The notes under the pieces are model-generated. The model did no database searches. It worked only from the letters and a program-made list of their open reading frames with translations, and was not told where the DNA came from. A stretch of DNA of 64,000 bases from Thermoplasmata archaeon. GTDB lineage: Archaea; Thermoplasmatota; Thermoplasmata; Lutacidiplasmatales; UBA184. A program made the position numbers and the translations under genes. Positions within the stretch are counted from its first letter, which is position 1; each line of letters begins with the position of its first letter. Below are positions 1-64,000 of this stretch, piece by piece. The stretch lies in NCBI GenBank assembly GCA_035532555.1, contig DATKQS010000009.1, positions 124,001 through 188,000 of the forward strand, written 5' to 3'.

Positions 1-1311
1 GACGTACGCCGCGTTCGTGACCAGTTCGCCGGTGTCGGAGTCAAGACCGACGACCTCGGTGATCGCGTGCACCCGCCGGGCGTGGTCCTCACCGAGCTGG
101 ATCTGCCGCTGGAGGACCACGAAGCCGAGCGCGCTGAACAGCGCCCGGGGCAGCGAGATCGGAGGATTCTCCATCCGGTGGACCATCGCCTCCACGTCCT
201 CGGCGTGGAAGGTGGTCAGGCAGGTCTTCCCCGTGGCCATCGCTTGGAAGACGATGTACGCCTCGGGCCCGCGCACCTCGCCGACCGTAAGGTACTGGGG
301 GCGCTGGCGCAGCGCGGTCGACAACAGGTCGAACATGTCGACCTCCCCCGGGGACTTTCCCGTGGTCGGGTTCGTACGGCCGACGCCGGAGCGCGTGACG
401 AGCGCGACCCAGTTCTCGTGGGGCAGGTTGATCTCGCGCGTATCCTCGATCGAAACGATCTTCATATCGGGAGGCACGAACGACAGGAGCGCGTTCAGGG
501 TCGTCGTCTTGCCGCTGGCCGTCCCGCCACAGATCATCCCCGATCGGCCGCTCTCGACCGCGAGCCAGAGGTACGCCATCGGCTCCGCCCCCAGGGTCCC
601 GAGGCCGATCAGATCGACTGGGGTGAGCGGCCGTTCGCGGAACCGGCGGATCGTGAACGAGCTCCCGCGGGAGGTCACGAAGGTGCCCAAGGTTGCGTAC
701 AGGCGGGCGCCCTCGGGAAGGGCCGCCTCGAGCATGGGAGAGGCAGCGGAGAGGTGTCGCCCCGAGCGCTGGGCGAGCCAGACGACGAACCGGTCGAGCT
801 TGAGCGCCGTCGGGAAGCGAATGGTCGTACGGATCGATCCGTGGGCGCGGTGGTGCACGTAGATCGGGATCCCGGCGCCATCGCACGAGATGTCCTCCAC
901 GGCGGGATCGTTCATGGGCACGTCGATCGGTCCGTATCCCAGGGTGTCCCGCTCGAGGTAGTACGCAAGTCGCGCACCCGCCTCCGCGGAAAGTGCCGGG
1001 GCCACCGACCGGATGCAGGCGAGAGCCAGGGGGCGGAAGACCCGTCGTCGGGCTTCGGGATGCGGATCGACCCCGGTCGGGAGCTCGTCGATGAGCCGAT
1101 CGAGTACGCTGCGGAGGGTGGCGGCCTCGGTCTCGGAGAGGACCGGTTCGACCACCTCGTACTCATATTCCTCGGTGGCCGCGCGGTAGGTCACTCTCGC
1201 CTCTCCCCACTCGGGTCCGGACGCGAGATGCGCCTGGGGAGTCTCTTGCCCGCTCGGGGGCGCGCGCCCGGTCGCTTCCGACCCCTTCGATGGCGGTTCG
1301 ATGAGGCTCAT
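1..1311 (-). CDS. Type II/IV secretion-type ATPase (archaeal pilus, TadA/FlaI-like), 3' end outside window
   Basis: Hexameric pilus-assembly motor ATPase. The frame is open from ATG 1311 to base 1, so at least 437 residues are present and the C-terminus is missing. Walker A reads GGTASGKTTT, followed by an Asp-box-like SIEDTREINLPHENW. The Walker B-like segment is LTVGEVRGPEAY and a His box lies near TTFHAEDVEAMVHRMENPP. The start is one base after the TAG of the upstream platform gene. It is the second ATPase of the same operon and resembles the one at 3213-4769 in every core motif, so the locus carries two diverged motors. Which motor extends and which retracts cannot be told from sequence. 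Confidence 0.9.
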   Translation of the reverse strand, partial: MSLIEPPSKGSEATGRAPPSGQETPQAHLASGPEWGEARVTYRAATEEYEYEVVEPVLSETEAATLRSVLDRLIDELPTGVDPHPEARRRVFRPLALACIRSVAPALSAEAGARLAYYLERDTLGYGPIDVPMNDPAVEDISCDGAGIPIYVHHRAHGSIRTTIRFPTALKLDRFVVWLAQRSGRHLSAASPMLEAALPEGARLYATLGTFVTSRGSSFTIRRFRERPLTPVDLIGLGTLGAEPMAYLWLAVESGRSGMICGGTASGKTTTLNALLSFVPPDMKIVSIEDTREINLPHENWVALVTRSGVGRTNPTTGKSPGEVDMFDLLSTALRQRPQYLTVGEVRGPEAYIVFQAMATGKTCLTTFHAEDVEAMVHRMENPPISLPRALFSALGFVVLQRQIQLGEDHARRVHAITEVVGLDSDTGELVTNAAYV

Positions 1312-1312
1312 G

Positions 1313-2281
1313 CTAGCTCGTCCCGCCTACGATCGGGACGATGAATCGCATCACGGTCCATCCGATCGCGAGAAGGATCGTCACGTTGAGGAATCCATCC
1401 ACGAGGCGCCCACGGTACAGGATCCCGGCGACCATCCCATCTCCCACCGCATGAACGATGACCGCGACGAGCAAGGCGAGCGAGAGGGTCGCGACCAACG
1501 GGGCGGTAATCCCCAGCCCGCTGTACACGGCCCCGAAGGCCCCCGGGTTGGCCGTCAGCATCTGCGGCAGGAACACCGCCGCGAGCACGTAGATCGTGAC
1601 GAGGAAGACACCGAATGCGAGGTAGACGACCGCCACGTATGTGAGCATCGACGCTCGGCGACGCTCGACGGCGAGCTGCTCGGTCCGGGTGTCGTGCGCG
1701 ACGCGCGTGAGCACGTCCCCATAGTTCCCGCCGGCCGCGTGGGCGCGGATCAGGATCGCGACAGCCTTGCGGACGATCGGCGTCGGGACCCGGTGCGCGA
1801 AGCGCTCAAGCGCGGTCGAGACCGGGACCCCCCATTCGATCTGGGCCGCCATCTTCCGGATCTCGGGGGTGAGGGGACCGTAGCGACCGGCAGCGGCGAC
1901 GGTGATCGCCTCGGGCAAGGTCCGGCCGAAGCGTCCGGACTCCGCCACGTCCCGCAGGAAATCCGGGAGGCGACTCTCGAGCCCTTCGACACGATGGAAG
2001 CGAATCGCGCTCGCAACGCCGTACGGGCCGAGGAGCGCAAGGAGGCCCAAGACGAAGAAGTCCACGACGGGGTTCCACCGGAGCCCCTCCCCCGGACGCA
2101 GCTGGATCGAAAGGATCCCGGCCGCATTGAAGATCGCTACAATCCACATCCCCAAGGCGACCGTGGCGCCGATGTACAGGATGTGCCGATCCCGCACCGC
2201 CTCCTCGGCCACAACGTACGGCGTCCCGGAACGGAGCGCACGGCGTCCCGTCCAGGCGAACGGGGCGTCCTCGGCGCTCAC
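1313..2281 (-). CDS. Pilus platform protein, T2SF/TadC-like
   Basis: Polytopic inner-membrane platform protein that should anchor the pilus motor. It has 322 residues and begins at GTG 2281, overlapping the TGA of the preceding platform gene (GTGA). N-terminal hydrophobic segments (around ILYIGATVALGMWIVAIF and FFVLGLLALLGPYGVASAI) are followed by a cytoplasmic T2SSF-like helical domain with ESRLPDFLRDVAESGRFGRT, then two or three more membrane segments at the C-terminus. The single T2SSF unit matches TadB/TadC-type split platforms rather than the longer FlaJ. It lies between a second platform gene and a second ATPase. Confidence 0.85.
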   Translation of the reverse strand: MSAEDAPFAWTGRRALRSGTPYVVAEEAVRDRHILYIGATVALGMWIVAIFNAAGILSIQLRPGEGLRWNPVVDFFVLGLLALLGPYGVASAIRFHRVEGLESRLPDFLRDVAESGRFGRTLPEAITVAAAGRYGPLTPEIRKMAAQIEWGVPVSTALERFAHRVPTPIVRKAVAILIRAHAAGGNYGDVLTRVAHDTRTEQLAVERRRASMLTYVAVVYLAFGVFLVTIYVLAAVFLPQMLTANPGAFGAVYSGLGITAPLVATLSLALLVAVIVHAVGDGMVAGILYRGRLVDGFLNVTILLAIGWTVMRFIVPIVGGTS

Positions 2282-3216
2282 AGTCGCTCCGAGAGGGCGT
2301 GGGAGATCACTCCGAAGGCGAGCTGGGTGGCCGGGATCAGACCGAGCACGGTCGCCCAGAGGATCAGGATCAGCGCGGGGTTCGTCCCGTCGACCATCGA
2401 GAAGACGGCGAGGATTACGATCAGGAACAGCGGGAACGCCACGGCTACGGTCACGAACGCCTCGGCGAAGATCCCCATGCGCTCGAGCCCCTGCTGGCTC
2501 GAGATCGCTCCTTCCCGCTCGTACTGTTCGGACTTGTTCAGGAAGTACGGCTTGAGATCGCCGCCGCTCTCGGCCGTGGCCACGACCCCCTGGAGGAACT
2601 CCTGGAACCGGCGGGAGGGGCTGCGACGCGCGGCGCGGTGCAGGGCCGTGAGGATGTCGGTCCCCAGAAGATCGGTGTCCCGCGCGATCCAGGTCGCCTC
2701 CTCCGCGACCTCTCCGTAGAGCGGCTGCTCTGCGAGCTCGCGGAAGATCTCATCGACGCGGACGTCGGCGCAGCTCATCGCGCTGACGAAGTTCACCGCG
2801 GAGGAGAGCTGACGGTCGATCGCTTGCCCCCGCTGCCGGGCGCGGCTCGCCGGTTCGAAGGAGAGGGCGAGATACGTGAGCGCGGTGCCGGCGAAAGCGA
2901 CGAGGGCGCCGAGGACGATCGCCAGCGAGACCGGCTCGCCGACGGAGAGCCGCCAGAACAGGATCCCGCCGAGGGCGATGCTCGCAGCGGCCCCGACGAG
3001 CGTCCCGGCGACTACGAGAGCGAGATGCTCCGGGGCCGTCCGCCCGATGTGAGCTTGCAGAAGCTTCTGATCCAGCGCCTCATTCGGCGGCGCGCGGGCG
3101 GCACGACGGCCGAAGACCTTCCAGGCCCAGCGTTCGAACGCGGTGAGCCGTGGCCGTTCGCGCCCTCGAGCCGACGCGATCGGCTCGATCGTCGGATCGG
3201 CGATGGCCGGGGTCAC
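2278..3216 (-). CDS. Pilus platform protein, T2SF/TadB-like
   Basis: First of two split platform proteins, 312 residues from GTG 3216. This start overlaps the TGA of the upstream ATPase (GTGA) and has a GGAGGGG ribosome-binding site just upstream. A longer open frame exists upstream but lies inside the ATPase gene and looks non-coding. Hydrophobic segments flank a cytoplasmic domain containing SAVNFVSAMSCADVRVDEIF, and a C-terminal pair reads AFVTVAVAFPLFLIVILAVF and ALILILWATVLGLIP. Translational coupling to both neighbours implies one complex. Confidence 0.85.
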   Translation of the reverse strand: MTPAIADPTIEPIASARGRERPRLTAFERWAWKVFGRRAARAPPNEALDQKLLQAHIGRTAPEHLALVVAGTLVGAAASIALGGILFWRLSVGEPVSLAIVLGALVAFAGTALTYLALSFEPASRARQRGQAIDRQLSSAVNFVSAMSCADVRVDEIFRELAEQPLYGEVAEEATWIARDTDLLGTDILTALHRAARRSPSRRFQEFLQGVVATAESGGDLKPYFLNKSEQYEREGAISSQQGLERMGIFAEAFVTVAVAFPLFLIVILAVFSMVDGTNPALILILWATVLGLIPATQLAFGVISHALSERL

Positions 3217-4769
3217 GGTCGCTCCCCTCCGGGCGAGGCGCGCTCGATGCGCTCGAGAAGGGCGCTGGGGTCCCGGTAGTATTCCGCGATCGGGTGCCAG
3301 AGTTCTCGGTAGTCGGTGATCCGTTGCCCGACGAGGTAGCGGATCACCCGGACCCGTCGCTCGAACTCGGCATGCATCTCCTCCATGGAGCGGTGCGTTG
3401 CGACCGCCACTCGATCGAGCAGGTAGGAGTGGCCCTGGAAGTGGAACGAATCCGTCGCCGGGTCCCATTCGTAGACAGGGTTGGTGACGAGCTCGTTGGT
3501 CTCGGGTTCGAGGCGGACGATCTCGACGATCTGGAGGAGCCGACGCACGGTCCCGCGACTCGTCTGGACCTGGGCCTCGACCGCGACCTGCCGCAACGAG
3601 GACAGGAGCACGCGCGGGACGTGGATGGGGGGATTCTCGAGCCGTGCGACCATGGAGCGCACGCTGTCGGCGTGCATCGTGGCGTACGTGGCGTGCCCGG
3701 TCGCCATCGCCTGGAACATCGCGTAGGCCTCGCGACCGCGCACCTCGCCGACCAGGATGTGGCTCGGACGCTGGCGCAGCGCCGCCCGGACGAGATCGAA
3801 CATGTCGATCTCCCCGAGGCTCTTGCCGTCGGGCCCGCGGTCCCCGATCCCGTCGCGGGTCGCCGTCGCGACCCAGTTCTCGTGCGGGAGATGGAGCTCG
3901 CGCACGTCCTCGATCGAGACAATCTTCGCGGAGGGAGCGATGAACACGGCGATCGCGTTGAGCGTGCTGGTCTTCCCGGCGCCGGGCCCTCCGCAGACGA
4001 TCAGCGACTCGCCATGCTCAGCGCCGAGCCACAGGTAGGCGAGCATCTCCTCGTTCGCGGTGCCCGAGAGGACGAGGTCGACCGGGGTGAACGGTCGGTC
4101 GCGGAACCGGCGGATCGTGAAGCTCGCTCCGCGGCTCGTCACCTCCCGGCCGTACGTCGCCTGGACGCGGTGGCCCTCGGGGGTGGTCCCATCGAGGATC
4201 GGCCGCGCGACGCTGAGCGATCGCCCGCACCGCTGTCCGAGCAGGAGAACGAAGGAGTCGAGCGCGCGTTCCTCGGGAAAGCGAACGTTCGTGGGGATCG
4301 ATTCGTAGCGCGCGTGGAAGACGTAGAGGGGGACACCGACGCCGTCGCAGGAGATGTCCTCGACCTCGGGATCGCGCATCATCGCGTCGATCGGCCCGTA
4401 CCCGAGGGCATCGCGCACGAGGTCATGGACGATCCGTCCCCGAGCGTCGCGCTCGAGCGTGCGGTGGTGGGAGTCGAGATACTCCTCGGCGATCCACCGT
4501 ACGCGCTCGACCCGCTCGCGCGGTGGCCGAGGGCGGTGCTCACCGGGGAGGATGTGGGGAAGCGCCGCGCGCAGTTCCTCGGCGACGTGCCGTTCCTCCG
4601 AGGAGAGCGCCGCCTCGAGCACCTCGTATCGGGGGGTCTCGGTCGCCCGGTCGAGCAGCACCCGGACGGCACTGTAGGGTGGATCGATCGCTGTCCGTTG
4701 CAGCTCTCGTTCGCCGGCGGAGGAATCGAGGGCGGACGGCACCAGGATCGTTCGACCCGCTCCGCTCAT
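3213..4769 (-). CDS. Type II/IV secretion-type ATPase (archaeal pilus, TadA/FlaI-like)
   Basis: Pilus motor ATPase, 518 residues from ATG 4769. This start lies 8 bases after the pilin stop and is preceded by GGGGAAGCG. The Walker A is GGPGAGKTST, followed by SIEDVRELHLPHENW, the Walker B-like ILVGEVRGREAY, and a His-box region ATYATMHADSVRSMVARLEN. The N-terminal third is the usual variable domain leading to DPEVEDISCDGVGVPLYVFH, a signature shared with archaeal FlaI/GspE. A longer frame to 4874 would run into the pilin gene and is rejected. Confidence 0.92.
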   Translation of the reverse strand: MSGAGRTILVPSALDSSAGERELQRTAIDPPYSAVRVLLDRATETPRYEVLEAALSSEERHVAEELRAALPHILPGEHRPRPPRERVERVRWIAEEYLDSHHRTLERDARGRIVHDLVRDALGYGPIDAMMRDPEVEDISCDGVGVPLYVFHARYESIPTNVRFPEERALDSFVLLLGQRCGRSLSVARPILDGTTPEGHRVQATYGREVTSRGASFTIRRFRDRPFTPVDLVLSGTANEEMLAYLWLGAEHGESLIVCGGPGAGKTSTLNAIAVFIAPSAKIVSIEDVRELHLPHENWVATATRDGIGDRGPDGKSLGEIDMFDLVRAALRQRPSHILVGEVRGREAYAMFQAMATGHATYATMHADSVRSMVARLENPPIHVPRVLLSSLRQVAVEAQVQTSRGTVRRLLQIVEIVRLEPETNELVTNPVYEWDPATDSFHFQGHSYLLDRVAVATHRSMEEMHAEFERRVRVIRYLVGQRITDYRELWHPIAEYYRDPSALLERIERASPGGERP

Positions 4770-4777
4770 CGCTTCCC

Positions 4778-5713
4778 CTATGCGGATCCGGAGCCGACTG
4801 CGATGTCGATCTCGGCGAGATAGAGCGTGCAGAAGCTTACGGAGGTGAGGGTCAGGAGCACCGTTCCGGCGCAACCGGCCGTGGGGCCGCTCAAGGTGTA
4901 GCCGCCGGGGGCGATTCCCGAGACGGAGAGCGCGTTCGCGAGGTAGGCCTCCCAGGCGCAGGCGTAGACCGAACCGATGCGCAGGGTCACCCCGAAGGAC
5001 CCGGCCGACCCGTTGGCCCCGAAGAGGCCCTGGGTCGTGATCACCGAGCGGGCGAGAAGGGTGCTGGTCACGGGCTGGGTACCCGGGGCGCTGGTGCTCC
5101 GCTGGGCCCCGACCGTGTTGAGGAGGACGAGGGCGAGGGAGGTGTTCCCGGGCACGTGGCGGAGCGAGAACAGCGGAGAGAAGGCGATCGTGGGGCCGGC
5201 TCCGCTCGGGACCCGGATGACGGCGTCGTTCTGGAAGGCGAGCGTCTCGGGGCTCGCATAGCGGTTCGGGAGGTTCATCGTGAGGGTCCCGGTCGACACG
5301 TTCTGCACGTACGAGACCGAGCCCGCGCCGGCCGAGATTGTCAGATTCGCGTAGGAGGTGCCACCGCCTCCCGTGAAGACGAGCGATCCCTGGGTCGGGC
5401 TCGCCAGGACGGGGACCCCCGAGCTGCTCAGCGAGAACGGGACGGAATAGACGGGGGAGGCCCCGAGGGAGTACTGGAGATCGACATCGGCCTTGAACGA
5501 GGCCATCGACATTTCGCCGCTGTTGATCCAGGAGGTCTCGTTCTGCCCCATCCAGACGGGGATCGTCTGGGTCAGGAACACTCCGAAGATCGTGAAGAAG
5601 ATCACGACCACGAGCAACGCCCCGATCACCGTCGCCACGCCGCGCCGGGACCGGCGCAGGTGGCGAAACCGGCGATACCGACGTCTCTCGCGTGCGAGGT
5701 TGCTGCCCCCCAT
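4778..5713 (-). CDS. Archaeal type IV pilin-like protein
   Basis: Likely major or minor subunit of the pilus encoded downstream. It has 311 residues. A basic leader ends in RRSRRG and is followed directly by the hydrophobic stretch VATVIGALLVVVIFFTIFGV, the class III (prepilin) signal arrangement in which the peptidase would cut next to the arginine-glycine. The remaining ~250 residues are Ser/Thr/Gly-rich, beta-type, extracellular, with sequons such as NVS and NGS and three cysteines near the C-terminus. It is first in the operon. No prepilin peptidase gene is visible in the window. Confidence 0.82.
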   Translation of the reverse strand: MGGSNLARERRRYRRFRHLRRSRRGVATVIGALLVVVIFFTIFGVFLTQTIPVWMGQNETSWINSGEMSMASFKADVDLQYSLGASPVYSVPFSLSSSGVPVLASPTQGSLVFTGGGGTSYANLTISAGAGSVSYVQNVSTGTLTMNLPNRYASPETLAFQNDAVIRVPSGAGPTIAFSPLFSLRHVPGNTSLALVLLNTVGAQRSTSAPGTQPVTSTLLARSVITTQGLFGANGSAGSFGVTLRIGSVYACAWEAYLANALSVSGIAPGGYTLSGPTAGCAGTVLLTLTSVSFCTLYLAEIDIAVGSGSA

Positions 5714-5768
5714 GGGGGTGGCCCGGCTCGGACCCTCCGTCCTAGCAAGCGAATCGACCCGATGCCGG

Positions 5769-5777
5769 TTATAAATA
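5769..5777. promoter_or_regulatory. TATA box between divergent genes
   Basis: TTATAAATA lies in the gap between the pilus operon and the ACT-domain gene. Its reverse complement reads TATTTATAA and sits about 55 bp ahead of the pilin ATG, so the pilus mRNA would have a short leader. It may serve the plus-strand gene as well. Confidence 0.5.
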
Positions 5778-5856
5778 CGTAAGGCGGGAGTGGAAGCGCG
5801 ATTCTGGCCCCAGCGCTAGATTTTTCTTGCCTGCGGGCCTATCCGAACCGTTTCAG

Positions 5857-6345
5857 ATGCCGGTTCAGGAGATCTCGCTCACGCTGCCGAACCGGCCCGG
5901 TGCCCTCGCTGGGGTTGCCCGCGTCCTCGCGAAGGAGCGCATCAATCTCGCGGCGATCAGCGTCGACTCCACCCCCAGTCGCGGCCGGGTCCGTCTCATC
6001 GTCAGCGACCCGGAGCGAGCCTATCGGCTCCTCTCGGAGGCCGAGTACGAGGTCGAGCTCCGCGAGATGCTCGTGATCCGCCTCGAGGACCGGGCGGGAG
6101 TGTTTCTCAAGGTCTTGGAGATCCTCGCGCAGGAGAAGATCAACATCCAGAACGTAGCGATCCTCCTCGCGCGCGACAACGGTCGCGCACTGGTCGCGCT
6201 CTCGGCGACCGACCTCGGACGGGCGCGCAAAGTTCTCCAGCAGGCGGGCGTGATCTCCCCGTATGCCGAGCAGCTGGTCAGCAACGCCGACCTGGTCGCC
6301 GCGGTACCCACGATCCCCACGGAATCGGTCGGGTTCCTCATGTGA
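5857..6345 (+). CDS. Tandem ACT-domain protein
   Basis: Small-molecule-binding regulatory protein of 162 residues made of two ACT domains. The first begins MPVQEISLTLPNRPGALAGV and the second begins LVIRLEDRAGVFLKVLEILA. Each has the canonical beta-alpha-beta start with a Pro/Ala-Gly turn that binds amino acids. No catalytic domain is present, so it is a stand-alone sensor (COG4747-like). ATG 5857 is chosen over an in-frame TTG at 5827 because it begins at the conserved domain edge. The ligand is unknown. Confidence 0.8.
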   Translation: MPVQEISLTLPNRPGALAGVARVLAKERINLAAISVDSTPSRGRVRLIVSDPERAYRLLSEAEYEVELREMLVIRLEDRAGVFLKVLEILAQEKINIQNVAILLARDNGRALVALSATDLGRARKVLQQAGVISPYAEQLVSNADLVAAVPTIPTESVGFLM

Positions 6346-6396
6346 GGACCCTTCCCGCGCAAGCCTCTTGTGCGGGCGCTCTTCCTCGACCGTAGC

Positions 6397-6468
6397 GCGG
6401 TTGTGGTCTAGTGGTTAGGACGGTAGCTTCCCAAGCTACCTACTCGGGTTCAAATCCCGACAACCGCA
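6397..6468 (+). tRNA. tRNA-Gly (anticodon CCC)
   Basis: The 72-nt cloverleaf has acceptor GCGGTTG paired with CAACCGC, anticodon stem GTAGC/GCTAC around loop TTCCCAA, and T loop TTCAAAT closed by CGGG/CCCG. The discriminator is A and no CCA is encoded. No intron. Confidence 0.95.
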
Positions 6469-6554
6469 TCCCACCCCGGATCGAACGACCTTCCGGTCCC
6501 TCCGGCGAGCGCCCCCTGGAGGGCGCATAGGGTTTGGAGGTCAGTAGGTGGAGA

Positions 6555-6904
6555 TCACAACCAGAACTCCTTGCCGTCACGGAACATCGCGACCCGGCCC
6601 CAAGGAAACTTCTCGGGCGGCTGGGGCAATTCGAAGAGCTTCTTCTACCTCCGGCCATGGACGGACAGGGTCGGCTCATTCGGGACGAGCAGGATGCCCG
6701 AGTTTCCGAGCTCCGACTTCTTCAGCTTGCGTCCGGGCCCCCTCGCAGAGGTGGAGCTAGAGCCTCCCTCGGGGCATCGGTCGTGGTCATCCAGTGCTCC
6801 TTGTCCTCATCCCGGACCCGGAACCCGAGCTTCCCGACGGACCACTTCGCGGCCTTCTTTCGGTCCCGGGCTGCGAGCGACACTGACGTCCGCACGAGCG
6901 CCAT
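6555..6904 (-). pseudogene. Decayed VOC (glyoxalase/bleomycin-resistance) family gene
   Basis: From ATG 6904 the frame reads MALVRTSVSLAARDRKKAAKW, then SVGKLGFRVRDEDKEHW, a typical first half of a VOC-fold protein, but it stops at 6722. The second half continues in another frame: KLKKSELGNSGILLV, then an in-frame stop, then KKLFELPQPPEKFPWGRVAM and FRDGKEFWL, ending at the TGA at 6555. Thus one frameshift and one nonsense codon separate recognisable halves. It accounts for most of the gap between the two tRNA genes; the rest of 6469-7006 shows nothing recognisable. The metal-ligand pattern is too damaged to guess a substrate. Confidence 0.7.
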
Positions 6905-7006
6905 GCATCCCCTTGGATCGGAGCCGATCCCGAGGAGCTTCGCCGTTCGCCACCGGTCGAAGGGCCCACCGGGCGCGCCCTCCGAGAACCGCACGGGTTC
7001 CCGGAG

Positions 7007-7113
7007 TCCCGGCTGCCTGACTCGAACAGGCGACCTGAGGATGTCCACGGGGGCCGCCGGAATACCGGCAGTCTCACCTACAGTCCCCCGCTCTACCACT
7101 GAGCTAAGCCGGG
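7007..7113 (-). tRNA. tRNA-Tyr (anticodon GTA) with a 35-nt intron
   Basis: On the minus strand the acceptor CCCGGCT pairs with AGCCGGG and the discriminator is A. The D arm is GCTC/GAGC around AGTGGTA. The anticodon stem is GGGGA with TCCTC (one G-T pair) and the loop is C-T-GTA-G-A. The T arm is GCCTG/CAGGC around TTCGAGT. The intron occupies 7043-7077, directly after the base 3' of the anticodon (position 37/38), the canonical archaeal site. The spliced tRNA is 72 nt. A TATA box lies about 26 bp upstream at 7139-7146. Confidence 0.92.
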
Positions 7114-7138
7114 ACGGGAACGACGAGCGGGGGTCGGC

Positions 7139-7146
7139 CTATAAAA
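7139..7146. promoter_or_regulatory. TATA box for tRNA-Tyr and possibly the histidine phosphatase
   Basis: CTATAAAA is 26 bp upstream of the tRNA-Tyr 5' end on the minus strand and 33-40 bp upstream of ATG 7179 on the plus strand. It may work in both directions. Confidence 0.55.
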
Positions 7147-7178
7147 CTTGGCGTGCTGCCGCGTTCGAGGCGAGCGGA

Positions 7179-7718
7179 ATGCGGATGCTCGAGCATCGAC
7201 GCCACGGCCAGCGTCTCCCGGGAGGGACGCATCTGAGCGCCGAGGGGGTCCGGAAGGCCCGCATCGTCGGCAATTCGATCGGGCCGTTCTACCGGGTCGT
7301 CACGTCGCCTCGGCCGCGCGCGATCGAGACCGCGGTAGCGATGGGCTTCGCGGTCGACTATGAGATCCCCGAGCTCGCCCGCTTCCCGGAGGACCTCGAA
7401 CCGACCGCGGGGGCCACCGCGGGCGAACAGATCCCCTTCGATGCCTGGGCCCGGGAGATCAAGCACAATCCCCGCCTGAAGGAGTACGCCGAGACGCAGG
7501 CATTCCTTTGGCGCTCGGCGTTGGACGACGTGCCCGATGGCGGGCACGTCCTCATGATCTCCCACGGCGGGATCATCGAAGTGGGCGCCCTCGGCGCCGA
7601 CTTCGAAGGGGCACGCGGTCTGGGAGATGGGTTGCACTACCTCGAAGGCGTCCGCCTCGAGTGGACCGGCACGAAATGGGGCCGGATCGAGCGCGTGCGG
7701 AGCGACGACGGGCCTTAG
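7179..7718 (+). CDS. Histidine phosphatase (phosphoglycerate-mutase-like) family protein
   Basis: Probable phosphomonoesterase of 179 residues. The catalytic RHG motif is at residues 8-10 (EHRRHGQ). A second conserved arginine follows in TSPRPRAIETA and the C-terminal catalytic histidine is in LMISHGGIIE. This is the branch-1 phosphatase fold without mutase-specific insertions. ATG 7179 places the motif at the normal distance from the N-terminus; the open frame upstream runs through the tRNA and is not coding. The substrate is unknown. Confidence 0.85.
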   Translation: MRMLEHRRHGQRLPGGTHLSAEGVRKARIVGNSIGPFYRVVTSPRPRAIETAVAMGFAVDYEIPELARFPEDLEPTAGATAGEQIPFDAWAREIKHNPRLKEYAETQAFLWRSALDDVPDGGHVLMISHGGIIEVGALGADFEGARGLGDGLHYLEGVRLEWTGTKWGRIERVRSDDGP

Positions 7719-8356
7719 CGGAGGGCCGCGTGCAGTCGCGCGGCGACCTCCGCCGGCGTCCCCGCTGCGTCGATGGGTCGTAGGCGTCCCCGCCGTCGGT
7801 AGAAATCGAGCAGAGGGGCGGTCTGCTCCGTGTACACTTTCAGCCGGACGGCCACGGCTTCCGGCCGATCATCGGGCCGCTGAATGAGCTCCGTGCCGTC
7901 CCGATCGCATCGTCCCGCGACTCGCGGGGGTTGGGTCTCGAGATTGTACACGGTGGTGCACTTCGGACAGATCCGACGTTGGCTGAGCCGGGCGACGAGG
8001 ACATGGGACGGGATCTCGAAGGAAACGACGATCTCGCTGGGGGCGATCCCTTCGAGAGCCTCGGCTTGAGGGATGGTACGGGGGAACCCATCGAGGAGAT
8101 AGCCGGAACGCGCATCGGGTGCGGCGAGCCGCTCGGCCAGCATCTTCAGCACGAGGGCATCGGGGACGAGGCGGCCGGCGTCCATGAAGCCGCGCGCCTC
8201 CCTCCCGAGCACGGTTCCCGCGGCGACCGCCGCTCGCAGGATGTCGCCGGTGGATAGGTGGGGGATCCCGAGCTCCTTCGCGAGCGCGGCCGCCTGCGTG
8301 CCCTTGCCCGCCCCTGGGGGCCCCAGGAACACGATACGGTGCACGCCCGCGTCCAT
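7715..8356 (-). CDS. adk: Adenylate kinase
   Basis: Interconverts ATP+AMP and 2 ADP. It has 213 residues from ATG 8356. The P-loop is GPPGAGKGTQ at residues 12-21, followed by the AMP-binding LSTGDILRA and the GFPRTIPQAE segment. The lid carries CPKC plus a later Cys-Asp pair (GRCDRDG), i.e. a Zn-type lid. The size matches long-type AK. It overlaps the histidine phosphatase tail-to-tail by 4 bp and lies 35 bp after the UMP kinase gene, giving a nucleotide-kinase pair. Confidence 0.93.
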   Translation of the reverse strand: MDAGVHRIVFLGPPGAGKGTQAAALAKELGIPHLSTGDILRAAVAAGTVLGREARGFMDAGRLVPDALVLKMLAERLAAPDARSGYLLDGFPRTIPQAEALEGIAPSEIVVSFEIPSHVLVARLSQRRICPKCTTVYNLETQPPRVAGRCDRDGTELIQRPDDRPEAVAVRLKVYTEQTAPLLDFYRRRGRLRPIDAAGTPAEVAARLHAALR

Positions 8357-8391
8357 CGGCTCTCGGCTAAATGCGTTGTGGCCGGGGGAGA

Positions 8392-9090
8392 TCACTCCAC
8401 CCGGCTTCCGTCGAAGGTCCGGCCTTCGATCGCGCGCTCGAGGTTGGCGAGATCGCGCCCCTGGACGATGGCGAGCGGGATCTTCGCGCGCGCCAGGACG
8501 TTGACAGCGAGATGATCGAATGGGAACTGCTGGCCCGCGGCCGAGGACGCCCCGGCGTGGACCATCTCGCGGAACCTCTCCCAAGAGAGCCGTTCCACCC
8601 TCTTCGCGGTCGGGTGCGTCCGTGGATCTCGATCGTAGATCCCGTCGACGCTCGTCGCATTGATGATCCGGGCGGCCCGAAGTCTCACGGCGAGCAGCGC
8701 GGCCACGCCGTCGGTCGTGTGCCCCGGCTCGGTGCCTCCCATGACCACGAGGGGCCCCCGCTGGATCTCGTGCACCGCCGCGGCGACCGTCGTCGGGGGG
8801 TGGGCCGGCGTCGGGGGCCCGATGCGTCCGGCCAACAGGCGTGCGTGCAGACGGGTGACGTCGATACCGATCTCGTCCAGTTCGACCTCCGTCAGTCCGA
8901 GCTTTCGCCCCAATTCGATGTACTGGCGAGCCGTCGAACCTCCGCCCGTGGTGACGCCGATCGGTCGGCGCTTGCCCGCACGGCGTAGCAGCGTCGCCAG
9001 CCCATCGAGGTAGTGCGCGTCGTCCTCCCCGGTCCAGATCACGGAACCCCCGATCGAAATCACGACCGGTGCGGAGGAAGGGGACCCCAT
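8392..9090 (-). CDS. pyrH: UMP kinase (archaeal PyrH-type)
   Basis: Amino-acid-kinase-fold enzyme phosphorylating UMP to UDP, 232 residues from ATG 9090. It begins VVISIGGSVIW, contains a GGGSTARQYI loop, a GTEPGHTTDGVAALLA segment and the nucleotide-binding NATSVDGIYDRDP. The short length and the missing bacterial N-terminal extension fit the archaeal type. It is cotranscribed with adk. Frames upstream of 9090 overlap the divergent rpiA gene and are not used. Confidence 0.9.
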   Translation of the reverse strand: MGSPSSAPVVISIGGSVIWTGEDDAHYLDGLATLLRRAGKRRPIGVTTGGGSTARQYIELGRKLGLTEVELDEIGIDVTRLHARLLAGRIGPPTPAHPPTTVAAAVHEIQRGPLVVMGGTEPGHTTDGVAALLAVRLRAARIINATSVDGIYDRDPRTHPTAKRVERLSWERFREMVHAGASSAAGQQFPFDHLAVNVLARAKIPLAIVQGRDLANLERAIEGRTFDGSRVE

Positions 9091-9171
9091 CGCACGGTCG
9101 AGCCGTGGCGACACTTTACCGTTGCCGGGAGAGGAGAGATTCAAGAGCGCGGGAGCCGTGGGCGCCGGAGG

Positions 9172-9882
9172 ATGGGCGATTCCGGCGATGCGGCCAAAGC
9201 CGCCGCCGCCCGCTCCGCGGTCGCGCGCCTGACCCCGGGACGAGTGGCGTTGGGGACCGGCTCCACCGCGGCCTGGGCGGTGAGGACGATCGCCGAACGG
9301 TTCCCCAAGGGACGCGGTTTCGAGTTCGTGTGCTCCTCCCACGCTACCGAGGACCTCGCCCGATCCCTCGGGCTCCCGGTCCGGGGCCTACGCGAGGACG
9401 ATCGGTTCACCGTCATGGTCGACGGAGCCGACGAGGTCAGCGAAGCGCTCGATCTGACGAAGGGCGGAGGCGGCGCGCTCTTCCGAGAGAAGCTCCTCGC
9501 CGTTCTCTCCGAAGAACTGGTCATCATGATCGACCCGAGCAAGCTCGTCACCCGGCTCGGAGAGAAGGCTCCGATCCCTGTGGAAGTGGTCCCGTTTGCG
9601 CGCGGAGTGCTCGCCGAACGGTTCCGCAAGCAAGGGTACCAAGTCCAGCTCCGCACGCTCCGCGAGGGAGTGCCGTACGTCACCGACAACGGCAACGAGA
9701 TCCTCGATCTGCGTCCCCCCCGGCCCCTCGAGGATCCGCGGGCGACCGCGGCCGAACTCCGTGCACTGATCGGAGTGGTTGAGACCGGTCTGTTCCCCGG
9801 GATGGCCCACCGGGTCGTGATCGGCCACTCGGACGGCCGGGTGGAGGAGCGGATCGCCTCGGCCGGGGTGCGTCGGCGTTAA
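9172..9882 (+). CDS. rpiA: Ribose-5-phosphate isomerase A
   Basis: Interconverts ribose-5-phosphate and ribulose-5-phosphate, 236 residues. Signature segments are GTGSTAAWAV (phosphate loop), VDGADEVSEALDLTKGGGGAL and a REKLLA helix carrying the conserved Lys. ATG 9172 has GGAGG immediately upstream, and translation from 9172 begins right at the helical N-terminus of the family. It is divergent from the kinase pair. A transaldolase remnant lies elsewhere in the window, so the status of the rest of the non-oxidative pentose pathway is unclear. Confidence 0.93.
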   Translation: MGDSGDAAKAAAARSAVARLTPGRVALGTGSTAAWAVRTIAERFPKGRGFEFVCSSHATEDLARSLGLPVRGLREDDRFTVMVDGADEVSEALDLTKGGGGALFREKLLAVLSEELVIMIDPSKLVTRLGEKAPIPVEVVPFARGVLAERFRKQGYQVQLRTLREGVPYVTDNGNEILDLRPPRPLEDPRATAAELRALIGVVETGLFPGMAHRVVIGHSDGRVEERIASAGVRRR

Positions 9883-9933
9883 ACGGACCGGCGTTTCGCG
9901 AGGGCACCCATCGAAGGAATCAGAGGTACGGTC

Positions 9934-10716
9934 ATGCAAGGGAAGTTCGTTCGGACCCGGGTCGACAACGGGGTCGGCTACATCGAGATCGCGAAGCCGA
10001 AGGCCAACACCTACGACCTCGAGATGATGCACGAGGTCGACGCGGCCCTCGAGGAGCTGCGCTTCGACGACCCCGCAAAGGTGATCGTGCTCACGAGCAC
10101 CCTCGCGGGATTCTTCAGCGCCGGCGCCGATATCGAGATGCTCAAGAAGAGCCAGCCGGACTTCAAGGCGATGTTCTGCCTCTTCTGCCAGGAGACCCTG
10201 AACAAGTTCGCGCAGACCCCGAAGGTCGTCATCGCGGCGCTCCCCGGTCACACGGTCGGCGGCGGCCTCGAGATCGCGCTCGCCTGCGATCTACGCATCA
10301 TGGCGAAGGACTCCGGGAAGATCGGTCTGCCCGAGGTAAACCTGGGGGTGCTCCCCGGGACAGGTGGAACGCAGCGCCTTCCCCGCCTCATCGGTAGCTC
10401 CCGCGCGCTCGATCTGATGATCACAGGCCGGCTCCTTAGCCCAGACGAGGCGCTCGCGATGGGGCTCGTCAACTACGTCTATCCCAAGGAGACGTTCGCC
10501 GCGGATGTCCAAGCGTTCGCGAGCGGACTTGCGCACGGTCCCTCCCGCGCGATCAGCCTGATCAAGCGCTCGGTCCAAGAAGGGGTCGAAATGCCCCTGA
10601 GCTCCGGTCTCGCCCTGGAGCGGGAGCTGCAGAACCGCCTCTTCGTCACCGAGGACGCCAAGGAAGGGATCGCCGCCTACCTCGAAAAGCGCAAGCCCAA
10701 CTTTAAGGGGCATTGA
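9934..10716 (+). CDS. Enoyl-CoA hydratase/isomerase (crotonase) family protein
   Basis: Acts on acyl-CoA thioesters, 260 residues. The oxyanion-hole segments are FFSAGADIEML and GHTVGGGLEIALACD. Both catalytic glutamates of true hydratases are retained: one in GGGLEIALACD and one in GLPEVNLGVLPGTGGTQRLP. It lies 28 bp ahead of a PaaA/BoxB-like di-iron oxygenase gene on the same strand, which suggests the substrate may be a ring-epoxidised or ring-opened aromatic acyl-CoA rather than a fatty acid. That is inference from context; beta-oxidation is the alternative. Confidence 0.85.
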   Translation: MQGKFVRTRVDNGVGYIEIAKPKANTYDLEMMHEVDAALEELRFDDPAKVIVLTSTLAGFFSAGADIEMLKKSQPDFKAMFCLFCQETLNKFAQTPKVVIAALPGHTVGGGLEIALACDLRIMAKDSGKIGLPEVNLGVLPGTGGTQRLPRLIGSSRALDLMITGRLLSPDEALAMGLVNYVYPKETFAADVQAFASGLAHGPSRAISLIKRSVQEGVEMPLSSGLALERELQNRLFVTEDAKEGIAAYLEKRKPNFKGH

Positions 10717-10744
10717 TCGATTGAGTCGACGCGAGGAGCACGCG

Positions 10745-11596
10745 ATGCACTCACCGACCTCTCCAGGACCGGAGCCGCACGCCGCGGCGCCGGCGGCGAA
10801 CGTCTCCAAGATCATCCAGGAGGGCGGGACCGTCGAGCCCGTCCGCGAGATCCTCTGGGGCTCGTCCGCGGGAGTTCGCAAGTACGAGACGGGGGAGGAG
10901 CTCCCTGGCGACATGCGCAAGCTCGTCATTCGGCTCATGGTGGTGCAGGCCGACACCGAGTTCGCATCGATCCAACAGCACCGCCCCTGGCTCGACTCGG
11001 CCCCGACGCTCGAGGATCGCTGGATCGAAGCCCGCATTGTCGCGGACGAAGCGCGCCACGGACTCCAGGCGTGCCGCGTCCTCCGCGACTTCGGTGAGGA
11101 CGGCCAGAAGGACATCGACGAGCTGTTGACGAAGCGCGAGGGCGAGCACAAGCTCGACGCGTTCAACATGAAGTTCGAGCGCTGGAGCGATGTCGGCGCG
11201 TTCACCTGCCTCGTCGACCGGGTCGGCGTCTACCAGCTCCGCTCCTTCCAGGAGTGCTCGTACGGCCCGCTCGCGCGCGCGATGCCCTTGATGCTCTCCG
11301 AGGAACAGCTCCACCTCAACTTCGGGTTCAGCGTGCTTCGCCGGATGGCGCAGTACGGACCGAAGTACTCGGGCTCGAAGGACGAGGCCCAGGCCGCGGT
11401 CAACAAGTGGTACCCGCGTGCCCTCGACATGTTCGGGCACTCCAATTCCGACACGAGCCGGCGAGCGATCGAGTACGGTCTCAAGCGCTGGACGAACGAG
11501 GAAGCGCGCGAACGGTACATCCACGAGGTCACGCCGCTCCTGACCTCGATCGGGCTTCAGGTGCCGGCGGCGGACTTCGACCGCCACATCCACTAG
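10745..11596 (+). CDS. PaaA/BoxB-like di-iron oxygenase
   Basis: Ferritin-like di-iron protein related to the catalytic subunit of phenylacetyl-CoA epoxidase (PaaA) and benzoyl-CoA epoxidase (BoxB), 283 residues from ATG 10745 (GAGGAG upstream; an in-frame TTG at 10721 is less likely). Candidate iron ligands are Glu72 in QADTEFASIQQH, Glu102 and His105 in VADEARHG, Glu170 in SFQECSYG, and Glu186/Glu187 with His190 in LSEEQLHLNFG. No partner subunits (PaaB, C, D, E or BoxA) are in the window. The crotonase gene just upstream suggests a shared pathway. Confidence 0.8.
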   Translation: MHSPTSPGPEPHAAAPAANVSKIIQEGGTVEPVREILWGSSAGVRKYETGEELPGDMRKLVIRLMVVQADTEFASIQQHRPWLDSAPTLEDRWIEARIVADEARHGLQACRVLRDFGEDGQKDIDELLTKREGEHKLDAFNMKFERWSDVGAFTCLVDRVGVYQLRSFQECSYGPLARAMPLMLSEEQLHLNFGFSVLRRMAQYGPKYSGSKDEAQAAVNKWYPRALDMFGHSNSDTSRRAIEYGLKRWTNEEARERYIHEVTPLLTSIGLQVPAADFDRHIH

Positions 11597-12600
11597 GCGA
11601 GACGCCGCCCGCCCGGTCCCGGCCGGAGCAAGAGCATCCGGCGAATGCCGGGGATCCTCGAGAGGCGGCGCCGCACCCGGGGCGCGTCCGGTGCGAGCAG
11701 GAAGACGTGCAGGTGGGCGCCCGCATCATGGGTGTACGCGGCCACGGGCCGCCCTTCCTCATGGTTGAGCCCGCGCACCTCGGAGATGATCGCCCGCGAG
11801 GAGACCGTAAGGTAGTCGAGCGATGGCACCGTCGTTTCGCAAACGTTGCGGAAGCTATCGCATTCCTCCATCACGAGGGGAAACAGGGTCGGTGCATCTC
11901 GATCGTGGATCGCCCGGGTCATTCTTCGGGTCCGAGCCGGCAGCTCGCGTTGACGCTGGGGGAAGTACGGGGAGGTATGTACCGAGGTCTGCATCGCATC
12001 GGCCGAGCGCACGGATTTCGTCGGAGCGGCGTCGATGAGCACGACGAGATCGCGAAAGGACGGCCAGTACCGCGGTGGGTGCAGCGTCCGCGCGTAGCAG
12101 TCTCGGCCGTCCGAGCGCGTGCCGGCGCGCCACTCCACGAACCCTCCGAAGATTGAGCGCGAGGCACTGCCCGATCCGTAGCGGGCGAGCTGGGAAAGCG
12201 CCCGGTCGCTCAGATCGAGACCCGCCGCCGCCGTGCTCGCTCCCGCGAGCGCCGCGAAGCCGCTCGCGCTGCTCGCCATGCCGCTCGCCGTGGGGAAGTT
12301 GTTGGTCGAGCGGACGAGCGCGTGCGTCGGCGTGTGTGCGATCGCCCGCACTCGATCGAGAAAGGCGGAGACCGCCGAGAGCGGTCCGCCGCGCTGGAGC
12401 GTCCCGTCGAGGACGAACCGATCCTCCGATAGAGCTCGATCGAACACCACCGTCGTGCGGGTCCGGAGCCGATCGAGCGTGACCGAGAGCGACGAATTGT
12501 ACGGGAGGGCGAGCTCCGGATCCCGGACGCCCCAGTACTTCACGAGGGCGATGTTCGGAGCGGCTTCGTACGTCGCCCGACCCGGGATTTCCCTCGCCAT
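11593..12600 (-). CDS. mvaD: Diphosphomevalonate / phosphomevalonate decarboxylase family (GHMP kinase)
   Basis: ATP-dependent decarboxylase of the mevalonate pathway feeding archaeal lipids, 335 residues. It retains the three residues that define decarboxylases: the lysine in NIALVKYWG (Lys21), the arginine in GSGSASRSIFGGF, and the aspartate in THDAGAHLHVF. The GHMP loop is TASGMASSASGFAAL. Mevalonate 3-kinases of some Thermoplasmata lack parts of this triad, so a true decarboxylase is favoured. Whether the substrate is phospho- or diphosphomevalonate is open. It overlaps the di-iron oxygenase tail-to-tail by 4 bp. Confidence 0.88.
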   Translation of the reverse strand: MAREIPGRATYEAAPNIALVKYWGVRDPELALPYNSSLSVTLDRLRTRTTVVFDRALSEDRFVLDGTLQRGGPLSAVSAFLDRVRAIAHTPTHALVRSTNNFPTASGMASSASGFAALAGASTAAAGLDLSDRALSQLARYGSGSASRSIFGGFVEWRAGTRSDGRDCYARTLHPPRYWPSFRDLVVLIDAAPTKSVRSADAMQTSVHTSPYFPQRQRELPARTRRMTRAIHDRDAPTLFPLVMEECDSFRNVCETTVPSLDYLTVSSRAIISEVRGLNHEEGRPVAAYTHDAGAHLHVFLLAPDAPRVRRRLSRIPGIRRMLLLRPGPGGRRLA

Positions 12601-12658
12601 GCGCTCCTCCCCGAGGACGGCGCGCAGTACTTATCCACCACGGCGCCTCCTACGGACG

Positions 12659-13186
12659 ATGGCGCGTCCCCCCGCGACACCGCGGCCCGTGGCGTACCGC
12701 TCTCCACGCGATCTCGCGCGTGCGAACCGCCTCGGGGGGTTCCACCAAACGGTGGGATTCCTCATCGACGCCGAACAATCCGGGGTCGGCTACTGCACGG
12801 TCGCCGGGACGGTCGACCAGCGGCACCTGAACATCAACGGGGTCGTGCACGGAGGGGTCTATGCCACGATCCTCGACACCGCGATGGGAGGGGCGGTGGT
12901 CACTACCCTCGGGGAAGGCGAGACGACTGCGACCACCTCACTCTACGTGGAGTTCCTACGAGGGGCCCGCGAGGACGCCGTGCTCCGGGCCCGAGGCGAC
13001 GTGCTCCGACGGGGCCGCCACCTTGCGTTCGTCGAGGGCAACCTGTACGACGCAGAGGGGCACCGGCTCAGCCAAGCGCACGGCACTTGGTACATATGGT
13101 CGGCGGAGGAGCGGCCGTCCTCGCGCCGGGGCGCCCCTACGCCCGCTTCCCGCCGATCCGGCGGGCGAAGTTCTCGGCGATCGTGA
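12659..13186 (+). CDS. PaaI-type hotdog thioesterase
   Basis: Probable acyl-CoA thioesterase of 175 residues from ATG 12659. The hotdog core contains INGVVHGGVYATILDTAMGG, the PaaI/4HBT active-site pattern with conserved His-Gly-Gly and catalytic acid. A TATA-like ACTTATCC lies about 25 bp upstream. The last ~20 residues are Ser/Arg-rich and overlap the convergent aminopeptidase gene by 50 bp. It is near the PaaA-like and crotonase genes, and PaaI in bacteria clears aromatic CoA esters, but it is separated here by the decarboxylase gene. Confidence 0.82.
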   Translation: MARPPATPRPVAYRSPRDLARANRLGGFHQTVGFLIDAEQSGVGYCTVAGTVDQRHLNINGVVHGGVYATILDTAMGGAVVTTLGEGETTATTSLYVEFLRGAREDAVLRARGDVLRRGRHLAFVEGNLYDAEGHRLSQAHGTWYIWSAEERPSSRRGAPTPASRRSGGRSSRRS

Positions 13187-15575
13187 GCATTTCGAGCCCC
13201 TTCGCTGCCCCCCGTGCCCCTTCCGGGAACGGGTTCGCGGCGAAGAACGCACGGACCTCCTTATCCCGCCCGAGTCCCAGAACGGGGATGAGCGGGTAGA
13301 GGACCTCGGGCATGAACCCGGTCCCCCGGAAGAACTCGTTCAGCTCGGTGACGTGGGCTTGGAGCCACTTCCATGTGATCTCCCGGGACGGGCGGTTGAG
13401 GCCGGCGTGGATGATGACGGTCCACACGTGGCCGCGATTGATCTCCCCCCGCAGGGCCCCATCGAGCGTCGCCTCGACGAGCCGGGGGGCGGCGCTCCAG
13501 CTCAGCGCGTTCTCGAGTCTCGCCGCCTCGCCCTCGGGCGGGTTCTGCGAGAGCCGTTGGCGGATCTCACGATGCGCGAGGTCCCCTTCGGTGCGCGAGC
13601 GCCCGATCGCCACGGCCCCTCGAAGGTCGGGATCGAGCCGCTCCCACTCGACGAACAGCTCGGAAAGTTCCCGGGCGAAGCCCGGATCGAGCATGGCGCG
13701 GGAGAGGGAGAGGCTCTCGCGGAGCACCCCGGTGCCGGCGGGCTCCTCGGGCCGAGCGCGCGGACCGATGCGATGGAACTGATCGGCGAGGTAGGATCGG
13801 GCGAGGTCGTTGACCTCGACCGCATCGGGAGCGTACAGCCCGAAGGCGCGCAACGCCGAGCTCACCGAAGCGACGACCGGGTAGTCGACGCACGAGGACA
13901 GGGCGCGCGCGAACCGTGCGTAGGTCTCGAACGGAACCTCTCCAGAGAGGACGAACGCGTACAGGTCTTCCATGACGATCCACTTCTCGGCCATCGATCG
14001 CTCGACGAACGTGGACAGGAGCCGATCGTACAGCGTCGGGTCGTAGAGGACGCGGTAGAATCCCGTGGCCCCCCGATTGAGATGGACGGAGGCCGTTGCG
14101 GGCACCGGTAGCATGTGGCGCTCCGAGTCGAGCCGCACGCGTTCGGTCCGACCATCGACCTCGATCACCATGGGGATCATCCAGACGCCGGGCGCGTGCA
14201 CTCCGTCCAACCGGTACCGGCGCTGACGCAGTTCGAGGCCGCCCGAGACCCCACGCGCCTCCACGACCGGTAGGCCGGCTCGCTCGATCCAGGGCCCGAG
14301 GATCTCCGGGATCGGCTGCCGCGACGCTTCGCCGAGGGCCTCCCACAGATCGCTCGTCCGGGCGTTCTGCCACTTGTGGCGAGTCAGGTACTCGATGACC
14401 CCACGGCGGAACGTCTCCTCCCCGAGGTAGGCCTCGATCATGCGGAGGACGCTCGCCCCCTTCCCGTAGCTGATCGCGGGATCGAAGACCTGGTTGATCT
14501 CGTCCGGCTCGACGACCGGCACGCTCACTGGGACCGTGGAAGTCAGAGAATCGCTGCGCAGCCCGGGTCCCATGAAGATCATGAAGAACTCGTTGATCGC
14601 CTGCAGCTCCGGGTCGAGCCGATCGACCATCTTGAGCGCCATCAGAGTCGCGAAGCTCTCGTTCAGCCAGATGTCCGTCCACCACTGCATCGTCACGAGG
14701 TTCCCGAACCACTGGTGGGCGAGTTCGTGCGCGATGGTGTCGAAGGTTTGGCGCCGGTCGAGCGTTCCCGAGCGCTCCGTGACCAGGAGCCGCATATCGC
14801 GGAAGCTGATCGCTCCCCAGTTCTCCATCGCTCCGAACGGGTGCTCTGGGACCCCGATCAGGTCGAGCTTGGGGAGTGGGTACTCGATCCCGTAGTACTC
14901 CTCGAAGGCCCGAAGGAGGCGGCCCGTGACCGAGAGTGCGAAGGCGGCGGCCGGTCCGCTTCCCGGAGCGGTCACGACCGCGATCGCGACGCGCCCGGAC
15001 TTGTCCTCCGCCCGTTCGAACGTTCCAATCCCCACGAAGAAGAGGTACGTTGCCATCGGCGGAGTAGGGGCGAACTTCCAGAGGCGACGCGCACCATGCG
15101 TCGTGACCTTCTCCGGAAACGTGTTCGAGACGACCTCCTGGGCTGCATCGGTCGTGATGCTCGTCCGGAAGCGCGCCTTGCGATCGGGCCGATCGAAGCA
15201 GGGGAAGATCTTGCGCGCCCCCGTCGCCTCGCACTGGCTGACGAGCGCGTAGCCGCCCGCGAACTTCGACCGGTAGAGTCCCATCATGTTCGCCGGATCG
15301 ACGACGCCATCGAACTCGACCCGGACCCGGGCCCGTGGACCCGGCCGAGGAATTGCGATGTGCAGGCTGTTCGTCGCGCGGTCCACATGGTGGGTCGCGG
15401 GGAGGCCCTCGACCCACGCCCCACGGATCTCCAGGCGATCGCAATCCAGCGAGATCCGCTCCGGGGCCGGAGCGATGTCGAACTCGATGGTTCCCGTCCA
15501 ACGCTGATCGGCAAAGTCGACGTCGAGGTGCAGTCGGTACTCGTCCACCTGGGGCGGCTCGGCCTGTCCGATCAT
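13137..15575 (-). CDS. M1-family zinc aminopeptidase (tricorn-interacting factor F2/F3-like)
   Basis: Trims N-terminal residues from peptides, probably downstream of the proteasome or tricorn protease. It has 812 residues from ATG 15575, the size of tricorn-interacting factors. The substrate-binding exopeptidase motif is GAMENWGAISF. The zinc site is HELAHQWFGN with His283, Glu284 and His287, followed about 20 residues later by the third ligand in WLNESFATLM. An N-terminal beta domain and a long alpha-helical C-terminal domain fill the rest. The open frame upstream to 15734 lacks family similarity. Confidence 0.93.
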   Translation of the reverse strand: MIGQAEPPQVDEYRLHLDVDFADQRWTGTIEFDIAPAPERISLDCDRLEIRGAWVEGLPATHHVDRATNSLHIAIPRPGPRARVRVEFDGVVDPANMMGLYRSKFAGGYALVSQCEATGARKIFPCFDRPDRKARFRTSITTDAAQEVVSNTFPEKVTTHGARRLWKFAPTPPMATYLFFVGIGTFERAEDKSGRVAIAVVTAPGSGPAAAFALSVTGRLLRAFEEYYGIEYPLPKLDLIGVPEHPFGAMENWGAISFRDMRLLVTERSGTLDRRQTFDTIAHELAHQWFGNLVTMQWWTDIWLNESFATLMALKMVDRLDPELQAINEFFMIFMGPGLRSDSLTSTVPVSVPVVEPDEINQVFDPAISYGKGASVLRMIEAYLGEETFRRGVIEYLTRHKWQNARTSDLWEALGEASRQPIPEILGPWIERAGLPVVEARGVSGGLELRQRRYRLDGVHAPGVWMIPMVIEVDGRTERVRLDSERHMLPVPATASVHLNRGATGFYRVLYDPTLYDRLLSTFVERSMAEKWIVMEDLYAFVLSGEVPFETYARFARALSSCVDYPVVASVSSALRAFGLYAPDAVEVNDLARSYLADQFHRIGPRARPEEPAGTGVLRESLSLSRAMLDPGFARELSELFVEWERLDPDLRGAVAIGRSRTEGDLAHREIRQRLSQNPPEGEAARLENALSWSAAPRLVEATLDGALRGEINRGHVWTVIIHAGLNRPSREITWKWLQAHVTELNEFFRGTGFMPEVLYPLIPVLGLGRDKEVRAFFAANPFPEGARGAAKGLEMLTIAENFARRIGGKRA

Positions 15576-15714
15576 CGGTGTTCCGTGTCCCCACCGGACC
15601 CCCGGGGCCCGGCGAGTTCTACGGGCGGGTGCAGCGCCGGGGCGGGATGATGATTTCGATGGGCGTCGCTCGCGCTCGGGTCCGCCGCGCGCCGTTCCGT
15701 ACGTCCCAGGATAG

Positions 15715-15927
15715 GAACGCGACCACATCGACATCGATTGGGTGAGCGAGACCGTCTCCCGGCGGGCGGCCGGGAAAATCCGGTCGGAAGCGATGATGCA
15801 CCAACCGGGCCCAGCGCTCGAGGCGGAGAACCCGAAGGCGGTCTACGTTCGGGACCCGGACGGCGTGCGGCTCGAGCTGTTCGAGACCATGGGCGCGCCG
15901 GCGAGAATCGACGCGCGACGGTACTGA
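15715..15927 (+). pseudogene. C-terminal remnant of a VOC-family gene
   Basis: An open stretch after a TAG at 15712 encodes ERDHIDIDWV, a degenerate middle, then AVYVRDPDGVRLELFETMG, which is the C-terminal beta-strand and metal-ligand region (final Glu in LELFE) of VOC-fold proteins. The N-terminal half is missing in all frames upstream. It fills the gap between the aminopeptidase start and 5S rRNA; nothing else is recognisable in 15576-15988. Confidence 0.55.
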
Positions 15928-15988
15928 AGCACCCGACGCACGCCCCGGGCCGCCTTTCCTCCGCGGAGCCCATCCGCTTCCATGAACG

Positions 15989-15995
15989 TTAAATA
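15989..15995 (+). promoter_or_regulatory. TATA box of the 5S rRNA gene
   Basis: TTAAATA sits 22-28 bp ahead of the inferred 5S 5' end, the standard archaeal distance. Confidence 0.6.
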
Positions 15996-16016
15996 GCGTG
16001 CCTCGGTGGACCGTTC

Positions 16017-16139
16017 GGCTGACGGTCAAAGCGGTGGGGAAACACCCGGTCCCATTCCGAACCCGGCAGTTAAGCCCACTGGCGTTCCGCGAGGTACTGA
16101 AGTGCGCGAGCCTACGGGAAGCGCGGAAAGCTGTCAGCC
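16017..16139 (+). rRNA. rrf: 5S ribosomal RNA (stand-alone)
   Basis: Helix I is formed by GGCTGAC at 16017 and GTCAGCC ending at 16139. The central region contains the conserved CCCATTCCGAACCCGG and AGTTAAGCCC blocks, and the loop E region includes GGTACTGAAGTGCGCGAG. The length is about 123 nt; the ends may extend one or two bases. No 16S or 23S gene is nearby, so the gene has its own promoter, as in Thermoplasmata. Confidence 0.93.
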
Positions 16140-16142
16140 TCT

Positions 16143-16157
16143 CCCCGGGTCCCGGGG
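16143..16157 (+). terminator. GC hairpin directly after 5S rRNA
   Basis: CCCCGGG, one T, then CCCGGGG form a near-perfect inverted repeat 3 bases after the 5S helix. It could mark the 3' end or a processing site. No oligo-T run follows, so true termination is uncertain. Confidence 0.35.
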
Positions 16158-16242
16158 ATGTACGCTTCTCTAGCCGGTCGGGCATAGAGAGGCCGCGATC
16201 GGCTCCTCTACGTAGGAGGATCGAGAGCGCGCGAGAGACGGG

Positions 16243-17001
16243 ATGACCGGGAATCCGGGTGCAACGGCTCCCGCCTCGGAACCATACGACAACTCCCTCA
16301 GCCGCCAAGAGCAGAAGGGGCTGCATCGCTTTCGGATGGGTGCGTGGGCCGGCTTCGTCGGAGCGGTAGCTGCGATCGCGCTTCCCGCCGCGTTCCTCTG
16401 GCTCGCGGCTTACAACCCCGGGGGCATCTTCACCTTCGACTCCACCTTCCTGCAGTACGCCAACTGGCTCCTGATCGCCGGCGCCCTGCTGTTCCTGTTA
16501 TCCCTGATGATGTACCGGTGGGGATTCAGCGCGCTGCGCAAGGAGGATTCGCGGTTTGACGTCGCCATCGCCCTGTGCTGGGTCGGGTCGATCGGATTCA
16601 TCCTGGTAATCGTCGGCGCGTCGTACTTCCTGGGATCTCTGGACTCGATCACCGCATGCATCCGCGGGCAACCCACCCAGGCGCTCTCGTGCCTCAACTC
16701 GCAGAGCCCCCTCGGCGCCGCCACGGCGGTGATCGGGTTCTGGCTCGGCTGGGCGGGCAGCGTCGGGGTCGTCGTCGGCCTCTTCATCGGAGGAGGTCGG
16801 ATCCCCTCCGCGCTCTTGATCGTGGGTGGCGTTCTCTACCTGCTCCTGCTCGTCATCCTGGTGCTTCCCTTTGCGAGCATGCTCACCCACGTTCCGGGTC
16901 TGCGATACATCGTGATCCTCGCGCCGCTCTTCGGCATTCTCGCGCCGCTCTTCGTCCTCGGAGGAGCGCACCGTTCAGGCCCCTCCGCGGCCTCCGCTTG
17001 A
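16243..17001 (+). CDS. Six-helix membrane protein of unknown function
   Basis: 252 residues with a polar N-terminus (~30 residues), then hydrophobic segments near residues 35-58, 71-92, 107-130, 155-177, 182-206 and 214-240. One short extracytoplasmic loop contains two cysteines (ITACIRG and ALSCLNSQ) that could form a disulphide. No catalytic motif is visible. It follows 5S rRNA on the same strand. The closest guess is an archaeal DUF973-like protein, but I cannot confirm the family. Confidence 0.7.
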   Translation: MTGNPGATAPASEPYDNSLSRQEQKGLHRFRMGAWAGFVGAVAAIALPAAFLWLAAYNPGGIFTFDSTFLQYANWLLIAGALLFLLSLMMYRWGFSALRKEDSRFDVAIALCWVGSIGFILVIVGASYFLGSLDSITACIRGQPTQALSCLNSQSPLGAATAVIGFWLGWAGSVGVVVGLFIGGGRIPSALLIVGGVLYLLLLVILVLPFASMLTHVPGLRYIVILAPLFGILAPLFVLGGAHRSGPSAASA

Positions 17002-17036
17002 TCCAACGACGCCGGGCGAAATTCGACAAACCCTAA

Positions 17037-17981
17037 GTGCGCCGAGTTCCGTCCCGATCCGTGTACCTCGGCGCGCACATCGGCATCGCCGGTGGACTCG
17101 CCAACGCTCCCGTACAGGGCCGGCAGATCGGCTGCGAAGCGATCCAGATCTTCTCCAAGAGCCCGCAGATGTGGGCGGGTCCCCCCATCGCCCCCGAGGC
17201 GGCCCTACGGTTCCGCGAGGCCGTGGTCCGGGAGAGGCTCCGGGCCACAGCGGTACATCATGGATATCTTCTCAATCTCGCCAGCCCCAAATCCGCGATG
17301 CTCCGGCAGTCCCGGAAGACGTTCCGCGATGAGATCCAGCGCGCGGAGCTCCTCGGGGTCGACGGACTGATCTTCCATCCGGGGGCCCACACTGGATCCG
17401 GGGTCGAAGCCGGCATCGCGTCGATCACGGCAAACCTGAACGACGCCTTCCTCGCCACGCCGGGGGTCCGCGTGCGCGCGCTGCTCGAAAACTCGGCGGG
17501 ACAGGGCACGACGCTCTGCTCCAGCTTCGAGGAGCTCCAGGCAATCCTCGCCGGGCTCGATACCCCGTCTCGCGCCGGCGTCGCCCTCGACACCTGCCAC
17601 CTCTTCGCGGCGGGGTTCGATTTTCGCACGGCAGAGGACTACGGAGCGCTCATCGATCGCATCCGGGACACGATCGGGATCGAGCAGGTGCATGCGTTCC
17701 ACCTGAACGATGCCAAATCGGGGCTCGGTTCCCACCTCGATCGCCACGAGAACATAGGACATGGGGAGATCGGGCTCGAAGGGTTCCGCCATCTCGTAAA
17801 CGACCGGCGCTGGAGGGCGGTCCCCGGGTATCTCGAAACTCCGCTCGACGAGAACGGGTACGCTCGCTACGTGACCGACCTCCATAGCCTGGCCGCACTT
17901 CGACCGCGTACGTCCGGCGGATCTATCGTCGAGCAACCGGCCCGCCCCGCTCGAGCACGCCGTTCCTCCACGGCAGGGTAG
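17037..17981 (+). CDS. nfo: Endonuclease IV (AP endonuclease)
   Basis: Cleaves DNA at abasic sites; TIM-barrel with three metals. 314 residues from GTG 17037 (a second GTG at 17061 is possible). Family segments: [39 protein letters not shown] (metal His), [21 protein letters not shown] (metal Glu), [16 protein letters not shown] (Asp and His), [19 protein letters not shown] and [10 protein letters not shown]. All expected metal ligands are present. The last ~25 residues are basic and low-complexity. Confidence 0.93.
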
Positions 17982-18000
17982 AACGCCCCAGCTCCAGCGC

Positions 18001-18177
18001 ATGCCGGAGGTCTTGGTCGCAAGCGTGCGCCACCCGGTGCATGTGCTCGAGGCGGCCCGGCTCGGTGCGGACATCGCGACGATGCCGTATGCGGTGATGG
18101 AGAAGCTTCCGGTCCATCCCCTCACGGACATCGGGCTCGCCCGGTTCCTCAAGGACTGGGAGAAGGTCCCGAAGTAG
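18001..18177 (+). pseudogene. C-terminal remnant of transaldolase (TalC/FSA family)
   Basis: 58 codons from an ATG read [20 protein letters not shown], then [20 protein letters not shown] and [16 protein letters not shown], matching the last quarter of short transaldolases. The Schiff-base lysine and the first seven barrel strands are absent upstream, where endonuclease IV ends. The fragment cannot be active alone. It sits 20 bp after nfo, in clean reading frame, so the truncation may be recent or the peptide may still be made. Confidence 0.75.
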
Positions 18178-18222
18178 GGCCGCGCCCGCGTTATATCGCC
18201 GGCCCGCCATCGGTCACCCACC

Positions 18223-18507
18223 GTGACCGATCGGCCGCTGTACGCGAAGTATCTCGAGCTCACGCGGGAGGCGCTCCAGCGCGTGCGGCCCGCCGCCCCG
18301 CGGCGCTCGTTCCTCGCGGGAGCCGCCGATGATTACCTCGCGATGGCCAAGGCGTATCTCACGGACGCCGAGCATTTCGCCGAAAAGGGAGACCTCGAAC
18401 GGGCGCTTGCCGCCGCGAGCTACGCGCATGCGTGGCTCGACGCGGGTGTGCGTCTTGGGATCCTGGACGGAGGGAACGATGATGCCCGTTTCACGCTCTT
18501 CCGGTAG
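18223..18507 (+). CDS. DUF357 family protein
   Basis: Small archaeal helical protein of 94 residues. The conserved core is YLAMAKAYLTDAEHFAEKG followed by YAHAWLDAGVRLGILDG. GTG 18223 is 27-32 bp after TTATAT at 18191, the leaderless layout. Function is unknown; it overlaps the translin gene by 29 bp, and the two are probably cotranscribed. Confidence 0.8.
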   Translation: MTDRPLYAKYLELTREALQRVRPAAPRRSFLAGAADDYLAMAKAYLTDAEHFAEKGDLERALAAASYAHAWLDAGVRLGILDGGNDDARFTLFR

Positions 18508-19138
18508 TCCGAAGCGGCGGTTCGCGGGCGTACCGGAACCGGTCGTCGAGAGCATCGAGGCCCATCTCCGAGACCGGGAGCGTCGACGCGAGGACCTGGA
18601 TGCGCGCGCCCGGCGCCTTCGACGCCATGCCCAGGGTACCATGATCCAGCTGCACGGCGGAGCCGCCTCCGCATCCGACCTCCGCATGCTCCGGGACGAG
18701 ACGCGTGCGCTCGCCCAGTATCTCGACCGCGGTGCGCGCGTGGACGCCTCCCTCGCTCGCGACGCCTTCCAAGAGGCGAGCGAGGCGCTCCTCCTGGCGG
18801 CCATCGTCGGAGGTCGACGGTTGCCATCTCCGGCCGAGGTGGGGGTCGACGTGGAGTCCTATCTGCTCGGCCTCGGCGATGTAGTTGGGGAAGTGCGCCG
18901 TCTCGCGCTCGATCGCCTCGCGGCGGACGACCTCGACCGGGCCGAGGCGTACCTCGAGCTCATGGCGAGCCTCTACCATACCTTGATGCGTTTCGACACT
19001 ACCCGGGCAATCGTGCCGCTCAAACCCAAGCAGGACACCGCGAGATCCTTACTCGAACGGACCCGGGGGGAGGTCGTCATGGCCCGCGTCGGGGCGCGCA
19101 ACCGACCCCGGGCCATCCCTCGGAAGGAGACGCCATGA
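18479..19138 (+). CDS. Translin family protein
   Basis: Helical RNA/DNA-binding protein of the translin/TRAX family, about 219 residues. The conserved C-terminal half includes ESYLLGLGDVVGEVRRLALD, AEAYLELMASLYHTLMRFD and KQDTARSLLERTRGEVV. Eukaryotic relatives form octameric rings that degrade RNA; archaeal members may act in tRNA processing. ATG 18479 and ATG 18482 are equally possible starts. It is followed by MTA phosphorylase with an ATGA overlap. Confidence 0.85.
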   Translation: MMPVSRSSGSPKRRFAGVPEPVVESIEAHLRDRERRREDLDARARRLRRHAQGTMIQLHGGAASASDLRMLRDETRALAQYLDRGARVDASLARDAFQEASEALLLAAIVGGRRLPSPAEVGVDVESYLLGLGDVVGEVRRLALDRLAADDLDRAEAYLELMASLYHTLMRFDTTRAIVPLKPKQDTARSLLERTRGEVVMARVGARNRPRAIPRKETP

Positions 19139-19938
19139 ACCCCGTCGCGGAGACCCCACCTCGCCGCACGATCGCGGTGATCGGAGGCAGCGGTCTCTCC
19201 GGGATATTCGCCGGGGAGAGCAAGATGCACCGGATATCGACGCCCTGGGGGGCCCCATCGGCCCCGATCGAGGAGGGCCAAGTGGGCGGCGTGCGCACCC
19301 TGTTCCTCCCGCGCCACGGCGTCGGCCACACCATTCCGCCGCACCGGGTGAACTATCGAGCGAACATCGACGCGCTCCGGGCGCTCGGCGCGGATGCCAT
19401 CGTGACGGTGAGCTCGGTCGGATCGCTCCGGGAAGAGCTCGCTCCGGGCACGTTCGTGCTGCCTCGTCAGTTCGTCGACTTCACCAAGCAGAGGCCCACC
19501 ACGTTCCACGACGGAGGTCGGGTCTATCACGTGTCGATGGCCGACCCGTTCTGCCCGGACCTGCTCGCGCAGGCGTCCACGACCGGCCGGGAGCTCTCGA
19601 GCCCCTTCGCGGAAGGCTCGACGTACGTCTGCATCGAGGGTCCACGCTTCTCCACACGCGCCGAGTCGAAGTTCTTCCGAGGATTCGCGGACATCATCGG
19701 GATGACGTTGGTGCCCGAGGTCACTCTCGCGCGCGAGCGGTGCCTGTGCTATGCCTGCCTGGCCATGGTGACCGACTACGACGTGTGGGCGGAGCACCCG
19801 GTCGAGATGCGCGAGATCATCGAGACCATGAACCGTAACGTCGAGCGGATGCGCAAACTCCTCTCTGCGCTGATCCCACGGCTCGCGCGCGCCCCAACGT
19901 GCGCGTGCGCGCACGCCCTCGATCAAGCCGGAGTGTGA
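19135..19938 (+). CDS. mtnP: S-methyl-5'-thioadenosine (or inosine) phosphorylase
   Basis: Phosphorolytic purine salvage, 267 residues. It starts with IAVIGGSGLSGIF, has the phosphate-site PRHGVGHTIPPHRVNYRAN, the TVSSVGSLREELAPGTFVLP block, and the base-site FVDFTKQRPTTFHD and CIEGPRFSTRAES. The archaeal enzymes accept MTA and sometimes inosine; sequence alone does not settle it. ATG 19135 overlaps the translin stop. A cysteine pair (CACAC-like) near the C-terminus may support thermostability, as in hyperthermophile homologues. Confidence 0.9.
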   Translation: MNPVAETPPRRTIAVIGGSGLSGIFAGESKMHRISTPWGAPSAPIEEGQVGGVRTLFLPRHGVGHTIPPHRVNYRANIDALRALGADAIVTVSSVGSLREELAPGTFVLPRQFVDFTKQRPTTFHDGGRVYHVSMADPFCPDLLAQASTTGRELSSPFAEGSTYVCIEGPRFSTRAESKFFRGFADIIGMTLVPEVTLARERCLCYACLAMVTDYDVWAEHPVEMREIIETMNRNVERMRKLLSALIPRLARAPTCACAHALDQAGV

Positions 19939-19953
19939 GCGCCCCCGGGCGCA

Positions 19954-20247
19954 CTACGCGTGCGGCGGGCCGGCGCGGACCGTGATCGGGATGACGTCCG
20001 CCGCGAACTCGCGCTCGGCGATTTCGACCGGGTCGATCATGGAGGGCGGAAGCTCGATCAGGATGGGGGCACCGAGCGAGATCTGAAGGGCCCGAGCGCC
20101 GAGGATGCGCGCCCGCTCGAAACGGGTGAAATCTGCCGGCCCCTTCGGTGATGCAGGAACACCGGTGGTCACGACAGCATCTCCGAGGGCCGCGACGGGA
20201 GTGGCGGCCATCAAGTGCTCATCCACCTGGGCAATCCTACTTAGCAT
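19954..20247 (-). CDS. rpoK: DNA-directed RNA polymerase subunit K (Rpb6/omega homologue)
   Basis: Assembly subunit of archaeal RNA polymerase, 97 residues. The diagnostic block is [20 protein letters not shown] followed by PILIEL and a short acidic tail with PVEIAEREF. The first ~35 residues are variable, as in homologues. It lies between MTA phosphorylase and the K+ channel on the opposite strand. The ATG lies within TAGCATTTGCTA, a 12-bp palindrome, which may be chance. Confidence 0.9.
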
Positions 20248-20350
20248 TTGCTAGGACCCGGCAGGCCCCCCGCCGTCCGGGACGTCCCCCCGGGGCACGC
20301 GATTTACGGCGATATAGAAAGAGTTACCCCTCGATGGTACTTCGGCGAAC

Positions 20351-21406
20351 GTGGCGAGCGGTCATGTAGGTTTCTACAGCGCATTGCTGCGACGGCTGTG
20401 GAAGTTCCTCGCGGCGTACGCGGCGCTCCTCCTCGGCGCCAGCGCCGGGTTCTACCTGCTCGAGGGTGGGGGCGACGACCTAGGCACGTCGTTCTACTGG
20501 GCGGTCGTAACGATCGCGACCGTCGGCTACGGGGACGTCGTTCCCACGACGCCGAATGCTCGCTGGTTCACGATCGGTGTCATCCTGGTCGCGGTGTTCC
20601 TGACGGCGTACCTCATCTCTATCATCATCGGTGTCGTGAACGACGAGTCCCACAAGCGGAACCTCGGCATGCTCGGAACGGATTTCACCGGCCACGTCGT
20701 CGTCATCGGCTACGCCGGAGTGGGCCGCGCAGCGGTCCGCGAGCTCCTCGCCGTCGGCGAGCGCGTTGCGGTCGCGACGGCCGACATCAACGAGCTCCCC
20801 AACATCCGGGCGCTCGCGCCGGAACACCGGATCTACGTAAGCTTCTATCCGACAGGAGATTCCGAGGTCCTGAACCGATTGAATGCGGCCGCGGCCAAAG
20901 CGGTCGTCATCTGCACCCCGGACGACACGACCAACCTGATCACCGCGCTCGCGGTCCGGCAGATCGCCCCGAACGTACGGATCGTGGTATCGGTCACCCG
21001 TGCGGAGCTGCGGCCCACGCTGCGCAGCGCCGGGGTTACGTACGTGGCTTCCCCCAACGACATGGGAGGCCGCCTCGTCGCCAACGCCGCATTCCGGCCC
21101 GAGGTCGTCAACGTCTTCGAAGATCTCACGAGTGCCGCCTACGGGGCGGACATCGGCGAATACGTGCTCACTGAGAAGACCCCACTCTCTCGCCAGGCGC
21201 TCTCGGAGGCCGAGACGATGGTGCGCGCCGCTTCCGGTTGCATCGTCATCGGGTACGCGCGCCCGCGGGGCCCCGGCGAGTATGTCACGGCGCTCAACCC
21301 TCCGGCGTCCTTCCACTTCCAACCCGGCGACGCGCTCCTCGTGATGGGCAGCCTGGAGAACCTGAAGCGGCTCGAAGCGTGGCTCGGCGTACCCCAAGGA
21401 CGGTAG
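20351..21406 (+). CDS. Potassium channel with RCK (TrkA-N/TrkA-C) gating domains
   Basis: Ligand-gated K+ channel of the two-helix MthK type, 351 residues. Helix 1 spans about residues 15-35, the selectivity filter TVGYGD is at 57-62, and helix 2 spans about 72-94. A Rossmann-type RCK domain follows (HVVVIGYAGVGRAAVRELLA) and then a TrkA-C-like domain from about residue 255. All parts of a functional subunit are present. GTG 20351 follows GATATAGAAA at 20311. Confidence 0.92.
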   Translation: MASGHVGFYSALLRRLWKFLAAYAALLLGASAGFYLLEGGGDDLGTSFYWAVVTIATVGYGDVVPTTPNARWFTIGVILVAVFLTAYLISIIIGVVNDESHKRNLGMLGTDFTGHVVVIGYAGVGRAAVRELLAVGERVAVATADINELPNIRALAPEHRIYVSFYPTGDSEVLNRLNAAAAKAVVICTPDDTTNLITALAVRQIAPNVRIVVSVTRAELRPTLRSAGVTYVASPNDMGGRLVANAAFRPEVVNVFEDLTSAAYGADIGEYVLTEKTPLSRQALSEAETMVRAASGCIVIGYARPRGPGEYVTALNPPASFHFQPGDALLVMGSLENLKRLEAWLGVPQGR

Positions 21407-21425
21407 GCGGGCGCCTCGGTCGAGG

Positions 21426-21498
21426 TGCGGGCACCGGGATTTGAACCCGAGTTATAGGCTTGGCAAGCCTATGTGATACCAGACTACACTATGCCCGC
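21426..21498 (-). tRNA. tRNA-Gly (anticodon GCC)
   Basis: The minus-strand cloverleaf of 73 nt has acceptor GCGGGCA/TGCCCGC, anticodon stem TAGGC/GCCTA around TTGCCAA and T arm TCGGG/CCCGG around TTCAAAT. The discriminator is A; no CCA is encoded. All stems pair. A degenerate copy lies at 25802-25874. Confidence 0.95.
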
Positions 21499-21669
21499 GT
21501 GTCGCCGACTCCTCCTCGGAGCCGTGGCCCCATAAAACGGCGACCGTGCGCGGGCAGATCTACGACTTACGGGCAACGCGAGGCGGAGCTTCAGGGTGGG
21601 GGCGGGCGCGGTCCGGACGGTCTCCCTTGCGCTCCTAAGCCCGGGGTATGGTAATGGGCACAGGGCACG

Positions 21670-22036
21670 ATGGGCGAGAGTCGCTGGTCGGAGGGGGATG
21701 TCGTGGCCCTGAAGCACCCGGGCACTCCTCCGATCCTCGTTCCGTTGCGGCGGGGCCCCCAGCGGGTCGGCGACGCGGCGGTACTCGATCCGCGTGAGCC
21801 TTGGGACGTTCTCGCGTCAGTGCGGGCCGTGCTGTGCGACGGTGGTCGAGTAGTTACCGATACGCCCACGTAGACCCAACAGGAACGGACGGTGCGGTCG
21901 CTGAGGGGGATCGAGTTCGATGAGGTCAGGTCCGTGGAGCTCCCCGAGCAGTCCTTGCACGTCGGCGACGGGGGGAGGGCGCTGGCATTCGAGATGCTGG
22001 GACACACAGGGGTTCTGACCGTGACACGCAAGGTCG
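21670..22036 (+). pseudogene. trmI remnant (internal deletion and decay)
   Basis: The first 40 codons are identical in protein to the intact trmI at 26051. A 402-bp in-frame deletion removes the SAM-binding core, joined at a shared CTCGA. The frame resumes at EPWDVLASVRAVLCDGGRVV and then hits a TAG at 21871. Beyond it, sequence matching the trmI C-terminus (for example AFEMLGHTGVLTVTRKV) continues to about 22036 in a shifted frame. It cannot encode a methyltransferase. Confidence 0.85.
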
Positions 22037-22039
22037 GCC

Positions 22040-22240
22040 GACGAAGACCGCGACCTCCTGGTCGATCGCGGGACCCTCAGGGTCGTCTTGGCTGGAGGAT
22101 ACCTCTGGTGGGAATCAGGTTGGTTCACAATTCTCAAGGTCGTGAGAGCCGGTGCGACGATTGGCGGATGATGCCCGTGTGCAGCTCGACCAGTTCGTGG
22201 GTATCTCGCCCTCGTTACCGTGGCTCCTACGCCTCGCCGG
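22040..22240 (+). pseudogene. Remnant of the membrane gene that follows trmI
   Basis: Bases here align with 26827-27030. A short readable piece is VLAGGYLWWESGWFT, matching VLTGGYLWWEMGRYT of the intact gene, after which stops and shifts accumulate. It marks the right end of the left repeat. Confidence 0.65.
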
Positions 22241-22332
22241 GCACGATCTCCATCGTCCCGACCGTCGTAGGCTTCCTCCGGTCCGCCAATCGCCCTGCGG
22301 TTCGATGCTTGGCTTCGTCCGACCCGCCCGAT

Positions 22333-23400
22333 TTATTCGATGCGATTCGTCCCCGTATGCGACATCAGACCCTCGTACCTGTGATCGATGACGGGCCGGA
22401 GCCACTGCAGCGATTCCCGAACGATCGTAATGGCGCGTAGGCGATCTTCGAAGAATGCCTGTACGGAGATCTTCCGCCCTAAGGACCGAGAGCGCTCAGT
22501 TCCTTGTCCCACAGCGAGAAACGCGAGGAGGACATCGCCGGTGCGTTCCCCATCCACCATCGCCAAGTACGGATACACACCGCACTCTGATACGATCTCT
22601 TCCAAGAGTCGTGTCCCGGTAGTCTTGCGGATCAGCCTGCCGTGTACGAACACAAAATCATGAAGGATGCGCCCGCGGAAGCTCGGGAGGCGGCCAAGGT
22701 CTGGAAGAACTCTCCATTGGACGAGTCCATCGGCGACGAGTTGTGCTTGATTCCGGGGCAACCCCAGAGGGAATGGAGGCACCGAGCGGCTGAGAAGATG
22801 GAAGTCGCGCCGACGCTCGGATGCCGCAACGAGATCGGCGGCGGCCCGGATTCGGTCGGGTGAAACCGGCCGCTCCTCGCCGTTGTCCCCCGGGGCTGGA
22901 TCGAGCTCCCGGATGCGAAGGGGGTAGGACCTGGGCCGGGCCAGCCCAAACAGAACGGCAAGTGGCCCTGAGGCATCGAAATAGGCTGGGACCCCCTCCG
23001 CGGTCGCGGGACACGTAATCCGGAGCGAGCGCGCCTGAGTGCTGCTGGTGAGCGAGTCAGTCGCCGGCGTGCTCTCCGCGGTCAGGCGAACGTAAAAGAT
23101 GACATTCGGGGAGCTCCAAGCCACGACGGTCTGAGGGTCGCTCTGGAGTCGCTGCAGGTCAGAGGCCCGGCGTGCCGCGAACGGCCAAAGGACTTCGGCC
23201 GTGGCGAATCTCACTCCGGTAACGCGGGGATGAGGCACGTAGCGGTCGTGAAGCCACTCTCTCGCGTAGAGGCGGCGGCGAACGTACTGGAACGTGGAAC
23301 GGGGAAGATGGCACTGCTGGATCAGCGCGCGCTCCGTGACCGGAGGCGCCCCAATCAGTGTCTGGATTACGCACGCCTCCGACTCACTTAGGTTCCGCAT
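22333..23400 (-). CDS. Winged-helix-like N-terminus protein of unknown family
   Basis: 355 residues. The N-terminal ~70 residues (ESEACVIQTLIGAPPVTERA, then a recognition-helix-like LPRSTFQYVRRRLYAREWLHD) resemble a winged helix-turn-helix. The rest is mixed alpha/beta with no motif I know, ending SLQWLRPVIDHRYEGLM. There are no membrane segments. It is divergent from the surface-protein gene across a 92-bp gap with an inverted repeat, suggesting it regulates that gene and itself. It sits inside the segment bounded by the tRNA-Gly/trmI repeats, so it was probably acquired. Confidence 0.65.
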   Translation of the reverse strand: MRNLSESEACVIQTLIGAPPVTERALIQQCHLPRSTFQYVRRRLYAREWLHDRYVPHPRVTGVRFATAEVLWPFAARRASDLQRLQSDPQTVVAWSSPNVIFYVRLTAESTPATDSLTSSTQARSLRITCPATAEGVPAYFDASGPLAVLFGLARPRSYPLRIRELDPAPGDNGEERPVSPDRIRAAADLVAASERRRDFHLLSRSVPPFPLGLPRNQAQLVADGLVQWRVLPDLGRLPSFRGRILHDFVFVHGRLIRKTTGTRLLEEIVSECGVYPYLAMVDGERTGDVLLAFLAVGQGTERSRSLGRKISVQAFFEDRLRAITIVRESLQWLRPVIDHRYEGLMSHTGTNRIE

Positions 23401-23434
23401 GAGCTCGCCAGGCGACGGTGTAGCATCCGGCTCA

Positions 23435-23451
23435 ATTTCCTATCGGGAAAT
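23435..23451. promoter_or_regulatory. Inverted repeat, candidate operator
   Basis: ATTTCC, five bases, GGAAAT forms a perfect 6+6 palindrome between two divergent genes, 9 bp upstream of the TATA box of the surface-protein gene. The position fits an activator or repressor site for the adjacent HTH-like protein. Confidence 0.45.
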
Positions 23452-23460
23452 CGAGGCCCG

Positions 23461-23469
23461 ATATAAATA
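23461..23469 (+). promoter_or_regulatory. TATA box of the surface-protein gene
   Basis: ATATAAATA ends 23 bp before ATG 23493, so the mRNA should be leaderless or nearly so. Its symmetry could also serve the divergent gene. Confidence 0.6.
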
Positions 23470-23492
23470 GAGTCACCTGGATTGCAACGACA

Positions 23493-25580
23493 ATGGGACG
23501 CGGACGGTTGGGCACGAGAGTAGGCAACGGCGTCGGAGCGATTGGACTGACTGCAATCATGCTTGCACTTGTAGTTTCAGCAATGCCCGGCATGGGGGCA
23601 TCCCCGGCCACCGGTGCAATCCCGCTGGTCTCGGCGAACGATGGCGAGGCATCGCACTACAACGTGACGTTCGTGGAGACCGGACTCGCGCCGGGGACCT
23701 CGTGGACGGTTGAGATGAACGACGTCACACGGAATTCGAGCACCTCCACGATCACGTTCCTCGAGCAGAACGGGACATACAACTTCTCGGTGGGTGACGT
23801 AGCGGGTTATACGAGCACGGGAGGATCCGGGACGGTCACGGTGGTCGGTCTCGCGCAGTCGGTCCCAGTGACGTTCAGCACGAAGGCCGTAGGTTCCTTC
23901 CCGGTGACGTTCGTGGAAACCGGACTCGCGCCGGGGACCTCGTGGACGATCGAGATGGGCGATGCCACCCAGAACTCGAGCACCTCCACGATCACGTTCC
24001 TCGAGCAGAACGGGACATACAACTTCTCGGTGGGTGACGTAGCGGGTTACACGAGCACGGGAGGATCCGGGACGGTCACGGTGGTCGGTCTCGCGCAGTC
24101 GGTCCCAGTGACGTTCAGCACGAAGGCCGTAGGTTCCTTCCCGGTGACATTCGTGGAAACCGGACTCGCGCCGGGGACCTCGTGGACGGTTGAGATGAAC
24201 GACGTCACACGGAATTCGAGCACCTCCACGATCACATTCCTCGAGCAGAACGGGACGTACCGCTTCTCGGTGGGTGACGTTCCGGGCTATGCTAGCTCGA
24301 CCACTTCTGGGGCCATCATTGTGAACGGAGGGGCGGCCACTGAGACGATCGACTTCACCGCGTTCGCCGAAGACACCTACCTCCAAGTCTCAGTCCTCCC
24401 CATCAACGCGTCGGTCACCGTCAACGGGCGATCGACGATTGGCTCCGAGGGAGTGTACGTCTGGACGCTGCTCCCGGGGTCGTACTACGTAAACGTGACC
24501 CTCGTGGGTTACACGCCCTACTCGAACCTTGTGATCGTGACGGCGGGAATGGCTACCGAGCTTTCCATAGTGCTTACGGCGCTCTCGACCTACGGGTATC
24601 TTGTCGGGACCGTGACGCCCGCCACGGCGACGGTAATCGCGAGCGGGGTGATCGTACCGATCGAGGATGGGGCGTTCAACGTGACCGTGGCCCCGGGAGC
24701 TTACTACCTCTCGATAACGGCGTCCGGATACGAAAGTTTGGTACTAGAGGCTAACGTCTTCGCCGGGCAGGCCACGCACGTCACGCTCAACTTGACGACC
24801 GCCCCGACGACCGTGACGCTCTCCGGGGAGCTCTCGCCCGCTAACGGCTCGGTGGTAGTGAACGGGTTCATCGCGTACGTGAACGCAACCGGCCACTTCC
24901 AGGTCTCGGTCCTGCCCGGAACGTATACCGTGTCCGTCTCCGCTCCGGGATATTTCCCGTTTTCTGAGAATCTGACCATCTTCTCGAGCGTCACCGTGAA
25001 CTTCACGTTGACAAAGGTGCCGGGATCGACCTCAATGAAGACCACAGGCAACGTGACCGCCACCGGGTACAACATTACGGTGACGGAGCTGACGAACGGC
25101 AACGGGAGCATTTCCGTCACGTTCACCTCTCAGGCCAACGGGACGTTGCTGGTCACGATCCCGTACGCGGAGGTCGAGAACGCCACTTTGGCGCAAGTCT
25201 TGTCCAGCCACGTCTACGTGAACGGTGTACTGTTCACGGACTTCGCGGTCACGGTCACGGCGAACTACACGGTCATCCTTACGGTACGCGGTCTACCAGC
25301 TGATCCGACCCTGTTGTGGACTTTCTCGTCATCTGGCTCACCTTCGGGGCCGGCTTCCGGATTCCTGGGGTTGCCCGGGAACCTCGGGTTCTATCTCCTT
25401 ACATCTATCGCTCTGGCGGCCATCATCGCGACGGTCCTCGTGTTGGCATTGAAACACAGGGAAGGTCGCCCGCCCTTGCCTCCACCGGGGGATGCCACTA
25501 AGGAGACAGAGACCACGGTGGGAAAGCAGCCGGACGTGGAGGATCTCCTCATCGACGTACTCGCCCCCCTGCCTGGGTGA
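23493..25580 (+). CDS. Repeat-containing, PEGA-like cell-surface protein with C-terminal anchor
   Basis: Secreted, membrane-anchored surface protein of 695 residues. A signal peptide (~1-36, ending SAMPGMGA) is followed by three ~80-residue repeats from residue 58, each starting VTFVETGLAPGTSWT. Three PEGA-like beta domains follow (~294-510), with motifs such as LLPGSYYVNVTLVGYTPYS and VLPGTYTVSVSAPGYFPFS. A further beta region precedes a helix near 633-657 and a short charged tail. There are many N-x-S/T sequons, so heavy N-glycosylation is likely. The repeat type is common in Thermoplasmata surface proteins. The role could be adhesion or S-layer attachment. It lies within the putatively integrated segment. 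Confidence 0.85.
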   Translation: MGRGRLGTRVGNGVGAIGLTAIMLALVVSAMPGMGASPATGAIPLVSANDGEASHYNVTFVETGLAPGTSWTVEMNDVTRNSSTSTITFLEQNGTYNFSVGDVAGYTSTGGSGTVTVVGLAQSVPVTFSTKAVGSFPVTFVETGLAPGTSWTIEMGDATQNSSTSTITFLEQNGTYNFSVGDVAGYTSTGGSGTVTVVGLAQSVPVTFSTKAVGSFPVTFVETGLAPGTSWTVEMNDVTRNSSTSTITFLEQNGTYRFSVGDVPGYASSTTSGAIIVNGGAATETIDFTAFAEDTYLQVSVLPINASVTVNGRSTIGSEGVYVWTLLPGSYYVNVTLVGYTPYSNLVIVTAGMATELSIVLTALSTYGYLVGTVTPATATVIASGVIVPIEDGAFNVTVAPGAYYLSITASGYESLVLEANVFAGQATHVTLNLTTAPTTVTLSGELSPANGSVVVNGFIAYVNATGHFQVSVLPGTYTVSVSAPGYFPFSENLTIFSSVTVNFTLTKVPGSTSMKTTGNVTATGYNITVTELTNGNGSISVTFTSQANGTLLVTIPYAEVENATLAQVLSSHVYVNGVLFTDFAVTVTANYTVILTVRGLPADPTLLWTFSSSGSPSGPASGFLGLPGNLGFYLLTSIALAAIIATVLVLALKHREGRPPLPPPGDATKETETTVGKQPDVEDLLIDVLAPLPG
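23664..24363 (+). repeat. Three in-phase 240-bp tandem coding repeats
   Basis: Units start at 23664, 23904 and 24144 with an exact 240-bp (80-codon) period. Units 1 and 2 are nearly identical over most of their length; unit 3 diverges in its last third. Near-identity at DNA level implies recent duplication or gene conversion. Confidence 0.9.
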
Positions 25581-25801
25581 ATCCAGCGGATCGAGAAGCC
25601 GGATCCGCGATACCATCTCGGACCTCGGACCTCGAACCGGACGGGAGTAACTCCGGACGGTCGAGACTCCCAGTGCCACCTTCGCCCACGAGCGATCGCT
25701 CCGCAGGGCGAAGCCGGGCCCGCGGCGGCGGGAGGAAGATGTAGGAGCCGCGAAGATGAATCGAACCGGACCGGAACCTTCCCGCAGTTCGAACAGGTCG
25801 A

Positions 25802-25874
25802 TGCGAGCGCGGGGAATCGAACTCGAGTTACAGGCTTGGCAAGCCTATACGACACCAGACTACACCATGCCCGC
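25802..25874 (-). pseudogene. Degenerate tRNA-Gly (GCC) copy
   Basis: Same 73-nt length and anticodon arm (TAGGC TTGCCAA GCC) as the intact gene at 21426-21498. The T stem has two mismatched pairs (TCGAG against CCCCG), the D stem is disrupted, and acceptor pair 7-66 is A-C. It is unlikely to fold or be aminoacylated normally. The preceding gap 25581-25801 holds nothing recognisable. Confidence 0.8.
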
Positions 25875-26050
25875 GTGTCGCCGACTCCTCCTCGGAACCG
25901 TGGTCCCGTAAAACGGCGATCGTGCGCGGGTGGATGAACGGCTTCTGGGCATCGTGAGGCGGAGCTGCAGGGTGGTGGGGGTTCGGGCGCGGTTCGGAGG
26001 GTCTCCCTTGCTCTCATAAGCCCGGGGTATGGTGATGGGTACAGGGCGCG

Positions 26051-26824
26051 ATGGGCGAGAGTCGCTGGTCGGAGGGGGATGTGGTGGCCCTGAAACACCC
26101 GGGTACCCCCCCGATCCTCGTTCCGTTGCGGCGGGGCCCACAGCGGGTCGGCGACGCGGCGGTACTCGACCTGACCGAGCAGATCGGTCGGCCCGTAGGC
26201 GGCTCGATCGAGTGGGTGGGCACCCGGTACGCGGTCCTCCGGCCCTCGCTCTCCGATCTCCTCTCGACCATGACGCGCGGAGCCCAGATCATCACGGCGA
26301 AGGACGCGGCGTACCTCGTGCTCCTCGCCGGGATCGGCCCGGGGGACCGAGTGGCGGAGGCGGGCAGTGGCAGCGGAGCGCTGACGACCGTGCTCGCGTA
26401 CGCCGTCGGGCCCGCCGGGCACGTAGCCTCCTTCGATCGACGACCGGAAGCATTGCACCTCGCCCGGCAGAACCTCGAGCGCGGCGGACTCGCCGGTCGG
26501 GTATCCTTCCACGAGCGGGATGTCCTGGCGAACGGCATCGAGGGAACGGACTACGACGCCGTGGCGCTCGATCTGCCCGAGCCCTGGGGGGTGCTCCCTT
26601 CGGTGCGGGCCGCCCTCTGTAACGGAGGTCGTGTCGTCACCTATTCACCGACCTACAACCAGCTGGAACGGACGGTGCGCTCGCTGAGGGAGCTCCGCTT
26701 CGATGAGGTCCGCTCCCTCGAGCTCCTCGAGCGCCCCTTGCATGTCGGCGAAGGGGGCACGCGGCCCGCATTCGAGATGCTCGGCCACACCGGGTTCCTG
26801 ACCGTGGCGCGCAAGGTCGACTGA
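26051..26824 (+). CDS. trmI: tRNA (adenine-N1)-methyltransferase, TrmI family
   Basis: Methylates N1 of adenines 57/58 in the tRNA T loop, using SAM, as a tetramer. 257 residues. An N-terminal beta-barrel (LKHPGTPPILVPLRRG) is followed by PSLSDLLSTMTRGAQIITAK and the SAM motif RVAEAGSGSGALTTVLA. Catalytic region: DALDLPEPW-like sequence VALDLPEPWGVLP, then GGRVVTYSPTYNQLERTV. Length and motifs are complete. A broken paralogue lies at 21670. Confidence 0.92.
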   Translation: MGESRWSEGDVVALKHPGTPPILVPLRRGPQRVGDAAVLDLTEQIGRPVGGSIEWVGTRYAVLRPSLSDLLSTMTRGAQIITAKDAAYLVLLAGIGPGDRVAEAGSGSGALTTVLAYAVGPAGHVASFDRRPEALHLARQNLERGGLAGRVSFHERDVLANGIEGTDYDAVALDLPEPWGVLPSVRAALCNGGRVVTYSPTYNQLERTVRSLRELRFDEVRSLELLERPLHVGEGGTRPAFEMLGHTGFLTVARKVD

Positions 26825-26826
26825 CG

Positions 26827-27591
26827 ATGGTCGTGCTCTCCCTCACGATCGCGGGGGCGCTCGGGATCGTACTGACCGGAGGATACCTGTGGTGGGAGAT
26901 GGGTCGGTACACGACCCCGCAGGTCGCCGAAAGCCGCTTCGACGAGCGACGGATGATCTTCGCGTACACTCTCGGTCTGTTCGTCGGGATCCTCCTCTCC
27001 CTCCCATGGCTCCTGTACCTTGCGGCGATGACGAACGCCGCTCTGCTCGGCGCCTTCGCACTTCTCGCCGTGCTCGTCCTCTCGATCGAGCTCGCCGAGT
27101 GGGCGATCCGGCGGACCCACTATTGGGGAAAGGGTCCGAGCTTCCCGTTCTACGCGGTCGGATTGCGTGCGGGGATCGTCGGGATCCTCGTGCTGGCGCT
27201 CGTGGGTCAGTACCTCTCGGCCTCGACGATCACCTGGGACGGGACCTCCGTAGTGGGACTCCAGGCGGTTGCGATCGTGGCGCTCGAGGTAACGGGCGCG
27301 CTCCTGTCCCTACCCGCGACTGCGGCCGGAAGCCCGCGACGGGGGGCCGGTGTGCTCTCGGGCGCCCTCATCTCCGGGATCGGCTTGTTCCTCCTTGGGT
27401 TCAACGCCTTCGGCGGAGAGATCGTCGGGAGCATTGCGGCGGCGATCGTCCTGATCGGCTCGATCTATCTCTATCGGCGCGCGCGTGTGATCCTCGATCG
27501 CGTCCCGCCGCCGTCGCTCGTGGGAGCGCCAGCGCCGGTCTCGCCCGGCGGTCGATACGGGCGCAAGGACCGGGACCCTCCCTCGCGATGA
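26827..27591 (+). CDS. Multi-pass membrane protein of unknown function
   Basis: 254 residues starting 2 bp after the trmI stop, so certainly cotranscribed. About seven hydrophobic segments can be seen, including a first helix ending in GGYLWWEMGRYT, FAYTLGLFVGILLSLPWLLY, LLGAFALLAVLVLSIEL and a final pair around LISGIGLFLLGFNAF and IAAAIVLIGSIYLY. The C-terminal ~35 residues are Pro/Arg-rich and cytoplasmic. No family is recognised. Part of it is duplicated as a remnant at 22040-22240. Confidence 0.75.
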   Translation: MVVLSLTIAGALGIVLTGGYLWWEMGRYTTPQVAESRFDERRMIFAYTLGLFVGILLSLPWLLYLAAMTNAALLGAFALLAVLVLSIELAEWAIRRTHYWGKGPSFPFYAVGLRAGIVGILVLALVGQYLSASTITWDGTSVVGLQAVAIVALEVTGALLSLPATAAGSPRRGAGVLSGALISGIGLFLLGFNAFGGEIVGSIAAAIVLIGSIYLYRRARVILDRVPPPSLVGAPAPVSPGGRYGRKDRDPPSR

Positions 27592-27681
27592 GCCCGACCC
27601 GCTACGACGTACTCGAGGCGGTACGGGTCGCTCGGCTCCCCTTCCATAGCTTCTTATCGGAGGGGCGCTCCGGGCCGCGCG

Positions 27682-28116
27682 ATGGGATCGAACACGGACC
27701 ACGAGAGCTGGGAGTATCGATTCCGAATCGGGCTACGCACCCACCGCGCGATCGTCTCGATCATCGTCTTCGCCGCCGGCCTCGTGCTCACGGTCCTCGC
27801 GATCGGGGCGTTCACTCCGCTGGCGAACTCCTGGCCGTTCCAGCAGATCACGGCGAGCACCGACGACAGCGGGAGCGGGGGCTGGAACTGGAACCTCGTG
27901 TTCGCGATCGTGGGTCCGATCGTCGTCATCATCGGGGCCTATCTGGTCGGCGCGTACTACACGGCCCACCGCAAGTTCGAGCACCTGATGCGAACGAAGA
28001 GCAAGGCGGAGTTCCTGCGGAACATCCCGCTGATCGAAGAGCTCCTGTGGGACCTCACTCCGAACGACGAGGTCCGCTACGCCCAGAAGCGCGAGGAGCT
28101 TCGCCTCCCCCGGTGA
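27682..28116 (+). CDS. Two-helix membrane protein (DUF3198-like)
   Basis: 144 residues with helices near 23-45 (IVSIIVFAAGLVLTVLAIG) and 75-97 (LVFAIVGPIVVIIGAYLVGA), an outside loop rich in Asp/Ser/Gly/Trp, and a charged cytoplasmic C-terminus containing KSKAEFLRNIPLIEELLWDL. The size and layout match small Thermoplasmata DUF3198 proteins; the family call is from memory of layout and needs a profile search. Confidence 0.65.
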   Translation: MGSNTDHESWEYRFRIGLRTHRAIVSIIVFAAGLVLTVLAIGAFTPLANSWPFQQITASTDDSGSGGWNWNLVFAIVGPIVVIIGAYLVGAYYTAHRKFEHLMRTKSKAEFLRNIPLIEELLWDLTPNDEVRYAQKREELRLPR

Positions 28117-28172
28117 GGGACGCTCCGTCCTCTTGCGAGCCGGGTTAAGTAATCCCCTCCCGTTCGAAATCC

Positions 28173-29072
28173 ATGGCCACCGGGGCCGGACCGATCGAAG
28201 ATTTTCGCCTGCGCCGCCTCGACAAACCCGAGGAGTTCCGCCAGGTCGACCAGGTCCACCGGCTTGCCTGGGGCGGAGAGGAGGTCGATCCGGTTCCACC
28301 GGTGCTCCAACGAGCCGTCCAGGACAACGGGGGGCTCGTGCTCGGCGCCTTCGCCGACATCTACCTCGCGGGGTTCGCGCTCGGCTTCCTCGGCTTCGAC
28401 GGAGAGCAGCTCTACCACTACCTTCACCAGCTCGCCGTCCGGCCTGAATACCAAAACCATGGGGTGGGCCATCGACTCATGAACTACTACCGGGATGAGG
28501 TCGTCCGCCTCGGCCTCGCCGAGATCCGGTGGGTCTTCGATCCGCTCCAGAGCAAGAACGCGATGCTGTTCGTCCGGCGGCTCGGAGCGCGACCGGATCG
28601 CTACCACTCCCACTACTACGGGCAGATGGGCGACGCCGTGAACGCAGGTCTCGAGACGGACCGGGTCCGCGCGGTGTGGCCGCTCACGAATCCGCAGGTC
28701 GTGGCCCGTCTCGCAGGAGCGTTCCCGAGCCCGGCGGAGGATCTCCAGCGGTGGACCTCCTCCTCGACGATCCTCGAGACCGAGCCGGGGGAGACCGGAA
28801 TCCGAGTTCCCACCGCCGTTGCGGAACCCTCGGCGGAGACGTCGCACATCGAGATCCCGTTCGACCTCGATCTCGTCCGGACCCACGAGCGAGCGGCGCT
28901 GTGGCGCTGGCGGCATGCGGTGCGTGATGCCTTCCGGTCCGCGTACGATCTGGGCCATCGCGTGGAGGATTTTGCCGTGATCACCGCCGAGCACGAGCGC
29001 CGGAGCTTCTACCTATTGCGTCGGCGCGCGCCGGATCCCGGCGCTGCGAGCGAGCCCCCTCCTCCGAGCTAA
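28173..29072 (+). CDS. GNAT-superfamily acetyltransferase (COG3375-like)
   Basis: 299 residues. The acetyl-CoA-binding motif A is LHQLAVRPEYQNHGVGHRLM, with Q-x-x-G-x-G-like NHGVGH. It is followed by IRWVFDPLQSKNAMLFVRRLGA, typical of the predicted-acetyltransferase group COG3375. The C-terminal 100 residues are an added domain. TTAAGTAAT at 28145-28153 lies 20-28 bp ahead of ATG 28173. The substrate is unknown. Confidence 0.82.
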   Translation: MATGAGPIEDFRLRRLDKPEEFRQVDQVHRLAWGGEEVDPVPPVLQRAVQDNGGLVLGAFADIYLAGFALGFLGFDGEQLYHYLHQLAVRPEYQNHGVGHRLMNYYRDEVVRLGLAEIRWVFDPLQSKNAMLFVRRLGARPDRYHSHYYGQMGDAVNAGLETDRVRAVWPLTNPQVVARLAGAFPSPAEDLQRWTSSSTILETEPGETGIRVPTAVAEPSAETSHIEIPFDLDLVRTHERAALWRWRHAVRDAFRSAYDLGHRVEDFAVITAEHERRSFYLLRRRAPDPGAASEPPPPS

Positions 29073-29160
29073 CCTCGGGATCCGACGTCCCGGAGGATGT
29101 GGGGGACGCCGTCGACCGTTGCGCAAAGCGGCATATGGAGTGCGGTGCGTACCGGTAGGG

Positions 29161-30063
29161 ATGAGCGCGATCCGCCGTTCCCCTCCGGCGTTTTCGCTCT
29201 CCTGGGTGTTGATCCTGGGGATCGCGCTCGCCGTGGGCGGTGCGGCCGCACTCTTGACGGCCTCCGCCACGGCGCCTGCCTCTTCCTCGACCTCTCCCAC
29301 CCTCCTCGAGCTCTCGGAGACGGCGTTCCAATGGATTCTGGTGGCGGGAGTCCTGGGGGTCGCCGGATTCCTGATCGTCGACCGGCTCCGGCAACGAACC
29401 ATGCCCTACCCTGCCCGGATCCTCGCCGTGCTGCTCACCGCGATCGTCCTCCTGACGGTCTTCGCGGTGGTGGGTCGGGGCCTCGGGGGTGGAAGCCTGC
29501 TGCCACTGAGCCCCGTGGGCCCGGGCTCGAACGACACGTCGGGGGGTGGCAACGCCTCCCCCGGGGCGAACGGTACCGGGTCGGGCACAGGCTTCGCACC
29601 ACTCCACCTATCCATCCCCCCGTGGGCGCTGTTCGCGTTGGTTGCGGTGGTCGCGCTCGTCGGGACAGCGGTAGCCCTGCGGATGCTCGGGACTCGTGAA
29701 CGCACGCGAGCCGCACGCCCGATCCCCTCCGACGAGGAGGTTCGCGAGGTGCTCGTGCAGGCTTCCGCTGCACTCGACGCGGACGAGGAGCCCCGGACGG
29801 TGCTCGTGCGCCTGTACGGCCTGCTCCTGGACCGCCTGACTCCGATCGTGGGGGACACGGATCGGCAGACCGCCGAGGAGATCCGGCGGGGCCACTTGAT
29901 GCGTCTCGGGATCCGGCCCGATACCGCGCAAGAGATCACGCACCTCTTCGAGGAGGCCCGCTACTCGCCGCACCTGATCGGACCGGGGGAAGTGGCCCGG
30001 GCGAAGTCCGCCATCCAGCGAGCCATCGAGGAGCTGGACGCCAAGGAGGCCCATCGGGCGTGA
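29161..30063 (+). CDS. DUF4129-domain membrane protein
   Basis: 300 residues with three or four hydrophobic segments (around SLSWVLILGIALAVGGAAAL, WILVAGVLGVAGFLIV, ARILAVLLTAIVLLTVFAVV and WALFALVAVVALVGTAVAL), a Gly/Asn/Ser-rich outside linker, and a cytoplasmic C-terminal DUF4129 domain ending RQTAEEIRRGHLMRLGI and HLFEEARYSPH. ATG 29161 is preferred over TTG 29119. It is the first gene of a DUF4129-DUF58-MoxR cluster, which in other prokaryotes forms a membrane-associated chaperone or cell-envelope system. Confidence 0.8.
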   Translation: MSAIRRSPPAFSLSWVLILGIALAVGGAAALLTASATAPASSSTSPTLLELSETAFQWILVAGVLGVAGFLIVDRLRQRTMPYPARILAVLLTAIVLLTVFAVVGRGLGGGSLLPLSPVGPGSNDTSGGGNASPGANGTGSGTGFAPLHLSIPPWALFALVAVVALVGTAVALRMLGTRERTRAARPIPSDEEVREVLVQASAALDADEEPRTVLVRLYGLLLDRLTPIVGDTDRQTAEEIRRGHLMRLGIRPDTAQEITHLFEEARYSPHLIGPGEVARAKSAIQRAIEELDAKEAHRA

Positions 30064-30479
30064 CGGCAGCTCCATCCACGGGCGCGATCGTAGGGATGCT
30101 CGCCCTCATCGCGATCGCCATCGCGCTCGCGGTCGCGGTAGGACCCAACCTCGCCCTGGCCGTGCCCGCGGGTGCGGCGGCGGTGATGCTCGCGGCCGCA
30201 CTCGGCCTGTACGGCGCTCTCGCTAGCCGCGGCGAGGATCGCAGACCCGTGCGCGTTCCAGATAGCCGGCCCTCGCTCCGGGCTCTCCAGGCGTTCGCGG
30301 GCGACCGGATCCACCGAGAGGAGCTGGTCCTCCTGCTCGATCACGTCGAGCGCGCCGGACCGAACCCCCGGCTACCCTCTCGCCCCCGGGGCGAGCTCGC
30401 CGCGATCGCATCGATGAACGCCGCGGGATTCCGCAGGTACATCGCCACCCGGGTCGAACAGTTGGAGCGGGAATTGTGA
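30060..30479 (+). CDS. Small membrane protein of the MoxR/DUF58 cluster
   Basis: 139 residues from GTG 30060 overlapping the previous stop (GTGA). Two N-terminal hydrophobic helices (IVGMLALIAIAIALAVAVG and LALAVPAGAAAVMLAAALGL) are followed by a soluble Arg-rich helical tail with LRALQAFAGDRIHREELVLL. No family is recognised. Coupling on both sides makes it a probable partner of DUF4129 and DUF58. Confidence 0.7.
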   Translation: MTAAPSTGAIVGMLALIAIAIALAVAVGPNLALAVPAGAAAVMLAAALGLYGALASRGEDRRPVRVPDSRPSLRALQAFAGDRIHREELVLLLDHVERAGPNPRLPSRPRGELAAIASMNAAGFRRYIATRVEQLEREL

Positions 30480-31777
30480 TCTTCGGCGGGGAGACCGAGC
30501 AATCCCGGCTCCAATGGCGGCCCCGATCCTGGCTCTTCTATGGGATCGGAGCCGTCCTTCTCGTGCTCGCGTTGGCGGCGCGGACCCCGGTTCCACTCTT
30601 CCTCGCATTGCCGTTCCTGCTCGCCCCCCTCGGGGCGGCTCTCCTCGGTCCTCGACGGGCGAGCGCGGTGCTCGACTGGAGTGTGTACGGCGGCGAAGAG
30701 GAGGTCACCATCCGAGGACGGGTCCTACCAAGCGAGCGTGCGCTCCGGCCGCAGGAGCTTCGACTACGGCTGGACCGGCCTCCCGGCCTCCTCGTTCGCG
30801 CTCCGCCTCGTTTCGAGTACGCCGAGGGCTCCCTGAACTTCGAGTTCTTCTGGAGGGCCCACGAGCCGTTGATCACCCAGATCGCGGTGCCCGAGGTCCT
30901 ATGGGTCGACCCGCTCGGTCTGGTCGAGCGATCGATTCGACCGGTCGCCGAGGAGCTCTCGATCGAGCGATATCCTCCCGAGATCGGTCGCATCGGACGT
31001 GTCCGGCTCATGCGGACGATCGTCCTTCCTGGGGAGACTCGCTCCCGCGCGCTCGGTTCGAGCGGAGAGTTCTTCGGTCTGAGGATCGCACTTCCATCCG
31101 ATCCGCCGCGTCAGATCAATTGGGCTGCCACCGCACGTTCGGGGCGTACGTGGGTCAACGAGTTCCATCTCGAGCGTACGGGCGACATCCTGCTCGTCCT
31201 CGACCTGCGCCCGACCGGGCTCGGCCCCGAGGTCGACAAGCGAGTCGTGGGCGTCGCGCGCGCGGCGGCCCTGGGGATCGCCGGAGCCTTCCTTCGGGAG
31301 AAGGCCCGGGTCGGCGTGGCCACGTACGGGGAGTTCCTGACGGCGGTCCCGCTCGGAGCGGGTCGGGCCCAGCGATTCCGCATCCGCCACGTGCTGATGG
31401 ACAGCCACGTTGCTACCGTCGCGGGGCCGTCCGAACGATGCGCGATCGCGATGCGACGCTACTTTCCTGCCGGCGTCACCACGATCCTGCTCGCCCCCCT
31501 CGCCGATGAGGAGGCCGCCCGTCTCGTTCCCTACCTCCGCCGGCGAGGGTTCCCGACCGTGGTGCTGAGCCCCTCGCCGATCACCGCGGCTTCCGATCCG
31601 CCGGGATGGAGCGAGGCGGACCTCGCGCTCATGCACCGGCTGCTGCGCTTAGCCCGCCACGAGCGGATCACCCGGGTCTGGAAAGACGCTCCCGTGATCG
31701 ATTGGGAGGAGTACTGGTCGCTCGCGGGCTTCCAGGCGATGCTGCGAGCGGGACTTGGCTCGCGGAGGCGTTCGTGA
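30476..31777 (+). CDS. DUF58 domain protein (vWA-like)
   Basis: 433 residues from GTG 30476 (GTGA overlap). Two N-terminal helices are followed by a beta-sandwich domain and then the DUF58 core: PGETRSRALGSSGEFFGLR, PPRQINWAATARSGRTWVNE, and the vWA-like DILLVLDLRPTG. DUF58 proteins accompany MoxR ATPases and are thought to present substrates or bind metals. The motif DLRPTG lacks the full D-x-S-x-S MIDAS, so metal binding is doubtful. Confidence 0.85.
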   Translation: MIFGGETEQSRLQWRPRSWLFYGIGAVLLVLALAARTPVPLFLALPFLLAPLGAALLGPRRASAVLDWSVYGGEEEVTIRGRVLPSERALRPQELRLRLDRPPGLLVRAPPRFEYAEGSLNFEFFWRAHEPLITQIAVPEVLWVDPLGLVERSIRPVAEELSIERYPPEIGRIGRVRLMRTIVLPGETRSRALGSSGEFFGLRIALPSDPPRQINWAATARSGRTWVNEFHLERTGDILLVLDLRPTGLGPEVDKRVVGVARAAALGIAGAFLREKARVGVATYGEFLTAVPLGAGRAQRFRIRHVLMDSHVATVAGPSERCAIAMRRYFPAGVTTILLAPLADEEAARLVPYLRRRGFPTVVLSPSPITAASDPPGWSEADLALMHRLLRLARHERITRVWKDAPVIDWEEYWSLAGFQAMLRAGLGSRRRS

Positions 31778-32307
31778 CGACAAAACCGACCGCGCCGCCC
31801 CGAACCCTGCGCCCTGAGGGCCCGGGCCTGCTCGCGGCCGGAGCGGCGGTCGCGGTAGGGCTCGGGATCTGGGACCCGCACGGAGCTCTGGCGGGAATCG
31901 CGATCGCCATCGTGGGATTCGTGGCTGCCGGGGCGCTGCGCGCGTTCGCTGGACGGAGCGTCCGGCCATACGAGTTCCTGCCGGCCGTGGCCTCCCTCGG
32001 ATACCTCACCCTCGTCGTTCCGACCTCGCTCGTCACCGATCTGTTGGCCGGGGTCTCCGCGCTCGCGCTCTTCGTCTGGCTTGCGGACGACCCGGAGCTG
32101 CCGCGCGGCAACCTGCGACGCTCCGGGGATGTGCTCCTCCTGCCGGCGCTCGGCCTCGCGGTGGCCCTTTCGAGCTCGCTGCTCATCCAGCCGGGATACG
32201 TCTACGTGGGGGTCGCGGCAGGGCTCCTGGTGGGAGGCCTCCTCGCGGTCGCCTGGGTGCTCAGCCATCCCGAAACGTTCGATGCGCCCGACACGCCAAC
32301 GATTTAG
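31774..32307 (+). CDS. Membrane protein, last coupled gene of the DUF58 group
   Basis: 177 residues from GTG 31774 overlapping the DUF58 stop. It is almost wholly hydrophobic, with about six segments, including LLAAGAAVAVGLGIW, GIAIAIVGFVAAGALRAFAG, LTLVVPTSLVTDLLAGVSAL, LLLPALGLAVALSSSLLI and VAAGLLVGGLLAVAWVL. No family recognised. It could be the membrane anchor of the MoxR complex. The following 254 bp to the MoxR start hold a TATA-like ACATATAC at 32521 and nothing else visible. Confidence 0.7.
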   Translation: MTTKPTAPPRTLRPEGPGLLAAGAAVAVGLGIWDPHGALAGIAIAIVGFVAAGALRAFAGRSVRPYEFLPAVASLGYLTLVVPTSLVTDLLAGVSALALFVWLADDPELPRGNLRRSGDVLLLPALGLAVALSSSLLIQPGYVYVGVAAGLLVGGLLAVAWVLSHPETFDAPDTPTI

Positions 32308-32561
32308 CCGACGGCCCCTCTCGTGCGATCGGCGCGGCCTCAAGGTCGCGCTCGGGTACCGTCGAAGGGTCCCTCTCGACCCAACGCGGACGGGTCGTCC
32401 GCAGGGAGTGAAGTGAGGACAACCCCGGTGTCCGACAGCCCCGGCCTGGGTCAGACCGCGGAGAGGGCATCGGCCTACGGTGATGCGGATCGTTACGGTC
32501 GGGGAATAGCGGAGGCGGCCACATATACCGGTCGACGTTCGTGAAGCACGAGGGACGGAGG

Positions 32562-33509
32562 ATGGACGGGGCCGCGACGCGCGTTCGGATGGGCCGGATC
32601 CGCGAGGCCGTCCACCGGGCGATCGTAGGTCGGGACGCGGTCCTCGACCAGATTGCGGTGGGCCTCCTCGCGGACGGGCATCTCCTGCTCGAGGATCTTC
32701 CGGGCCTCGGCAAGACGCTCATGGCGAAGTCCTTCGCCCAGGCCCTCGGGCTGAAGTTCCAGCGGATCCAGTTCACCTCCGACCTCCTGCCGCACGACAT
32801 CACCGGCACCGAAATCCTGGAGGTGGATCGACAGATCCGCTTCCGGCCCGGCCCGTTGTTCGCGAACCTGGTGCTGGCCGACGAGATCAATCGCGCTCCC
32901 CCCAAGGTGCAGTCGGCTCTGCTCGAGGCGATGCAGGAGTACCAGGTCACCAGCGAACGATCGACGTACCCGCTCGACCGACCGTTCCTTGTCCTCGCCA
33001 CCGAGAACCCGCTCGAGCTCGAAGGAACCTATCCACTACCGGAAGCCCAGATCGATCGGTTCCTCCTTCGATTGAGGGTGGGGTACCCCACCATCGAGGA
33101 GGAGCGAGAGATCCTGAAGCGTCGTCGCGAGCGCAAGCAAGAGACGGTCGAGGTTCCCCCCGTCCTGACCCTCTCGGAGTTCCAGGAGATGCAGCGCTCG
33201 GTAGAGGAGGTCGCGGTGGACCCCTCCATCGAGTCCTACATCGTCGATCTCGTCCGCGCGACGCGCGACGACCCGCGTTCGGAGGTCGGCGCCTCCCCCC
33301 GGGGCTCGCTCGCGCTCGTCCGCATCGCGCGGGCCCGCGCGCTGGTCGAAGGGCGGGACTACGTGCTCCCCGACGACGTGAAGTCCTACGCCATTCCCGC
33401 GCTCGCCCACCGCATCACGGTCAAGGCCGAGCCCTGGATCCGTGGGATCCGCGGTGAGGAGATCGTGCGGGTAGCGCTCGAACGCACGACCGTACCGAAG
33501 GTGCCCTAG
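32562..33509 (+). CDS. MoxR-family AAA+ ATPase
   Basis: AAA+ chaperone-like ATPase of 315 residues. The Walker A is EDLPGLGKTLMAK, Walker B is LVLADEINRAPPKVQ, sensor 1 is LATENPLELEGTYPLPEAQIDRF, with a C-terminal lid containing SPRGSLALVRIARA. ATG 32562 has GGAGG just upstream and lies after the expected start site for the TATA at 32521; an in-frame GTG at 32541 is the alternative. Here it follows the DUF58 group and has its own promoter, whereas MoxR genes usually come first. Confidence 0.92.
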   Translation: MDGAATRVRMGRIREAVHRAIVGRDAVLDQIAVGLLADGHLLLEDLPGLGKTLMAKSFAQALGLKFQRIQFTSDLLPHDITGTEILEVDRQIRFRPGPLFANLVLADEINRAPPKVQSALLEAMQEYQVTSERSTYPLDRPFLVLATENPLELEGTYPLPEAQIDRFLLRLRVGYPTIEEEREILKRRRERKQETVEVPPVLTLSEFQEMQRSVEEVAVDPSIESYIVDLVRATRDDPRSEVGASPRGSLALVRIARARALVEGRDYVLPDDVKSYAIPALAHRITVKAEPWIRGIRGEEIVRVALERTTVPKVP

Positions 33510-33557
33510 GTCCAGAGAGAGCGGAAAGGCTTAGCTCCCCACTCGATTCGCCGTGCC

Positions 33558-34511
33558 GTGCCCGATGTCGCTCGGATCGTAGTGATCGCGGACCCGATCG
33601 ATCGAGCCGCGGTGGATCGATTGCGCTCGGGACCCTGCACCGTGGTCGATGCCACGGCCGGCGCCGGCGCGCTCCGCGCCGCGCTTCCCACCGCGTGGGC
33701 GCTCGTGGTGCGCAGCCGGACGAAGGTGACCGAGGAAGTGCTCCGTAACGCGCCCCACCTGCGTGTCATCGCTCGGGCGGGGGTTGGGGTGGACAACATC
33801 GACATGAACGCCGCCGCAGCCCGGTCGATCGACGTCGTCAACGCGCCCAGTGCCGCGACCGCGAGCGTCGCCGAGCTCACGGTGGCGTTCGCCCTGATGC
33901 TCGTCCGCCGGATGTGGCCAGGGATCGCATCGACCAAGGCCGGGGGCTGGGAGCGCGGCACCAACGGCGGGGAGATCGCCGGGCGCACGATCGGCTACAT
34001 CGGGTACGGTCGGATCGCGCGCGAGGTCCAGCGGCGACTGGTGCCGTTCGGCGTCCATGCGATCGCCTACGATCCCTTCCTTCGCGCCCCGGTCGACGCG
34101 ACCGAGCTTGTGGATCTACCGACCCTGCTCGGCCGAGCGGACATCGTCAGTCTGCATGCGTCCCTCACCCCGGAGAACCACCACCTGATCGACGCCCGCG
34201 CGCTCGAACAGATGCGGCCGGGCGCGGTGCTGATCAACGTGGCGCGGGGGCCCCTCGTCGACGAGGCGGCGTTGCTCGCGGCGTTGAAATCCGGACGACT
34301 CGCCGGCGCGGCGCTGGACGTCTTCGAAGAGGAACCACCCAAGCTCCGGGAGCTGCTCGAACGGCCCGACGTCATCGCGACCCCGCACATTGGCGCTTCC
34401 ACTCGGGAAGGCCAGGCGCGTGCCGGGAACCTCGTCGTGGACGAGATCCTGCGCGCGGCCCGCGCAGAGCCTTTGACCGCGCGCGTGCTCCCGCCAAGCG
34501 GGGCCTTATGA
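33558..34511 (+). CDS. serA: D-3-phosphoglycerate dehydrogenase
   Basis: First step of serine synthesis, oxidising 3-phosphoglycerate with NAD. 317 residues: short form without the regulatory ACT domain. Motifs: ARAGVGVDNIDM, the Rossmann GYIGYGRIAREV, LINVARGPLVDEAALL (catalytic Arg), VFEEEPP (Glu) and ATPHIGASTREGQ (His). It starts at GTG 33558 and is coupled by ATGA to a class V aminotransferase that probably performs the next step. Confidence 0.92.
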   Translation: MPDVARIVVIADPIDRAAVDRLRSGPCTVVDATAGAGALRAALPTAWALVVRSRTKVTEEVLRNAPHLRVIARAGVGVDNIDMNAAAARSIDVVNAPSAATASVAELTVAFALMLVRRMWPGIASTKAGGWERGTNGGEIAGRTIGYIGYGRIAREVQRRLVPFGVHAIAYDPFLRAPVDATELVDLPTLLGRADIVSLHASLTPENHHLIDARALEQMRPGAVLINVARGPLVDEAALLAALKSGRLAGAALDVFEEEPPKLRELLERPDVIATPHIGASTREGQARAGNLVVDEILRAARAEPLTARVLPPSGAL

Positions 34512-35644
34512 CGTTCGATCCCGAAACCGCCACGTTCCTGATCGCCGGACCGGTCCGCATCCATCCGCGCGTGCTGCGCGCAATGTCGATGCCGTCCCTG
34601 AACCATCGGGGTGACTACTTCCACGGGGTGGTGGCCGAGATCCGCGAGCTGTTGCCCGTGCTCTTCGGTACGAAGGGTCACCAGGTCATCCTCACGGGCA
34701 GCGGGACCTCCGGTCTCGAGGCGGTCTACTCCAGCCTCGTCCCGAAGGAGGGGCGCACCCTCGTGCTCAGCAACGGGAACTTCGGGCAACGCACGGACGC
34801 GATCATGCGCCGCTACTCTTCGCAGGTGACGACGATCAGCGCTCCGTGGGGCCAGAACATCCCTCTCGAGGCGGCTCGGACCGAGCTCGAGAAGGGCGAT
34901 ATCCGCGCGGTCTGCGTCGTGCACAACGAGACGAGCGTCGGGCTCGCGAACGATATCGCTTCGCTCGCCCCCGCGGTACGCAAATCCGGCGCGCTGTTCC
35001 TGGTCGATGGGATCAGCGCGGTCGCCGGGATCCCTTGCGATATCGATGCCTGGGGCATCGACGCGCTCGTGGCGGGCCCCCAGAAGGGGCTCGCCGCTCC
35101 GGCGGGCCTCGCGATCGTCCATCTTTCCGATCGCGCGGTCCGGGAACTGCACCCCGGAACGTACTATCTCGACCTGAAGGCGCACCTTACGTCGCTCGAG
35201 AAGAACGACACCCCGTGGACGCCGGCCGTCCCTCTCTTTCTCGCGCTGCGGGAAGCCCTCGTGCTCCTGCGCGAGGAGACGCTCGAAGGGCGGCTCGCCC
35301 GGACCCGCCGGCTCGCGGAGGCCACCCGAGCGGCGACGAGCGCCCTTGGCTTGGAACTCTTCCCCGACCCGCGCTACGCGAGCGACACGGTCACCGCGAT
35401 CCGCAACCCCAGCGGAATGGAGGATGCTCAGGTCCGCAGGGCCCTCGAGCGCCAGTACAACGTCTTGGTGCAGGGAGGTCAGGGTGAGCTGACGGGCAAG
35501 ATCTTCCGGATCGGGCACATGGGGATCGCCGACTGGCCCGATCTCTTGGTCGTCTTCGCGGCCCTCGAGCGGATCCTCGGGAAGGCCGGGCGCCTGCCCC
35601 GACCGGGCGCCGCGTTGCAAGAGATCGTCCAGCGGATGCCCTGA
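34508..35644 (+). CDS. Class V aminotransferase, probable phosphoserine / serine-pyruvate type
   Basis: PLP enzyme of 378 residues. The PLP lysine is Lys193 in AGPQKGLAAPAG; other motifs are TGSGTSGLEAVYSSLV, the CVVHNETSVG block and FLVDGISAVAGIPCDID. The family includes serine-pyruvate, alanine-glyoxylate and archaeal phosphoserine aminotransferases. Overlap with serA argues for 3-phosphohydroxypyruvate to phosphoserine, i.e. serC function in a non-orthologous enzyme. No phosphoserine phosphatase is assigned in the window. Confidence 0.88.
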   Translation: MTFDPETATFLIAGPVRIHPRVLRAMSMPSLNHRGDYFHGVVAEIRELLPVLFGTKGHQVILTGSGTSGLEAVYSSLVPKEGRTLVLSNGNFGQRTDAIMRRYSSQVTTISAPWGQNIPLEAARTELEKGDIRAVCVVHNETSVGLANDIASLAPAVRKSGALFLVDGISAVAGIPCDIDAWGIDALVAGPQKGLAAPAGLAIVHLSDRAVRELHPGTYYLDLKAHLTSLEKNDTPWTPAVPLFLALREALVLLREETLEGRLARTRRLAEATRAATSALGLELFPDPRYASDTVTAIRNPSGMEDAQVRRALERQYNVLVQGGQGELTGKIFRIGHMGIADWPDLLVVFAALERILGKAGRLPRPGAALQEIVQRMP

Positions 35645-35696
35645 ACCGAACCGTGGGCCCGCCGCTGTTCACTCCTCCGATGGGAGTTCGCTCCGC

Positions 35697-36143
35697 TCAG
35701 ATGTCGACGATGACCCGCGCCCGGCCCCGTTCCAGGTCGATCACGAGGTCGTGGAGAGTGATCGCCTTCACCTCGATCCGGAGGTGGTGGCGTGTCGGGT
35801 CGTACTTCTCCCCGGAGACGCTCGCGAGGATCCCCGTCGGAGGCCGGCCGATCGGGCGTGCCTCGATCGAACGGACGAGGAAGCCCTCGACGGTCTGGAG
35901 CAACAGGAGCTGGTTGAGGTAGGCGACCGTAAGGGAGATCGGGTCGACGCCGGTGGCGCTGAGGGCGCGTTCCTCCCGAGCTTCCACGCGCCGTAGATCG
36001 GTCTGAAGGGCGAAGAGTCCGAGCCCGAGGGCCTCGAAGAGCTCGGCCGGCGACCCTCCGGTCGCCCAGATCCCCATGTCGGCCGTGGTGGGAAAACTTC
36101 CCCACCGGCGGCGCGGGCGAAGGCCGGAAGCACCCCGCGGCAC
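35697..36143 (-). CDS. Archease
   Basis: Helper of RtcB-type RNA ligase, promoting its guanylylation; about 148 residues. The N-terminal TTADMGIWATG matches the usual HTADxGI (first His replaced by Thr). The C-terminus EVKAITLHDLVIDLERGRAR then VIVDI is the conserved metal-binding end. GTG 36143 is used. The intron-bearing tRNA-Tyr in this window would need RtcB ligation. RtcB itself is not in the window. Confidence 0.85.
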   Translation of the reverse strand: MPRGASGLRPRRRWGSFPTTADMGIWATGGSPAELFEALGLGLFALQTDLRRVEAREERALSATGVDPISLTVAYLNQLLLLQTVEGFLVRSIEARPIGRPPTGILASVSGEKYDPTRHHLRIEVKAITLHDLVIDLERGRARVIVDI

Positions 36144-36199
36144 GAGAGTGCCCAGGAGGACGAGGCGTTTAAGGGGTCGGCGGTCTGCGAGAGGTTCTA

Positions 36200-36967
36200 A
36201 TGCGCGCCAGCATGGTCGTCCCGACCCTCAACGAGGCGGGTTCGATCACCACGGTGCTCCGCACCTTCCGGGGGGCCGCGGAACAGGCGAATCGCACGAT
36301 CTTCCGGGACGATCCGATCGACTGGGAGGTCCTCGTGGTCGACGGGGCCTCGACCGACGGGACGGGAGCTGCGGCCGAAGCCGAGGGTGCCCGCGTGATC
36401 GTGGAACGTCGCAAGGGGTACGGACGGGCGTATCGGACGGGCTTTGCCGAGGCGAGCGGAGAGATCGTCGCGACATCCGACGGCGATGGCACGTACCCGG
36501 TCGAGGAGATCCCCGCCCTCGTCCGACGCCTGATCGATGAGCGGCTCGATTTCCTCACGGGCGATCGCCTCGCGTATGTCACGCGCGAGGCGATGACAAC
36601 CGAGCACCGGATCGGGAACTGGGTGCTCAACTTCTCCTTCGAGATCGCCTACCATCGGTACCTGACGGGGCCGACCGGCACTCCGATCCACGACAGCCAG
36701 AGCGGACTGTGGGTCTTCCGTCGTTCGATCCTCGACCGGGTCGTTCTCACCCAGGATGGGATGGCGATGAGCGAGGAGCTCAAGATCGAGGCGCTCATCC
36801 GCGGGTTCCACGTTCTCGAGGTTCCGATTCGGTACGGGGAGCGGGTCGGCCATCCCAAGCTCTCGAGCTGGCGCGACGGGGTGCGGAACGGCTGGTTCCT
36901 GCTGCGCAAGCGCTTCTACCTCGATCGCGAAGAGCGGACCGCGGCGCGCCGCACGGCGGCGCGCTGA
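36200..36967 (+). CDS. Family 2 glycosyltransferase, dolichyl-phosphate-sugar synthase-like
   Basis: 255 residues. Starts MVVPTLNEAGSI, has the nucleotide-binding VLVVDGASTDGT and DxD-like TSDGDGTYP, then a GPTGTPIHDSQSGLWVFRR segment as in archaeal DPM1/AglD-type enzymes. It has no membrane helices, so it is a soluble or peripheral enzyme charging dolichyl phosphate or a related carrier. Probable role: N-glycosylation of surface proteins. Confidence 0.85.
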   Translation: MRASMVVPTLNEAGSITTVLRTFRGAAEQANRTIFRDDPIDWEVLVVDGASTDGTGAAAEAEGARVIVERRKGYGRAYRTGFAEASGEIVATSDGDGTYPVEEIPALVRRLIDERLDFLTGDRLAYVTREAMTTEHRIGNWVLNFSFEIAYHRYLTGPTGTPIHDSQSGLWVFRRSILDRVVLTQDGMAMSEELKIEALIRGFHVLEVPIRYGERVGHPKLSSWRDGVRNGWFLLRKRFYLDREERTAARRTAAR

Positions 36968-36971
36968 TCCG

Positions 36972-37124
36972 TTACTGGGTCTTCCCCGAACGCTCGCGGG
37001 ACTTGACGCGCAGGCCCTTGTAGCCGCACTTGCGGCACTGGACGGCCTTCGGAGGGTTCCGTGCCGAGCAGCTCATGCAGATCTTCTTGTTGAGCAGTCG
37101 CTCGACCGCCTCGGGGAACGGCAT
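36972..37124 (-). CDS. rpl40e: Ribosomal protein eL40
   Basis: 50-residue zinc-ribbon protein of the large subunit. Motif [19 protein letters not shown] supplies CxxC and CxxC, followed by a basic tail [19 protein letters not shown] 37124 lies 27 bp downstream of TATAAAG (37151-37157) on this strand, the leaderless arrangement. Longer frames upstream are shadows. Confidence 0.95.
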
Positions 37125-37150
37125 AGGTGCGCGGCGGGACCGTGGACCCG

Positions 37151-37157
37151 TATAAAG
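37151..37157. promoter_or_regulatory. TATA box of rpl40e
   Basis: TATAAAG on the plus strand reads CTTTATA on the minus strand, 27 bp ahead of the eL40 ATG. It may also fire toward the AMMECR1 gene, whose start is over 100 bp away. Confidence 0.55.
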
Positions 37158-37273
37158 CGTGTCCCAACCGCAGGGCCTCGGGAACCGCCTCTTCCCGGTT
37201 CGCCTCGGCGTCGTCGACCACAAGCACCTCGGGTCCCGGGAACCGCTATCGCGGGACCGAGCCTCTCGGGAGC

Positions 37274-37894
37274 ATGGTCGCTCTGAGCACGGGGCGGTGG
37301 GCCGTGCGTGAGGCGCGCGCGGCGATCGCGGGCTCCCTCGGTCTCCCCGCCCGTCCCATGGGCACACCCCCTCCCGATGCCGAGGAGTCCCGAGGCGTGT
37401 TCGTGACCCTGGTCGACCACCCCTCGGGGAGGTTGAGAGGATGCATAGGATACCCCCTGCCCGTCCTGCCGCTCGAACAGGCGATCCGCGGCGCCGCCGT
37501 GGCCAGCGCGCACGAGGATCCCCGATTCCCATCCCTCCTCCCGGAGGAGTTCGACCGGATCGTGGTCGAGGTGTCGATCCTCACGCCGCCCCAGCCGATC
37601 GCCGCTTCCGACCCCGAGGGCCGGCTCGCTTCGGTCGAGGTCGGGCGGGATGGGCTGATCGTACGCGCTCGGGGCGCGAGCGGGCTGTTGCTCCCGCAGG
37701 TCGCTGTCGATCAGGGCTGGGACGCTTCCGAGTTCCTGGATGCGACGTGCGAGAAAGCCGGGCTGCCCTTCGCCGCGTGGCGACAGGCCTCGACCGTCGT
37801 CGAGCGGTTCCGGGCCGAGGTCTTTGCGGAGGTCGAGCCGAACGGGCCGGTGGCCCCGCGGAGGGGCGCTCCTTCCGGGAGATCCGCGCCGTAA
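37274..37894 (+). CDS. AMMECR1 domain protein
   Basis: 206 residues. The conserved block is [20 protein letters not shown] (LRGCIG is the family hallmark), followed by [20 protein letters not shown] and [12 protein letters not shown]. Function is unresolved; human AMMECR1 is linked to disease, and archaeal homologues are often near Memo-like genes or radical SAM enzymes. ATG 37274 begins at the domain edge. Its last 314 bp overlap the antisense end of ileS. Confidence 0.85.
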
Positions 37895-40832
37895 AGCGGG
37901 ATCCTTCGACCTCCCAGCTCCGTACCTCGGGTCCGTCCGGGAGCAACGCATCGACGAGATCGAGAGGTTCGGCGAGGAGTTCCCGCGCCACGGTCTCTCG
38001 ATGCCGCGCGAGGGCGCGGTGGATATAGTCGGTCGCCCCGATGCGGATCGCCACCAGTTCGGTGAACTTCAGCTGCATCTCCTTGCGCGTCTGCTGGAGC
38101 CGGCGGAGCACCTCCCGGACCAGCCCCTCCTCGAGCAGCTCCGGGGTTGGCCGTCGGGAGAGCGCCGCTTGGGTGGCCCCCTCCTCTCGCCGAAGCACCC
38201 AATCCGCTTCTGGGTAGTCCTTCGGATCCGCCTGGGGCGCGAACGTCACGCGGCGAACGTTGAGCTCGGCGGCGAGGATCTCGTCCCGCTCGCGCCTCCA
38301 CGGCTCGGTGTCCGCGGGACCGCGTGAGAAGAAGACGAGTTCGGCGAGCGGTATCCGCGACTTGACCTGGGCCCGCTGGCGGAGCTCGCGTCCGATCTCG
38401 ACCAGCTCGCGGATCCTCTGCATGCCTCGCTCGAGATGTTCGTCGCGTTTGCCGGCCCCTTCGGGCCACGCCCCGAGGTGGACCGAGGACGAGGATTCCG
38501 TGAACGGCGCGTCCGAAAGCTCCTGGTGGATCCATTCGGCAGTGAACGGAGCGAACGGGGCCAACAGGCGAGCGGTCACGGAGAGCGTGTAGGAGAGGGT
38601 CGCGTGCGCCTCCCGACGCGCCGGATCGTTCGCCTCGGCCCAGAATCGGGGCCGAGAGCGTCGGAGGTACCAGGTCGACAGATCATCCACGAACGAGCGG
38701 ATCGCCTGGGCGGCGGGCCGGGGATCGAACGACTCGAGCGCGTCGGTCGTAATCTTGCGCGTTGCTTCCAGGCGGGAGAGCAGCCACCGATCGAGCGCGT
38801 TCTCCGGTCGGGGCCGCTCCCATACGGTCGCAAGACCGTCCGCCTCGGAGTTCTGCCGATAGAACGCGACGACGTTCGTCAGCGTCCCGAGCGTCCGGGC
38901 CCCGGCCTGTCGGATGGTGTCTTCCGCGATGCGCATCCCCTCGGTGAAGTCGACAACGAGAACCGACCACCGGACCATGTCCCCGCCGAACCGCTCGAGA
39001 AGCGCGAGCGGCTCGAGCACGTTGCCCTTGGACTTCGACATCTTCTTGCCGGTGGTGTCGAGGCCGTGACCGGTCACGAGGGCCGCACGGTAGGCGGGGC
39101 GATCGAACAGCCCGACCGACAGCACCAGGAGCGTGTAGAACCAGCCGCGGGTCTGGTCGATCGCCTCGGAGACGTAGTCGAGGGGCGCCGCGGGCTCGAA
39201 CGGCCCCGGCTCGAAGGGATAGTGGAACTGAGCGAACGGTGCCGCTCCGCTATCGTACCACACGTCGATCGTGTACGGTTCCCGCACGCTCTTCTCGCCG
39301 CATGCGGGGCAGGCGAAGGCGATCCGGTCGACCGTTACTCGGTGGGGGTCGAACTCCGGTGGGAGCCCTTCTCCCGAGCGTTCCTCGAGCTCGGCAAAGC
39401 TTCCGATGCAGGTGGGGTGGCCATTCGAGCACATCCAGATCGGCAGCGGGGTCCCCCAGTACCGGCTGCGGGAAAGTGCCCAGTCCTTCGCCTCGGTCAG
39501 GAAGTTGCCGAAGCGACCCGCGCGCAGGTGCGCGGGGATCCAGGCGACTCCGGAATTGTGCCGGACGAGCGCCTCCGAGAAGCGCGACGTGCGGACGAAC
39601 CAGGAATCGATCGCGCGGTACAGGAGTGGAGTTTCGCATCTCCAACAGAACGGGTAGGTGTGGCGCACCGACTCGTTTCTCTCGAGGAGTCCACGATCTG
39701 CGAGGTCTTGGATCAGGATCGGATCGGCGGTCTTGAACCACTTTCCCTGGACGAGGGGGACGAGGGAAGTGAAGACGCCGCGCCCATCCAGTGGATCGAA
39801 CCCACCGACGCCCTCCCGGGCGCCGATCCGCTGATCCTCCGGCCCGAAGTTCGGGGAGCAGTGAACGAGCCCCGTTCCTTCATCGGTCGCGACCATGTCG
39901 TCCAGGACCACGCGAAACCGCCCCGGTCCCGGTGGCACGAACGGGAACGGTGGGCGATACTCCCGGCCGGCCAGTTCGCGGCCGGTCAGTCGCGTCACGA
40001 TATCGGCTCCCGCAGGAAAGTACCGGGGAAGCGCGGCTTCGGCGAGGATCCCTTCGGTACCATCGCTAAGGCGAACGACGACGTAGGTAAGGTCCGCACG
40101 CGCGGTGACGAGAAGGTTCGAGACCAGCGTCCACGGGGTTGTCGTCCAGACGAGGAGGGAGCGCGGAGGACCGATCTCTCCGAGCAGCGGGAAGCGGACG
40201 GTAATGGACGGATCGGTCGCCTCCTTGTAGCCCTGGGCGACCTCGTGCGAGGAGAGCGTCGTCTCGCATCGCGGGCAGTACGGGAGCACGTAGTGACCCT
40301 TCTCGAGGAGACCGCGATCGAAGAGAACCTTGAGCGACCACCAGACGCTCTCGATGTACGAGGGTTGCATCGTGGTGTAAGGATGGGTATAATCGAGCCA
40401 GTAGCCGAGGCGCTCGCTCATCTCCTCCCAGATCGCCGCGACCGAGAGCGTGGTCGCGCGGCACTCGTCGCAGAACCGGGCCACTCCGAAGGCCTCGATC
40501 TCCTTCCGGGACTTCAGGCCGTGACGCTTCTCGACCTCGATCTCGACCGGAAGACCGTGGCAGTCCCAGCCGGCCATCTCGCTGATGATCCGGTAGCCGC
40601 GCATGCGGCGATACCGGAGCTGAAGGTCCTTGGTGGCCCGGGGGAGGATGTGCCCGATGTGGGGTCGCCCGTTCGCAGAGGGAGGGCCCTCGGTGAATCG
40701 GAACGTCGGGGCTCCCGGGCGGTCGGCGAGCGCGCGTTCGATCACGCCCGCCCGCTTCCAGTACTCCGATACCCGGGTCTGGATCGCCGTGGGAGAGGGG
40801 CTCCCGCTCCCTCCCTCGTCTTCCGCGGGCAT
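37581..40832 (-). CDS. ileS: Isoleucyl-tRNA synthetase
   Basis: Charges tRNA-Ile, 1083 codons from ATG 40832. HIGH motif is ANGRPHIGHIL and the KMSKS loop is GKKMSKSKGN. The editing domain has LLVWTTTPWTLVSNL and DEGTGLVHCSPNFGPED. Zn sites: CPRCETTLSSHEV, CWRCETPLLYRA and a CPACGEKSVREPYTIDVWYDSG insertion. The normal C-terminus falls near SRFTARIS; no stop occurs there and the frame runs ~105 codons more as an Arg/Pro-rich tail antisense to AMMECR1. The tail is either a real extension or reflects a lost stop or sequence error. Confidence 0.93.
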   Translation of the reverse strand: MPAEDEGGSGSPSPTAIQTRVSEYWKRAGVIERALADRPGAPTFRFTEGPPSANGRPHIGHILPRATKDLQLRYRRMRGYRIISEMAGWDCHGLPVEIEVEKRHGLKSRKEIEAFGVARFCDECRATTLSVAAIWEEMSERLGYWLDYTHPYTTMQPSYIESVWWSLKVLFDRGLLEKGHYVLPYCPRCETTLSSHEVAQGYKEATDPSITVRFPLLGEIGPPRSLLVWTTTPWTLVSNLLVTARADLTYVVVRLSDGTEGILAEAALPRYFPAGADIVTRLTGRELAGREYRPPFPFVPPGPGRFRVVLDDMVATDEGTGLVHCSPNFGPEDQRIGAREGVGGFDPLDGRGVFTSLVPLVQGKWFKTADPILIQDLADRGLLERNESVRHTYPFCWRCETPLLYRAIDSWFVRTSRFSEALVRHNSGVAWIPAHLRAGRFGNFLTEAKDWALSRSRYWGTPLPIWMCSNGHPTCIGSFAELEERSGEGLPPEFDPHRVTVDRIAFACPACGEKSVREPYTIDVWYDSGAAPFAQFHYPFEPGPFEPAAPLDYVSEAIDQTRGWFYTLLVLSVGLFDRPAYRAALVTGHGLDTTGKKMSKSKGNVLEPLALLERFGGDMVRWSVLVVDFTEGMRIAEDTIRQAGARTLGTLTNVVAFYRQNSEADGLATVWERPRPENALDRWLLSRLEATRKITTDALESFDPRPAAQAIRSFVDDLSTWYLRRSRPRFWAEANDPARREAHATLSYTLSVTARLLAPFAPFTAEWIHQELSDAPFTESSSSVHLGAWPEGAGKRDEHLERGMQRIRELVEIGRELRQRAQVKSRIPLAELVFFSRGPADTEPWRRERDEILAAELNVRRVTFAPQADPKDYPEADWVLRREEGATQAALSRRPTPELLEEGLVREVLRRLQQTRKEMQLKFTELVAIRIGATDYIHRALARHRETVARELLAEPLDLVDALLPDGPEVRSWEVEGSRFTARISRKERPSAGPPARSARPPQRPRPGTARRRSRPVATRRRAARLSRTSHPGTRKRPSPDRQRPAGATARSRPERVRSAHPARPRPKRAGPRGRKRRSAGAA

Positions 40833-40879
40833 GCGTCGTGCGACGGGACAGGGGGAGATAAAAGCGGCCCGCCGGCGGC

Positions 40880-41707
40880 TCAGCGCGACATTCCCGGTGG
40901 GTGCGGGGACCGGGATTCCGGCCCGAGATGGCTCGATGGGTGACAGGAGTCGATCGTTCCGTCGTACCGTACGACGTGGCAGTTGCGCCCGACTACGATC
41001 CGGTCGGCCCGGAGGTACTGGACCGTGACGCCTTCGATGTGGACCGTCTCCGCCTCGATCCGGTCGATGTCCAGGGTCGGGCTCTCGAGGATCGAGCGCA
41101 GGATCGGCGGCCGGACGGGCAGCGTGAATCGCACGTCGCCGCCCTCGACCGTGCCGATGTGGCTCACTCCCCGGATGGTCGCCTGCACCCGGGGGGCTCG
41201 GAGGGTACCTCGGATCTCGAACCGCCCGTCCGCTTGGAAGAATCCAGCGCTGGCGGAGCCCACGACCGCGAGTTGGCCCCGGATCTGGAGGAGGCGGGTG
41301 ACTCGGAGCGCGCCTCCGATGTGTACGGTGCCATCGAACCCCGCGTCCGTGGCGTCGACATCGGTGAACGTACGGCACTGCCCGCGGACCTCGAGCGTTC
41401 CGCGCGTCGTCACGATTCCGACCACTTCGAGCTCTCCGCGAGCCAGCACCCGGTCGGCGCTGAGGGCTCCGACGATGGTCACGAACCCGCGGAGGTCCGC
41501 TTGGCCGACGTCCACGTTGCCGAGGACCTTGGCCGTTCCGTCGATCGCCCAGGTCTCGGCGTGGATCGACTCCCGTCGAACGGTCCCTCGGTCGATGACC
41601 TGGCCGGTGCGCGGTGGGAGAGGTGCGGCTGCTGGCTTCGGAGGCGCAGGCGGCGCTCCGGGGACCGCAGACGGCGAGGCCGGTACCGGAGAGGGCGATA
41701 CGGACAT
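40880..41707 (-). CDS. Bactofilin-like polymer-forming protein
   Basis: 275 residues from ATG 41707 with GGAGGAG upstream. A Pro/Ala-rich N-terminus (~40 residues) precedes a right-handed beta-helix-like region with short repeating strands: KVLGNVDVGQADLRGFVTIV, ARGELEVVGIVTTRGTLEVRG, TVHIGGALRVTRLLQIRGQL, GRFEIRGTLRAP. This pattern (G-x-h-x-h-x-G) is that of bactofilins and archaeal polymer-forming proteins. A second beta part after residue 200 has DIDRIEAETVHIEGV. It may form cytoskeletal or scaffold filaments. Confidence 0.72.
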   Translation of the reverse strand: MSVSPSPVPASPSAVPGAPPAPPKPAAAPLPPRTGQVIDRGTVRRESIHAETWAIDGTAKVLGNVDVGQADLRGFVTIVGALSADRVLARGELEVVGIVTTRGTLEVRGQCRTFTDVDATDAGFDGTVHIGGALRVTRLLQIRGQLAVVGSASAGFFQADGRFEIRGTLRAPRVQATIRGVSHIGTVEGGDVRFTLPVRPPILRSILESPTLDIDRIEAETVHIEGVTVQYLRADRIVVGRNCHVVRYDGTIDSCHPSSHLGPESRSPHPPGMSR

Positions 41708-41721
41708 GGAACTCCTCCGGA

Positions 41722-42159
41722 CTAGCGTCCGCGTCCTTTGGCCGGAATGCGCAGGCGGCGGTGCTGGGCCATGATGCACAGGTTCTCGTACACGGTCGCG
41801 CCGCTCGTCCGGGCCTTTGCGGCCGCCTCGTGATGCTCGACGCCGCTCTGCATCCAGATCGTCGGGGCCTTTCGGGCGATGGCCTCGTCGACGATCGGGG
41901 GCACATCCTCGCTCTTTCGGAAGATGTCGACGATGTCGAGATGGATGTCCATCGGTACCGCGGTCAGGGAGGCGTAGGACTTCTCTCCCAGCACCTCGGG
42001 AACGGTCGGGTTCACGGGGATCACCCAGTACCCTTGGGACTGGAGGTATCGGGCGACCTCATTGGAGTCTCGCTCGGGTTTGTCGGAGAGTCCGACGATC
42101 GCGATCCGGTGTGCTTTCGTTAGGATCTCGCGCATGTGCGCATCGTCGGATGCCGCCAT
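41722..42159 (-). CDS. CoA-binding domain protein (COG1832)
   Basis: 145 residues with a Rossmann fold: IAIVGLSDKPERDSNEVARY, then YWVIPVNPTVPEVLGEKSY, DIVDIFRKSEDVPPIVDEAI and IWMQSGVEHHEAAAKARTSG, ending with ENLCIMAQHRRL. It matches the YccU/CoA-binding family related to the succinyl-CoA synthetase alpha N-domain. No catalytic partner is visible. Its start overlaps the CPBP protease gene by 40 bp. Confidence 0.88.
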   Translation of the reverse strand: MAASDDAHMREILTKAHRIAIVGLSDKPERDSNEVARYLQSQGYWVIPVNPTVPEVLGEKSYASLTAVPMDIHLDIVDIFRKSEDVPPIVDEAIARKAPTIWMQSGVEHHEAAAKARTSGATVYENLCIMAQHRRLRIPAKGRGR

Positions 42160-43181
42160 TCCTCCGGCGGGAGGCGGGAGCGGTTCAAGATGCTAACGGA
42201 GGGGGTCCGAAGGACCCGACACGGCCCTTCCCGCCGGTCGAGCGGCCCCGACAAGCGCCCCGAGCTCCAGGACGGCGGCTCCCCTCCCACTCCGTACGGC
42301 AGTTCTGAGTGCGAGGTCGAGTCGGAGGGCCACCAGCCGGCCGGCGGATCGAAGACCCGGTAGGTCATGCTCAGATACGTCGCGAGAGCGATCGCGAGCC
42401 CGATCAGTACCAGTCCGTAATGGAGCACCAAGCCATCGGTTGTCGACACGAGCGTAAGGTACGCTGCGGCGTCGGTCGCCCCGTGTAGGAGGGCGATCAC
42501 GACGATGTTTCCACCGGAATGGCGCATCGCCGCGGCGAACGCGAAGCCCGTCAGGAAGAGCGTTGGGAAGATCAGCGGGGCTGCGGCTCCGTAGGTGGTC
42601 CCGTAGTAGAGGTGGACGGCGGCGAATAGTAGGCTCGTCCAGATCGCGGGCCCGATCCATCCACGCGTCCGGCCGAGCCAGAAGCCAAATATCCACCCAC
42701 GAAAGATCGTCTCCTCGAACGCCCCGATGACGAAGGAGAACCCGACGAAGAACCAGGGGTTGCCCTGGGCGAGCTCGAGCGCGGGGTTCGGACGGTCGAG
42801 CAACGCGAGCGCGGATGGGTCCAGTATCGTGTAGGCGATCGTGAGGATCGCGGTCACCACCAGCGCCACGGCGGCCATCGACCCGTACCAGCGGAATCCC
42901 TCCCAGACCGCCGAATGGATCCGGTCGGTCGCATGGCGCAGGGGTCCCGTGCCCACCAGGACCAGGAAGGCGACGATCGGAATCCCATAGACTACGGAGA
43001 GGTCGCCCGGCAGGTTGTCGTAGATCGCTTGCAAGGCAGGAACTAGCTGCGGGACGAAATACTGGCTCGCGATGGCAACGACGGTGATCGCGACCGCCAC
43101 GGCGTAGCGAGCGACCTCCCGTGACACGCCGCCCGGGGGGGAGACCGATAGCGCGGACGTCGCGAGTTCCGCCCGATCCAC
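42120..43181 (-). CDS. CPBP-family intramembrane metalloprotease
   Basis: 353 residues, about eight membrane helices. The three active-site motifs are FEETIFRGWIFGF (EExxxR), FAAVHLYYG (FxxxH) and ALLHGATDAA (HxxxN/D-like). The family includes Rce1-type prenyl proteases and self-immunity proteins. The last ~70 residues are soluble and overlap the CoA-binding gene start. A TATA-like ACATATC lies at 43204, about 25 bp upstream of the start. Confidence 0.83.
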   Translation of the reverse strand: MDRAELATSALSVSPPGGVSREVARYAVAVAITVVAIASQYFVPQLVPALQAIYDNLPGDLSVVYGIPIVAFLVLVGTGPLRHATDRIHSAVWEGFRWYGSMAAVALVVTAILTIAYTILDPSALALLDRPNPALELAQGNPWFFVGFSFVIGAFEETIFRGWIFGFWLGRTRGWIGPAIWTSLLFAAVHLYYGTTYGAAAPLIFPTLFLTGFAFAAAMRHSGGNIVVIALLHGATDAAAYLTLVSTTDGLVLHYGLVLIGLAIALATYLSMTYRVFDPPAGWWPSDSTSHSELPYGVGGEPPSWSSGRLSGPLDRREGPCRVLRTPSVSILNRSRLPPEEWRHPTMRTCARS

Positions 43182-43275
43182 GTACGCGCCATCGGGGCAC
43201 GCTACATATCCGTTCGGCGGACCCGCGGTTCCGGGTTAAGTCCCGCGGTGGTTGCTAGAGGAGGGTCGCACGACC

Positions 43276-45075
43276 ATGGACCTCACCGTACTCGTCAAGG
43301 CGACGCCCGATCGCGACGCGTTGCGGTTCGATCCGCAGGAGCGAACGGTCGTCCGGGTAGGTGCAACGGCATTCTTCAACCCGTTCGATCAGCGCGCGTT
43401 GCGCGTGGCGCTCGATCTTCGGCGACCCGGCGAGAGAGTCCATCTCGTCTCAATGGGACCGCCCGAGATCGCACCCCTTCTTGTGGAGGCGTACGCGATC
43501 GGGGTCGATCGGGTCATCCTGATCTCCGACGACGCGCTGATCGGCTCGGACGCGCTCGTGACCGCGCGGGTGCTCGCACGTGCGGTGCAGCGGCTCGGCC
43601 GCTCGCTCGTATTGATGGGGGATCGCTCGACGGACGGGGAGAGCGGGATCCTCCCTGGAGCCCTCGCGCCGCTGCTGTGGGCGGCGCCGATCGTGCGGGC
43701 CCGATCGATCGCCCGTTCCGAGTCCGGCTTCGAGTTCGATGTCACGGCCGATACCGAGGACGGCTGGGCTCGCTACCGGGTGACCGCGCCCTGCCTCATC
43801 GCGGTCGGAGAGAAGATCGCAAAGCCGAGAAAGGGGACGCCCGCGGAGCTCGCCGCAGCGGCGACCCGCCCGATCGAGCGGTGGACGATCTCCGATCTTG
43901 GGTTTCGACCGCGGGAGGTCGGTCGGGCGGGTTCGCAAACGACGCTCGTCGAGGTCGCATTGGACGCTCCCCTACGGATCCCACGGACCTATTCGGGTCC
44001 AACGCTCGCGGAGGGGATCCGAGAGGGTCGGAAGTGGATCGACGCGCTCGCTGGCCCTACGACGCCCGAAGGCGAGCCGTTCCCAACCCTCGCGACCGAT
44101 GGATCGTACGATCGCGAAGTACTCGTCCTCGCGAGCGGGCCCGATGGGAGCTCGGATCCGCTCGCCCTCCAGGTCCTTTCGGAGATACGGCGGCGCATCC
44201 CGGATCACTGGCCATCCGCCGTCTGGGTCGGCCCTCATCCGAGTTCGGAGGATGCCGAACGGCTGCTGCGCGCGGGCGCGGTCCGAGGGTACGGATTGCA
44301 CGGGCCGAGCGACCGCATCCTTTCGGTGGTCGCCACGCTCGGGCTGGAGCGGGCGATGGATCGTCGTCCGCACGCGGCCGCCGTGCTCATTCCAAGCACG
44401 CTCACCGGGCGCGAGATCGCCGGGCGCCTCGCCGGGCGACGCGCTCTGGGGATCGTGACCGACGTGGAGGACTGTCACTCGGGCCCCGCCGGTCAGCTCG
44501 TGTGGACCAAACCATCGTTCGGTGGCGCGCACCGCGCGAGCGTCGTGACCCGGAGCCGACCCAGCATCGTTACCTTCCGCCCCCGGAGGAGCGCGCATAT
44601 CGGCCCCCTCGCCGGCGTCTCCCTCGACTGGATCGACATCCCGTTCGAGCCGCCCGCCACTCCCATCCAGAAGCTCGACGACGGGATCGAGCGACTTCCC
44701 GAGTTCGGTCGACCGGACCTCGCCCGAGTGGTGGTCGGCCTGGGAATGGGGATCGAAGGGCTGAAACAGGTCCGTGCTCTATTGCCGACGCTCGCCGCCC
44801 GCGGGATGGCCCTCGTGGCCTCGCGTCGCGTGGTGGATGCCGGATGGGTTCCCCCGCACCTTCAGGTCGGCCTCACGGGTCGGTCGGTCGCTCCACCGCT
44901 CGGGATCCTGATCGGGACCTCGGGCAGCGCGAACTTCATGGTCGGCTGGCGTCGCGCGCATCGCCTGATCGCGATCAATCGTGACCCGGGCGCGGCCGTC
45001 TTCCGCAGTGTCGACCTCGGGCTCGCCGGACCGTGGGAGGAGATCCTCCCGGCCCTCCTCGGCCCGGGCCCCTAG
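43276..45075 (+). CDS. etfBA: Electron transfer flavoprotein, fused beta and alpha subunits
   Basis: 599 residues from ATG 43276 (GAGGAGGG ~11 bp upstream). Residues ~1-245 are EtfB: FFNPFDQRALRVAL, SMGPPEIAPLLVEAYAIGVD and LMGDRSTDGESGILPGALA. Residues ~270-599 are EtfA with the C-terminal FAD domain: VVVGLGMGIEGLKQVRALLP, SRRVVDAGWVPPHLQVGLTG and GTSGSANFMVGW with AINRDPGAAVF. Fused ETFs occur in some archaea. It passes electrons from acyl-CoA dehydrogenases to a quinone reductase; neither partner is in the window. Confidence 0.9.
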   Translation: MDLTVLVKATPDRDALRFDPQERTVVRVGATAFFNPFDQRALRVALDLRRPGERVHLVSMGPPEIAPLLVEAYAIGVDRVILISDDALIGSDALVTARVLARAVQRLGRSLVLMGDRSTDGESGILPGALAPLLWAAPIVRARSIARSESGFEFDVTADTEDGWARYRVTAPCLIAVGEKIAKPRKGTPAELAAAATRPIERWTISDLGFRPREVGRAGSQTTLVEVALDAPLRIPRTYSGPTLAEGIREGRKWIDALAGPTTPEGEPFPTLATDGSYDREVLVLASGPDGSSDPLALQVLSEIRRRIPDHWPSAVWVGPHPSSEDAERLLRAGAVRGYGLHGPSDRILSVVATLGLERAMDRRPHAAAVLIPSTLTGREIAGRLAGRRALGIVTDVEDCHSGPAGQLVWTKPSFGGAHRASVVTRSRPSIVTFRPRRSAHIGPLAGVSLDWIDIPFEPPATPIQKLDDGIERLPEFGRPDLARVVVGLGMGIEGLKQVRALLPTLAARGMALVASRRVVDAGWVPPHLQVGLTGRSVAPPLGILIGTSGSANFMVGWRRAHRLIAINRDPGAAVFRSVDLGLAGPWEEILPALLGPGP

Positions 45076-45296
45076 CGCTTCGTCATCGCGACGGTCTCTT
45101 CGGCGGCGTGCAGGCAGGCCAGGAGGTCATCGACGCTCGCTCGCGCGCTCGCGGCGGAGCTCGATCGCACCCGCACGATCAGCTCCGCCCCCTGCGCGAG
45201 AACCTCGACGTACTCCGGATTGTCTACGGCGACGGCCTGGGCGATGCGCGTCGCGATGTTGGCCGACGGCCAGGTGCGCCGGATCTCCACGGTCAC
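45072..45296 (-). CDS. KEOPS complex subunit Pcc1
   Basis: Dimerisation subunit of the KEOPS complex that makes t6A37 in tRNA. 74 residues from GTG 45296, overlapping the DUF1028 stop (GTGA). Core: VTVEIRRTWPSANIATRIAQ, then AVDNPEYVEVLAQGAELIVR and ASVDDLLACLHAAEETV, the short alpha/beta fold of Pcc1. It is the last gene of a six-gene minus operon and overlaps etfBA tail-to-tail. Confidence 0.85.
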   Translation of the reverse strand: MTVEIRRTWPSANIATRIAQAVAVDNPEYVEVLAQGAELIVRVRSSSAASARASVDDLLACLHAAEETVAMTKR

Positions 45297-46288
45297 TTCG
45301 ACGCGTGGTGCTTCTCGTGCGTCGATGGGCTCCCCCCAGACGCCTTCGCTCCCGGCCCTTGGGAGAGCGCACCCGAGACGATCGGGGCCGTCTTCGTGCG
45401 ACGCCGGACCTCGCTCTGCGACAGTTCGCGCAGGTGGACGATGATCGAGGGCCAGACCTTCCCATCGTCCCGCAGTTTGTTCTCGAAATTGTTCTCGTTG
45501 ATGAACTTCGCGAACGCCGCTCGGCTCGTGTCGTCCCAGACCCCATGGGACCGACCGCTGTAATATCCGAGCACGCCGAGGTCGTGTTGGAGAGCCTTCG
45601 CGAGGTCCGCGTCGATCGTCTGGAGGGTTGCCGGGTCCTCCCGACTGAGCATCGTGAGATCGTAGAGCTTGAAGATCCGCTTGAGCTCCTCGATCGGCGA
45701 CGGGTGATCGTCCACCCGGATATCGACCCAGCGATCGGATCCCGCGTCGTACCCGCCGCCTTTGCGAACGATGAGCATCGCCGCCGACTGCATTCCGCGG
45801 CGATCGCCCCCCTCCCGCTGCGCGGAGCTCAGGGTCGCGAGCAAGCGCTCCGGGAGGTCTCCCGGGGTCGATTCGAAGGTGCGCGCCATGGCGCGGACGA
45901 CGCCCGGGCCGAAGAGGATGTTCCCCTGACAGGCAAACCCATCGCCGACCTCGTGGCCGGCCCAGTCCATGCACTTCGCTCCGGTGTAGGCCGCTGCTTC
46001 GCCCTTCGAGTCCACCACGCCAAGCTGGCGATGGTCCCTTCCCTCGTCGGCCGAAGTCAGCTTACGAACCACCTCCGAGGCCCGGAGCCCCGACTTCATG
46101 AGAGCCAGTCCTTCGGGGCCGTATCGCACGTTCGAGTAGGCTTGCGTCGCGACGGCGCCGACCTCGGCCTCCGCCCATGGAACGACCGAACCGACACTGA
46201 TGAATCTCGACTGGACCGCCACTCCCCAGAGCTGCCGATCCCGATCGTAGGCGACGATCGAGAAGGTGCCGAACCGCGCGGGTGCCAT
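45293..46288 (-). CDS. DUF1028 protein with C-terminal peptidoglycan-binding-like domain
   Basis: 331 residues. The N-terminal ~210 residues are DUF1028, an Ntn-hydrolase-like fold: FGTFSIVAYDRDRQLWGVAV, ATQAYSNVRYGPEGLALMKS, GNILFGPGVVRAMARTFEST and AAMLIVRKGGGYDAGSDRWV. The C-terminal part, with DLAKALQHDLGVLGYYSGRS and DDTSRAAFAKFINENN, resembles the small peptidoglycan-binding-like domain often attached to DUF1028. The tail is Gly/Ser/His-rich. The substrate is unknown; an archaeon has no murein, so the second domain probably has another role. Confidence 0.85.
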   Translation of the reverse strand: MAPARFGTFSIVAYDRDRQLWGVAVQSRFISVGSVVPWAEAEVGAVATQAYSNVRYGPEGLALMKSGLRASEVVRKLTSADEGRDHRQLGVVDSKGEAAAYTGAKCMDWAGHEVGDGFACQGNILFGPGVVRAMARTFESTPGDLPERLLATLSSAQREGGDRRGMQSAAMLIVRKGGGYDAGSDRWVDIRVDDHPSPIEELKRIFKLYDLTMLSREDPATLQTIDADLAKALQHDLGVLGYYSGRSHGVWDDTSRAAFAKFINENNFENKLRDDGKVWPSIIVHLRELSQSEVRRRTKTAPIVSGALSQGPGAKASGGSPSTHEKHHASK

Positions 46289-46319
46289 CGTCGACTCCGA
46301 GAGCCGGCCGGTTCAAAAC

Positions 46320-46685
46320 CTAGCGGTCCGCTTCGGAAGCCGGGAACTCCGTGACGGCCCGTTCACCCAGGTCGCCGATCAGATTGTCGACGAGGCGCGA
46401 AGCCTGCGGCCGGTCTCCGTCTCGATAGACGCGATCGGCGCTGCGAAGGCGTTCGACGTACGGGGCGACATCGATCCCCCGCGCTCGAAGGACGGCGATG
46501 AGGCGAGAAACGAGATGCAGTCGCTGCGCGGTGCGATCCTCGTCCTCGGATGGCACTCCCTCGTCCACCGGCCCGCGGGTGACGTACTCGACGAGGCCCC
46601 GCGGCCACTGCGAGACCTCTCCCTCGCCTCGCCGGACCGGTCGGCGACCGGTATCGAGAGAGGACCCGTCCTCGTCCGCGGCCAT
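46320..46685 (-). CDS. Hypothetical helical protein
   Basis: 121 residues; polar first half, then amphipathic helices (AQRLHLVSRLIAVLRARG, PYVERLRSADRVYRDGD, ASRLVDNLIGDLGERAV). No motif recognised. It starts 15 bp after the previous stop and is followed after 31 bp by DUF1028, so it is operonic. Confidence 0.6.
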   Translation of the reverse strand: MAADEDGSSLDTGRRPVRRGEGEVSQWPRGLVEYVTRGPVDEGVPSEDEDRTAQRLHLVSRLIAVLRARGIDVAPYVERLRSADRVYRDGDRPQASRLVDNLIGDLGERAVTEFPASEADR

Positions 46686-46700
46686 GTTCCGGGGCGGGGT

Positions 46701-47339
46701 CTACGCCTCTTTAGGGGGCGTCGGCGCGGCGACGGGGGGTGAGCCCCGTGTGCCCGGGGGTTTCGGCATCGGGACGCGCGCGCGAATCGCCTCCCAGATC
46801 GGATCGATCGATTCGTAGAAGGCCGGGTCGACGCCCGGACCGGCGAGCGCAGCCGCGGCTCGCTCGATCGGGGCGGCGAGATCCGCCGTCTCCAGGCTCT
46901 TCGCCCGGGCGAACTCGATGGACGAGCGCGCGAGGGCGAGCTGGAGCTCTGCCGTCTTCCGATCGTGCATGGCCTCCCGGTCGGCGGGCGTCATCTGGAG
47001 TTCGGGGTTCCATTGGGGAGGTTGCGGGAACGGGATCGCGACGCGCAGCGAGCGGAACGGCTCCGAGATCGTGGGCCACCGGGGTTCGTGCAGGCGCACG
47101 GCCAGGGCGTCCAATTGGCTTGTGGCCTCCCGCCAATCGCCCGCGGTGTAGGCGGCTTCCGCGCGCTCGAGCGGGGAGACGAGGTCGGAGCTCGGTGCCC
47201 CGCGCCAGATGTCCAGCGATAGGGTCACGCGCGAAGGAGCGAGTCGGCGCAGGACCTTCTTCTCCGGCGGTACCGCTACGGCGGGGACCGGGGGCGGAGG
47301 GGGCGTGTTCCCTGGAGGACGGTTGGGGGCGCCGGGCAT
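46701..47339 (-). CDS. Hypothetical protein with proline-rich N-terminus
   Basis: 212 residues. The N-terminal ~25 residues are Pro-rich; the middle has helix pairs that look TPR-like (ERAEAAYTAGDWREATSQLD and DRKTAELQLALARSSIEFAR), and the C-terminus is Pro-rich again. No membrane helix. Coupled to the geranylgeranyl reductase gene by a 22-bp gap. Function unknown; it may be a helical scaffold. Confidence 0.62.
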   Translation of the reverse strand: MPGAPNRPPGNTPPPPPVPAVAVPPEKKVLRRLAPSRVTLSLDIWRGAPSSDLVSPLERAEAAYTAGDWREATSQLDALAVRLHEPRWPTISEPFRSLRVAIPFPQPPQWNPELQMTPADREAMHDRKTAELQLALARSSIEFARAKSLETADLAAPIERAAAALAGPGVDPAFYESIDPIWEAIRARVPMPKPPGTRGSPPVAAPTPPKEA

Positions 47340-47361
47340 GGAAGCGATCGTCGCGCGTTCC

Positions 47362-48552
47362 TTACAGGAACTCTGCGAACTCCTGGGTGATCTCGGGATG
47401 CTTGTCGCGCACGGCCTTGAGGATGTTGTGGACGCTGAGCTTCTGCAAGTGGACGGTGGACAGCGCGTCGACGAGCTTGTTGAAGATTTCGTCGGAGAGC
47501 GTGCAGAGCTTCTCCTTGGCGAGCCAGTTGCGGTAGAGCTTCTCCTCGAGGCGGGCGCGCCAGCCTCGGTCGTACTTATCGAGAAACGCTTTGGAGAAGT
47601 CGCCGGCGTGGACCGACTCGGCGGCGACGGTTCCGCAGATCTTGCCCGCGATGCATCCGTTCGCGATGCCTCCGCCGGTGAGCGGGTCGATCATCCGAGC
47701 GGCGTCCCCGACGATCATGATCCCGTCAGCAGCGCTCTGCTTCACGGGCGGGGAGATCGAGACGCCTCCACCGACCATGTCGATCTTCTTTCCCTTCGCG
47801 TAGGCCGGGTGCTTCGCGATCCAGTCGTCGAGGTACTTGCGGGCCTCGGCCATCCCCGTGATCTTGCTGAGCTGCACGCCGATCCCGACGTTCGCGAGTC
47901 CCTCGTCCTTGGGGAAGATCCAGACGTAGCCCCCCGGGGCGACCTTCCCGAGGTAGAAGTCGCAGTAGCGGGTGTCGCAGTCGACGTTGGTCATCCGGTA
48001 CTGGAGGCAGGAGTCCATGTCCCGGGTGGAAATGTTGGTCGATAGGCCCGCCCAGCGGCCCACTTGACTCTCGAAACCATCGGCGGCGATCGTCACCTTC
48101 GCGCGGATCTCGAACGGCTCCCCAAACTGCTTGATCCGCGCACCTACGACCCGTCCGCCGTCCTTCAGGACCCCGACGGCGGCCGTCTTGAGGAGGAACT
48201 CCGCTCCGGCGTTCGCGGCGTCGATGGCGAGCGCTTTATCGAACCCGTCCCGCTCGACGACGTAGCCGACCTCGTTACCGGCGTTCTTCTCGTTGATCTC
48301 GAACACCGTCTCGTTGGGAGCGAAGATCCGGGCGCCTTCGACCTCGAGGTTGATCCACTTCCCGGGCTTGATGCCGACCTCGGGAAGCCAGTCCTTGCTC
48401 ATCCCCTCGCCGCAGCGCACGGGACTGCCGATTTCCTGACGCTTCTCAATCACGAGCACACGGGCGCCCTGCTTGGCCGCCCACTTGGCCGTCATCGAGC
48501 CGGCGGGCCCGGCACCGATCACGAGGACATCGGTCTTCAGATCCTGGACCAT
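47362..48552 (-). CDS. Geranylgeranyl reductase family flavoprotein
   Basis: Saturates the isoprenoid chains of archaeal lipids. 396 residues. The FAD Rossmann motif is VLVIGAGPAGSMTAKWAAKQ, the family CxxC-like site is SPVRCGEGMSKDWL, followed by VERDGFDKALAIDAANAGAE, KVTIAADGFESQVGRWAG, GGYVWIFPKDEGLANVGIGV and GDAARMIDPLTGGGIANGC. The ferredoxin encoded 25 bp upstream is the natural electron donor. Confidence 0.93.
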   Translation of the reverse strand: MVQDLKTDVLVIGAGPAGSMTAKWAAKQGARVLVIEKRQEIGSPVRCGEGMSKDWLPEVGIKPGKWINLEVEGARIFAPNETVFEINEKNAGNEVGYVVERDGFDKALAIDAANAGAEFLLKTAAVGVLKDGGRVVGARIKQFGEPFEIRAKVTIAADGFESQVGRWAGLSTNISTRDMDSCLQYRMTNVDCDTRYCDFYLGKVAPGGYVWIFPKDEGLANVGIGVQLSKITGMAEARKYLDDWIAKHPAYAKGKKIDMVGGGVSISPPVKQSAADGIMIVGDAARMIDPLTGGGIANGCIAGKICGTVAAESVHAGDFSKAFLDKYDRGWRARLEEKLYRNWLAKEKLCTLSDEIFNKLVDALSTVHLQKLSVHNILKAVRDKHPEITQEFAEFL

Positions 48553-48577
48553 GATCTTGCTCCCGAGAATCCACGCC

Positions 48578-48769
48578 TCAGTCGATCTCGATCGCTCCGA
48601 CGGGGCACGCCTTCACGCAAATCTCGCAGCGAGTGCAGATCTTCTCATCGAACGTGATGCGGGTCTCATCGAGGTAAATGCAGTTGAGCGGGCAGACCCC
48701 GACGCAGGCGCCGCAGTAGATGCATAGCTGCCCGCTTGACTCGATATGGAGCGTCTTCTTGCTCGGCAC
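48578..48769 (-). CDS. 2[4Fe-4S] ferredoxin
   Basis: 63 residues with two clusters: CIYCGACVGVCPLNC and CTRCEICVKACPVGA, each CxxCxxCxxxCP. It is first in the operon, followed by geranylgeranyl reductase. TATTAAAG at 48801-48808 lies about 32 bp upstream. It probably delivers electrons to the reductase, an inference from adjacency. Confidence 0.93.
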   Translation of the reverse strand: MPSKKTLHIESSGQLCIYCGACVGVCPLNCIYLDETRITFDEKICTRCEICVKACPVGAIEID

Positions 48770-48800
48770 GTCGCTCTCGAAAAATCGAATCGACCCCCTC

Positions 48801-48808
48801 TATTAAAG
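48801..48808 (-). promoter_or_regulatory. TATA box of the ferredoxin/geranylgeranyl reductase operon
   Basis: Plus strand TATTAAAG reads CTTTAATA on the minus strand, ~32 bp ahead of the ferredoxin ATG. It would drive six genes down to Pcc1. Confidence 0.55.
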
Positions 48809-48955
48809 GCTCCGTCGGACCCCTCGGTGCGCGCGAGCGCCGGCCGGCGGGTTGAAACCAGTTCCCGAGCCCGGCTCCCGAGTGCAGGGCGGTTCGTGCC
48901 GCCTTCATGGGTGCGTTGCGCACGCTATAACTGCTCCCCGTTCCGTCGGGAGGCG

Positions 48956-49987
48956 ATGCGCGAGTGGGAGCGCTACCTGCCCGAAATCACCGTGACGGTG
49001 ACGATCGGGCTCGCAACGGTCGCCTCGCTTGCGGTGTACGCATCCTACGGGATCCTCACCTGGGCGTTCTCGGTCATCTGGGGCCTCTCGGTCCTGAGCT
49101 CGGTCAGCCTGTTCTTCGCGGTCCGTCGCTCGGGCGAGGATTGGCACAAGGAGCTGCGGAACCTCTTCCTCATCGGGCTCGTCGTCGGGATCGTCAGCGT
49201 CTTCACCGGCCTCGGCAACAACGGCACCGACGAACCCTATGGGATGATCGGGTACCTCTCCGAGATCCTCCACGGGCAGGACCCGTTCTGGACCCACTTG
49301 GTCCTGAACTACACGGTCCATGTCCTCAACGTCTGGTCGTCGCCCGTCAACTCCTCGAGCTACTACTCCTACCTCCCGCTCCTCATCTTCATCCAGATCC
49401 CCGGGGCGGGGGTCATCGGATACGAGTTGATGTGCCTCGGCTTCTGGGCCGGGCTCGTCTACCTCGTCCGCAACGACGAGTTCGCCGCGCTCTCGCTCGC
49501 CTCTCCCGTCGTCGCGTTGACCGCGGCCAATGGGTTCACGGATCTTCCCGTGATCTTCCTGATGACCCTGTCGTTACGTGGGTGGACCGGTCCCAAGGCG
49601 AAGCTCGTCGAGTACGCCACCTACGGGATGAAACAGTTCGCGAATGTGTTCTGGGTCGTCTACTACATCCTCAAGCGGGACATCATCCAGTGCGTCCTCG
49701 TCGTCGTCATCACGCTCGCCTTCGCGATCCCGTTCCTCCTGTGGCACCCGCTCGGTATCTGGTGCCAGGCGCTCGCGTTCAGCATCGGGTCGTCGTGCAC
49801 GGGCCAGCCGAACTCCGCCCGTCAGCTCTCCGACCTCTACTCGCACTGGAACTACTATCTATGGATACTCTGGGTCTACGTGCTCTTCCGCGGTTACATC
49901 CACCAAACGGGGAGACGTGTGATGGCGCGCATGCGGGGTTCGCGCGCCTCTTCGGAGGCCGCTCTCGCGCCGGTCGAGGCACCGTGA
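48956..49987 (+). CDS. GT-C-like polytopic membrane protein, paralogue 1
   Basis: 343 residues from ATG 48956 (GGGAGG upstream, GCTATAA at 48924). About nine membrane helices. The first large outside loop carries GLGNNGTDEPYGMIGYLSEI, a conserved acidic pair (Asp-Glu) as in GT-C glycosyltransferases, and EILHGQDPFWTH. The second half has KQFANVFWVVYYILKRD. The next gene shares these motifs. Likely a lipid-linked-sugar glycosyltransferase of the GT87/DUF2029 type; inference only. Confidence 0.75.
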   Translation: MREWERYLPEITVTVTIGLATVASLAVYASYGILTWAFSVIWGLSVLSSVSLFFAVRRSGEDWHKELRNLFLIGLVVGIVSVFTGLGNNGTDEPYGMIGYLSEILHGQDPFWTHLVLNYTVHVLNVWSSPVNSSSYYSYLPLLIFIQIPGAGVIGYELMCLGFWAGLVYLVRNDEFAALSLASPVVALTAANGFTDLPVIFLMTLSLRGWTGPKAKLVEYATYGMKQFANVFWVVYYILKRDIIQCVLVVVITLAFAIPFLLWHPLGIWCQALAFSIGSSCTGQPNSARQLSDLYSHWNYYLWILWVYVLFRGYIHQTGRRVMARMRGSRASSEAALAPVEAP

Positions 49988-50069
49988 GGCGACGGGCAAG
50001 ATCCACCGGGCGAACCCGCCGCGCAAGAACCACGTGCCCCTTGGGGCAGGAAGGGGGTCGCGGAGCGTG

Positions 50070-51284
50070 ATGGCGGAGCCGGATGCGATCGACTCGCCCG
50101 AGGCGAGGCGCCGACGCCGCCTCCAGTACGCGGGGCTATGGACGCTCGGGCTCGCGATCCCGGCGGTCGTGCTCGGACTCGGGGGCGTCTATAACCCCGG
50201 CCAGCAGGTCTCGGATTCGACACCCACCATCCTGGGACTCTGGGCGCTCGTCTACCCCCTCTTCGTCTACCGAATGCACCTGATCCGGCTGTCGTCGTTC
50301 GCCATGATCCTGGTGTTCGCGAGCGTCACGGTCGCGTTCGTCTCGATCGTGACGGGCTGGGGCAACGGCATGACGGACGAACCGTACGCGATGCCGGCGT
50401 TCATTCACCCGCTCCTCCAGGGCCAGAACCCGTACACGACCCCGATCTACGTGACGTACAACCAGTACGGCACCATCTTCTATCTCGGGCCGACGAAATA
50501 CGTCTACCTGCCGCTCCTGATCTTCCTACAGCCGTTCATCGGCGCCGGTACCGTTTACGCCGGCACGGTCTACAAGATCTACGTGGTCCTCGCTTGGGCC
50601 GCGACGCTCTACCTCGTCCGGAAGAACGCGTTCGCCGTGGTGGCGATTGGCCAGCCGTACATGGCCCTGCTCGCGGCCAGCGGCTTCAACGACTTCGTCG
50701 TCCTCCTGCTGCTCACCCTCGCGTTCGTCGGAGTCAACGGACGGCGTCAGAAGTGGGCCGAGATCCTCGCCCTCGGTTGTAAGCAATTCGCGAACGCGTT
50801 CATCGTCGTCTACTGGGCGATCAAGCGCGATTGGACCAACCTGACGATCGCCCTCGCCGTGAGCATCGCCTGGGTCCTGCCGTTCCTGATATGGGACCCG
50901 TCCGCCTTCATCTGCGATGCCGTCCTCCTCTCTCCCTCCGGCTGCGGAGGTGCGAGCACCGGCGGGGTGCTCCTCCATCTGAACTATTGGGCCTGGCCCG
51001 TATGGATCCTCGGAGTGTTCTTCGCCCCACTTCGGTCGTACTACTACCGCATCCGAAACCGGATGAAACCGAGAGCCCGCGCTCCCGTACCAAGGCCATT
51101 GGAGCCGAACGCGATCCGTTCCGCGGAACCGGGGCCTCCCCGCTCGCGTCCGGGATCGGTCGGATCGGGGGCCCCCGGCTCGCCCGCGGAGACCTCGGTT
51201 ATTTCGGGGTGGAACCGGGTCGTCGGCGGGCCGTCGCACCGGCCTGCCGATACCGGGCCAACTCCCGCAGAAAGCTCGGGATGA
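50070..51284 (+). CDS. GT-C-like polytopic membrane protein, paralogue 2
   Basis: 404 residues. It shares with the preceding protein the loop GWGNGMTDEPYAMPAFIHPL, LLQGQNPYTTPIYVTYNQYG, YVYLPLLIFLQPF and CKQFANAFIVVYWAIKRDW. The spacing of acidic residues in the first loop is retained, so both may be catalytic. A long Pro/Ser/Arg-rich cytoplasmic tail (~70 residues) overlaps the GT2 gene by 86 bp tail-to-tail. ATG 50070 is chosen; the frame upstream to 50034 lacks a better start. Confidence 0.75.
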   Translation: MAEPDAIDSPEARRRRRLQYAGLWTLGLAIPAVVLGLGGVYNPGQQVSDSTPTILGLWALVYPLFVYRMHLIRLSSFAMILVFASVTVAFVSIVTGWGNGMTDEPYAMPAFIHPLLQGQNPYTTPIYVTYNQYGTIFYLGPTKYVYLPLLIFLQPFIGAGTVYAGTVYKIYVVLAWAATLYLVRKNAFAVVAIGQPYMALLAASGFNDFVVLLLLTLAFVGVNGRRQKWAEILALGCKQFANAFIVVYWAIKRDWTNLTIALAVSIAWVLPFLIWDPSAFICDAVLLSPSGCGGASTGGVLLHLNYWAWPVWILGVFFAPLRSYYYRIRNRMKPRARAPVPRPLEPNAIRSAEPGPPRSRPGSVGSGAPGSPAETSVISGWNRVVGGPSHRPADTGPTPAESSG

Positions 51285-51972
51285 AACCGAACCCTCGGAT
51301 CAGCTTGGACTCGCCGGCGAGCCGCATGCCCATCTCGTACGGGACCTCGCGGATCTCCGATCGCGGATGGATCGCGAGGACGTAGAGCAGGAGCTTGTAG
51401 CCGGGTGGTGCGGGCGGGAGCTCGGAGACCCAATTCCGACGCGCGAGGAAGAATCCGGACAACGGGTCGCGCAAGCGGCGCGCCCCGGGTAGCACGAGCC
51501 GAGAGAGCGAGCGTGCTCCGCCGCTGATCACCCCTCGACGTCGCTCCTCCCATTGGACCGTTCCCCCCGAGACGTACCGGGAAGCGACGACGAGATCCAC
51601 CGACGGCTCCCAGGCCGCTACCAGTCGATCGATGGTCTCCGCCGGATGCTGTCCGTCCGCGTCCATCGTCACCACGAGCTCGGTCGAGGAGCGCTGGAAT
51701 CCGGCGATCTGGGCCGAGACCGTTCCGGCCTTTTGCGCGCGCTGGACGAGCTGCACTCGAGGCGTCGTCCAGGTCCGCTCCGCCTCGCGGACGCGCTCGA
51801 CGGTACCGTCGGTGCTCCCGTCGTCGACGAAGATGAGATCGGTGAGGCGTGCCGAGCGGAAGGTGCCGGACGCGGCCCGGACCCGCTCCAGGAATGGGCC
51901 GATCGTGCCGCCTTCCTGGTAGGTGGGGCAGACGACGGTCACGTCTCGGGTCGCCTGTGCCGGGGCGCTCAT
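51199..51972 (-). CDS. Family 2 glycosyltransferase
   Basis: 257 residues. VTVVCPTYQEGGTIGPFLER, FVDDGSTDGTVERVREAE, and DADGQHPAETIDRLVAAW (DxD) identify a GT-A inverting enzyme of the polyprenol-phosphate-sugar synthase type. VVASRYVSGG and RDPLSGFFLARR are typical of this group. It is soluble. ATGA coupling to the epimerase gene upstream suggests joint synthesis and transfer of a nucleotide sugar. Confidence 0.88.
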   Translation of the reverse strand: MSAPAQATRDVTVVCPTYQEGGTIGPFLERVRAASGTFRSARLTDLIFVDDGSTDGTVERVREAERTWTTPRVQLVQRAQKAGTVSAQIAGFQRSSTELVVTMDADGQHPAETIDRLVAAWEPSVDLVVASRYVSGGTVQWEERRRGVISGGARSLSRLVLPGARRLRDPLSGFFLARRNWVSELPPAPPGYKLLLYVLAIHPRSEIREVPYEMGMRLAGESKLIRGFGFIPSFLRELARYRQAGATARRRPGSTPK

Positions 51973-52919
51973 GGCGCGCGACGGAAGGCTTCCATGACAT
52001 CGTGCAGGGTCCGAGCGAGGTCGAACTCCGGCGCCCAGTTCGTGGCCTCTTTCAAGCGTCGAGCGTCCCCCACGATGTACGCTTCGTCGGTGGGGCGTAA
52101 CCGAGCGCGGTCCAGCTTCCAGGTCGCCTTCTTCCGGGAGAGGCCGATGAGCTGCTGGAGGATCTGCCGTATGGAGTACTCGCGCCCGCTCGCCATATTG
52201 TAGACCTCGCCCGGTCGGCCGCGTTCGGTGATCGCGGCGATCGCCCGGACCATGTCCCGGACGTCCGTGAAGTCGCGGATCGGCCGCATGTTGCCGATCT
52301 GGACGACGGCCGGGCGTGCCCCGCGCTCGATGGCGACCAGCTGCCGGGCGATGTCGCTCGTGACCTCCCCGGTCTTACCGGGCCCGATCGTGTTGAAGAT
52401 GCGTCCCCGGATCGTCTTCACGCCGTAGTTGACAAAGTACTGGTAGGAGAGCAGGTCCTGCGCGACCTTGCTGACGCCGTAGGCGTGCAGGGGCAGGAGG
52501 GGAGCGGTCTCGGCCGTCGGCGTTGCCGGCCGATGCCCGTGGCCGTACTCCGCGCTCGAGCACGCGATGAAGACCCGGGGGTCGGTGCCGAGCCGGCGTG
52601 CAGATTCGAGGACGTTCAGGGTGCCGCGGATGTTGACCTCGAGCGTCTTCCAGGGTTCTTTCCAGGAGATCGTGGGCAGACTGATCGCCGCCAGGTGGTA
52701 GATGTAGTCCGGTCGAGCGCGACGGAGCACGGTGTCGACGCGTCGCGCATCGGTGACGTCACAATTCCGCGCGTAGTGGGCCCCGGGCACGCGTTGCGCC
52801 ACGGGGATCGGTCCGAGGCTCGCCGCCGTGGTCGAGATCCCTCGGCCCTCGAGGTGGGAGAGGAGGTAGCCGCCGATGAACCCCTCGGCACCGAAGATCA
52901 CTGCGGACTTCTCTGCCAT
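51969..52919 (-). CDS. NAD-dependent sugar epimerase/dehydratase (GDP-6-deoxy-mannose reductase-like)
   Basis: 316 residues, extended SDR. NAD motif FGAEGFIGGYLLSHL, then YHLAAISLPTISWKEPWKTL, catalytic Ser in ACSSAEYGHG and Tyr-x3-Lys in YGVSKVAQDLL. PIRDFTDVRDMVRAIA and GEVYNMASGREYSIRQIL are typical of GDP-mannose 4,6-dehydratase/RMD relatives. The exact sugar is unknown. Coupled to GT2. Confidence 0.85.
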   Translation of the reverse strand: MAEKSAVIFGAEGFIGGYLLSHLEGRGISTTAASLGPIPVAQRVPGAHYARNCDVTDARRVDTVLRRARPDYIYHLAAISLPTISWKEPWKTLEVNIRGTLNVLESARRLGTDPRVFIACSSAEYGHGHRPATPTAETAPLLPLHAYGVSKVAQDLLSYQYFVNYGVKTIRGRIFNTIGPGKTGEVTSDIARQLVAIERGARPAVVQIGNMRPIRDFTDVRDMVRAIAAITERGRPGEVYNMASGREYSIRQILQQLIGLSRKKATWKLDRARLRPTDEAYIVGDARRLKEATNWAPEFDLARTLHDVMEAFRRAP

Positions 52920-53032
52920 CGTCGCCGACCCTCCCGGGGCTCCGTTCGGGTCCGGCCTGTGGGAGGGATCGTTCGGTATAAGGCCGAGCCGTGAGCGCCC
53001 TCACCGGGCCTCCTCGGCCCCCGGTGCGGCCC

Positions 53033-53608
53033 ATGGAGGCTAGGTTTCAAAGGCCCGCGGACCTCCGAGCCCGGGACGATCGGATGCCGGAACCTGGTGC
53101 GGCCTTCCCCCCGCGCGAAGACACCCCACTCGGTCGGTCGCGGTTCGTCGTGAAGTACGGCAAGTTCCTCGTCGTCGGGCTGACCGGATTCGTCGTCAAC
53201 CTGGTCGTCTTCACTCTGGTGCTCGATGCGATCGCCCCGGGCCCATCGTCCGGGTTCTTCGAGAGCATCACGCACTTCCTGACCCAGACCTCATCCAATC
53301 CGGTCGACAGCCTGATCGCGAGCGCGGTCGCGTTCGCCGTCGCCACTCTATGGAACTTCACCCTGAACAATGCATGGACGTTCCGCACGCGCCTGCGCCG
53401 CCGGCACTCCCTCGGCTACCGGCTCGCGCTCTACTTCGGGGTCTCCTTGGGATCGCTCGTGATCAACGAGATCGTGCTCGTGCTCTCGAGCACGACGCTC
53501 CCGCCGCTCTACGGCCAGGGCGTCGGGATCATCGCGGGAAGCCTTGTCGGGTTCCTGGGCAACGCCCGCATTACGTTCGCCGAGGCCGAAGCGGTCGAGC
53601 CGAACTAG
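53033..53608 (+). CDS. GtrA-family membrane protein
   Basis: 191 residues. Four helices: [20 protein letters not shown], a segment around [40 protein letters not shown] and [32 protein letters not shown] is the GtrA signature. GtrA proteins flip or assist use of lipid-linked sugars. ATG 53033 is preferred because TATAAG at 52977 is too close to GTG 52991. It fits the surrounding glycosylation cluster. Confidence 0.82.
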
Positions 53609-54549
53609 CGCGGCGCCGACGACTCTTCCAAGAAACGCTCCGCATCGAGCGCGGCCATGCACCCGAGTCCCGCGGCCGTGACGGCCTGCCGGTACCGGTG
53701 GTCGTACACGTCGCCCGCCGCAAACACGCCCTCGACGCTCGTGCGGGTGATGTCGTGCGTGCGGATGTATCCCCGCTCGTCCAGGTCGAGCGCCTTGCGG
53801 AACACCTCGGTCGCGGGATCGTGACCGATCGCGACGAACATCCCGTCGGCCCTCAGCTCCCGCGTCTCGCCGGTCCGCACGTTGCGCGTGAGCACACCCC
53901 GGACCGTGTCATCACCCCGGAGGTCGACCACCTCGTGCTCGAGCAGGAAGCCGATCTTGGGGTGGCTCTCGGCGCGGGCCTTCATGATCCGGCTCGCCCG
54001 GAGCGCAGGGCGCCGATGGACGATCGTGACGTGGGACGCGAATTTCGTTAGGAACAGGGCTTCCTCCATGGCGGAGTCTCCGCCACCGACCACGACGAGC
54101 TCTTTGCCTCGGAAGAAGAATCCGTCGCACGTGGCGCAGGCCGAGACCCCGTGACCGCGCAGGCGCTGCTCCGCGGGGAGGCCCAGCCATCGGGCGTTCG
54201 CTCCCGTCGCGACGATCACGGCCCGGGCGCGCACGTCGCCGCGCGAGCCCGTCCGGAGCAGGAAGGGCCTCACACCGAAATCGACGGACGCGACGTGGTC
54301 GTCGATGAACTTCGTCCCGAACCGCGCCGCCTGAGCGCGGAACTTCTCGATGAGCTCGGGGCCCTGGATTCCCTCGGGGAAGCCCGGGTAGTTTTCCACG
54401 TCGGAAGTGATCATGAGCTGGCCACCGGCCGGTACTCCCGCAATGACCAGAGGTTCAAGGTTGGCCCGCGCGGCGTACAGCGCGGCGGTCAGGCCGGCCG
54501 GTCCGCTCCCGATAATGGCGATGCGGACCTCGACCGGTGGGGCAGACAT
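53605..54549 (-). CDS. trxB: Thioredoxin reductase
   Basis: FAD/NAD(P)H disulphide reductase of 314 residues. FAD motif [20 protein letters not shown], redox CATC in [13 protein letters not shown], second nucleotide motif [16 protein letters not shown], and C-terminal [20 protein letters not shown]. The HRRPALRAS loop suggests NADPH-type recognition. It is divergent from nothing close upstream and overlaps gtrA tail-to-tail by 4 bp. Confidence 0.94.
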
Positions 54550-54599
54550 GGGGATTGGTTCTAGGGAAGCGGAGGATTAAAGGGCCGCCTCTCGAGCGC

Positions 54600-55088
54600 T
54601 CAGAGCTCCGTGTAGCGCGACCGGTGGAACACGAGGGGGGCGGCTTCGACACCGAGCTCCTGGGCAACGACCTCCCCCGCGAACAGGCGGTGGTCCGACA
54701 CGTGGAACTCGGAGACCACCCGGCATTCGAGCGCCCCCAGGGATCCATCGAGGATCGCGGCGCCGGTGACCCCGCGATGGAGGGGAAGGTCCCGAAACTT
54801 CTCCTCCGACGCGAGGGAGAGCGCGAACCGCTCGCTGATCGATCGCTGCTGCGCGCTGAGGAAATTGGCGACGAAGACGCGGCTCTTCGCGACCACCGGG
54901 CAGGTGTCGGCGTCGTCCCCGAGACTGACGAGGAGCGACGGGGGATGGAGCGAGACCGAGAGCAGGCCGTTGACCGTGAGTCCGTAATCCGTTGTGCCGT
55001 CCCGCGTGGTGACGATCGCGACCCCCGTGGGCCAGCGACCCATCAGACGCCGGAAGACGTTCGGGTCGGTGCTCGGCAATCCACTCAT
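54600..55088 (-). CDS. Flavin reductase-like domain protein
   Basis: 162 residues, split-barrel FMN-binding fold: FRRLMGRWPTGVAIVTTRDG, VNGLLSVSLHPPSLLVSL, FVANFLSAQQRSISERFA and a C-terminal LECRVVSEFHVSDHRLFAGE. Such proteins supply reduced FMN to two-component monooxygenases. Here the ATG overlaps the stop of an ABC-2 permease gene (ATGA), an unusual partner. Confidence 0.86.
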   Translation of the reverse strand: MSGLPSTDPNVFRRLMGRWPTGVAIVTTRDGTTDYGLTVNGLLSVSLHPPSLLVSLGDDADTCPVVAKSRVFVANFLSAQQRSISERFALSLASEEKFRDLPLHRGVTGAAILDGSLGALECRVVSEFHVSDHRLFAGEVVAQELGVEAAPLVFHRSRYTEL

Positions 55089-56203
55089 TCGTCTCTCCAC
55101 TTGAAGAAGTAGATCGCGAGGGCGAAAACGATAACGGCCCCGATCAGGACGACCGCGAGATCCCCGATCGCCCGTGGGATGTTGTTGAACAGGAGCACTT
55201 GGTTCATTCCGTCGATCACGTAGTACAGCGGGAGGACCTTCGCCACCAGCTGGAGCCCGGGCGAGAACGAGGATACCGGGAAGAACGTCCCGGCCAGGAA
55301 CATCATGGGGAACGTGATGACGTTCCCGATTACGGCCGCGGTCTCGGGCGTCTTCGACACGGTCCCGGCGAGCATACCGAGCGAAACGAAGAACAGCGGG
55401 CCCACGATCAGGAAGGGCACCAACCAGATGCTGAAGGTGACGTGGGCGCCGAAGATCTCCGATCCGATAGCGAGCATGAGCGCGGCCGAGGCGAACGTGA
55501 GCATCGTGTACCAAATGAACCGCGATGCGAGCCACTCTCCCCGCGTGAGCGGCGTGAGCGACAGCTGCCGGAACAGGCCGTCCTTGCGATAGCTGGCGGT
55601 GACATCGACCATCGAGAACATGGGGCTGGTCAGGATCGAGAATCCGATCAGCCCCGGGACGAGGTAATCGATGTACGTGTAGACCTGGCTACCCACGTTC
55701 AGGCTGCTGGCACCGATGACCGGCGTGCAGTTCCCACTCGAGTTGCCCGCGCAGGCCGCCTGGAGGTTGAACGCGCTGATGACGCCCTGGAGCGCTCCGG
55801 CGGCCGTCCCAGCCGACGAGGCGTCCTGGGGATTGGTGTAGAGGATGACCTTGACGGGGCGATGCGCGGTGAAGTTCTGGCCGAATCCTTGAGGGATCAC
55901 GAGGCCGGCGGAATCTCCGTTCTGGCCGAGATACGTTGAGAGGTTGCCGACCGAGGCTCCGACGACCTGGACCTGAACCAAGTGGGTCTCGTTGAGCGCC
56001 CGGAGGAACGCCACGCTCGTAGAGCTGTGGTCGAAGTCCTGGGCGTACAACGTCACGGTCGTCGCCCCCGTACTGGCGAAGATCAACCCGAAGAGCAGGA
56101 TCAGGATGATCGGGAAGATCAACGAGAAGAACAGGGCGATCGGGTTCCGTACGTAACCATGGGCGACGATGGAGAGGTCCCCACCGATCCGCCGCGGGTT
56201 CAC
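55085..56203 (-). CDS. ABC-2 type exporter permease
   Basis: 372 residues from GTG 56203. One N-terminal helix (ALFFSLIFPIILILLFGLIF), a large extracytoplasmic domain (~45-185) with sequons and a cysteine pair (AACAGNSSGNC), then five helices, e.g. VPGLIGFSILTSPMFSMVDV and GNVITFPMMFLAGTFFPVSS. This is the DrrB/NodJ-like ABC-2 layout. It is coupled to the ATPase gene by GTGA. Confidence 0.9.
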   Translation of the reverse strand: MNPRRIGGDLSIVAHGYVRNPIALFFSLIFPIILILLFGLIFASTGATTVTLYAQDFDHSSTSVAFLRALNETHLVQVQVVGASVGNLSTYLGQNGDSAGLVIPQGFGQNFTAHRPVKVILYTNPQDASSAGTAAGALQGVISAFNLQAACAGNSSGNCTPVIGASSLNVGSQVYTYIDYLVPGLIGFSILTSPMFSMVDVTASYRKDGLFRQLSLTPLTRGEWLASRFIWYTMLTFASAALMLAIGSEIFGAHVTFSIWLVPFLIVGPLFFVSLGMLAGTVSKTPETAAVIGNVITFPMMFLAGTFFPVSSFSPGLQLVAKVLPLYYVIDGMNQVLLFNNIPRAIGDLAVVLIGAVIVFALAIYFFKWRDE

Positions 56204-57147
56204 GGAGCGCCCCCGGCGGTCGGAGCCGCGGACTTGAGGACTCCTTCATCCATCTGGCCAACGAGGTGCACGAAGACGTCCTCGAGCGTGTCCCGTTCCG
56301 TGGCAAACCCGTTCCACGGGAACCCGCTCGCATCGATGACCGACAATATTCGCAGGGCGTCCCCCTTCTCTCGGAGAGCGATTTCGAGCCGGCCGGACTC
56401 GTAGCGGACCGCGATCCCCAACTTCTGGCGCACGTATTCCGCGAGCTCGGGAGATCCCTGGACCCGCAGGCGCTCCGGGCCGCCGTAGGTCTCGATGATC
56501 TCCCGTGGGGTTCCGCGGGCCACGATCCGCCCGTGGTTGATGATCGCGACCTGGTCGGCGAGGAGCTCGGCCTCCTCCAGGTAGTGCGTCGTGAGGAAGA
56601 CCGTTCGACCGTCGCGCTTCAGGTCCCGGACGACCTTCCAGATCGCACGTCGCGCATGGGGATCGAGTCCGGTGGTCGGTTCGTCCAAGAAGCACACACG
56701 AGGCTCGTCGACCAGGGAGAGCGCGAGGCCGAGCTTCTGCTTCTGACCGCCGGACAGGGTGTCGAAGCGCGAATTCGCCTTGTCCGTGAGCTGCACCTGA
56801 TCCAGGAGCGCCGCGGGATCGGGCTGCTTGCCGAAGAGCCGACCGTAGTACACGATCGCTTCCTTCGGGGTGACCTTCTCGAAGAAGCGGAACTCCTGGG
56901 GGATCACCCCGATCTGGTGATGCAGCTCCCGCCCGTCGGTCCACGGATCGAGGCCCAGCACGCGGATTTCTCCGGAGGTACGGCGTCGGAGTCCTTCGAG
57001 CATCTCCGTCGTCGTGGTCTTGCCGGCCCCGTTGGGACCGAGGAAGGCGAACACAGAGCCCTCCGGAACATCGAAGTCGATGCCATCGACGGCCGCGAGG
57101 GAGTCGTAGCGTTTGACGAGCTCACGCACCTCGATCGCATTCGACAT
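56200..57147 (-). CDS. ABC transporter ATP-binding protein (ABC-2/DrrA type)
   Basis: 315 residues. Walker A GPNGAGKTTT, Q loop VIPQEFRFF, signature LSGGQKQKLGLA, Walker B VCFLDEPTTGLDPHARR, switch His in TTHYLEEAE. The C-terminal ~90 residues are the DrrA-type extension with DTLEDVFVHLVG. It powers the permease encoded next. ATG 57147 follows the palindrome GGTTATGTAACC at 57169. Confidence 0.93.
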   Translation of the reverse strand: MSNAIEVRELVKRYDSLAAVDGIDFDVPEGSVFAFLGPNGAGKTTTTEMLEGLRRRTSGEIRVLGLDPWTDGRELHHQIGVIPQEFRFFEKVTPKEAIVYYGRLFGKQPDPAALLDQVQLTDKANSRFDTLSGGQKQKLGLALSLVDEPRVCFLDEPTTGLDPHARRAIWKVVRDLKRDGRTVFLTTHYLEEAELLADQVAIINHGRIVARGTPREIIETYGGPERLRVQGSPELAEYVRQKLGIAVRYESGRLEIALREKGDALRILSVIDASGFPWNGFATERDTLEDVFVHLVGQMDEGVLKSAAPTAGGAP

Positions 57148-57168
57148 CCTCCTCGCCGTGCGACGCTC

Positions 57169-57180
57169 GGTTATGTAACC
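57169..57180. promoter_or_regulatory. 12-bp palindrome upstream of the ABC exporter operon
   Basis: GGTTATGTAACC is a perfect inverted repeat 22-33 bp ahead of the ATPase ATG, the place expected for the TATA box. It could be both a promoter element and a regulator site. Confidence 0.4.
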
Positions 57181-57402
57181 TGCGGACGATCCCCGAGGGA
57201 ACAATCGTCAGCACGAGCGCCGGGGCTCCAGCGGCCCGGAAGGGCCGCCGGAGTGGGCAGGGCATCGTCAGCGGAGGCGGAAGACGCAGGGACAGAGCGC
57301 GGAGGGCTTCGGCCATGGCCCGAGGGCCACCTGGTGCACCTGCCTCACCGCGCCAGTCGCGGAGGCCGCGAGGGTCTCGCTCCATCCGTCCCTGGTCGTC
57401 AC

Positions 57403-57409
57403 AAAAAAA
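57403..57409 (-). terminator. Oligo-T terminator after the DUF6293 gene
   Basis: Seven A on the plus strand give a T7 run on the minus strand ~45 bp after the TAA of the DUF6293 gene, the usual archaeal terminator. The remainder of the 57148-57452 gap holds the palindromes listed separately and no gene I can support. Confidence 0.5.
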
Positions 57410-57424
57410 GGAACGCATCCGGAG

Positions 57425-57462
57425 TAGTTAACTATTGTAACGTTAAACTCGCTTAATGAGTT
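57425..57462. repeat. AT-rich palindrome cluster
   Basis: In a GC-rich setting, three symmetric elements occur in 38 bp: TAGTTAACTA (57425-57434), TAACGTTA (57438-57445), and AACTC-N7-GAGTT (to 57462), the last overlapping the TAA of the DUF6293 gene. They may be a regulator-binding or 3'-end element. Confidence 0.45.
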
Positions 57463-58277
57463 AAATCAGCCCCTGTCCCTCGAGAGCCGAACAGGACGAG
57501 GGCGACCTTTCCTTGCTCGGTCAGCCGGACCCGTCCCCGCGGCCCGGTACCCTCGATTCGGACGAACCCCCATCGCTGCTCGAGCGGTTCGAGCCGGCGG
57601 CGAAGACGCCCATGCTGAGCCTGGGGGGTGAGCCCGCCGCCCTCGAGACCCGTTGCGTCGAGGCCGAGCTCCCGGAGGAGCTCGCGCTTGCGAAGTGCCC
57701 CCCCTCGCCGGTCGAGGGCGTCGAGCACCTCGACGAGTTCGGATCCCGGCGCGCGCAGCTCGTAGACCCCCACGGGATCGATGCCGCTGACGACGTCGTT
57801 GACGGGTCGCACGCGGGGGGTGCGATTGGAGTACCACGAGCGGGAGACCCGAACGTAGTACGGCTCTCCCTTCCATAACATGCATGAGAGGGTTCCCGCG
57901 ATCGACGTGATCTTGGTCCCGGTCGAGACGTTCACCCGGATCGGAACGACCGACGCGTCGTGGCGGTCGAGTCGCCGCTCCGACTCAAAGATTTGCCGGA
58001 ACGCCCCGAGCGCTCCGAACACGTCCCATATCTCCGTCGGCGTCACCTGGACGTCCACGGGCCACGGGGCGGCACGCAGGCGCCGCACCACGGCATCGAC
58101 GAACGGTTGCGCGGCGTCGCGCTCGGAGCGCGTCAACAAGTAGACGCGATCAGCGCGATCGGAGAGGATCGGTTCGGTGATGCGCTCAACCTCGAAGCCC
58201 ACGGGGGCGACGTGGATCCGTGCGCGCGGGTCACCGATGGGAGTCCGCGGGATCGAGCGCGTCGAGCGTCTCGGCAC
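57453..58277 (-). CDS. DUF6293 / HFX_2341-family regulator (CARF-like sensor plus winged helix)
   Basis: About 274 residues. The N-terminal domain begins RIHVAPVGFEVERITEPILS with RADRVYLLTRSERDAAQPF and VNVSTGTKITSIAGTLSCML, matching archaeal DUF6293, which has a CARF-like Rossmann fold. The C-terminal ~80 residues (LRKRELLRELGLDATG, GRLRRRLEPLEQRWGFVRIE, GRVRLTEQGKVAL) form a winged helix. GTG 58277 is the nearest plausible start, about 19 codons before the domain. Ligand and targets are unknown. Confidence 0.75.
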   Translation of the reverse strand: MPRRSTRSIPRTPIGDPRARIHVAPVGFEVERITEPILSDRADRVYLLTRSERDAAQPFVDAVVRRLRAAPWPVDVQVTPTEIWDVFGALGAFRQIFESERRLDRHDASVVPIRVNVSTGTKITSIAGTLSCMLWKGEPYYVRVSRSWYSNRTPRVRPVNDVVSGIDPVGVYELRAPGSELVEVLDALDRRGGALRKRELLRELGLDATGLEGGGLTPQAQHGRLRRRLEPLEQRWGFVRIEGTGPRGRVRLTEQGKVALVLFGSRGTGADLTH

Positions 58278-58430
58278 GGCGGACGGAACACGATGAGTCG
58301 GATGAACTTGCGGGGTCCGACGGGCCGGGTTGCCTTGCACGAGGGGTCCTTGCACGCGTTGCAACACGGCAGCTGGGACGAAAGGTGATATCGCCCCGGA
58401 CCCCGCCCTGCCTCCCCGAGTCAGATCCCG

Positions 58431-59393
58431 ATGGCCGTACCGCTCGCCGCCGCACTTCGCTCGACCCCGCTCTTCTTCGAGCCCGTCCCGCCCGGTGCCC
58501 GCATGAGCGCCGAGCGTGCGGCGAAGCAGCTCGCCGCGGTCGTGGACGTCATCCGAGCCGTCCCGCGCATCGATGCGGTGGACGTGCCCGAACTCGTGGA
58601 CGAGAACCACGAAGGACGTCCGTACTACCGGACGGGGGATCCCCGCGAGTACGCGCGACGGATCCACGAGAACACGGGGCGCGAGGTCATCGTCAACAAG
58701 GTCGTGGCCCACCTCGCGACCCCGGAGGCCGTGGCCGAGTGGGCCCAGGAAACGGTCGCCCGGGGAATCCGACACGTGGTTCTGGTCGGCGGCACGAGTC
58801 GGTACATCCCCTACCCCGGACCGACCGTCATCGAAGCGAACCGACTTTGTTTGCCAATCTTCCAGGACGTGCGGGGGAGCCTGGGCAACATCACGATCCC
58901 TCAGAGGGTCGGCGAAGCGCATCGGATGCTTGCGAAGACGCGCGCCGGCGCTTCCTTCTTCACGACCCAGATCCTCTTCGACGCCACGGCCGCGAGCGGG
59001 ATGATCGAGGAGTATGACCGTTTGTGCCGGGAGGCGAAGCTCGCTCCCGCTGCGGTCCTCCTCAGCGTCGCCCCCCTCGGGGACGATAGCGACGTGGAAT
59101 TCGCCCGTTGGTTGGGCGCCGAAGTATCCGAGGCGGCCGAACAGGAGATCCTCTCGGGCCCCGAGTCGGAGGCCGGATCTCGCAGCGTGACCCAGGCGCT
59201 ACGTCTCTGGTCGACGGTCGATCAGGTACGTCGAAAGCACGGTCTCTCGGTCCCGCTGGGCGTGAACGTCGAACAGATCACGACCCGGCACCTTCCGCAC
59301 GCGGAGGAGATGCTTCGAGCGTTCGCCGACGTCCTCCCTCGGGAGGAATCCCCTTCGGGCGCATCGAGGACCCCGGACCCACTTCGCTCCTAG
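58431..59393 (+). CDS. Methylenetetrahydrofolate reductase-like protein
   Basis: 320 residues, TIM-barrel of the MTHFR superfamily. FFEPVPPGARMSAERAAKQL, VDVPELVDENHEGRPYYRTG, VLVGGTSRYIPYPGPTVIEA, NITIPQRVGEAHRMLAKTRA and SFFTTQILFDATAASGMIEE match archaeal MetF-like proteins. Archaea using methanopterin-type C1 carriers often have such divergent members, so the real cofactor and donor are open. It is divergent from the DUF6293 regulator. Confidence 0.8.
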   Translation: MAVPLAAALRSTPLFFEPVPPGARMSAERAAKQLAAVVDVIRAVPRIDAVDVPELVDENHEGRPYYRTGDPREYARRIHENTGREVIVNKVVAHLATPEAVAEWAQETVARGIRHVVLVGGTSRYIPYPGPTVIEANRLCLPIFQDVRGSLGNITIPQRVGEAHRMLAKTRAGASFFTTQILFDATAASGMIEEYDRLCREAKLAPAAVLLSVAPLGDDSDVEFARWLGAEVSEAAEQEILSGPESEAGSRSVTQALRLWSTVDQVRRKHGLSVPLGVNVEQITTRHLPHAEEMLRAFADVLPREESPSGASRTPDPLRS

Positions 59394-60040
59394 CCGAGCG
59401 CGTGCGAGAGGGCGTCGATCGCCTCGCTCATGTCGTCCCGTTCGAGCACGAAGATCGTGTCCGTGTAGCACGACATCGCCTGGACGATGTTGATTGAACG
59501 CGTGGAGAGAACGCTCGTGAGCCGGGCAAGGAGCCCTGGGGTCTCCTCGATGCTCTCCGGGCTCGTGACCGCGAGCTCGACCAGTCCTCTTCGAACGGAG
59601 ATGATCTGCGACTCGCGCAGCTTCCGTGTGAAGCGCGGGACCGAGTCCTCGTCGATCACAATCACCGTCCCTCGCGAGACTTGGATCAACCGGCAGATGG
59701 AATTCTCATCGAGGATCTCTTCGACGACGTCCCCGAGACGTCGGAGCACGTCGACTCCCTGGTCGACGGTGATGGTGGCCACCTTACTCCGGGTCTCGAT
59801 GCGGCTCTTGCTGAGGACGCGGCGGACCGTCTTCTCCCGAGACTCGTGGTTGGGTCCGAGCGGGAAACGGCGGCATGCCGCCACGATCGCCTCCAGGTGC
59901 TCGGTGCCGATCTCCTCCCCGATCTTTCGCGCGATCGCGGAGTGATTGGCGATCCCGAGACGGAGCGCCTCGGTCACCGCGGGCCGGGCATCGATCCATT
60001 CCCGGACCGCACGAGCGGTCGTTCGGTCGCTATTCGACAT
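59390..60040 (-). CDS. HTH-ACT regulator of amino-acid metabolism (COG2150-like)
   Basis: 216 residues. N-terminal helices (ARAVREWIDARPAVTEALRL, GIANHSAIARKIGEEIG) form a predicted DNA-binding region. A middle domain reads VATITVDQGVDVLRRLGDVV and a C-terminal ACT domain reads TPGLLARLTSVLSTRSINIV. It is divergent from argG across ~100 bp with repeated CGACATA elements, so it probably senses an amino acid (arginine, lysine or precursor) and regulates the arg operon. Confidence 0.82.
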   Translation of the reverse strand: MSNSDRTTARAVREWIDARPAVTEALRLGIANHSAIARKIGEEIGTEHLEAIVAACRRFPLGPNHESREKTVRRVLSKSRIETRSKVATITVDQGVDVLRRLGDVVEEILDENSICRLIQVSRGTVIVIDEDSVPRFTRKLRESQIISVRRGLVELAVTSPESIEETPGLLARLTSVLSTRSINIVQAMSCYTDTIFVLERDDMSEAIDALSHALG

Positions 60041-60102
60041 AGTGTCTGAAATCCGACATATAAGTCCGGCTTGTCCAATCACGGTCAAATGGTACTTATA
60101 GG
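60035..60102. promoter_or_regulatory. Divergent promoter region of regulator and argG
   Basis: ATATAAG (60058-60064) lies ~20 bp ahead of the regulator ATG on the minus strand. CTTATAGG (60095-60102) precedes argG by ~40 bp. CGACATA occurs at 60035 and 60054, a 19-bp spacing close to two helical turns, overlapping the regulator start and its TATA box, consistent with autoregulation. Confidence 0.45.
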
Positions 60103-60139
60103 CGTCCCTTGCTTCATCGTCTTGTCGAAGCCCCACGAA

Positions 60140-61378
60140 ATGGAAACCCGCAAGATTATTCTCGCTTACTCCGGCGGTCTCGACACCTCTGTCGCGATCC
60201 CGTGGCTTCGAGAGAAGGGATACGAGGTGATTGCGCTGACGATGAACCTGGGTCAGCCCATCGATCTCGAAGCGGTTCGCGCGAAGGCGCTCGCCGCCGG
60301 CGCCGCGCGCGCCTATGTGGTCGACGCTCGAGAACAGTTCGCCAAGGAGTTTATCGCGCCTGCCCTCGCGGCGAACGCCCTCTACGAGGGTCAGTACCCG
60401 CTCAGCACCGCCCTCGCCCGGCCGCTGATCGGCTGGCACCTCGTGGATGTTGCGCGTCGCGAAGGGGCATCGCACGTGGCCCACGGCTGCACCGGCAAGG
60501 GGAACGACCAGGTCCGCTTCGATCTGTGCACGGCCGGACTCGCGCCAGATCTCGAGGTCATCGCTCCGGCCCGGGTCTGGAAGATGACGCGCGAAGAAGA
60601 GGTCGAGTATGCTCACGCCCACCACGTAGCCGTTCCCACCGCCAAGCGCTCCCCGTATAGCACCGATGAGAACCTCTGGGGACGCTCGGTGGAGTGTGGG
60701 GTCCTGGAGGATCCCGCGATCGAGCCGCCAGAGGAGGTGTACGCCTGGACGCGATCCCCGCTCGAAGCACCGGATCGCCCCACGTACGTGAAGATCGGAT
60801 TCGAAGGGGGCCGTCCCCGGACCTTGGGCAGCGAAGCACTCTCCCTGCGTGAACTTGTCGAGCGACTGAACCGGATTGGTGGCGAGAACGGCGTCGGCCG
60901 GATCGACCACGTCGAATCGCGTCTGGTCGGAATCAAGTCGCGCGAGGTCTACGAGTGTCCGGCAGCGACGATCCTCCTCGGGGCCCACGCGGCCCTCGAG
61001 GCGCTCGTACTTCCACGCGATCTGCTCGAGGCGAAGCGCTCGCTCGAGCAGCGGTACTCCCTGCTGATCTACGACGGTCTGTGGTTCACTCCGCTGCGGG
61101 AGGCGCTCGATGCCTTCGTGACCTCCACTCAGGAGCGAGTCTCTGGCGAAGTCACGGTCAAGCTCTACAAGGGCTCCGCGCGGATCGCCGGTCGCACCTC
61201 CCCGTACTCGATGTATCGACAGGATCTCGCGACGTACTCCGGCGGCGACCGATATCGCGCCGAAATGGCGGAGGGGTTCATTTACGTCTGGGGGCTGCCC
61301 ACACGGACCTGGTCGGCGATCGGATCGAAGGCAACGGCGAAGCCGCCGCTCGCCGTGGGAACAGGGACCCCGCACTGA
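60140..61378 (+). CDS. argG: Argininosuccinate synthase
   Basis: Joins citrulline and aspartate using ATP. 412 residues from ATG 60140. The PP-loop is IILAYSGGLDTSVAIPWLRE; other blocks are AHGCTGKGNDQVRF, YSTDENLWGRSVECG and SPYSMYRQDLATYSGGD-like sequence near the C-terminus. Upstream in-frame codons to 60071 lack conservation. First gene of the arg operon. Confidence 0.95.
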   Translation: METRKIILAYSGGLDTSVAIPWLREKGYEVIALTMNLGQPIDLEAVRAKALAAGAARAYVVDAREQFAKEFIAPALAANALYEGQYPLSTALARPLIGWHLVDVARREGASHVAHGCTGKGNDQVRFDLCTAGLAPDLEVIAPARVWKMTREEEVEYAHAHHVAVPTAKRSPYSTDENLWGRSVECGVLEDPAIEPPEEVYAWTRSPLEAPDRPTYVKIGFEGGRPRTLGSEALSLRELVERLNRIGGENGVGRIDHVESRLVGIKSREVYECPAATILLGAHAALEALVLPRDLLEAKRSLEQRYSLLIYDGLWFTPLREALDAFVTSTQERVSGEVTVKLYKGSARIAGRTSPYSMYRQDLATYSGGDRYRAEMAEGFIYVWGLPTRTWSAIGSKATAKPPLAVGTGTPH

Positions 61379-61395
61379 TCGCCTGGGAGCTCAGC

Positions 61396-62820
61396 ATGAC
61401 GACCTCGACCCCCGCTCCCGCGTACGTTCGCACCCCCGCCACCGGCTTCCTCAGCTCGCTCTCGGTGGACCGCGCGCTTGCGCGGTACGACCTCGCGGGA
61501 AGCATCGCGCACGCCGAGATGCTCGGGCACGCGGGGATCCTATCCGCGAGCGAGGTCGAGACTCTCCGAGGCGGTCTCCGTCGCATCGCCCGGGAGCTCG
61601 CCGAGGGATCCTTTGACTGGAGAGAGGATCTCGAGGACGTGCACACGAACATGGAGGTCCGGCTCACCGAACTGGTGGGCCCGGTCGGAGGCAAGATCCA
61701 CTCGGCGCGTAGCCGGAACGATCAGATCGCCTTGGACGAGCGTCTCTTCCTGCGGGTCGCGATCTACTCCGTCGCCCAGCGCACCCACGAGCTCGCCTCG
61801 AAGCTGCTCGAACGAGCGCGCCAGGAGATCGAGACGCCGCTGGCCGGGTACACCCATCTCCAACGGGCGCAGCCCGTGACCTTGGCGCATCACTTGCTCG
61901 CACATTTCTGGCGGCTCCAGCGGGACGTCGATCGGCTCCTGGCGACCGCCGCTCGTTCGAACGTTTCCCCGCTCGGAGCCGGGGCGCTCGCCGGATCCAC
62001 CCTCCCGATCGAGCCGGATCGGGTCGCCCGTCGACTCGGGTTCGATCACCCGTTCGAGAACTCCCTGGACGCGGTCAGCGATCGAGATGGGTTCGTGGAA
62101 CTCGCCTTCGATCTCGCGCTGCTCTCCGTGCATCTCAGCTCGATGGGGGAGGAGCTGGTCCTCTGGGCGTCGGCGGAGTTCGGGTATCTCCGTGCGAGCC
62201 CCAGCCTCGGCTCGGGCAGCAGCCTGATGCCGCAAAAGCGCAACCCCGACGTGGCCGAGCTCGCGCGTGGGAAGGCCGGACGGACGATCGGCGATCTGCT
62301 CGCCCTGCTCGTGACACTCAAGGGGCTGCCGCTCGCCTACAACCGAGACCTTCAGGAAGACAAGGCCCCAGTTCTGGACGCCCTTTCGACTACGGAGGCC
62401 ACACTGGCGGCCCTGATCGCGGTCGTTCCGGCCCTCGAGTTCGAGCGCGAGCGCATGCGAGAGACCGCGACCGATCCCGCGATGCGCGCGACGGACGCGG
62501 CCGAGCACCTCGTCCGGCACGGCGTCCCCTTCCGGGAGGCGCACGAGCGGATCGCGGCCCACGTCGCCGCGCACGGTGGGCGGTTCGACGACCCCGAGGG
62601 TGTGGCCGGCCTCGGGCCGGGCCCTTCCGCTGCGGCCTGGACGTTCGATCCGTCAGATCCGCTGGCCGGTCGGCTCTCGCCCGGGGGCCCCGCCCCGATC
62701 GCGGTCCGACGCCAGATCGACCTCGCGGACGCGCGCATGCGCGTCGCGCACTCATCCCTCTCCTCGCTCGGCCGATCGGCCGGGCTCATCGAGGAGCTAC
62801 TCCAGGAGGAACCGAAATGA
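61396..62820 (+). CDS. argH: Argininosuccinate lyase
   Basis: Splits argininosuccinate to arginine and fumarate. 474 residues from ATG 61396. Motifs: EDVHTNMEVRLTELVG, HSARSRNDQIALDERLFLR, AGYTHLQRAQPVTLAHHLL, and the fumarase-superfamily loop GSSLMPQKRNPD with the catalytic Ser. It lies 17 bp after argG and its stop overlaps the lysW ATG. Confidence 0.95.
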   Translation: MTTSTPAPAYVRTPATGFLSSLSVDRALARYDLAGSIAHAEMLGHAGILSASEVETLRGGLRRIARELAEGSFDWREDLEDVHTNMEVRLTELVGPVGGKIHSARSRNDQIALDERLFLRVAIYSVAQRTHELASKLLERARQEIETPLAGYTHLQRAQPVTLAHHLLAHFWRLQRDVDRLLATAARSNVSPLGAGALAGSTLPIEPDRVARRLGFDHPFENSLDAVSDRDGFVELAFDLALLSVHLSSMGEELVLWASAEFGYLRASPSLGSGSSLMPQKRNPDVAELARGKAGRTIGDLLALLVTLKGLPLAYNRDLQEDKAPVLDALSTTEATLAALIAVVPALEFERERMRETATDPAMRATDAAEHLVRHGVPFREAHERIAAHVAAHGGRFDDPEGVAGLGPGPSAAAWTFDPSDPLAGRLSPGGPAPIAVRRQIDLADARMRVAHSSLSSLGRSAGLIEELLQEEPK

Positions 62821-62978
62821 CCGAGTGCCCAGCGTGCGATGCCCATGTCGAATGCGCCACCATGGTGGCCGGAGAGATCTTTCCGTGCACCGACTGCGGG
62901 ACCGAGCTTGAGGTCGTGACGACTCTACCGACCGCGGTCCAGCTGGCCCCGAAGGAGGCGGAAGACTGGGGTGAGTGA
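62817..62978 (+). CDS. lysW: LysW-type amino-group carrier protein
   Basis: 53-residue carrier whose C-terminal glutamate carries glutamate (arginine route) or alpha-aminoadipate (lysine route). Zinc CPAC and CTDCG pairs are followed by an acidic segment and the diagnostic C-terminus EDWGE. ATG 62817 overlaps the argH stop; its own stop lies inside the ligase start. Too short for usual ORF cut-offs but fully supported. Confidence 0.95.
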   Translation: MTECPACDAHVECATMVAGEIFPCTDCGTELEVVTTLPTAVQLAPKEAEDWGE

Positions 62979-63822
62979 CGCCCTCCGCCTCGGGATTTTC
63001 CTGACCATCGTCCGACCCGAAGAGAAGCAGATCTTCCAGGCCGCCGAGGCTCGCGGGATCACGGTCGAGCGTCTCGACGACGAGCGCATGACCTTCGATC
63101 TAGAACGACCGGACCTGCCCGTCGACGTGATCCTGAACCGTTCGGTCAGCCACTCCCGCGGCCTGTACGCGATGCGGTTCTTCGCCCACTACGGGATTCC
63201 GACCGTCAACACGGCCGACGTCATCGAGCGGGCCGGCGACAAGATCCTCGGATCTCTGCGGCTCCGGGAGGCCGGGATTCCGACCCCCCGAACGATCGTG
63301 GCGCTTACCCCGGAGGCGGCGTTGATTGCGCTCGATCAGATCGGCTACCCCGCGGTCCTGAAGCCTCCGATCGGCTCGTGGGGTCGGCTGATGGCCCGCG
63401 TGCACAGCCGCGAGGAGGCGGAGCAGATCATCGAGCACAAGGTCGCGCTCGCCTCTCCGCAACACTCCGTGTTCTACGTACAGGAGTACGTGCCCAAGCC
63501 CGATCGCGATCTGCGCGTCTTCGTCATCGGACGGACGGTGGTGGGAGCCATGTATCGACACTCGAGCGACTGGCGGACCAATGCGGCCCGTGGGGCCGAA
63601 TCCGAGGCGTTCGATCCTCCGGAGTCCGTGCGCGCACTTGCGATCCGCGCCGCCGAGGCGATGGGTGGAGGCATCCTCGCGGTGGACCTGATGGAAGCTC
63701 CCAGCGGGCTCGTGGTCCATGAGGTCAATCCCACCCCCGAATTCAAGTCCCTGCAAGCGGCGACCGGCCTCGACATCGCCGACCGCATCCTCGACTACGT
63801 CGCCGAGGTCGCCCGACGATGA
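62971..63822 (+). CDS. LysW ligase, LysX/ArgX (RimK-type ATP-grasp)
   Basis: Attaches glutamate or aminoadipate to LysW. 283 residues from GTG 62971, overlapping lysW by 8 bp. ATP-grasp features: GDKILGSLRLREAGIPTPRT, YPAVLKPPIGSWGRLMARVH, FYVQEYVPKPDRDLRVFVIG and the metal/substrate end VHEVNPTPEFKS. Location with argG/argH and argC favours glutamate (ArgX), but dual use as in Sulfolobales relatives is possible. Confidence 0.92.
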   Translation: MSDALRLGIFLTIVRPEEKQIFQAAEARGITVERLDDERMTFDLERPDLPVDVILNRSVSHSRGLYAMRFFAHYGIPTVNTADVIERAGDKILGSLRLREAGIPTPRTIVALTPEAALIALDQIGYPAVLKPPIGSWGRLMARVHSREEAEQIIEHKVALASPQHSVFYVQEYVPKPDRDLRVFVIGRTVVGAMYRHSSDWRTNAARGAESEAFDPPESVRALAIRAAEAMGGGILAVDLMEAPSGLVVHEVNPTPEFKSLQAATGLDIADRILDYVAEVARR

Positions 63823-64000
63823 GAGCCTCGGTGGTGGGCGGCAGCGGGTACGTTGGTGGCGAACTTCTGCGCCTCCTCCTCCGACACCCGCGCATCGAGC
63901 TCGAGCAGGTCTCCTCCGACTCGATGGCCGGCAAGGCGGTGACCCGGGCCCATCCCAACCTGCGCCGATCGACCGATCTGAGATTCGTCCCCCACGGCGA
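63819..64000 (+). CDS. argC: LysW-glutamyl/aminoadipyl phosphate reductase (ArgC/LysY), 5' part only
   Basis: 60 codons to the window edge. Begins MRASVVGGSGYVGGELLRLL, the NADP Rossmann motif of ArgC/LysY, then HPRIELEQVSSDSMAGKAVT. ATGA coupling to the ligase. The gene continues outside the window, probably followed by the kinase and aminotransferase of the LysW route. Confidence 0.9.
   Translation, partial: MRASVVGGSGYVGGELLRLLLRHPRIELEQVSSDSMAGKAVTRAHPNLRRSTDLRFVPHG

Follow-up and report, generated by a model that had tools for sequence, protein, structure and literature searches.

Among described systems that link the cell surface to transcription, SigI/RsgI of Clostridium thermocellum comprises several adjacent gene pairs per genome, with a cognate transcription factor, self-regulation, and a single-pass membrane sensor that has a variable outer domain and a constant cytoplasmic part (PMC4711584). 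As that source describes it, SigI belongs to the sigma factors, and RsgI has an anti-sigma part of about 165 amino acids at its N terminus. In the LytTR Regulatory Systems HdrRM and BrsRM, a regulator is likewise encoded beside a membrane protein and a conserved site lies near the promoter; according to the same account, such systems are present in some archaea, the regulator has a LytTR domain, and the membrane proteins belong to DUF3021 or DUF2154 (PMC6193735). Transmembrane transcription regulators are described as signaling from the outside to genes without a phosphorelay, with regulator and transmembrane (TM) segment in one chain (PMC10269533). Among archaeal regulators, the Lrp activators Ptr2, LysM, and Ss-LrpB are reported to use a site just upstream of the BRE/TATA with constrained spacing (PMC2995911), and EarA controls a surface structure from a position-constrained upstream site (PMC10665913). 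Little is known, above all for uncultured lineages, about how archaea perceive their surroundings and select what they display.

Here, we describe a gene pair from a Thermoplasmata archaeon that can be compared with each of these systems. It lies in a stretch of 64,000 nucleotides (the window; contig DATKQS010000009.1, positions 124,001 to 188,000) and consists of a regulator gene of 355 codons on the reverse strand (22333 to 23400) and a surface protein gene of 695 codons on the forward strand (23493 to 25580), with start codons 92 bp apart. As in SigI/RsgI, the regulator adjoins a single-pass membrane protein with a variable ectodomain and a constant inner part. In contrast to SigI/RsgI, the archaeal pair has a tandem Lrp-like winged helix-turn-helix (wHTH) factor, a tail at the C terminus that bears a motif of some 7 residues, and archaeal transcription, and Pfam and NCBIfam searches found no sigma domain in the window proteins. 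Unlike the LytTR systems, it combines an Lrp-like wHTH protein with single-pass surface proteins, mostly in divergent orientation, and neither window protein has a Pfam match to LytTR, DUF3021, or DUF2154. Whereas transmembrane transcription regulators are single chains, the HTH and TM parts here belong to two separate open reading frames (ORFs). With Ptr2, LysM, Ss-LrpB, and EarA, it shares an upstream site at a fixed distance from a TATA box, and EarA is similar in both geometry and surface target (PMC2995911, PMC10665913). The module was not described in the open-licence PMC literature that we searched.

The two ORFs lie where the original prediction, made from the DNA letters, had called them, and both are kept in the nearest relative, G001. 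Judging from dN/dS values in that comparison (0.19 for the regulator and 0.21 for the surface protein), the two genes are under purifying selection. The larger product had been predicted to be an anchored, glycosylatable surface protein. This is borne out by an N-terminal hydrophobic signal, a C-terminal TM segment whose peak window begins at residue 635, and 23 N-x-S/T sequons, whereas 1,000 shuffled sequences averaged 8.1 and had no more than 18. The protein contains PEGA domains (Pfam E 9.9e-16) and three repeats of 80 amino acids (240 nucleotides; 23664 to 24383), and the later DNA copies are 95% and 77% similar to the first, which suggests fairly recent tandem copying. The repeat is a common building block: it also occurs in 14 other long ORFs among those looked at in the same genome, and 27 stretches of the genome match the surface protein, its own gene among them. 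Across the regulator family, partner ectodomains differ, with PEGA, PKD, kelch plus PKD, or no Pfam match.

Lrp/AsnC proteins carry one wHTH and one RAM domain in a small chain of about 150 amino acids. The regulator of this pair differs in its length of 355 amino acids, in the apparent fusion of two such units, and in its link to a surface protein with a dedicated tail. Direct searches with the window regulator gave no Pfam or NCBIfam match, and the direct match of its family to Lrp was weak: the best PDB profile match was the Lrp protein PH1519 (151 to 171 amino acids), collinear through the HTH into the first part of RAM, at an E of 0.28. Family members (n = 37) align over their whole length (alignment A1, which leaves out the fragments or broken copies L059, L067, L071, L072, and L073). 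None of these 37 reached the Pfam cutoff for the RAM domain PF01037; 8 matched the TrmB family PF01978 at all, with a best E of 0.0068 and none at the curated cutoff, and the window regulator had no PF01978 match.

The descent of the regulator became readable through distant relatives. When the 37-member alignment was used to search the phylum, 33 of 389 genomes matched, 23 inside the same archaeal family and 10 outside it. The regulator-like proteins outside are also about 350 amino acids long, and in most of them the HTH part of the profile has two matches. Within the distant set, from which the fragment L067 was excluded for comparisons of halves, the N-terminal half matches the C-terminal half with an E of 1.9e-31, and the halves match Lrp proteins of the class with E values of 2.1e-9 and, for the C-half with RAM included, 1.1e-13. 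The regulator family in turn matches the distant relatives with an E of 5.4e-14. In these comparisons, the scores were 63 to 196, versus at most about 21 for shuffled-column controls. The corresponding match between halves is moderate within the family alone (E 2.6e-5), and the family C-half matches that of the distant relatives with an E of only 0.0065. Since the halves of the distant relatives are homologous and match Lrp, and the family matches these relatives, the best reading of the C-terminal part of the 355-residue protein is that it is a second, diverged copy of the N-terminal wHTH and Lrp/RAM-like unit. Thus, the predicted winged-helix-like N terminus gains support from profile evidence through relatives; the C-terminal part, which had been called unrecognized, indeed has no Pfam or NCBIfam match but can be read by way of those relatives. 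AlphaFold2, given the window sequence and L033 alone, produced poor models of the whole regulator and of its N-half (mean pLDDT of 32 and 38, respectively), and in the second of these, residues 1 to 40 (block means of 50 to 74) form three helices.

Of 103 genomes of the archaeal family, 90 encode regulators of this kind, including all 36 of the good ones, with up to 8 copies per genome; a short-peptide search of genome contigs matched one relative and no more. At 72 fetched regulator loci, the upstream neighbor was divergent in 57, on the same strand in 10, and lacking in 5. Divergent neighbors looked secreted or anchored in 52 of 57 cases; for genes of other divergent pairs, the count was 15 of 176. 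A tail-bearing surface protein was adjacent at 51 of the 72 loci (44 divergent, 4 convergent, 2 upstream on the same strand, and 1 downstream on the same strand), counts that are not independent events because many of these loci represent one orthologous locus: 37 of the 66 partners compared fell into one homology cluster and 14 into another, with loci lacking a usable neighbor left out. Among the other 21 loci, the neighbor was missing or cut in 13, and the tail was missing despite a visible neighbor at 8 (L055, L067, L120, L121, L129, L131, L137, and L138). Because the pairing is kept in every orientation, the proteins themselves appear to be coupled, beyond promoters alone. A self-contained module of winged-helix regulator and anchored surface protein had been predicted, together with a survey of other genomes for the same pair. 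The survey found the pairing throughout the archaeal family, which supports the module; since the pairing recurs, the outcome named in advance as counting against it, that the two genes never occur together elsewhere, did not arise.

The inner part common to the partners is a cytoplasmic tail. After the last TM segment, a basic and proline-rich stretch is followed by a C-terminal motif, D-x-L-x-x-x-hydrophobic, which takes the form DPLxHLW-stop in the most numerous group and, in the group of the window, D-x-L-x-D-V-L. The tail of the window protein, KHREGRPPLPPPGDATKETETTVGKQPDVEDLLIDVLAPLPG (25452 to 25577, forward strand), ends in VEDLLIDVLAPLPG; its partner-specific motif, D-L-L-I-D-V-L, is a nonterminal variant outside the DPL pattern that was counted family-wide. 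Because a loose definition of the tail has a background of 20 in 141, our claims rest on stricter definitions. The motif was found in 0 of 110 other proteins anchored by a C-terminal TM segment, and the tail in 0 of 14 other ORFs of the window's genome with the same N-terminal repeat. Across the 103 genomes, a DNA pattern for DPL-type tails gave 98 matches, of which 85 were true and 13 were noise. Regulator genes stand beside 74 of the 85 true tails (73 no more than 4.5 kb away from a listed one, plus 1 more with a regulator). The other 11 lie on contigs that carry no regulator and break off at the tail gene or close to it; in 8 of these cases the match is to one and the same orthologous partner protein, and in 3 a contig start preserves the last residues alone. 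At the level of sequence, these comparisons show a tail that is confined to regulator-linked surface proteins.

Between the two genes lies a conserved, operator-like element of 25 bp that was missing from the original prediction (GGCGACGGTGTAGCATCCGGCTCAA, 23411 to 23435; family consensus TGCGACGgtgTAGCACGggGTCCAA). It is separated by 10 bp from the start codon of the regulator and stands 26 to 27 bp before the TATA-like box of the surface protein gene (GATATAAATAG, 23460 to 23470, forward strand). The consensus was present in 49 of 69 upstream regions, and 48 of the 69 beat all 100 shuffles in a leave-one-out comparison. By orientation, 46 of 57 divergent loci had the element versus 1 of 10 same-strand loci; in two of these 10, the regulator gene runs into the gene before it and might lack a separate promoter. 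Measured to the start codon of the regulator, the element is 10 to 23 bp away in most loci, mostly 18 to 20 bp, and 10 to 12 bp in the window's group, while the TATA-like box of the partner lies at +26 to +28 from the element in 34 of 47 loci. Perfect matches in the window's genome number two, precisely at its two regulator loci; at two mismatches, the pattern is as frequent as its reversed control (12 versus 12). One copy with a single mismatch lies away from both regulator genes (L196, G000:C6:95500-102000; site C6:98795-98815). The closest paralogues of the window (L036, L037, and L038) have its element variant, ending CGGCTC or CGGCCC. Covariation between the arms of the element was not significant by permutation (P = 0.10). 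The element was scored as absent at 11 of the 57 divergent loci; L051 was scored so because its start is misplaced, which puts the element at the edge of the scanned stretch. Divergent paralogues of a second class (L062, L064, L068, L069, L070, and L072) are without the element and may use another site. In one of them, L068, a different inverted repeat, ACAAGTT...AACTTGT, lies between the genes, upstream of the regulator at 8028, and is possibly a second type of operator.

Comparison of sequences demonstrates the pairing, the restriction of the tail, the tandem descent of the regulator via distant relatives, and an element shared at a fixed TATA distance in divergent pairs. That the pair is a functional module is very likely, and the regulator probably controls its partner through the 25-bp element. 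With somewhat less assurance, we propose a family of two-gene modules, each made of a surface protein with a variable ectodomain and a constant tail and of a cognate tandem Lrp-like regulator, with control through the element and contact through the tail; direct contact between tail and regulator is itself the favored reading, if modestly so. The regulator would bind the element and, once bound, act on the partner's promoter by analogy with the upstream-site activators Ptr2 or EarA. It could also limit its own gene, a possibility that follows from the closeness of the element to the regulator's own start (10 to 20 bp). Whatever the order of the genes, tail and regulator stay linked, which suggests that the two meet: the tail motif would bind the regulator at the membrane, and the abundance of the surface protein, or a ligand seen by its ectodomain, would set the amount of free regulator. 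If the contact is real, archaea would have in it an equivalent of sigma/anti-sigma sensing that draws on another protein family. The broadest version has about an even chance of being right: an archaeal class of transmembrane signaling without kinases or sigma factors, in which interchangeable ectodomains share a constant peptide by which a dedicated tandem Lrp-like regulator is captured, and a genome has several such pairs in parallel (up to 8 regulators), every one of them controlling its own surface protein. Our results suggest a previously unnamed kind of outside-to-gene signaling module in uncultured archaea, and the 7-residue tail offers a simple, testable handle on the path from tail to regulator to operator.

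It is possible, though on balance unlikely, that this is an ordinary divergent regulator-target pair, in which control runs through the element and the tail serves sorting, assembly, or stability without ever touching the regulator. Local regulator-target pairs are described as usual for archaeal Lrp proteins (PMC2995911), and the element and its fixed spacing also speak for this reading. However, a shared divergent promoter does not explain why the tail stays beside the regulator in convergent and same-strand pairs, and its absence from all 14 other repeat-bearing ORFs and all 110 other C-terminally anchored proteins also speaks against it. The element could instead be the core promoter of the regulator gene and no operator, since at 10 to 23 bp from the start codon in most loci it would cover or flank that promoter. 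We regard this as improbable: the element is not TATA-like, it is nearly absent from same-strand loci (even though two of the 10 overlap the upstream gene), and it keeps its distance to the TATA box of the other gene in 34 of 47 loci.

Two further readings concern the surroundings of the module. The pair had been described as cargo, and direct repeats with tRNA-Gly do stand on both sides of it. The left copy (21424 to 22142) contains tRNA-Gly(GCC) (21424 to 21498, reverse strand), what a large deletion has left of trmI, and the beginning of the gene that follows; the right copy (25802 to 26926) contains tRNA-Gly(GCC) (25802 to 25874, reverse strand), an intact trmI (26051 to 26824), and the first part of the gene at 26827. 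In relatives, the trmI-membrane-protein block is single, with one tRNA-Gly(GCC) in 7 of the 8 stretches fetched around trmI (the eighth is short and has none), which would agree with a mobile element integrated at tRNA-Gly. Such elements leave short att repeats at the 3' end of the tRNA and carry an integrase. Here, by contrast, the repeats run through trmI into part of the next gene, the segment contains no integrase ORF, no excision products were seen, and G001 has the same doubled arrangement around the pair at 92 to 95% nucleotide identity. Decay has been reciprocal: the left trmI is lost in the window, and in G001 the right tRNA copy is no longer recognized (1 of 2 recognized). From their layout, the flanking repeats are an old duplication and not attachment sites; segmental duplication or single-crossover insertion fits better as their origin, and a mobile cargo is correspondingly doubtful, with little probability left to it. 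Least credible of all is a phase-variable switch based on the intergenic palindrome, the basis on which the module had been called switchable. The palindrome (ATTTCC-TATCG-GGAAAT, 23435 to 23451) and the TATA box both exist as predicted, but an inverted repeat as large arises in 11% of shuffles, and this one is missing from paralogues and, within the archaeal family, is shown by the species of the window and of G001 alone. Moreover, the segment has no invertase ORF, and the orientation is the same in G001.

Beyond the archaeal family, distant tandem forms of the regulator were found in 102 of 389 genomes and 63 of 155 genera. No tail-bearing surface protein stood beside the 11 distant relatives inspected at 10 loci, where neighbors were varied, and large transporter-like proteins adjoined four of them. 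In one other archaeal family, the distant tandem wHTH proteins L103, L105, L106, and L112 are each divergent from a transporter-like protein of about 1,400 amino acids, with 11 to 13 predicted TM segments where it is complete.
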